DNA of 28,349 nt, taken from NCBI RefSeq assembly GCF_000281045.1, contig NW_008246093.1, positions 184,355 to 212,703 on the forward strand, read 5' to 3'. A program made the position numbers and the translations under genes. This stretch comes from Saprolegnia diclina VS20. Taxonomy: Eukaryota; Oomycota; Saprolegniomycetes; Saprolegniales; Saprolegniaceae. Under the pieces are notes generated by a model. The model did no database searches and was not told the origin of the DNA. It saw only the letters and a program-made list of their open reading frames with translations. This document shows, piece after piece, positions 1 to 28,349 of the stretch (the first letter of the stretch is position 1; each line of letters begins with the position of its first letter).

Positions 1-1726
1 TATATAATTGCATGTTATATAACTCATTTCAACATAGCAACACGGTCCTCAGCCTCGGGATGCTTTAGCCCAAGGTGCAAAGCTCAACTGTACGGTAGTA
101 GCCGCTTGTCGTGCGGCGTTGCCCCTCATAGTATGAGGTGATCGAAACAGCTCCAACCTCACCAAATTCTGGATCCGCGAGTGGTATTTTTCACCTTGCA
201 TTTCACACGTATTGTTCACATCAAAACAAGTGAGAAAGGCGAGAGAGATGCGATGCGATGGCGAGGACTCAACGACGGAGCGAGCGGGTGCAGACGTGGC
301 CAAGCATCCAGGTTACCGTGCATGCGTAGAGTGGTGCGTGTGTTTCAAGCAGCACGAGCCGTCTCGCGCAGAGCCAGGCCGTCGCCACCTTGATGGGCTC
401 GAGGATGCAGTTGCGGACGCATACATGCAGTTCTTTGTTCATACCTTGTTCGTGTCTTACAAAGTCGTGCGCAGGGCGTGGAGGCATCTCTGGCACGAAT
501 CTGGTACGAGCAAATAACACACTTTCCTTTTGGTTCGCTTCGGTTGACGGAGCGAGCTCGATGGGCCAAGCGCCAAACGCAGTTACTGTAAGAAAGCAAA
601 CTTATCCCAAGGCTCCGTGCTGCTCAATTCGCGCTTGCCCGGATGGTATTTCAACATGCCATCGCGCTGACGCTAGTCGCATGCAAACTTGAACCGAGAA
701 GCCTCATTCGTTGAAGCAAGGCCACGCGGGTCTTGGACGCTGAGCGAGCGCAGCGTCATGCGTGGGACGCGGGCTCTGAGAAGCGATGGCCGCAGTATAA
801 TCGCCGACTCCGGTATCGATGATGCTACATCGCGCAGGCTATTACTCTACTGACACCCGTACGCGCAAGTGGTCGAGAGGTGACAGGCGCCATCTCCTGC
901 TGCCGTCCCACTGTTGCCGACACGAGAGACGCACACAAGCAAGCAGAGCTCCACCACACGCAGAGCGCAGCGACCACCAGCGTACTCCATACCTTTCATG
1001 CGTGCTGCAAGGACATGGACGTTTGGTTTTGATGAGATTTGGATCGTCTACAGGACTGGACATGCACGGGATCTCCTCGCCACTACATAGTCGGTACTAG
1101 TACCTTTCAACTTTGCAGTCTGTATGGTGTGGCGTGATTGCTTGGCCGACTGAACGTCCGCTCATCGTGGCAGCTTTGCATTCCGTCAAGTGCCCTGCAT
1201 CTCGCCTGGACGAGGTGCCTGGACGGGCTTGTGTCGACTCACCACAGCAAAATTCCTGTGAAAAATCCTCCCACATGCACTGCACCACCTCCTGCCACCA
1301 TCCAATTTGAAGTACACCAGCAGCGACCACAGCTCGCTATCACTTTCTTGCGCCGTTTACACGACACTTTCGGTTGGTTGTCATAACGTAGGTGGACACT
1401 CTTATTACCGTAGTACCCGACGAGTTTACGGAATATCGTACCGTGAACGACCTCGGTGGTGGTATTCGTGTGCCCTCTCGATGGCCCAAGGAGCTGTCCA
1501 AGCGTGTACGTTCCATGCACTCTGCGTGCTCCGTTCGTGTACGAGCTCGAGCCACCCAGCGACCCACCGAGGCTCTAGTGCCTTTTGAAACAGAGACAAT
1601 ACTGTCCACTACACTTGTCCGGATACTAGAGGGAGTCATTGGACAATCGAGAAAAAAGCACCAACGCTTCGATCGTGTTGGCGGTGAATAAAATAGTTCC
1701 TAACCCTAGTAGTCCTAAATGGCGTG
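1..1726. other. Intergenic region, no confident gene
   Basis: No open frame here shows the strong third-position GC bias of the neighbouring genes or a domain I recognise. The best open frame is 1392-1691 on the plus strand (99 codons); it has no recognisable motif and overlaps a similar open frame on the other strand. A 12-bp perfect palindrome lies at 1093-1104. The right end holds the 3' flank of the minus-strand FYVE gene that stops at 1727. Confidence 0.5.
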
Positions 1727-3247
1727 TTAGCACGCCAGCGGCCGTGCATCGTCGTGCTTGGCGAACGACGAGAGTGCCATCGTGAGCGTCTCGTGCACAT
1801 ACTGGTGGCGCTCGAGTGCCATGAGCCGCTGGCGGTCGTCCGGCGACGTCGTCTTGACCGACGGCAAGACGTTGAGCTCAAACTCGAGTAGATTCTGGTC
1901 GTCGTCGTCGTCGTCGTCGTCGTCGCACCAGCACCCGCCTTCTTCGTCCGTCATGTACGATGTGTCGCACGAGTGCATGCTCGTGTCGGGCCGGGCGAGC
2001 GATATCGGTCGCAAGTCGTAGTGGACTTCATGGTACTTGTCGCTGCTCTCGATCATTTGGTTGGACGCGACCACGAGCGTCGTGCACAGCGCCGTTGACG
2101 CCGCCGGCTGGTACTTGATCTTGGCCGGCGACGTGTGGTGCTTGCTGTTGTCGTCCAGGAGCGCCCAGTCGTCGTCGTCGTCATCGATCGTATGAAACTC
2201 GCCCGATTTGAGCATCGGGCGCTTGCCCTTCCGGGACGTGGTCGCGTCCGGCTCGGCGCACTCGAAGCACATGCGCTGCGGCTCGCGCATGCGGCCCTTG
2301 ATGCGAATGCCCTGCGTGCACTTCCAGCAAAACACTTCGCCACACGCGCAGCAGTTGGCCTTCCACCGCAACGGGCTAAACTTGCGCGTGCAGAGCTGGC
2401 AGTGCTTGCGGTCGCTCAACGGCACGAGCGGCACAAGCAGCGACGACCGCGCTTTGATCGAAGGCGCTTCGTTGATCCACTGGCTGAGCTTGATGAGGCT
2501 CGACGCGCGGTGCTTCATGATGGTCTTGTAGATCCACGCCGGCGCAACGCCCTTGAAATCGAGCTCGACGCGGCCGTGCACTTCGAGCCGGCCCGGCGTG
2601 TCGGTCTCGAGGAAGAGATAGCCCGAGTTGTACAGCGAGCCGCGAATGAGCTTGAGGCTCGGCTTGAGCTCCGGGCACGTCGGCAGCCGAATCGAGTGCT
2701 GGGAGACGGCCCACGCGCGGCGCCCGGACGCAAGCGCCCACTGGCGCTGGACCTCGAGGACGCAAAAGTCGCGGTTGTTGAGCGGCGTCGGGCACTCGGC
2801 GACGAACCAGCGCACGACCGCATGCATGCCGGGCTCCTTGGTCGTCGGCGACACGATGCGGTGGAGGATCGCCATGTCCACGAGATCGCTCGTGTAGTGC
2901 TCGAGCGACGCCTGCATTTGATCGTCGGTGAGGTTGGCCATCGCGTCCTGCACCTGGTCAATCGTCGCGGCCATCGACGTGACAAAGCGGTGCGGGCGGA
3001 CGCGCGGCTCGTTCGGGAGCGCCGGACCCTGAAAGATCTGGACGCCATGGTGGTCGCCGCGGAAGCTCCAGCCGGGCTCTTGCATCGGATGCGTCCCGTA
3101 CGTTGACGAGAGAAACGTGTTGAAGGTGCGGTGCGAGAGGTCGTTGAGGTAGCTCAGCTCGGCCTGCGAGAGCGACGGCGCCTCGACAAAGCCCGGCGGG
3201 AGCTCGTCCAAGAGGCCGCTTGTCGGCTTGCGACTGACGGGGGCCAT
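1727..3247 (-). CDS. START-like/FYVE zinc-finger protein, intronless
   Basis: Predicted 506-residue protein. Residues about 25-265 form a START-like lipid-binding region; this rests on similarity to the other three genes of this kind in the window. A FYVE-type double zinc finger follows, with cysteine pairs at about C283/C286, C299/C302, C307/C310 and C327/C330. The canonical R(R/K)HHCR phosphoinositide-binding motif is replaced by a stretch reading RWKANCCAC, so PI3P binding is uncertain. The C-terminal third is acidic and low in complexity, with runs of six and nine aspartates. The frame extends 22 codons further upstream, but I start at 3247 because an initiator-like TCATTATA lies at 3266-3259, inside that extension. 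Unlike its relatives at 5653, 24126 and 26004 it has no introns; the site where they all carry an intron (after the conserved L-E) is read straight through. Likely role: membrane or lipid recognition at endosomes, inferred from the family. Confidence 0.88.
   Translation of the reverse strand: MAPVSRKPTSGLLDELPPGFVEAPSLSQAELSYLNDLSHRTFNTFLSSTYGTHPMQEPGWSFRGDHHGVQIFQGPALPNEPRVRPHRFVTSMAATIDQVQDAMANLTDDQMQASLEHYTSDLVDMAILHRIVSPTTKEPGMHAVVRWFVAECPTPLNNRDFCVLEVQRQWALASGRRAWAVSQHSIRLPTCPELKPSLKLIRGSLYNSGYLFLETDTPGRLEVHGRVELDFKGVAPAWIYKTIMKHRASSLIKLSQWINEAPSIKARSSLLVPLVPLSDRKHCQLCTRKFSPLRWKANCCACGEVFCWKCTQGIRIKGRMREPQRMCFECAEPDATTSRKGKRPMLKSGEFHTIDDDDDDWALLDDNSKHHTSPAKIKYQPAASTALCTTLVVASNQMIESSDKYHEVHYDLRPISLARPDTSMHSCDTSYMTDEEGGCWCDDDDDDDDDQNLLEFELNVLPSVKTTSPDDRQRLMALERHQYVHETLTMALSSFAKHDDARPLAC
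1898..1925. repeat. GTC trinucleotide repeat coding for nine Asp
   Basis: Nine uninterrupted copies of GTC (GAC on the coding strand) encode an aspartate run in the tail of the minus-strand FYVE gene. Such a pure codon repeat is prone to slippage and may vary in length between strains. Confidence 0.9.
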
Positions 3248-3258
3248 CGTGCGATATC

Positions 3259-3266
3259 TATAATGA
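3259..3266 (-). promoter_or_regulatory. Initiator-like element of FYVE gene 1
   Basis: The minus strand reads TCATTATA 12 nt upstream of the chosen ATG. It resembles the oomycete initiator consensus (TCATTYY-type). A TTTATAA stretch lies about 25 nt further upstream. The downstream neighbour at 27578 has the similar TCATTATT before its ATG. Confidence 0.45.
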
Positions 3267-5652
3267 GAGACGATTTGTGGTGGCGCCAGCGTTATAAAGA
3301 CGCGATCGTTCAAGAATGCTATCTCCGCGTCCGATTACTGGCCTTTCCCAAGACACGCCCGAACCCAATCAAAACGCGCGCCATAGATACGCTCGCAAGG
3401 GCAAAATGGCAACCCACTTTAGGAGGGGAGACATGTCCGCACCAGAACGTTCTTGCCACGCCAAGCCGCGCGCTCTCCACCTGCGCAGTACCCAAACAGT
3501 ACCGGAAATATCGTGGCTCTCGACGCCTTGTACGGTATGGTGCACAGAGCGCACTGCGACACGACACGTGCTCGTGATACCGTCTCGCAAGCGCCTGCAG
3601 CTTTGTATGCACCGCGCATCGTCGCCTGTACCCATCGTAACCTTGCGGTTTACATGTATTTTGGATCGAAGCCGGTTGTTCTCCATTGGTTGTTCTCGAA
3701 ATCCCTATCGTTTATATGTTGCTGCCACCGAGGTTGAGCGGGCGACTCGTGTCGTTGGTTGGACGACCCAAATACGAAGCAACCCATGCGATGTCCCAGC
3801 ATACCTGGCGCAACTTCAACCAAGGACGTGCTGCACTAACGCTCGTCGTGCGCGCTCGCATTGGCTACAACACGTCATTTGCCCTTAGCCTAGATGTGTG
3901 TCTGGTATGGTGTATACAAACATCAAGTGTGGTCGAAAGCCAAAGGACCTCCAGGAGAGGCGGGGCGACGCGGCCGGTGGCGACACGGGAGACGCAAAGT
4001 CCGAGATGCTCGTTGCCCGTGGCAAAAAAGCGGCCGCCGCGTCTGATCGAGAGAAAGGTTACCGTCGTCGAGCGGTCGACGGCGTTGACAGGACACCACC
4101 CGAATCGAGGTACCTGGAATGGAGCAAGCTGCCTATCCTTGGTCAAAAATCCTTCCACTTGGTGGGCGGGCGCTGGCGATATGCTGGCGTATGCACCGCC
4201 TACCAGAGAGGGATCGGCGGTATCGCTCTTGTGTCCTGCGTGCTGGGACAGCGAGGCAGCAGGTGCAGTGCGATTTTCTTTACCACGCGCGACAGGACCA
4301 CTCTGGGCATGGGCGCCCTGTTACGCCGAGGTATGGCACAATATGGATGCAAGAGGCCGGAACGTTGGGTTGCTTTTGCACGTATGGTTGCCGACGCGTG
4401 GAACCGACATGGCACCTGACGCCGTTGAGTGGCGCCACTCGTGCGACACGAAGAAGATAGTCCCAGAATCCCAACTGCATGCGTTGAACATACTCGTACA
4501 ACCCGGTTCTCGTGAGCATCCAACCCATTCGACGCATACAAAGACGCATAAAACGCGATTGGTCGTCGACTCGCAACGGTTTGTGCTCGTCGACTTCCTA
4601 CGGCTCCCAGGCAAGTTTGGACAGCACGATGTGGTGGTGATGATGCCCGCTTGCCCGTTGGCGTCATGCGGCTTTTCAATGAGTCTGTCTTGGGTGGTGA
4701 TGTTATGAGCGGCGTCGCACCGCCATGGCTTCCTCCGACAGCAAGCGGCCGTTGCTATGCACCTGATCACCGCCGTCGCTATCGACCTACACTCGTCGTC
4801 GCATGAGGCTTTCCCATCTTCAGGTTTGGTGTGTTTTCGATTCAACGAGAGAATTTGGCGCCAACGAAACAACACTAAGTTTGGGTTTGAAAATTGAACT
4901 TAACGGCGACAAGCCGGTCAGAACGTCGAGGCGCACGACCCGACCAAGAGCGGATGTCCATCGAACGACGTACATGACATCGCCGTGTCGCCGAGTTGAT
5001 CGCACATCTTGGTCGCTACATGTCGTCAATTGTCCGATCTTCCGCGTCAAGTAGGTGCCGTTGGAGCGTCCCACGAGCCAGCACTTGCGGTATTACCTAT
5101 GCACCGCGAGCTGCCGACGCGCGTTGAGATATGTCGTCGTCGTCATCCACCACTGACAGCAGTTATCGTGCGTGGTGGGGTGCTCAGTGACGTAGCGCTC
5201 CCGTGCTGATAACCTCGTATCCTGGGTGGTCGTTGACGCTTGGACAATACCTTAGTTTGATCTTGCAAGTTGGCACTGCCTTCTCACTCGACAGCTACTC
5301 GACAGGCATCGCAGAACTGAGCGAGTGACGGAGAGAACTTCAACTTGCTTTGCAAAACTTCAGAAAGGATGCCAGTGCTTTGCCTAGCGCACAGTGGGAT
5401 GCCCTTGGCACAGGGAGAAGCACGAAGACCGCCATCGCGCCACGGCGGCGCGGGTCGTCTCGCTCATAGCGCTCAAGGTATCGGAAGGAAGAACTCCTCA
5501 GACGAGATAACCGTGACGACCGACGCACCGATACGAAGAGATCCAGCTATCGAACGTATCATGCAATATGCGTTTGCAGAGGTTTTGGGAAATCATGCAA
5601 TATGTGTTTGCAGAGGGTTTTGGACAATGGCGAGAAAGGGCAACTTGCCAAC
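3267..5652. other. 2.4 kb region without a confident gene
   Basis: It contains a 340-codon open frame on the plus strand (3686-4708) with overlapping open frames on both strands (for example 3898-4419 plus and 4321-4875 minus). The predicted peptide is rich in Trp, Cys and His, has no recognisable domain and lacks the codon bias of the neighbours, so I do not call it a gene. A 34-bp tandem duplication sits at the right end (listed separately). Confidence 0.5.
5558..5625. repeat. Tandem duplication, two 34-bp units
   Basis: Two adjacent near-identical copies (5558-5591 and 5592-5625) beginning ATCATGCAATATG and differing at a few bases. They lie just upstream of the ATG at 5653, in the likely promoter or 5' leader of the second FYVE gene. 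An in-frame ATG at 5602 falls inside the second copy. Confidence 0.85.
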
Positions 5653-6969
5653 ATGCGATCGAGTCGCAAGCTCGAGCGACCGGCGAGCTTCGCCGACGCC
5701 AAGCCGCTGCAAGAGTCGGAGCGGCTCTTCCTCGAGACGATCGCGGCCGACGCCTTTGAGCAGTTTCTCTCGTCAGCGATGGAGCGGTCGCCGGTCTGGT
5801 CGCTCCTCGGCGACTTCAACCACGTGACTGTCTACGAAGGCCCGGCGCTGCCGTCCGAAGACCGCATTGTGCCGTACCGTGGGTCGCTCTCGCTCAACGG
5901 ATCGCTCGACGAAGTCCGCGCGATGCTGAGCAACCTCACGGCCGATCAAATGGCGTTCACGCAAGAGCACCACAATGACGGCATGCTCGACATGGCGATC
6001 CTCCACCACGTTCTCGAGCCGTCGCTCCGCGACCCGTTCCGGCACGTCGTCGTGCGCTGGTTCGTCCTCGAGTGCCCCAAGCCGCTCTACCACCGCGACT
6101 TTTGCGTGCTCGAGGTACCTATCTTGGTCGCTGCTAGTCTGCATGCTTGCTCATAGACGCAAAAAGAATGGCTCTTGCCCGGTGGGCGGCGGGCGTGGGC
6201 CATTGCACAGCACTCGGTGACGCTACCGACATGTCCAGACCTGAAATCCAACCTCATGGTGGTCCGCGGCTCCATGTACAACAGCGGGTCCGCTCCTCGT
6301 GCGTCGCTCCACCTTGTCATCGTTCGAGTGTCTAGGCTTGTCTTTCTCGAGAGCGATGTACCCGGCGTCCTGAACGTACACTCGCACATGGAGGTCAACC
6401 TCAAGGGCGCGATGCCCTCGTGGCTCTACAAGAGCATTCTCAAGCGGCACGTGGCCCGCATCGGCTACATAGCGTCGACGATCCACGAGTTTCGCTTGGC
6501 CGAGTGCGTCCAGAGCTACTTCGTGGTGATGGTGCCGCTCCGCGAGCGGACGCACTGTACGCAGTGCCTCAAGCGCTTCCACACGCTGCGGCGCAAGTGG
6601 AACTGCCGGACGTGCGGCGAAGTGTTTTGCTACAAATGCACGAGCAGCTTTGAGCCCAAGGGCCACAAGACCAAGCGCGACCAGCGCGTCTGCTCGTTCT
6701 GCGCCAAGTTTATTCGAGAGCAGAGCACGAGTTCGATCCGGAAGAACGTGTTTAGCGACCTCTGCCTGCACATGTCCCCCGGTACGACCATGATCGGTTT
6801 CTGCAGTTGAGGATGATGCTGATGCTCGGTAGGTTACCAAGGCTTGTCGCCAACGTACGATGATGAATCTTCCATGCCACACCGGCAGCGCAAATTGCGC
6901 CTCTCGCAAGACGACATGCGCCGACTCATGAAGGCCACCGACTCGGACCCGTGCATGCGCAGCTACTAG
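5653..6969 (+). CDS. START-like/FYVE zinc-finger protein, four exons
   Basis: Exons 5653-6114, 6157-6287, 6336-6781 and 6833-6969 join into 391 residues. Residues about 20-265 are START-like and align with the gene at 1727-3247 (shared blocks such as LDMAILH, VVRWFV.ECP.PL, GRRAWA, RGS.YNSG). The FYVE-type finger has C272/C275, C288/C291, C296/C299 and C317/C320; the usual RHHCR motif is replaced by RRKWNCRTC. The middle intron (48 bp) is divisible by three and stop-free, so an unspliced transcript would add 16 residues inside the START-like region. The last intron is needed because the unspliced frame stops at 6810, while the 3' exon continues as a polar, basic tail. The ATG at 5653 was preferred to an in-frame ATG at 5602 because it matches the start region of the paralogue. 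An alternative last splice (6951-7037) would end the gene at 7116. Confidence 0.85.
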
Positions 6970-7721
6970 CGTCTCCATGTTGCTGCTGTCTCTGTAAATG
7001 CGACGCGTCTATTGTGTATGCGTTGCGTGGTCTGCAGCATGCAGGCGCTGCGCCAGGAGGCTGGCTCCAATGCGGCCATGGCTCGGGAGCTCAACGATGC
7101 GACGCCGCCGTCCTAGGCGCCAAGTGCTGCAGCTACCGCCAGGCAGGCACTGGAAGCGACGGGTTCGCCAAAGCAAGACGTGGCCGCAGCTCGCGCTGTC
7201 TGGGCTCGTAGGTCATATGAGCTTGCTCACGCCGTCGCGGCTGGCGGGTACCAGTCGCAGGCTAAGGCTATTGCGCTGTGTTGGTCGGCTAGGTCGTTGG
7301 CCGGCTGGTCGGCTGGGGCGTTGGCCGGCTGGGCGCCTTGCCGCTTCACAATCCGATGACACTTTTTTGCTGAATTTTAAAATCAAAGATCGCTATCCGG
7401 ATATTCGACCGAAGGACGCATATAGTGTGAATTAACTTCTGAGCGCACTTGACAGCATACGATTATCGTCGTCGAGGGCGCACTGCACTGAGCGTACACA
7501 AAATTCCATAGCCATTCTTGGCTTCTTGATCATAAGCGCCTGCTGGCGTGACGAATGGAGTCCCCTGTATCGACCTCGACACCTTCGAACACTATATGAG
7601 TGTGATTGTATAGTGTGTACGAATTGCCTGCTATACAAACGTGCAGTCAACGTGGCCGGCGGCGTATCCGGACACGTTTCGAAGGATGCAAAATCGAACC
7701 TTCCCAGCACAGCACGAGGAG
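6970..7721. other. Intergenic region between FYVE gene 2 and the SNARE
   Basis: No confident gene. The first 150 bases hold a possible alternative 3' exon of the upstream FYVE gene (7038-7116). A GC-rich tandem repeat lies at 7283-7330. The last 250 bases are the likely promoter and leader of the SNARE gene. Confidence 0.5.
7283..7330. repeat. Tandem repeat, two 24-bp GC-rich units
   Basis: Units 7283-7306 and 7307-7330 agree at 22 of 24 bases and consist largely of GGCTGG/GTTGGCC words. A partial third unit follows. Confidence 0.85.
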
Positions 7722-8754
7722 ATGGAGGCGTCGCTCATGGCCAAGTCGGCGGGACCGTCCGCCAGCGGCGACCCGTACTACGTCTTCAAGGAGTAGGCGC
7801 CAAGCGACCTGCAAAGCGGATGGCTCATGCGCGCCGTAGAGACCTCGAGAGCAAGGTATCATCAATCCACCAAAAGTACAAGCGCTGGAAGCACCTCCTG
7901 GACGCCCGCGATGCGTCACCGACCAAGGACTTTGGCAAGCTCACCGACGGTACGGTATGCCACGCAGAGCACTCTAGCTCACGCTGTGCAGAGCTGACCA
8001 AGGAGCTGGCGACGGCCGAACGGTCGCTGGGCTTTCTCGAGCAGAGCATCCGCGCGATCGAGGCCGACCGCACCAAGTACGCCCACATTGATCGCGTCCA
8101 AGTGTCGAGTCGAAAGAGCTTCGTCTCGGACACGCGCCAGGTACAAACGGCTTGCATCACGAGGCTCATGCGTGCGTGGCGCAGGACTTGATGGCCATGA
8201 CGGCGGCGCTGACCTCGGACGCGGCCAAAAGCAAGGTTCGCCGCGACGAGCGCAAGGTACCGTGCGTTCTTGTCGCTTTCGATTGTGCGAAACGATGGCT
8301 GTAGATGCTCGCGCCATTGACGCCGGCGCCCATCGACCGCAACTCGATCCTTGCCGACGAAAAGCAGCACCAACAGCAGATCATCAAGGAGCAAGACAAG
8401 GACCTCGACGAGCTCCACACGTCGGTTAACCGGCTCGGTCAAGTCGCGGTGACCATCAACTCGGAGATCAAGTCACAGAACGAGTAGGCAACGGGATGTT
8501 GCAACAACGAGTATCATCATGCGTCTCCCTCTAGGATGCTCAAGGACGTGGACGCCGACTTGGATGACACGACCGAGCGCATGAATTTTGTCATGGCCAA
8601 AATGAGTCGGCTCCTGAAAACCAAAGGTATCGCGCTCGACCATTGAGATTGAGATTGAGATTCGTCTCCAAACCTAGACACGTGCCAGCTCGGCGGTATC
8701 ATCTTTCTCACGATCGTGCTTCTAGTCATGGTGTTCCTTGTCATTTATACATAA
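7722..8754 (+). CDS. Qc-SNARE, syntaxin-6-like (Tlg1/SYP61 type)
   Basis: Seven exons (7722-7792, 7840-7949, 7992-8140, 8185-8256, 8305-8483, 8535-8626, 8678-8754) give 249 residues, close to the length of human syntaxin 6. The N-terminal part (residues 17-115) matches the syntaxin-6 N-terminal helical domain: DPYYVFKE, a YKRWKHLL helix, then E-x-x-L-x-x-L-E-x-S-I and a SRK-FV--TRQ motif. The SNARE motif spans about residues 165-222, with glutamine at the expected zero-layer position (Q192, in EIKSQNEML), which fits a Qc class. A C-terminal membrane anchor (about 229-248) is followed by one residue. Family role: fusion of vesicles at the trans-Golgi network and endosomes. All six introns are 42-51 bp; the second (7950-7991) is divisible by three and stop-free. 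Confidence 0.93.
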
Positions 8755-9153
8755 ATCTGTGCGCCCCTCTGTATCGTCTGATCGCAAAACCGATAGCATT
8801 CCTGGCATTTGTCGCCGCTTGCGATGGGTCCCGGTGCAGCTACAGCGCGCTTCGTCAGCGATTGTGTCTTTTGTTCAGACGATCTGTTCCACCTTTGTAC
8901 GCACCAAATGCGCCGGTCCAGCCCAGTGGCGCTGGCAGTCAGCCCACCAACCCTACCCCTCGAACCCACACGTTGGTTCTTGACACGATCAAAAGCGCGG
9001 GAGCGAAGCGCGTCTTCTTCTACATAGCGATCACATGCTTACGAATAAGGCATTGCTTGTCGGCCGCCATGCGTTGTCAGCAGCCTGGTGCGCTTCTTTT
9101 TGGGACGCAAATCGTGAATATTACGAATGGAATATACAAAACAAGATTGTCGG
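8755..9153. other. Convergent 3' region
   Basis: Lies between the stop of the SNARE (plus) and the stop of the Cys/His gene (minus). I see no gene; it should hold both polyadenylation regions. Confidence 0.55.
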
Positions 9154-9654
9154 TCACGCCGACTGGGTGCTTGCGTGTGGTGCTCGCCATGTGTGGACAA
9201 GGCCGTTGGCTTGGTTGCACTGGCGTAGCCGAAGGCTCTTCTTGCGGTCGAGCTTGCGTTGGTTGGCGTTGGCTCGAATACGGTGCATGTGGCACAGGTT
9301 CAAGTACGTGCCGTCGGCTTTTTGCGCGCGCACGTGCCGGCACTTGCCCGTTGAGTAGCGGCAGAGACGGCCGGTGGCGGCGTCGGCCGGTGTCGCCAGC
9401 GTGTCGTCCTGGCTGGCGTACACGACCGAGCGCTTCTCGCGCGGTCCCTTTCGAGGCGGCGCGGCTTCAAACTGCGCAATGAGCTCGCTGCGATGGAGCT
9501 GCGCCGTCGAGAGCTTGTGGCGGCGCGTCATGAGGTTGCGCCGGATCTGCGCAAGCGACGCCGCTCGGTTGCCCCTTGACGGCGCTTCACTGCTGTCGTC
9601 AGGAGTGCGCCCCTGGCTAAAGCTCACGAGCACCATGGCGATCGTCGAGTCCAT
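9154..9654 (-). CDS. Small basic protein with a Cys/His motif
   Basis: Predicted 166 residues without introns. The recognisable part is near the C terminus: C-R-Y-S-T-G-K-C, then R-A-Q-K-A-D-G-T-Y-L-N-L-C-H-M-H-R and A-N-A-N-Q-R-K-L-D-R-K-K. This pattern of two Cys, a later Cys-x-x-His-R and a basic A-N-x-N-Q-R-x-L tail recurs, to my memory, in many oomycete hypothetical proteins, and suggests a small metal-binding and perhaps nucleic-acid-binding module. Function is unknown. I chose the ATG at 9654 because an initiator-like CCATTCGTTTGCC directly precedes it; the frame stays open upstream to ATGs at 9735 and 9747, which would add 27-31 basic, low-information residues. It converges on the SNARE gene. 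Confidence 0.7.
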   Translation of the reverse strand: MDSTIAMVLVSFSQGRTPDDSSEAPSRGNRAASLAQIRRNLMTRRHKLSTAQLHRSELIAQFEAAPPRKGPREKRSVVYASQDDTLATPADAATGRLCRYSTGKCRHVRAQKADGTYLNLCHMHRIRANANQRKLDRKKSLRLRQCNQANGLVHTWRAPHASTQSA

Positions 9655-9747
9655 TGGCAAACGAATGGACGAACGAAGAGTGGGCGACCGTCGTCCGTGC
9701 GAGGCTAAAGATAGACGCGCGATCTGAGTTTTCATTTCGATAGCCAT

Positions 9748-11062
9748 TTGGAAATACGCGTTTAGTTGTCCAGTGGTGGACTATAGTGCTAGCGTTGTTC
9801 ATGACAAATAAAGGGCGGCTGCGTGTGAAATGCCCTCGAGAATGTCGTCGATAGACAAAATGGGGACGCCAAAGACCGCGATCTTTGCGCGGTCGACGGC
9901 GATGCATCGCCTAAGAATAGCCGACAAAGTCTAAATTTGGTGGTTGGTTTCACCAATTCTATAGGACGAGGGTATACCATATCTTTTGTATTTTTGAATT
10001 GAGAGAATACAACAATTCGCTTGCTTCGAATCCTCGATAGCACCGACGCTGCATTCACGCAGGTGACTGTCTTGGACGAGCCCAACTTTTCTTGCGGGTA
10101 CGACACTCGCTGTCGACGACGATGGCCACTGGTGATGCGATGTGATTCACAAATTTCTGACTTCTTGTCGCTTTTACATCCAGCATGTCTTGAGCGTAAT
10201 TGGGGGTTGTACTGAAACAGGGGCTTGAACAAGTAGGAAAATAGAATAGTGGTAAAATCAAGGTATAAACACAAAGGACTTCTCATAACACCAGCGTCCG
10301 CTCACACCGTCTTGGAATAGCAACGGTGGACGTTCATCAAGAGCCAGCAACTCAAAACTCAATTCGAGCTTCTGGCCGACATCCCGAGTCAACGGACGTG
10401 GTCACGTACGATCATCAAAGTCATTTGTGATGTCAACTTTGAAAACAAAGTAGAACTGAACTGTACTGTAGAAAATGATCCTGTATAAGTACGGTCTTAC
10501 TCATACTACCGTAAATTTGAACGTTGCTAGGTAAAATATCGCATGATTCCTTGCGTAGATTTCACTACACCTCATTAAGAGGCAAATGAGATGACGTGAT
10601 TTCTGCATGGCGCATAGAAATCCGCATAAAGCCAGGTGTTTCCGCATAAGATATGATGGTTTTACAGGAAGTAGCGTATATTTACGGTAAATTTATTTCG
10701 GCAGCGTGATTTTGAAAAATGACACCATATGGGTGGCTCGAAACACACTATACTAGAGATGGACGATTTAGTGTTTGTACTGAACTGGAAAATGAAATAA
10801 AATTAGGACATGTTTGGTGCAAGATCCGAAACGTGGGTTTGAAAACCGGCATTTGGACGCGAGTCGTGCCAGTGGTGCTTCCTGGAGGATGTGCTCGCGT
10901 ACAACTACGAGCGTCCTACGCCGACGACGCGTTGACTTTAGTTCAACTTGTAGCCATTAAATCATTTGTTATCGTCACGACAACGTGCGTACTAGTACCC
11001 CACTCGCTCATGGTTGAAAAAGTGATACGAACCATCTTCGCCATTTTTGCCTTGCTGGTTAT
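9748..11062. other. AT-rich intergenic region
   Basis: The most AT-rich part of the window, especially 10200-10720. I find no gene. A plus-strand open frame at 10719-11153 lacks codon bias and overlaps the end of the minus-strand gene. Short repeated words occur: TCCGCATAA twice near 10620-10650, and CGTAAATTT-like words near 10510 and 10685. It could be old transposon debris, but no terminal repeats or transposase remnants were recognised. Confidence 0.5.
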
Positions 11063-11473
11063 TCACTCGGATACAACGACTGCACTAGGCTTGGGGATCA
11101 GACACAGCCCCGCTAGCTTGCGCGCAAGCCCGCTATGGGTATTGAGCGTGTGAACGAAATCGCCCGTGGGTTTGCAGTACGTGATGACGCCGCCACCACC
11201 AGGAAAGAGCGCGACGCCGACAACATCGGAAATCACCGGACTCGTCGTCATCAGTAGCCGGACTGGCCCCGTCAACGCCAGCGAGAGGCCGCCGGCGAGT
11301 GCAGTCTCGTCGTCGACGACGTCCAACATGAGCGAAGCCACAAGATCCGCAAGACGCAAGCGCACAATGTCGCGGTTCTTCTTGACGATGTACCGACCCG
11401 GGCAGTTGGGGATCATCTTCCACTTCCACTGGCTCCTATCCAGCGCATGAGCGTGCATATAAGGCATTGTCAT
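11063..11473 (-). CDS. Uncharacterised conserved-looking protein
   Basis: Predicted 136 residues from ATG 11473; alternative starts at 11467 and 11458. The frame has clean GC-rich codons, and the peptide reads like a folded domain: WKMIPNCPGRY-V, a hydrophobic helix-rich middle (LADLVASLMLDVV), GPVRLLM, DVVGVALFPGGGGVITY, then G-D-F-V-H-T-L-N-T and G-L-A-R-K-L-A-G-L-C-L. The pattern of IPNCPGRY followed by a late HTLNT-x-x-G-x-A-R-K-L feels familiar from a small eukaryotic family of unknown function, but I cannot name it. No membrane segment is certain. The 5' end lies in a palindromic duplication (11447-11553), so the start codon region exists twice. Confidence 0.65.
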   Translation of the reverse strand: MTMPYMHAHALDRSQWKWKMIPNCPGRYIVKKNRDIVRLRLADLVASLMLDVVDDETALAGGLSLALTGPVRLLMTTSPVISDVVGVALFPGGGGVITYCKPTGDFVHTLNTHSGLARKLAGLCLIPKPSAVVVSE

Positions 11474-11553
11474 GGTTGTAGTGAGTTGTGATTTGAGTTG
11501 TTCAGCAATCAACTCCAATCACACCTCAGTACAACCATGAGCGTGCATATAAA
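11447..11553. repeat. Palindromic duplication at a gene start
   Basis: An imperfect inverted repeat has arms 11471-11502 and 11507-11539 with a four-base loop; about 29 of 32 positions pair, with one bulged base. It is flanked by a direct repeat, CATGAGCGTGCATATAA, at 11447-11463 and 11537-11553. The start region of the minus-strand gene (M-H-A-H codons) is therefore present in two copies, the outer one not leading into the gene. Confidence 0.8.
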
Positions 11554-12015
11554 CAGTGTATGACAACGCACCACAAACACTGGAGTGCCGCGCCGCCGTC
11601 GCCGACGAAGCGGCCGTCGCCGACAAATGTGCTCGCCATCCCGCCGTTCCAGCCCTGATGCCGGGAGCTGATTGGCTGTTCATTTTACACCGACCACGTG
11701 CTAAATTCGATCGAAGTGTTTTCCACACACTAAATACACGCCAGTATTGGACCAAACCTTGCTCCAGCTGACTTCACGCTGAATCAGAGGATGCTCTCTT
11801 GGCATCACTATCTAGTCTATTCGTACTAGTCCGAGAAATGATTCAATGGGTGTCTTCTCGCAAGCTGCATATGCAGGCATGATATGCAGGTATCTCCTTG
11901 CCTACTCGCAAGGCGGCGTGCGATTACACGGGAACGAGGATGCGATCCGTACTTATCCGGACACCAAATTGACGCTGAAGATGCAAAGAAAGACCATTTC
12001 GCCACGAGCAAGAGC
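11554..12015. other. Divergent intergenic region
   Basis: Separates the unknown minus-strand gene from the plus-strand methyltransferase and should contain both promoters. No coding signal was seen. A CCATTTCGCCA initiator-like word lies about 15-25 nt before the methyltransferase ATG at 12016. Confidence 0.45.
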
Positions 12016-12566
12016 ATGGCGACCCTCGCGCCGTTCAACCCGACGGGCGCCGGTGCCATCGACGTCGCCTTGCGCCTCCTTGCGCCAACGAAGGACGACG
12101 TCGTCTACGACATTGGCTGCGGCGACGGGCGGCTCCTCGTGGCCATTGCCTCGCAGTGCGGCAGCCGCTGCATCGGCATCGAATGCGACGCCAGCCTCGT
12201 CCAGCGCGCGCACGCCTTGATCCACGCGCATGGCGTGAGCGACCGCGTCACGATCCGCCAAGAAGACGCGACGACGTCCGACTTTTCCGACGCGACGCTC
12301 CTCTTTCTCTACCTCGTGCCCAAGGGCATCCAGGCCATGCTGCCCATGTACGCGCGCTCCTTCTTCGCATACTAGTATGTACTAGCGACCAAGGAATAGG
12401 CTCGAGGCCGCCAAGGCGAGTGGCGTCCGCATTTGCACCAACATCTTTTCGATACCGTCGTGGCAGCCGACGGCCACAGGCGACTACAAGGGCACCAAGG
12501 TATTTGTACTTGTTTCCTCCTCTTCTGACGCGACAACCGCACGTATAGATCTACTTGTATGCGTAG
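12016..12566 (+). CDS. Class I SAM-dependent methyltransferase, small
   Basis: Exons 12016-12347, 12400-12499 and 12549-12566 encode 149 residues. Motif I is VYDIGCGDGRLLV (glycine loop at 33-38), the acidic end of strand beta-2 is in GIECD (56-58), an acidic D85 follows in QEDAT, and the strand beta-4 region reads TLLFLYLVPKG. The end carries TNIFSIPSWQP and G-T-K-I-Y-L-Y-A. This layout and size resemble FAM173/ATPSCKMT-type lysine methyltransferases, but without the membrane segment of those mitochondrial enzymes, so the substrate is open. The first intron (52 bp) joins M-L-P-M to L-E-A-A-K; unspliced, the frame would stop after R-S-F-F-A-Y. The ATG at 12016 starts directly before the conserved domain; the frame is open further upstream without conserved-looking sequence. 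Confidence 0.88.
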
Positions 12567-13141
12567 CCGCGCTTTTCGACCGGCGCGAGCTGTGGGTTAC
12601 CTATACTATTTATTCAAACTTGTTCTTTGTAGTCCTTTGTCGTAGTGCAGATAACACGACGAGGAGTTGTTGCTGTGGTCTTCGTAGATGGCCTCGCAAC
12701 CTCTTCCGTTAGGGCTGTGCTAAAGCGTCCGACGCGACGCGAGCCGTTGCAGTCGCGTCTTGCCGCTTCCGGCAACGTCAGCATGACAACTATGGTCGTC
12801 GTGTCGAGTGTACCTCGCTGGCCGTAGTTTAGAGTGAATCGACATAATGGGCTGGCCTTTCTCACAGCGATGGAACTCGTCACATAATGAACAAGTCCTT
12901 TAGAACTTGTGCGTACGCCTCGAAGGGCGAGAGAGGGCAACGTAGGTCGTCCATGTGTGCGCGATTGAATTTTTGTTTTTCCCGATTTTTCTGAATTTTC
13001 CAACGATCCACATCATCTTGTGTTATTCGAGGACACTACCAAGCGCATACATTGGGTATTTTGATGTCCTTGACAATATTTCCATGCTAGTCATAATCAT
13101 AAGACAATATAATATCGATATTGGATTCTAAATAAGCAGAC
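12567..13141. other. Convergent intergenic region
   Basis: Between the ends of the methyltransferase (plus) and C2H2 gene (minus). Open frames on either strand lack codon bias. The last 120 bases are AT-rich, as expected for a 3' region. Confidence 0.5.
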
Positions 13142-13639
13142 TTAAGGCGCGACGCCGTGGCACTTTTTCATATGGCGGGCAAAGTTGGAGCGCTGCGTGA
13201 AGGTCCGGTGGCAGTCAGCAACATGACAGGCGAAGGGCTTGACGCCATAGTGCTTCCACACGTGCTCCTTGAGCGACCCGCTGTGGGCGTACCGCTTGGT
13301 GCAGCCGTCGTGCGTGCACATGTACGGCTTGATGCCTTCGTGCGCCTTGTGGTGCGCGCCGAGGTTGGAGCTATGGGCAAAGCGCTTGCTGCAGCCGTCG
13401 TACTTGCAAGCGAACGGCTTGCTGCCCGTGTGCGTCCGCTCGTGCGTCACGAGCTCCGACTTGGCGCGGAACCGCTTCTTGCACACGTCGCACACATGCG
13501 GCTTGGGCACCGCCGGCGGGCGCAGGCCGAGGAGCGTCGCGAGGATGTGGGCGTCGGCGGGCCCAAAGGCCTCTTCCTTGGGCGCCCAGAGCCGCGTCGG
13601 CTCCATGTGATCGTCCATCGCGCGAAGCAAGAATGGCAT
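13142..13639 (-). CDS. C2H2 zinc-finger protein, four fingers
   Basis: 165 residues without introns. Four classical fingers fill residues 48-161: C50/C53/H66/H70, C78/C83/H96/H100, C108/C113/H126/H130 and C138/C143/H156/H161. Linkers are variants of TGEKP (TGSKP, EGIKP, YGVKP). Fingers 2-4 have the C-x4-C spacing seen in TFIIIA- and ZIC-like fingers. Helix positions read [25 protein letters not shown] and QRSNFARH. The 47-residue N-terminal part has no domain. It is probably a sequence-specific DNA- or RNA-binding regulator; the target is unknown. ATG 13639 is the first ATG in frame; ATG 13618 is an alternative. Confidence 0.9.
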
Positions 13640-14467
13640 GCTACAGCGGTTATGCCTCTTCACTTCATGGGAAGATCCACCGCGTCAATTTTATCCGGAC
13701 TTCTTCGCGTATCCGGACACGCCTCGCGAAGATCGTTTCGCTCGCTCACGCCAAGTCCTCAGATGTTTGTACGCGTACGACTACGACGAGTTTATACCTA
13801 AGCTAGTCGTTGGTGTATGCGTACGACTCCACGTCCATGTTGTTGTTGATGATGGAGCTGCGATGTCCCGTCGCGACCGGTCGCCTTGCCCTTGGGGATT
13901 GCACGGTTGGGCATCTCCGCCCGCCGACGTCGCTTCTTCCTCCCATCTCCACAAGCCGCCTAGCTGAAACGACTCGCTGAAACGGGTTGCAACCTTCTCG
14001 CCATGATTGTGGCATGCATCAACGCGTCGGACTGAGTCGGGCCGTGTTGGGTCTTGCACGAGTTCATAAATAGAAAAGTCTCTTAGACTACTATCGGTAG
14101 TCTGTGAAAATGAAAATATTGTCCACGCGCTTGCCGACTAGCCCGACATCAAACGATACAACATACTAGTACTACCGTATACTTGGGTGGAGCTCTAAAT
14201 TTTGATGAGCAAGGCGTGGTCAGCGACGCTTGCGCAACTGCCTTTTGTCGCACTCGCGGCTACCTTCTTTTCGGTTCCATCGTTCACTTGCCACTCACTT
14301 CGGATGTCGAGCATGATTGACCAAAACGAGAAATTTGCACTCTAAAACGAGAAATTTGCACTCTCAAACCAGAAAATTACACTCAGAAGAAACAACATGT
14401 CCGTTGGAATGAAATATATAGCATCATAAATGGTAGCTCGTATGCATGTAAATAATCCTCGTAGCGA
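13640..14467. other. Intergenic region with degraded-looking open frames
   Basis: Minus-strand open frames at 13781-14059 and 13803-14015 overlap each other and have no domain; one ends in an Asn-rich stretch. I do not call them. A three-copy repeat lies at 14323-14386, just downstream of the flippase stop. Confidence 0.45.
14323..14386. repeat. Three-copy repeat of about 21 bp
   Basis: Two identical units (14323-14343 and 14344-14364, AAAACGAGAAATTTGCACTCT) and a third diverged unit (14365-14386), about 80-145 bp downstream of the flippase stop codon on the minus strand. Confidence 0.85.
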
Positions 14468-17400
14468 CTACGGCGTTGTCGTGTCGTCGTCCTGCATCGC
14501 CACTTGCACTTGATCGGTGGCCGCTGCCTCGGTGGCCGGCGTCGCGGGTGCCTTGATCCACCGGCGTCGACGCACGCAGCGCCCCATAATCTTGTTGATC
14601 CCGCGCTTGAGTTTGCCGGGGTGTTTGATGCGCAAATTCTCACGGTCGAGGTCCAATTTGCAAAAATCGGCAAATTTGGTCGCATATTCCCAGTGCCCGC
14701 CGTCGGCTTCGCACGCTTCTTCGATGCCAATACTCTTGTCAATGATCCAGTCGGCGTCCTGTGTCTTGGGGCGGTGGCTCGCGCCAAGCGCCATGTCGCG
14801 GTTGCAATACTGAAGCGGGTCCGCGAGCGTAAATGGCGCACTCCAGCCCAGAAACACTTGGTACCTACATCGAGTTGCATTCGTCGCTTGCTGGAAGGAG
14901 GACATGGGTGTACCGCTGGACTTGGTAGTAGTGCGGGACGTCCATGCTGTCGACGCCGCGCCAAAACTGGACTTCGGCGGCAAAGACGGCGCGGGGACTC
15001 AAGGCTCGGGCGAGAGCGTGCTCGACGTGGTGCAGAGTCCGCACGGGCGCCAAGATGAGGCTTCGCAACGCGCCGCCGTGTCGGTCTTCGAGCGACGCCT
15101 GTGAAAACGCAAAACCGCAATACGCCGGCCGCGCCGGCCCTGGGCCTCGAGGTGACTTCACAATATGAATCGCGAGGGTTGGATCTAAAGCAAACCGATG
15201 AGGGTTTATGAACAAAAGCGAATCACAGGACGACCTCGAAGCGGCTTGAGCTCGGACGTCAGGTAGCAGCGAAAGTCGACCTTGAACGGCTTGTAGTGCT
15301 TGGGAATGACCGGTCCAGTCCACGCAATCTTGTCGCCGAGGTCGAGCTTCTCGGCCTCTTGGAGGACGTGGTAGTACTCGGGTCGCCACTCGCGCTTGAA
15401 GCTTTTATAAATCAAGTCCCGGAGCAGCGCCATGACGACGCAGAGGAACACAATCATGTAGCTCTCGGGCAGCGTGCAAATGTAAGGGAAAATGTGGTCC
15501 GTGATCGCACTCGACATAAAGTTGGAGATGACGTAGCCCGAGACGACCCAGAACGGCAATGTGACCCACATGGCAAAGTGCATGCCTACCATTTTCTCAA
15601 CAACCCAAATCTCAATCTCAAAAACACGCTACCGAGGTTCCACGAGACCGTGTTGAGACCGAGCTTTGCCCACCCGACGGCAATGACGGCACAAAATGAG
15701 ACACCGCCGCAGTTGAGCAGCGAGAACGAGTTGCCTTGCGAGTCGACACTGCCGAGCAAATAGAGTGGCACGAGCGTGCACACAGCCTACATTGGAATTT
15801 AGCGCTCTTGCATCGCATGTGGCGCCTACCGCTTCGTACAGTCCTTCAAAGATCCAGGCCGTAAAGATGCGCAAGCTAAGCATCTCGCCGTGCGCTCCAA
15901 TGTGGTAGAGCCCCGGGTTGTGAAACGCCATGGACGCCGACGTCTCTTGCTCCATGACGGCGACAATCATGATCGGGAGGAACGTCCAAAAGATGTTGTA
16001 GCCGTTGAGCCAGTAGTTGTTGACGTACAGGGTGCCCGAGCCGCCCGCGTACACGGCAAAGACGTAGACGCTGAAGTAGCAAATGATGTTCTTGTAGACG
16101 ACGTAGAGCACGAGCTTGCACATGCGGTGGTAGTTCCAGTGGCCGTGGACGAGGAGGAGCCGGCGAAGGTACTCGAATTGCGCGATCGCAAAGTCGCTCG
16201 CGTTCACAGCCTGGAGCCCTTCGTGGCCCGAGATACCAATGCCAATGTGCGCTTCTTGGATCATGCTCACGTCGTTGGCGCCGTCGCCGATCGAGAGCGT
16301 CCGGCAGTCGGCAATGTTCTTCTTCACGAGCGCGACGACCTCGGCCTTTTGCTTGGGCGAGACGCGGCAGCAAATCACAGCCTTGCAACACTGCGCAATC
16401 TCGAGAAAGAGAAACTTGAGCTGCGGGTACATCAAGATAACCTTGAGCACTTGGCCGTCAATCACGATCGCTTGCGCCTGGACGTTCTGGAACGAATTCG
16501 AGGTGCCGCGCGCCGCTTCGTACGCCCGGACGACCTTGACGCGCTCTGTCAGCACCCGCTGGAGGTAACTCGCCATGTCCTCGTTTGGGCCGCACGCATC
16601 GCTGTTGAGGACCACACGGTCCATGTCGTCGGTCAAGAGCCGACACGCGTACGCAATGTTGATGGCCGTCTCTTCCTTGTCGCCGGTCAAAACCTAGTGC
16701 GCATAAGATCTTGTTGCAATACAATATCGAGACACGTACCCAGACTTTGATGCCAGCGCTCAAGAGACATGCAATGGTCTCGGGCACGCCGTTCTGGAGC
16801 CGGTCTTCGACGGCCGTCGCGCCAAGGAGCTCAAGGTCCGTCTCCATCGCCTCTTCGAGAGCTTCGATCCGCGCCAGGTCCTCCTGCAGGCAAAGTATTG
16901 GCATCCTTTTTGACTAGATATGTGTACCGTGTACGTCGGCGAGGTGTCATCGAGCGTCGTGAGCGCGTGCTTGTAGTCGGCCGCCCACGTCGTGTACCAG
17001 TCTTCGTCGAGCGTGCGCTGCGCAATCACGAGCGTGCGCAGTCCGTCGGCGGCGTACTGCTCCATGTGGGCCATCGTCTGGCGCTTGAGCGCTTCTGGCA
17101 CGTCGCTTGCGAGCCGCGGGTAGATGATCTAAGGCAATAGCCAGTCGGTTCATGATCGTTAGCGCAAAACAATACCATGTCGGCCCCCTTTGTCATGAGC
17201 AAGAGGCGGTTGCTGGGCGTGCGGCAGATGACCGACATGCGCTTCCGCGTCGACGTAAACTCGATGAGCTCGAGGATTTGGAATTCCTCGTCGCACGCGG
17301 CGCCTTGCACGAGTCGGCGCATCTACACAGCGTAAAACTCTGCGTGAAGCGGCGAGAGATCAATGATTGTACGGTGCATTTGCCAGTCGACCGACCCACA

Positions 17401-19286
17401 AACGTGAACCCAAGGAAGGCGGCCCCCGCCACAAGCGCAAGCTCATCGGGCGACGACGCGGAGAAGCTCGATGCGCCTGTCGCATCGTCCGTCTCGACAA
17501 CGACCGAGTGGCACACCGCGAGGTGCGTCAGGAACTTCGCCAAATTCGCTGCTTGGTGCGGAATGAGCCAGTCTTTTGCGAGCTCGTTCTTTGGGTCGAG
17601 AAACTGCACGTTGGGGATCGTGCGTCCATGCAGCGGCTCGGCTTCGAGGTCCGTGACAGACGCGACGCGCCCCGCGCGTGTCTGGGCGGCGCGGCCAATG
17701 TCGGTCGAGCCGCGGCCGTACGACCGCCCGGCGACCGAGAGCTTGCGAAAATTCATTTCATTGGCGGTGAGCGTGCCCGTCTTGTCGCTGAAGATGTGCG
17801 TCACTTGCCCAAGCTCGTCGTTGAGGTCGGCGTTGCGGACCATCGCTGGCGTGTCGGACGGGGCATGGTACATGCCTAGTTCATTTTGGTATCAGTGTCC
17901 AACTCTCCAATTCTCAAACATCTCGACACTCTCCAAACTCAAATTTGCCAAATTTGCCAAATTGGCAAACTTTGCAACAAAAAATATGAAAATCGACGTA
18001 CCGAGGTCGCGGTTCATAAAGATGGTTTGGTAGCTCTTGACGATCGCGATCGACACGTAGAGCGTGATGGGGACGAACGACGCAATGAGGATCCAGTAGT
18101 AGCCAAACATGACGACGCCGCCCGAAAATGAAATCGTATACGCGTTGAGCGAGTCGCCGACGCCAAAGTAGAGGTACCATGGCGCATTTGCATGCATCCA
18201 CGTCAGATCCAAGATCGTGCCGACGAAGCAGAGCGCAATGAGAATCGCCATCAGGATGAAGATGCCACGGTTGATGATCTCGAGCGCTTTGCTCGTCTTG
18301 GTCGGCGTCTTGTTGGACGACTGCATGACCTTGGTGTCGGTCCCGGTGTTGAGGACGAGGCCATACACAAACGGCGTGTTGCGAATGACGCAGCCGCGCA
18401 GCGCGACGTTCTTGAGGTCGAGCGGGAAGAGCGTGTCGCTGCCTTCGTCCGGCTCGTACCGTCCATTGAAGCTGTTGATGTCGTGGTTGGGCAGCTCGCT
18501 AAAGACGCGACCGGGCAGACGACCGAGCGCGCTTGGGTCCGAGAGCTGCGCGTACGTGCACGCAAGCGCTTGGCGGATCTTGAGGTTCGTCTCGCCGTCG
18601 AGCGACTTGGTCTCGACAAAGCACATGCCAATGGGCGACGACGGGTTGGCCTCGTGCACCTAGGATGGTATAAGACAAGGGTGGTGCGCGCAGGCGTACG
18701 GCAAGGAGGAGGACGTCGGCGGGCACGGCCTCGTACTTTTTGATTTGAAGAATGTCGCCGACCGCTACGTCCTTCCACGCCCGCTGCACGAACGGGTCGG
18801 ACGCGTTGGCACTGGCTCGGTCGTACACGAGCGTCGTCCGCGCGTTCATGACGGCGTCGGCGCGGTGGCGCGCGACGTCTTCGAGGCCTGTGAACACGCC
18901 ATCGACAAAGAGCACGATCGAGAGCACCATCCTGCGCATGCACTTAGCACCGAGAGATGGGATGTCACGGTGTACCATTGGTAGGGCAACCCGAGCGTCG
19001 ACGAGATCGAGGGCAGGAGCTGGCCGACGCCAACGAGAAGAAAGTAAAAGTTGGCCACCTGCGCGAGAATGAGCGAGACGCCATGCGGTCATGTGCGTAC
19101 CCGCGTGAAGCGCTCGTAGAGGAAGACGGGCACGAAGCTATAGAACGTGTACTTGCTCGTCGCGACCGCATTGTTCGGGAAGCCCGCGTTGGCCGACGGG
19201 TTGTTGAGGTGGACGATGCGCCAGTGCGTCGGGTCGAGCACGGACGCCGACGGCGTCGGCGCGACCGGTGCCTGCTCCGTCGTCAT
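14468..19286 (-). CDS. P4-type ATPase (phospholipid flippase) with C-terminal DysF-like region
   Basis: Thirteen exons in transcription order: 19286-19101, 19058-18976, 18931-18700, 18659-18002, 17875-17373, 17322-17176, 17128-16928, 16883-16740, 16693-15830, 15786-15633, 15585-15235, 15184-14914, 14864-14468; 1396 residues. P4 hallmarks in order: RVANFYFLL after the first helix, DGET (188-191) in the actuator domain, PITLYVS in helix 4, DKTGTLT with phosphorylated Asp417, [24 protein letters not shown] (599-602), [12 protein letters not shown] and GDGAND (854-859), then about six C-terminal helices and a GFAFSQ tail motif. It should move phospholipids to the cytosolic leaflet, usually with a CDC50 partner. 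Unusually, the frame runs on through two phase-matched introns into a region with [20 protein letters not shown] and CVRRRRWIK, a pattern like dysferlin (DysF) domains. The fourth intron is 126 bp; the others are 40-50 bp. The core is certain; the last two exons are slightly less so. Confidence 0.93.
17876..18001 (-). repeat. Long repeat-bearing intron of the flippase
   Basis: At 126 bp this fourth intron is more than twice as long as any other I place. On the plus strand, 17941-17976 consists of four nine-base units (CAAATTTGC twice, then CAAATTGGC and AAACTTTGC) that also form short inverted repeats. Without splicing the frame continues through the repeats and then stops inside the intron. 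Confidence 0.8.
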
Positions 19287-20355
19287 GGCTGCGACTCTGG
19301 AAATAGCCAACGACGAAATTTGGGTTTCGAGCTAAATTTGCTCACAAAGCTCGAAACGACCGGCGCCTTTCTGCAAGATCCCGGAACCATGGCGAAGCCG
19401 CACGCACGAGCAGTGGCGCAAGAGAAGCTCAGACATGCAGCCCAAGAAGAAGCCTCTAGATGGAGGCCATGCGTACCTACAGCAGCATGGGCTAGATCGA
19501 TCAAGCTCGCAGGGAGCTCCAACTGCCCAAGATACGGCAATGATAGCGAGCGTTCCTCCGAGGTAGACGCACGCCATAATGCTAGTAGGATGCAGTCAAT
19601 GCGATGCTATCTCCAGCTTCCAGCTGCAGGTCATGCGTCAAGTTGCCACTGGCGCCTGTCCAGCGACGCCGCTTCCTTCGCATGCTTCGGTTTGAAACGC
19701 CAACATCCGGATAAGGCGATCGGATTCCGGATAATATACGACCTCGGTTTTGCTGCAGTTTAAAATCGTGAGAGCGTGTGGCAGCGTCGTTGAGAAGATG
19801 CGCAAGGCGAGGGTACTACGTAGTACTAGGCCATAAACGATTCCATGAAGGTTAGTATGGATGTATACGTACTTGAGAATGGAAGGAGTAAAGACGGGTG
19901 GTGGCGTCGACAACCGTTTCGACAGAGACTGGCGCGGTGGCACTTTGGCCGGCTGCACCCCGTTTTTCAGAGACGAAACGAAATATTTGTTTAAAAACTC
20001 TAGTATTTAGTGAACGGGTTCTCGATGTACACAGTTGTCCTTCGCTCGCCTTGCCCATTTATCGTTGTCGATCACGCCAATATGGTGATGAGTTCGTTCA
20101 GAGTTACAATCAAGAAGGCATCATCGACAAAGCTATTCGCGCATGCTACGTTGCTCGGCGCGACTCTGCTGCTACCCGCGAGATAGATGCCGATACAGCT
20201 CGATCGTATGCCTCGTGCGCGGCGAAGGGTTTGTGACGTCGTGGTGCAAACCTTGACACAGAGGCAAAACGCGCACAGAGTGCCACGTCACACGTTAAAC
20301 GAGTTAAAGTGCCGTGGCATGGGACAAAAAGGGGTCCGTGCAAGCCAACGTTGCC
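19287..20355. other. Intergenic region upstream of the flippase
   Basis: Contains the flippase promoter on its left and the 3' region of the hydrolase gene on its right. No open frame shows coding bias or a domain. A perfect 10-bp inverted repeat lies at 19324-19357, and the word TCCGGATAA/TCCGGATAAT occurs twice near 19705-19735. Confidence 0.5.
19324..19357. promoter_or_regulatory. Inverted repeat upstream of the flippase
   Basis: GTTTCGAGCT at 19324-19333 is matched perfectly by AGCTCGAAAC at 19348-19357 with a 14-base AT-rich spacer. It sits 38-71 nt upstream of the flippase ATG, so it is either a dimeric protein-binding site or a hairpin in the leader. Function is inferred from position only. 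Confidence 0.5.
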
Positions 20356-21180
20356 TCACACGGGACGGTGCGTCGTGAGAAAGCTCGCGATGGACTCGAT
20401 CATGCGTGTTGCAGTAGCTGCGGCGGTGTCCTTGCCCTTTGTCTTGGGCAGATCGTGGCCAGCGTTCTCCAAGACCACGACGTCGATGGCTGGATGTGCG
20501 AGGGCCTCAAGCGTTGCCTGGAGAAGCGCAGCACCCGCAGTGTCGAGATAAGGCCGATGCAAGAAGTCGTCGGCGTCGCCACTGAGAACCAATGCCGGTG
20601 TTGTCGCCGGTAAAAGGCGTAGCTGGACCACACGCTCATCCTACAAGGGCATGAGCATCGTGTCCATGCGGCTGGACTGTAGCACGTTGTTCTTGGGACC
20701 GTAGAGCGGGAAGCCCGAGAGAATGACACCGCAAACGTCTCGTAGCGCGCCAGCACCAAGCATCTCGCAGAGCACACGGTTGCCAAAGCTATGGGCAAAG
20801 ACGTAGAACGTGTCGACGCCGTAGGTCGCGAGGTCGGCTGTCGAGGGGCAGCAGCTGCGAACGAGCTCAAAGTTGGCTGGCGCGGCTGCCTTTCGAGTGT
20901 TCCAGCGCCGACGCTCGTCGATTGCGTTGTGTATAACGACGTCGCTTAGCTGCGAAAGCACCAGGTCGTGCATGGCCTTGCTGAACGAGCCCGAGGCGCC
21001 GGGCAGCACGACAAGAACGGCCTTGGCCTTCGTATGCACTGCAGGCGCGACCTTGGTGCGCGCCGCCTTGGCCTTCTTGGGCGCTGGTGACTCCTGGGCA
21101 GGCTCTGGGGCGGACACGGGTCGCTTCTGCCTCGCTGACCGTCTCATGCAAGCAAATCGAAATGGGCGGAATCGGCACAT
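20356..21180 (-). CDS. Alpha/beta hydrolase, TEX30/KANL3-like
   Basis: Exons 21180-20686 and 20640-20356 give 259 residues. After a basic, Ala/Pro/Lys-rich N terminus (about 1-52) the fold begins with AVLVVLPGASG. The nucleophile elbow is AHSFGNR (Ser131), followed by SGFPLYGPKN. The acid is probably Asp187 or Asp189 in LSGDADDF and the base is His227 in ENAGHDLP. Order, spacing and the FPLY motif fit the TEX30/KANL3 hydrolase family; the substrate is unknown. A TAG seems to interrupt the frame at 20641, but it is the acceptor of a 45-bp intron (20685-20641) whose removal joins G-P-K-N-N to D-E-R-V-V-Q and restores the expected spacing. ATG 21147 is an alternative start. It is head-to-head with the membrane-protein gene at 21303. 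Confidence 0.85.
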
Positions 21181-21302
21181 GCCATTTTTAAATCACGACG
21201 CGCGTTGCGCGTGAGCTTTTCCCTCTGGCGAAGGAAGCACCACATCACGCTGGTATGCTTGGCATATGACACAAGCCAGCCTCGCTTTCAGGACGCGCCC
21301 GC
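21181..21302. promoter_or_regulatory. Bidirectional promoter region, 122 bp
   Basis: The ATGs of the hydrolase (minus) and of the membrane protein (plus) are only 122 bp apart, so both promoters must overlap here or lie partly in the genes. An inverted repeat ACGCGC-GTT-GCGCGT occupies 21198-21212. Confidence 0.6.
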
Positions 21303-23609
21303 ATGCGCTCGTACCTGGTGCTATACTGTTGGATGGCTTTGGATCGCGTTTATTTTCGGCAGCTGCCGATCCACGAATCGCATGGTGATTGGTGGTATTT
21401 TACCCAATCCGCGCGACGGTCGTTGTTGGGCAGCATGGTCGCCGGCTTGAGGCGGCTCGCCCAGCAGCTCTGGCTCGCCCTCCTCACGCTCTGCGCGCTG
21501 CTGAGCCTGCCGTGCAGCATGCTGCGCTGGCTGCGCCACGACCACTCTCACCGGCTGCGGCGCCAAGATTGGTACTTTATCGCGTGGCGCTTTACGTTTC
21601 CAGTGCTCACGCTGTTGCTCGTGGTGACGCTGAGCTGCGTCGGGCACCTCGCGGGCGTGCTCGGGTACGCGGCCGTCGCCGGGTCTGTCTGGTTTTACTG
21701 CAATCTGCTCGTGATTGCGATGCCCTTTGCGCTCGTGTACCGCTACCCGCTGTTTAGCCATCGGCTAAAGGCCCTGTTCTGGAATGGCCTCGCTGTCTTT
21801 AGCGTCTTCAACAGCCTCATCGAGTGCTTTGTTCTCACCGAGGGCAAGCGCCATAGCGCGACGCACAGCATCTCGATCGGCCAAAGCAAGCTGAGCTGGC
21901 TCATGGGCAACACCATGTTTGGCATCGTCGGGTTGGTCGGCGTGCCATTTTGTTTTGCGATCCAGCCGCGTACGATCCGCATCGAGGTCGAGTCGGACGA
22001 TGCACGCTCCGAGGCACAGCCATCGCTCTCGACATCGTCGCTGTCGACCAGCGTTCTCTCGTCTTCCTACTACCCCCACGACCTCCCGCTGCTTCTCGAG
22101 GCCACTGACGACGACGACGACGCAACGATGGCGCCGACGCCGACCACGCCCATCTCCAACCGGTACGAACACGATCGCGCTTCATGGACGAGAGCATACA
22201 CGGTGCTTCTAGGCTTCTGTACGCCGCTGGCGCCAGCGTCCTCGCCTGCTTTCTCGCGATGATTTGCTCGAACTTTCCGAGCCAAGCGCGAACGCCGGCG
22301 TCGTCGCTCGATATGTACTGGTGGCCCCTCTACGCGCTCTCGCCGTGTCTCATCGGCTACTTCCTGTACCACACCTTCCTCGTACGACGACGCGTCATCT
22401 TCTCTTTTGGTGCAAAATGGATATGTAGATGCCCTCGCCGTTGGCGCGGGCCAGCGACGCCATCAACGTCTCGGACACGCAGTACGACTTCAACTACCTC
22501 GTCATCTTTACGACGGTCCTCGTGCACGTCCCCGTCTTTGTCGGCCACCTCTGCTTGGAGCTCTTTGCGGTCGTCGCAGCGACACACAAGGACGACGGCG
22601 GCACGACCAGTACCCTCAAGTTTCTCGTGTCGTGTCTTTTCTTGGTCGTCATGCAAGGCTACCTCTACGTGCTGACGCGCGTCGTGCAGACGCTCTCCGA
22701 GCCGTACGCGTACCCGTCGTTATTGTACAGCGCGCAGCTGTACTACTATCTCTTTTGGTATCTCATGGTCGGGTCCGACACGCCGATCGATATGCTCTAC
22801 GTGGCGATGCTCGTCGTCAACAACTTGCACGTGGTGTTTGCCAACACGGGCGTGTATACCGACGTGACGCAGCTCAGCGTCCACTGCCTCCACCCCAAGC
22901 TCCAGTGTCTCTCGGTATACATTGTCGTCGCATCTCGAGACAAGGTGTCGATGCAGCAGTTATATCGTAGATGTGTCTGGGGTCGTCGGTCGCCGTTTGT
23001 TTTCGCGCGGCCAAGTCGAGCGTCAAGACGGACGAGGACGGGATGACGGTGCCGCATTTACCCCCGTCCCCCGCCGTAGGCGATCCTTGCATCGATGAGT
23101 GTTCTCATTGCGAGACTCTGTAGGCGGCGCGGCAACGGCGTACGTGCTTTCCAGAACCGCCCAAAGCCAAAGACGAGGACAGCGTCACGGGCCCGCAGCT
23201 CCATCAACTGTACTTTCTCATGAAGCTCGCCGAGCAAGATATGATGGCCGACACGAGTGCGCTTGTCCTTGTGCCCTCGATCCTCTCGTGGCTCTCGGTG
23301 GTCGAGACCCCCGAAGAGGCCGCGACGCATGGCCCACCGCCGCTCCTCAACATGTGGCTGCGCTGCCTCGTCATGTTTTTCGGGCGCCTCGGCGGCTCGT
23401 TCTTGGCGCGCGAGATCTTTGCGTACAAGATGCAGAAGATGCCGTCGTCGCAGCAAACCGGGCGCGACCGCATTCGCATCCAGCGCATCATGCTCGCCGA
23501 CTTTTACCGGCAGTTTTGGTATCTTGCGGCCGTCACGACCGTGTGCGCGTTTGCGTGCTTTGACAAGGCCGGGTGGCCCGCACGGTATACCTTTTATACG
23601 ACCACATAA
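21303..23609 (+). CDS. Multi-pass membrane protein of unknown function
   Basis: Exons 21303-22162, 22213-22381, 22429-22914, 22971-23075 and 23124-23609 join in phase to 701 residues. I see at least nine hydrophobic segments: about 54-76, 92-113, 118-147, 158-178, 198-222, 288-306, 318-343, then two to four more in exon 3 (for example YLVIFTTVLVHVPVFVG and LKFLVSCLFLVVMQGYLYVL). A cytosolic-looking loop at 225-285 is Ser-rich and ends in a five-residue Asp run. Exon 5 has a polar start and further hydrophobic stretches. No transporter signature was recognised. Intron removal at each site restores an uninterrupted hydrophobic pattern, which supports the model. The intron at 23076-23123 would be read in frame up to the TAG of its own acceptor. 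ATG 21333 is an alternative start. Confidence 0.82.
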
Positions 23610-24125
23610 GACCAAGCACAGTGTACACGCTTGTCGGGTTATGAGGACGGACTGGAAAACGGCAATCTCGAAGCGAGGGGTAGGGTTTCGACGCATCGTT
23701 CGCCATCGACTCTGGCGAGCTAGCTGCCTCAAAGTAAAGACGAACGAACGGGTTCTGCGGTATGTATTTGCTAGTAAACTGTCGCTTATGTCGCGACGAC
23801 CGCTCGCACTATCCATGTGCAATACACTGTACGAGGAGCAATCCCGAAAAGGAAGTGTTTCATGCCCTTGACTCTCCTCGACGGCCGCGCCGCAGATGGC
23901 GGCGTGGGCATGCGACTGACGCGGTTGTCGTCGTGGGGGAGTGCTGGCGGCTACAAGTAAGGACCATAACGTCCTTCCTCGCATGCAACGCAAATGAGCA
24001 AGCATTGGGCACCGCGTGGAAGCAGCGCCGCAATGAAGAGCTTGCTCGTTAACGCTGGTAGAGGTTGTAGGTTGGTGGTGACACGGATATTCAGCCATTT
24101 GTAGTACAAATTATGACTAATGTAG
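23610..24125. other. Convergent 3' region
   Basis: Separates the stop of the membrane protein (plus) from the stop of the third FYVE gene (minus). A long minus-strand open frame crossing it (to 24098) is mostly antisense to the membrane-protein exons. No gene is supported. Confidence 0.5.
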
Positions 24126-25587
24126 TTAACGATTATGCACGCGCAGTGTGATCATGGGGTCCACGAGGCCATCCATGTCGTACAGGAACGACGCGTCGGT
24201 GCTGTAGTCGACGTCTTCGGAATAGTTGCGCGGACGCAGCATGGACGGCCGCACCGGCAAATCCAAGCTGCTCTTGCGCGGTGGCTTCGGTCGCCGCGGT
24301 GCCGACTCGTACACTTGCAGATACGCCATGTCGACGCCGCCGCTGCCAGTAACCGGTGGCGGCTCGGTCGACCACGCATCGTTCTCACCGTCGAGCGAGT
24401 TGTCCGACATGCTCTCCGTGTCGCGCAGCCCGGGCATCGATGCGGGCGGCAGCGACGAGCGCACGGTCTTGGAGCAGACGTGACACACGCGCATGGGCGC
24501 GCTCGCGTCGGTTGGCATGGTCCACTTGCGGCTGCAGCTACTACATACCACCTACTGACGAGTCATACGAGAACGCAAAACTCGCGTGAGCTACCTTGCC
24601 GCAGGGCTGGCACGTCTTTGGACGGCGAAACCGGAATGAACTGCTGCAAAGCATGCAGTGCTTGGGCCGTGTCGTGACCGGCAACGACGTCATCGACAAG
24701 GACTCGAGCAGGACCGTGTGGCGGAGGCGCTGCTGGTGCACGTAGTCGTCGACCATGGTGATCTTGCGCGCCCGCCGACGCACAGCCAAATGCATGGCGA
24801 AGTGGGGAATGGAACCCTTGAAGTCGGACGCAATGTGGTAGACAACGTCGAGGACGCCGGGCGTCGCAGTCTCCAGGAAAACGCAGCCGGTGTGCTCGAG
24901 GGACCCGCGGACGAGGTCGAACTGCCTGAGTGGCGCGCAACACGCCGGTAGCTCAATCGACGACTGGCAGTACGCCCAGCCCCGCCGCCCAGATGCCATG
25001 GTAAACGTGTTTTGGCCCTACTTTCTTGTAGGAAAAAAGAGGAAATTGCACGGGAGTATACCTCAAGGTAGAGGTAGTCGCGGTTGCTGATGACCGAGAG
25101 CGGCGACTGCACGGCCGCCCACTTGACGTAGGTTTGGCGGTGCGGCGCGTCTGGTGACCGATCGCGGAGCGAGTAGAGAGGAATGATGTCGAGAATGTCG
25201 CTTGCGTAGCAGCGCATGTACTCGAAGCACTTGGCGCGCGTCTCAAAGGCGTGCAGCGCAGCGACTTCGTCGATGGTGGCCGAGATGCGCGCCACCGCTC
25301 GGTACGGGACGTAGCCTACACGATCGTCGTATCCTATAATACGACTAGGATTCGGATCTCGTACTGGCATTGGCTGGCAAGGCGGACGAGTGCATCTGGA
25401 AGAGGTTGACGCCACTGGTCCGGCCGATGGGCGTCCATGTCTGCAGCTTCATCGGCGAGGTCGCCGACGCAATGAGGTTGGTCAAGTTGACGTCGGCTCT
25501 CGCGCGGTACGCGTCGGCGTCGGCTTCCGAGAGCGGCGGCGCATGAAAGAAGTCGTCCGGCAGCGGGAACCGCTTCTTGGTCGGCAT
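24126..25587 (-). CDS. START-like/FYVE zinc-finger protein, four exons
   Basis: Exons 25587-25365, 25315-25062, 25017-24595 and 24551-24126 give 441 residues. Residues about 10-270 form the START-like region (ISATIDEVAALH, VKWA.VQSPL, RRGWAYCQSS, FLETATPGVLDVVYHI). The FYVE-type finger has C280/C283, C295/C298, C303/C306 and C323/C326 and again lacks RHHCR (RRPKTCQPC instead). The third intron falls inside the zinc finger, between C298 and C303. The tail is polar, with a DMAYLQVY motif and basic/proline-rich RRPKPPRKSS. It is most similar to the next gene (26004-27578): same exon number, the same intron phases and positions, and the same tail motif, which points to a tandem duplication. ATG 25587 starts just before the conserved part; the frame is open 25 codons further upstream. 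Confidence 0.87.
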
Positions 25588-26003
25588 GCCAATTGGTGTC
25601 TGACAGAGGACGCAATGTGCCAGAGGCGCCACCAGCCGGGTTCGGGACGCGAATTCGAACACGGCAGATGCGTTTCATTGGCTGCTTCTCTGCACAAATC
25701 GTTTGTTGTTGTCATCAATCGTCAACTTCAAATTTAGCCTTTCGTGGCCTCTGTTTTGTTGGTTGTGAAGTTGTCAAAGGGCAAAAAGGACAATATGATA
25801 GTATCCAGTGTATTCGCTTTGGTAGAGTGCGGTGGCACCAGTATACCGCCGTGCAGCGACAGCACATTTCGCATTTTGTGTCTGAACGAAACGGCAAATC
25901 TTGCAGCCGCGAGATTACAGCTGGAAAGTGCAGTATGAGATTGCAGTCGGCGTTGATGTTTGGTTTATGCTACAGGATACGACTACGCTGTCGTCCAAGT
26001 GTA
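25588..26003. other. Spacer between the tandem FYVE genes
   Basis: Holds the promoter of the 24126-25587 gene and the 3' end of the 26004-27578 gene. A CCAAT word lies about 100 nt upstream of the ATG on the minus strand. No coding signal was seen. Confidence 0.5.
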
Positions 26004-27578
26004 CTATGAATGGCGCAGTGGTGTGATCACAGCCGGGGCAATAATGTCAAAGTCCCCGCTCAAGTCGGGCGTCGTTGGGTCATTGAAAATGATGTGCTTG
26101 GTCGGTGCACTCGTCGGTGCCGCGCGCATCGCGACGGACGATCGCCGGCGCTGGCTTCGGGCAATGGACGACCGGCGGCTTGGCGACATGGGTGGCCCGT
26201 ACATTTCCACATACGAGAGGTCGCAGCTTTGGCTCAGCGTCGAGACGCGGCTGCTGTCGCTGATCTGGCTGGACGACGACGGGCGGCGAAGGATATCGGA
26301 CGGGCGGCGCATCGACGGGCGCGGCATCGATGCGGTCAGATTGTCGTCGTCGTAGCGCGTTGACGGGCGGTACACGTCGGGCATCGATGCGCTCTCGACG
26401 CCGCGGAGTCGTGGCGCGCCGCCGTCCGACTTTTCCCACATTGAACCGTCGCGCACCGCAAGCGAGCACACGTGGCAGATGCGCACGTCGACTTTTGAAT
26501 GTTGTAGCACATGCAGCGACCACTTGCGACTGCACTTTGCGCACACAACCTGTCCAACCTCGATGATCTCATTTTGAAAAAGACAAGTTGTGTACCTGGC
26601 CGCAGCTCTGGCAAATTTTGGACGCGCGGAAGCGGAACGACACAAAACACGTGGCGCAGCTCTTCGGGGGTGGACCGTGGTGCATGGCGCTCTTGGCGTG
26701 GATCGGCAGCTGGCCGAGACGCATCTCGTGGATGTACTTGTCGAGGCGCGCAATGGACTTGCCGCGGCGCTTGATGGCCATTTGCCGCACGAAATGCGGC
26801 ACGTTGCCGTGGACGTCGGTGCCGAGGTGGTAAATGACGTCGAGGGTCCCCGGTCTTTCCGTTTCCAAAAACACACAACCCGAGTTGGCGAGGTGGCCAC
26901 GGACCACGTCGTACTGCGGCAGCGCGGGGCACCCGGGCAGCGAGATCGACGACTGGCAGTACGCCCAGCCGCGCCGGCCAGACTCGAGCACAAACGCGTC
27001 TTGTGTCTACAAGATATGACGTTGTTGTACATTTTCTGGAGTAGTGGGCGGGTAGTACCTCGAGGTAGGTAAAGTCGCGGTCCTTGATGAGCGCGACTGG
27101 GCTCTGGATGACCGACCATTTGATGTACATGCGAGACGTTGTCGCGTCCGAGCTCGTGGGCTCGCTGAGGACGTAGAGCGGGAGCAGACCGAGAACGTCG
27201 TGGGCGAGGTGCCGTCGGTACTGGTCGCACTGCGCCTTGGTGTCAAAGCAGTGCAGTCGCGCAACTTCATCCAGCGTCGCGTTGATTTTGGCCAGCGCGC
27301 GGTACTGCATCACATCTAAAGCAGCTCTCATATCATATTGGTCCAATTTTTTCAACGGACGTACTCTTGTCGGACGTGCTCGGGTCCGTGGCCTGGAAGA
27401 GGCTCACGCCATGCGCGTCGCCGACCGGGTCCCACACGAGCGCGTTGTGCTGCTTCTTGGTGACACTGGCGACGAAAGTGCGAAGGAGGTCGTGGCCGCG
27501 CTCTCTCAGCGTTGCTTTTGTCTCGGGCGACAGCTCGGGAGTCTGGAAGACGCCGCGGGGCAGTGTGAAGGACGACAT
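26004..27578 (-). CDS. START-like/FYVE zinc-finger protein, four exons, Ser-rich tail
   Basis: Exons 27578-27365, 27315-27059, 27006-26596 and 26549-26004 give 475 residues. The START-like region covers about 10-265 (INATLDEVARLH, IKWSVIQSPV, RRGWAYCQSS, FLETERPGTLDVIYHL). The FYVE-type finger has C274/C277, C289/C292, C297/C300 and C319/C322, with an intron between C292 and C297 exactly as in the adjacent paralogue; RHHCR is absent. The tail (325-475) is Ser/Arg-rich with several R-R-x-S sites (RRPSD, RRPSS, RRSSI, RRSSV) that look like targets of basophilic kinases, and it shares a D-x-x-Y-x-x-x-Y motif (DLSYVEMY) with the neighbour. An initiator-like TCATTATT lies 28-35 nt upstream of the ATG. 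Confidence 0.87.
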
Positions 27579-27605
27579 CACACACGGGTTGCGCGGCGAA
27601 GCTAC

Positions 27606-27613
27606 AATAATGA
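27606..27613 (-). promoter_or_regulatory. Initiator-like element of FYVE gene 4
   Basis: The minus strand reads TCATTATT 28-35 nt upstream of ATG 27578, like the TCATTATA upstream of the intronless FYVE gene. It resembles the oomycete initiator; transcription start is not proven. Confidence 0.4.
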
Positions 27614-28349
27614 GCAATGTCGGAGGAGTCGACCGCGCCGAGGAGCCTTTACGCGCCAGCTGGTACGACCACTTGCAGTTTGTATGGGCGCGCAGCCAGG
27701 TGGGCGTCGGTGACACGCAGTGTCGACACCGGGTCCTTTCTCGCATGAGAGGTCTCTGCGACCGTGCGATAGGTCAGAGCAGCACAAGCAGTGCCGAGTC
27801 GAATGGACGAGACGTGAAGCGACGCGCTGCGATACTGTGCAGGGCGAGAGACGCGGTATCTACACTCGGATACGTAGGACTGCTGCTGGTTCTCGTGGAG
27901 GAGTGTCGGAACTCGGGCGCACGATCCCTGCACAATCATCTTGCTCGTTCTCTTGTGTACGGCAGTGCGTTGTCACGTGTGCTGGTGTGTTGTAAACCGA
28001 ACTGCTTCTTGTCCTATGCGATGCCGCGGACTCGTATATATTTGCGGCGGCTACTACTGTTGTCACTGCGCATGTGGGCGAGCACGGTCGTCGTAGAATC
28101 TGGTGCGGCCACCTTCTTGTGGTCGAGAGGCGCCGACGTCCAGCCGGTATTCTAGGGTTCCGGTAGTCATCGTCGTCGATTGGACCTAAACGCATTTCGT
28201 GTCAAGTCTGCGTCAAGAAGAGAGGCAACTGAATCTTCTAGTGGTTGAGCTACAGGTTGTATTGGCCCCCAGTGCAGTCCGTCGATCCACAATACAATAA
28301 ACACATAATGTCATTGACCAGTACTAGTACTGGTATACGGGTATGTCGT
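27614..28349. other. Upstream flank, no gene
   Basis: A plus-strand open frame (27367-28155) is partly antisense to the first exon of the FYVE gene and lacks codon bias. I see no other gene. The right end is AT-rich and carries an 18-bp perfect palindrome at 28317-28334. Confidence 0.5.
28317..28334. repeat. Perfect 18-bp palindrome
   Basis: ACCAGTACTAGTACTGGT equals its own reverse complement. It contains the 8-bp word TACTAGTA that occurs five times in the window. Confidence 0.9.

What the first reader, a model, noticed from the sequence alone, without database searches (positions are those of the whole stretch)
14468..15235. Predicted fusion of a P4 flippase to a dysferlin-like domain
Seen: after the last flippase helices the frame crosses a 50-bp and a 49-bp intron, both phase-compatible, and continues for 223 residues. 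The GFAFSQ motif right after the first of them is a normal P4 tail element, so that junction is sound. The end carries [12 protein letters not shown] (about 1260-1271), HWEYATKF (1322-1329) and CVRRRRWIK (1361-1369), in the order seen in DysF domains (an N-terminal GWS-like block, a W-E-Y-A block, and a final R-R-R-R-W-I/V). Known: DysF occurs in dysferlins, peroxins and TECPR1, proteins tied to membrane repair, peroxisomes and autophagy. Inference: one polypeptide may couple lipid flipping to a membrane-damage or membrane-contact module. I do not know this fusion as described.
Basis: partly seen in the sequence, partly recalled or inferred. Interest (0 to 1): 0.75.

Follow-up and report, generated by a model that had tools for sequence, protein, structure and literature searches.

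The report
Oomycete lipid flippase with dysferlin-type tail
A water-mould gene encodes a lipid-flipping pump (P4-ATPase) whose cytosolic end carries a divergent dysferlin-type (DysF) domain, a module that senses membrane lipids in other proteins; the same tail was found on flippases of many oomycetes, so this could be a flippase with its own lipid sensor.

Summary
The P4 GFAFS element and the first tail strand share one uninterrupted exon. The tail occurs in flippases of Saprolegnia, Achlya, Thraustotheca, Aphanomyces, Pythium, Globisporangium, Lagenidium, Phytophthora, Nothophytophthora and Albugo. Alone, the window tail matches no Pfam model (a real negative). As a profile, 22 such tails match DysF domains: 98.0% against a Pex24p-positive protein of the same genome and 96.3% against the TECPR1 DysF crystal-structure sequence, far above shuffles. 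A second flippase of this genome (contig C29) ends in a more canonical DysF whose only PDB hit is TECPR1 DysF (E 7e-6). Structure prediction supports this only weakly. I conclude that it is a real, old flippase-DysF fusion: a new architecture from known parts. Most likely, by inference, the DysF tip binds an anionic lipid (phosphatidic acid leads) and places or releases the neighbouring autoinhibitory tail. No report of the fusion turned up in the searches listed.

The parts
14468..19286 (-). P4-ATPase-DysF gene, 13 exons, 1396 aa (start ATG 19286, stop ending at 14468)
   Evidence: gene model by hand, 12 of 12 introns GT..AG, frame open; 96% identity over full length to Saprolegnia parasitica SPRG_13856 = P0001
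15830..19286 (-). exons 1-9: N-terminal domain, A-domain LDGET (187-191), DKTGT phosphorylation site (D417), TGDKEET, GDGANDV and part of the membrane helices
   Evidence: Pfam PF16209, PF13246, PF00702 over cut-off; PF00122 and PF08282 below theirs; motifs invariant in A1
15235..15786 (-). exons 10-11: last flippase helices (PhoLip_ATPase_C 881-1126 spans exons 9-11) and the start of the cytosolic tail
   Evidence: PF16212 E 1.1e-62; exon limits
15185..15234 (-). intron 11 (50 bp)
   Evidence: proteins P0001-P0005 continue across it
14914..15184 (-). exon 12: GFAFSQ autoinhibition-type element (residue 1198 on), linker, and first DysF strand YYQVQR, in one uninterrupted exon
14865..14913 (-). 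intron 12 (49 bp)
14468..14864 (-). exon 13: rest of the DysF-like domain (YQVFLGW ... DP ... WIID ... HWEYATKF ... basic segment ... CVRRRRWIK) and a short variable end

Best explanation
The gene encodes a Drs2/ATP8A-like phospholipid flippase whose cytosolic C-terminus holds, in order, the GFAFS element known to latch Drs2-type flippases shut, a linker, and a divergent DysF domain with a basic segment at its tip. Shown here: one reading frame, conserved across oomycetes, homologous to DysF domains. Inferred: the DysF tip docks onto an anionic lipid of the cytosolic leaflet (phosphatidic acid is the lead candidate). Because it is tied to the GFAFS latch, docking positions the tail at the membrane and favours release of autoinhibition, so the pump works where that lipid accumulates, much as PI4P frees Drs2.
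For: One polypeptide: GFAFS and the first DysF strand lie in one exon; same order in a single 242-aa frame of the C29 paralogue; same architecture in proteins of ten named oomycete genera, with GFAFS ahead of the tail in 24 of 25 proteins (P0022 has SFAFS). DysF homology: hhalign of 22 tails (A3; the window tail itself not in it) vs the Pex24p-positive ORF of L001, 98.0%, E 1.4e-13; rerun 97.8%, score 83.1, against 300 shuffles with at most 3.7% and 22.3; still 96.0% with RRRRW masked. Vs TECPR1 DysF 96.3%, E 2e-9, score 54.8, best of 100 shuffles 19.5. The C29 tail hits only TECPR1 DysF in the PDB, E 7.2e-6. P0011 tail vs L001 DysF in a six-frame search, E 3.3e-5. Residues: Q75, R76, W138, Y140, R159-R161 and W163 of TECPR1 have identical counterparts in 24 of 24 tails, W122 in 22 of 24. 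Mechanism: the GYAFS tail ties the cytosolic domains and PI4P dislodges it in Drs2 (PMC11225554, passages); DysF domains of Pex30-family proteins and dysferlin bind phosphatidic acid (PMC12101078, passages); TECPR1 DysF binds sphingomyelin through its tip (PMC10476172, passages); the 16 residues before the last strand hold 4-8 K/R and 0-1 D/E in the 24 tails.
Against: The single window tail has no Pfam match at E 10; only 6 of 22 tails match Pex24p, best E 0.024 at 14.1 bits, cut-off 26.8. hmmsearch of the tail profile vs the PDB ranks TECPR1 last of 7 at E 4.6. A tail-profile search of the protein database (short proteins only) found no PF06398-annotated protein at E 10. AlphaFold models are weak (pLDDT 50.6 and 69.7) and Foldseek finds no DysF. 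Two stacking tryptophans (TECPR1 W116, W118) are lost in the window; of the sphingomyelin-site residues D143, K153 and W154 are not kept (R76 is, and K152 is K or R in 22 of 24). The C29 paralogue lacks the basic tip (2 K/R, 2 D/E of 16) and three of the four stack tryptophans. Pex30 DysF did not bind liposomes with PS or 5% PI4P. No lipid binding, activity or expression was measured here.
Confidence: 0.55

Rival explanations
1. The tail is a real DysF domain but acts as a location tag or contact-site tether: it holds the flippase at a membrane or contact site rich in a given lipid (as Pex30 DysF does) and does not gate the enzyme.
For: Pex30 DysF is needed at several ER contact sites and for phosphatidic-acid homeostasis (PMC12101078, passages). 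A linker of about 57 residues separates GFAFS from the domain in the window. G[FYW]AF motifs occur at 5 further P4 loci of this genome without the DysF blocks, so the latch does not need DysF.
Against: The domain follows the GFAFS element in all tails seen complete, also in the C29 paralogue (P0022 has SFAFS), which would be a coincidence for a pure tether.
Confidence: 0.29
2. The tail is a protein-protein or oligomerisation module that kept the DysF fold but lost lipid binding.
For: Several tip residues that bind sphingomyelin in TECPR1 are not kept. The dysferlin structure paper suggests that extending the sheet with other DysF domains or proteins is a likely way to interact (PMC3898210, passages).
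Against: The tip holds a basic, conserved segment in 24 of 24 tails, which suits anionic membranes.
Confidence: 0.1
3. Fusion artefact: two neighbouring genes joined by wrong intron calls.
For: No transcript data were available here; the intron in front of exon 12 is a prediction.
Against: Exon 12 holds both the P4-type GFAFS element and the first DysF strand without a break; the C29 paralogue holds both in one frame; orthologues from ten named genera show the same order.
Confidence: 0.02
4. The tail is not DysF: the W/R-rich motifs converged.
For: Pfam negative, weak models and no Foldseek match.
Against: Order of the blocks agrees with TECPR1 and L001; profile scores are 2.8-3.9 times the best shuffle; a paralogue with the same neighbourhood is DysF by plain sequence search.
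Confidence: 0.04

Closest known systems
Drs2 / ATP8A / ATP8B1-type P4-ATPases with GYAFS C-tail
   Same: Whole pump core (best PDB match of the orthologue P0001 is DRS2, E 2.2e-214) and a GFAFS element in the C-tail like the GYAFS that locks these pumps
   Different: None of the passages read describes a folded domain behind the latch; here a DysF domain follows
DysF domain of TECPR1 (PDB 8P5P), dysferlin/myoferlin inner DysF, yeast Pex30 family
   Same: Order of the YExQR, W, W..D, W-x-Y and RRRxW blocks; profile match to TECPR1 96.3%
   Different: Two stack tryptophans lost in the window, part of the sphingomyelin site not kept, basic segment before the last strand; no C2 domain in the whole protein
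Apicomplexan P4-ATPase joined to a guanylate cyclase (ATPaseP-GC)
   Same: A protist P4-ATPase fused to another module (mentioned in PMC7949121, passages)
   Different: Partner is a cyclase, not a DysF domain
PcApt1 of Phytophthora capsici (PHYCA_120336)
   Same: An oomycete Drs2-like flippase; it takes part in phosphatidylserine transport, and its removal lowers virulence (PMC9127794, start of abstract and passages)
   Different: The passages name only the three P4 Pfam domains; whether it is the DysF-tailed orthologue was not tested

Membership tests
P4-ATPase (phospholipid flippase) | PhoLip_ATPase_N and PhoLip_ATPase_C domains | tested here: met
   PF16209 E 2.5e-20, PF16212 E 1.1e-62, both over cut-off
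P4-ATPase (phospholipid flippase) | catalytic motifs DGET, DKTGT, TGDKEET, GDGANDV | tested here: met
   present in the window protein and invariant in alignment A1
P4-ATPase (phospholipid flippase) | lipid transport with a CDC50 partner | not testable with these tools
   needs biochemistry
Drs2/ATP8A-type P4 with latch | G[FY]AFS element in the C-tail | tested here: met
   GFAFSQ at residue 1198; GFAFS invariant in 7 of 7 rows of A1
DysF domain | block order YxxQR..W, then W..D, W-x-Y, then RRRxW | tested here: met
   24 of 24 tails for the residues at TECPR1 Q75, R76, W138, Y140, R159-R161, W163. P0010 and P0025 of the 25 proteins, each lacking one end block in its model, were left out
DysF domain | significant match to a DysF reference | tested here: met
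   as a profile of 22 tails. The single window tail: none
DysF domain | Arg/Trp stack (in TECPR1: W116, W118, W122, W138; R159, R161, R165, R167) | tested here: inconclusive
   window keeps the W122, W138, R159 and R161 equivalents, has K for R165, and lacks W116 and W118; over 24 tails W116 is W in 7, W118 is F in 20, R165 is R in 18; R167 was not mapped
DysF domain | fold: two long antiparallel strands joined by a wrapping loop | tested here: inconclusive
Pex24p/Pex30 peroxin family (PF06398) | Pfam curated cut-off 26.8 bits | tested here: not met
   best tail 14.1 bits; I do not file the protein as a peroxin
Ferlin family (dysferlin, myoferlin) | multiple C2 domains and nested DysF | tested here: not met
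   no C2 domain in the whole-protein Pfam scan at E 10; one DysF copy seen

The most novel reading that the evidence does not exclude
Oomycetes carry a flippase with a built-in lipid sensor: phosphatidic acid (or another lipid that appears on the cytosolic leaflet on damage or at contact sites) binds the basic DysF tip, pulls the neighbouring GFAFS latch away and switches lipid flipping on locally. The arrangement predates the split of the main oomycete lineages, and a second, divergent flippase in this genome also ends in a DysF domain, so oomycetes would have tied DysF lipid sensing directly to membrane asymmetry.
Probability: 0.3. Interest if true: 0.75.

Novelty: new variant of a known kind. 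Interest (0 to 1): 0.6.

Why it matters
What switches Drs2-type flippases on beyond phosphoinositides, and what DysF domains do in most proteins, are both open questions. A protein in which the two are joined right behind the autoinhibitory element makes both testable in one construct. The tail is conserved across a lineage that includes major plant and fish pathogens, and within the reach of my searches it was seen there only, so it may be a lineage-specific feature of a basic membrane enzyme.

Tried and rejected
Single-sequence Pfam scan of the tail and phmmer vs the PDB (5 unrelated hits): nothing relevant. Profile hmmsearch vs the PDB: 7 hits, the first six unrelated, TECPR1 DysF seventh at E 4.6. 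Tail-profile search of the protein database for short relatives: 2 hits at E 10 of 3435 candidates, both oomycete pieces that begin before GFAFS and run into the tail (P0026, and P0027, which is partial; sequences). Two AlphaFold jobs: weak; Foldseek's tables hold no DysF (7 and 1 hits, all E above 4). L002, the second Pex24p locus, matches the tail profile only weakly (27.4%; 30.0%, score 29.9).

Tree of the PF16212 domain (23 rows: 12 of the 17 P4 loci of this genome, window gene included, and 11 of 25 proteins): the 12 tail-bearing orthologues form one group (100/100); the place of the C29 paralogue is unresolved (long branch). The label 'DysF tail' needs 2 changes on the tree, and one origin is not ruled out.

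Gene-artefact and convergence readings were considered and held unlikely (see rivals). Membrane-repair function was considered; nothing here tests it.

Literature: 'DysF' + 'P4-ATPase' (207 papers, 20 listed) is uninformative because words such as 'dysfunction' matched; 'DysF domain' + 'oomycete' 0 papers; 'DysF' + 'flippase' whole words 4 papers, listing seen, none on a fusion by title or abstract start; 'DysF domain' 59 papers, 40 listed; 'flippase' + 'oomycete' 51, 12 listed; 'dysferlin' + 'oomycete' 1; 'P4-ATPase' + 'Phytophthora' 10. Only that open-licence library was searched.

Full report
What is there. The window lies in an unnamed 54-Mb genome (contig C26); its flippase is 96% identical to Saprolegnia parasitica SPRG_13856 (P0001), so the organism is probably a Saprolegnia or a close relative. 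On the minus strand, 19286-14468, I modelled 13 exons, 12 of 12 introns GT..AG and 40-126 bp long, giving 1396 residues with one terminal stop. Pfam finds PhoLip_ATPase_N (E 2.5e-20), Cation_ATPase, Hydrolase and PhoLip_ATPase_C (E 1.1e-62) over their cut-offs; the best solved-structure match of P0001 is yeast DRS2. DGET, DKTGT, TGDKEET and GDGANDV are intact and invariant.

The junction. Exon 12 (15184-14914) carries, in one open frame, both the GFAFSQ element of the P4 C-tail and the first strand of the new domain (YYQVQR). So the P4-to-tail join does not rest on intron 12; only the join of exon 11 to exon 12 rests on intron 11, and proteins of Saprolegnia parasitica, Achlya, Thraustotheca and two Aphanomyces species continue across it.

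How widespread. A tail search with the window protein gave 6 proteins at E <= 0.001 of 1392 candidates. One of them (P0006), used in turn, gave 21 of 1081 candidates. No named hit was from outside the oomycetes, but the search needs shared five-letter words, so this does not show absence elsewhere. Both end blocks of the tail are present in 23 of the 25 and in the window; P0010 and P0025 lack one in their models. A tree of the PF16212 domain places the 12 tail-bearing orthologues tested in one group (100/100) with the six Saprolegniales rows as a supported sub-group (99/100) and the rest unresolved. That Saprolegniales split early from the other oomycetes is recalled; with it, the simplest reading is that the common ancestor of these lineages had the fusion.

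Evidence for. Own-genome locus L001 has an ORF that passes Pfam's Pex24p cut-off (42.3 bits) over its DysF part and also holds a VASt lipid-transfer domain. The profile of 22 tails (A3, which leaves out the window tail itself, P0010, P0025 and P0017, whose tail is the same as P0016's) matches it at 98.0%, E 1.4e-13, 99 columns. In a rerun it scores 83.1 (97.8%); 300 shuffles reach at most 3.7% and a score of 22.3; with RRRRW masked the match is still 96.0%. Against the TECPR1 DysF sequence of crystal structure 8P5P it is 96.3%, E 2e-9, score 54.8, best of 100 shuffles 19.5. A single tail (P0011) finds the L001 DysF in a six-frame search of the genome at E 3.3e-5, 42% identity. The second Pex24p locus, L002, matches weakly (27.4%).

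A second flippase with the domain. The same search gave a weak hit (E 0.0078) on contig C29, directly behind another P4-ATPase. There one 242-aa frame (L037:874-1602, minus) runs from the last flippase helix through GFAF to YENQRYQPFVGFGGHLLPSDRGHWSDRSG...CDEEGWVYATDF...VRRRAWV. Its only PDB match at E 10 is TECPR1 DysF, E 7.2e-6; it matches L001 DysF by BLASTP (1e-12 for the single comparison) and the window-type tail profile at 97.7%. By Pfam it too stays under the cut-off (14.9 bits). I group the 27 PF16212 matches into 17 loci. In a motif scan of the 3' flanks (21 of the 27 matches, chosen to cover the 3' end of each of the 17 loci, up to 1.5 kb, introns not removed) the DysF blocks occur together only at the window gene and C29; a G[FYW]AF motif occurs at 7 of 17.

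Residues. Mapping to TECPR1 numbering (stack and site residues as given in PMC10476172, passages): Q75, R76, W138, Y140, R159-R161 and W163 have identical residues in 24 of 24 tails (window plus 23 proteins); position 83 is W in 24 of 24 (F in TECPR1); W122 is W in 22 of 24. W116 is W in 7 of 24 and W118 is F in 20 of 24; both are lost in the window. Of the sphingomyelin site, R76 is kept and K152 is K or R in 22 of 24, but D143, K153 and W154 are not kept. The 16 residues before the last strand hold 4-8 K/R and at most one D/E in the 24 tails. The C29 paralogue differs: 2 K/R and 2 D/E there, and of the four stack tryptophans only W138.

How it probably works. Established by others: in Drs2 and ATP8B1 the GYAFS C-tail ties the cytosolic domains together, and PI4P frees Drs2 (PMC11225554, passages). 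DysF domains of Pex28-31 and the inner DysF of human dysferlin bind phosphatidic acid in vitro, those tested on liposomes not PS (PMC12101078, passages); TECPR1's first DysF binds sphingomyelin with its tip (PMC10476172, passages). Inferred: in the oomycete protein the DysF tip, with its basic segment, binds an anionic cytosolic-leaflet lipid and, being tied to the GFAFS latch, controls when or where the flippase runs. The rival that it merely places the protein cannot be excluded.

Novelty. In the searches listed under Tried and rejected I found no mention of a flippase with a DysF domain. The parts are known, the combination is a new architecture: a new variant of a known kind. A P4-ATPase joined to a guanylate cyclase in Toxoplasma shows that P4 fusions occur (PMC7949121, passages). 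An oomycete Drs2 homologue, PcApt1, has been deleted in Phytophthora capsici; it takes part in phosphatidylserine transport and is needed for full virulence (PMC9127794, start of abstract and passages). Whether it is this orthologue I did not test.

Noticed in passing
L037:874-1602 minus (G000:C29:538673-539401): A second P4-ATPase of the same genome ends in GFAF plus a more canonical DysF domain, in one frame; its only PDB hit is TECPR1 DysF.
   Followed up: yes
L001:1000-1842 plus (G000:C20): An ORF joining a VASt (StAR-like lipid transfer) domain to a DysF domain, both over the Pfam cut-offs.
   Followed up: partly
L040 and L041 (G000:C13:401975-402277 and 329288-329605): Two ORFs with a DysF-like end (WENERY...RRRxW) behind a stretch that looks like a C2 domain by eye; not scanned.
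   Followed up: no
window 1727-3334 (minus) and 6157-6810 (plus): START plus FYVE proteins; similar-looking ORFs around 24126-25448 and 26004-27403 (minus) gave no Pfam match at E 0.001 in the three pieces scanned.
   Followed up: partly
window 13142-13684 (minus): C2H2 zinc-finger ORF just downstream of the flippase gene.
   Followed up: no
window 11842-12375 (plus): Methyltransferase-domain ORF.
   Followed up: no
P0006-P0024 tails, segment before the last strand: A conserved basic segment (such as ERRRLKKKLNKLVGR) sits where TECPR1 has part of its sphingomyelin-binding tip; the Phytophthora-type tails add about 18-25 residues in front of it.
   Followed up: partly
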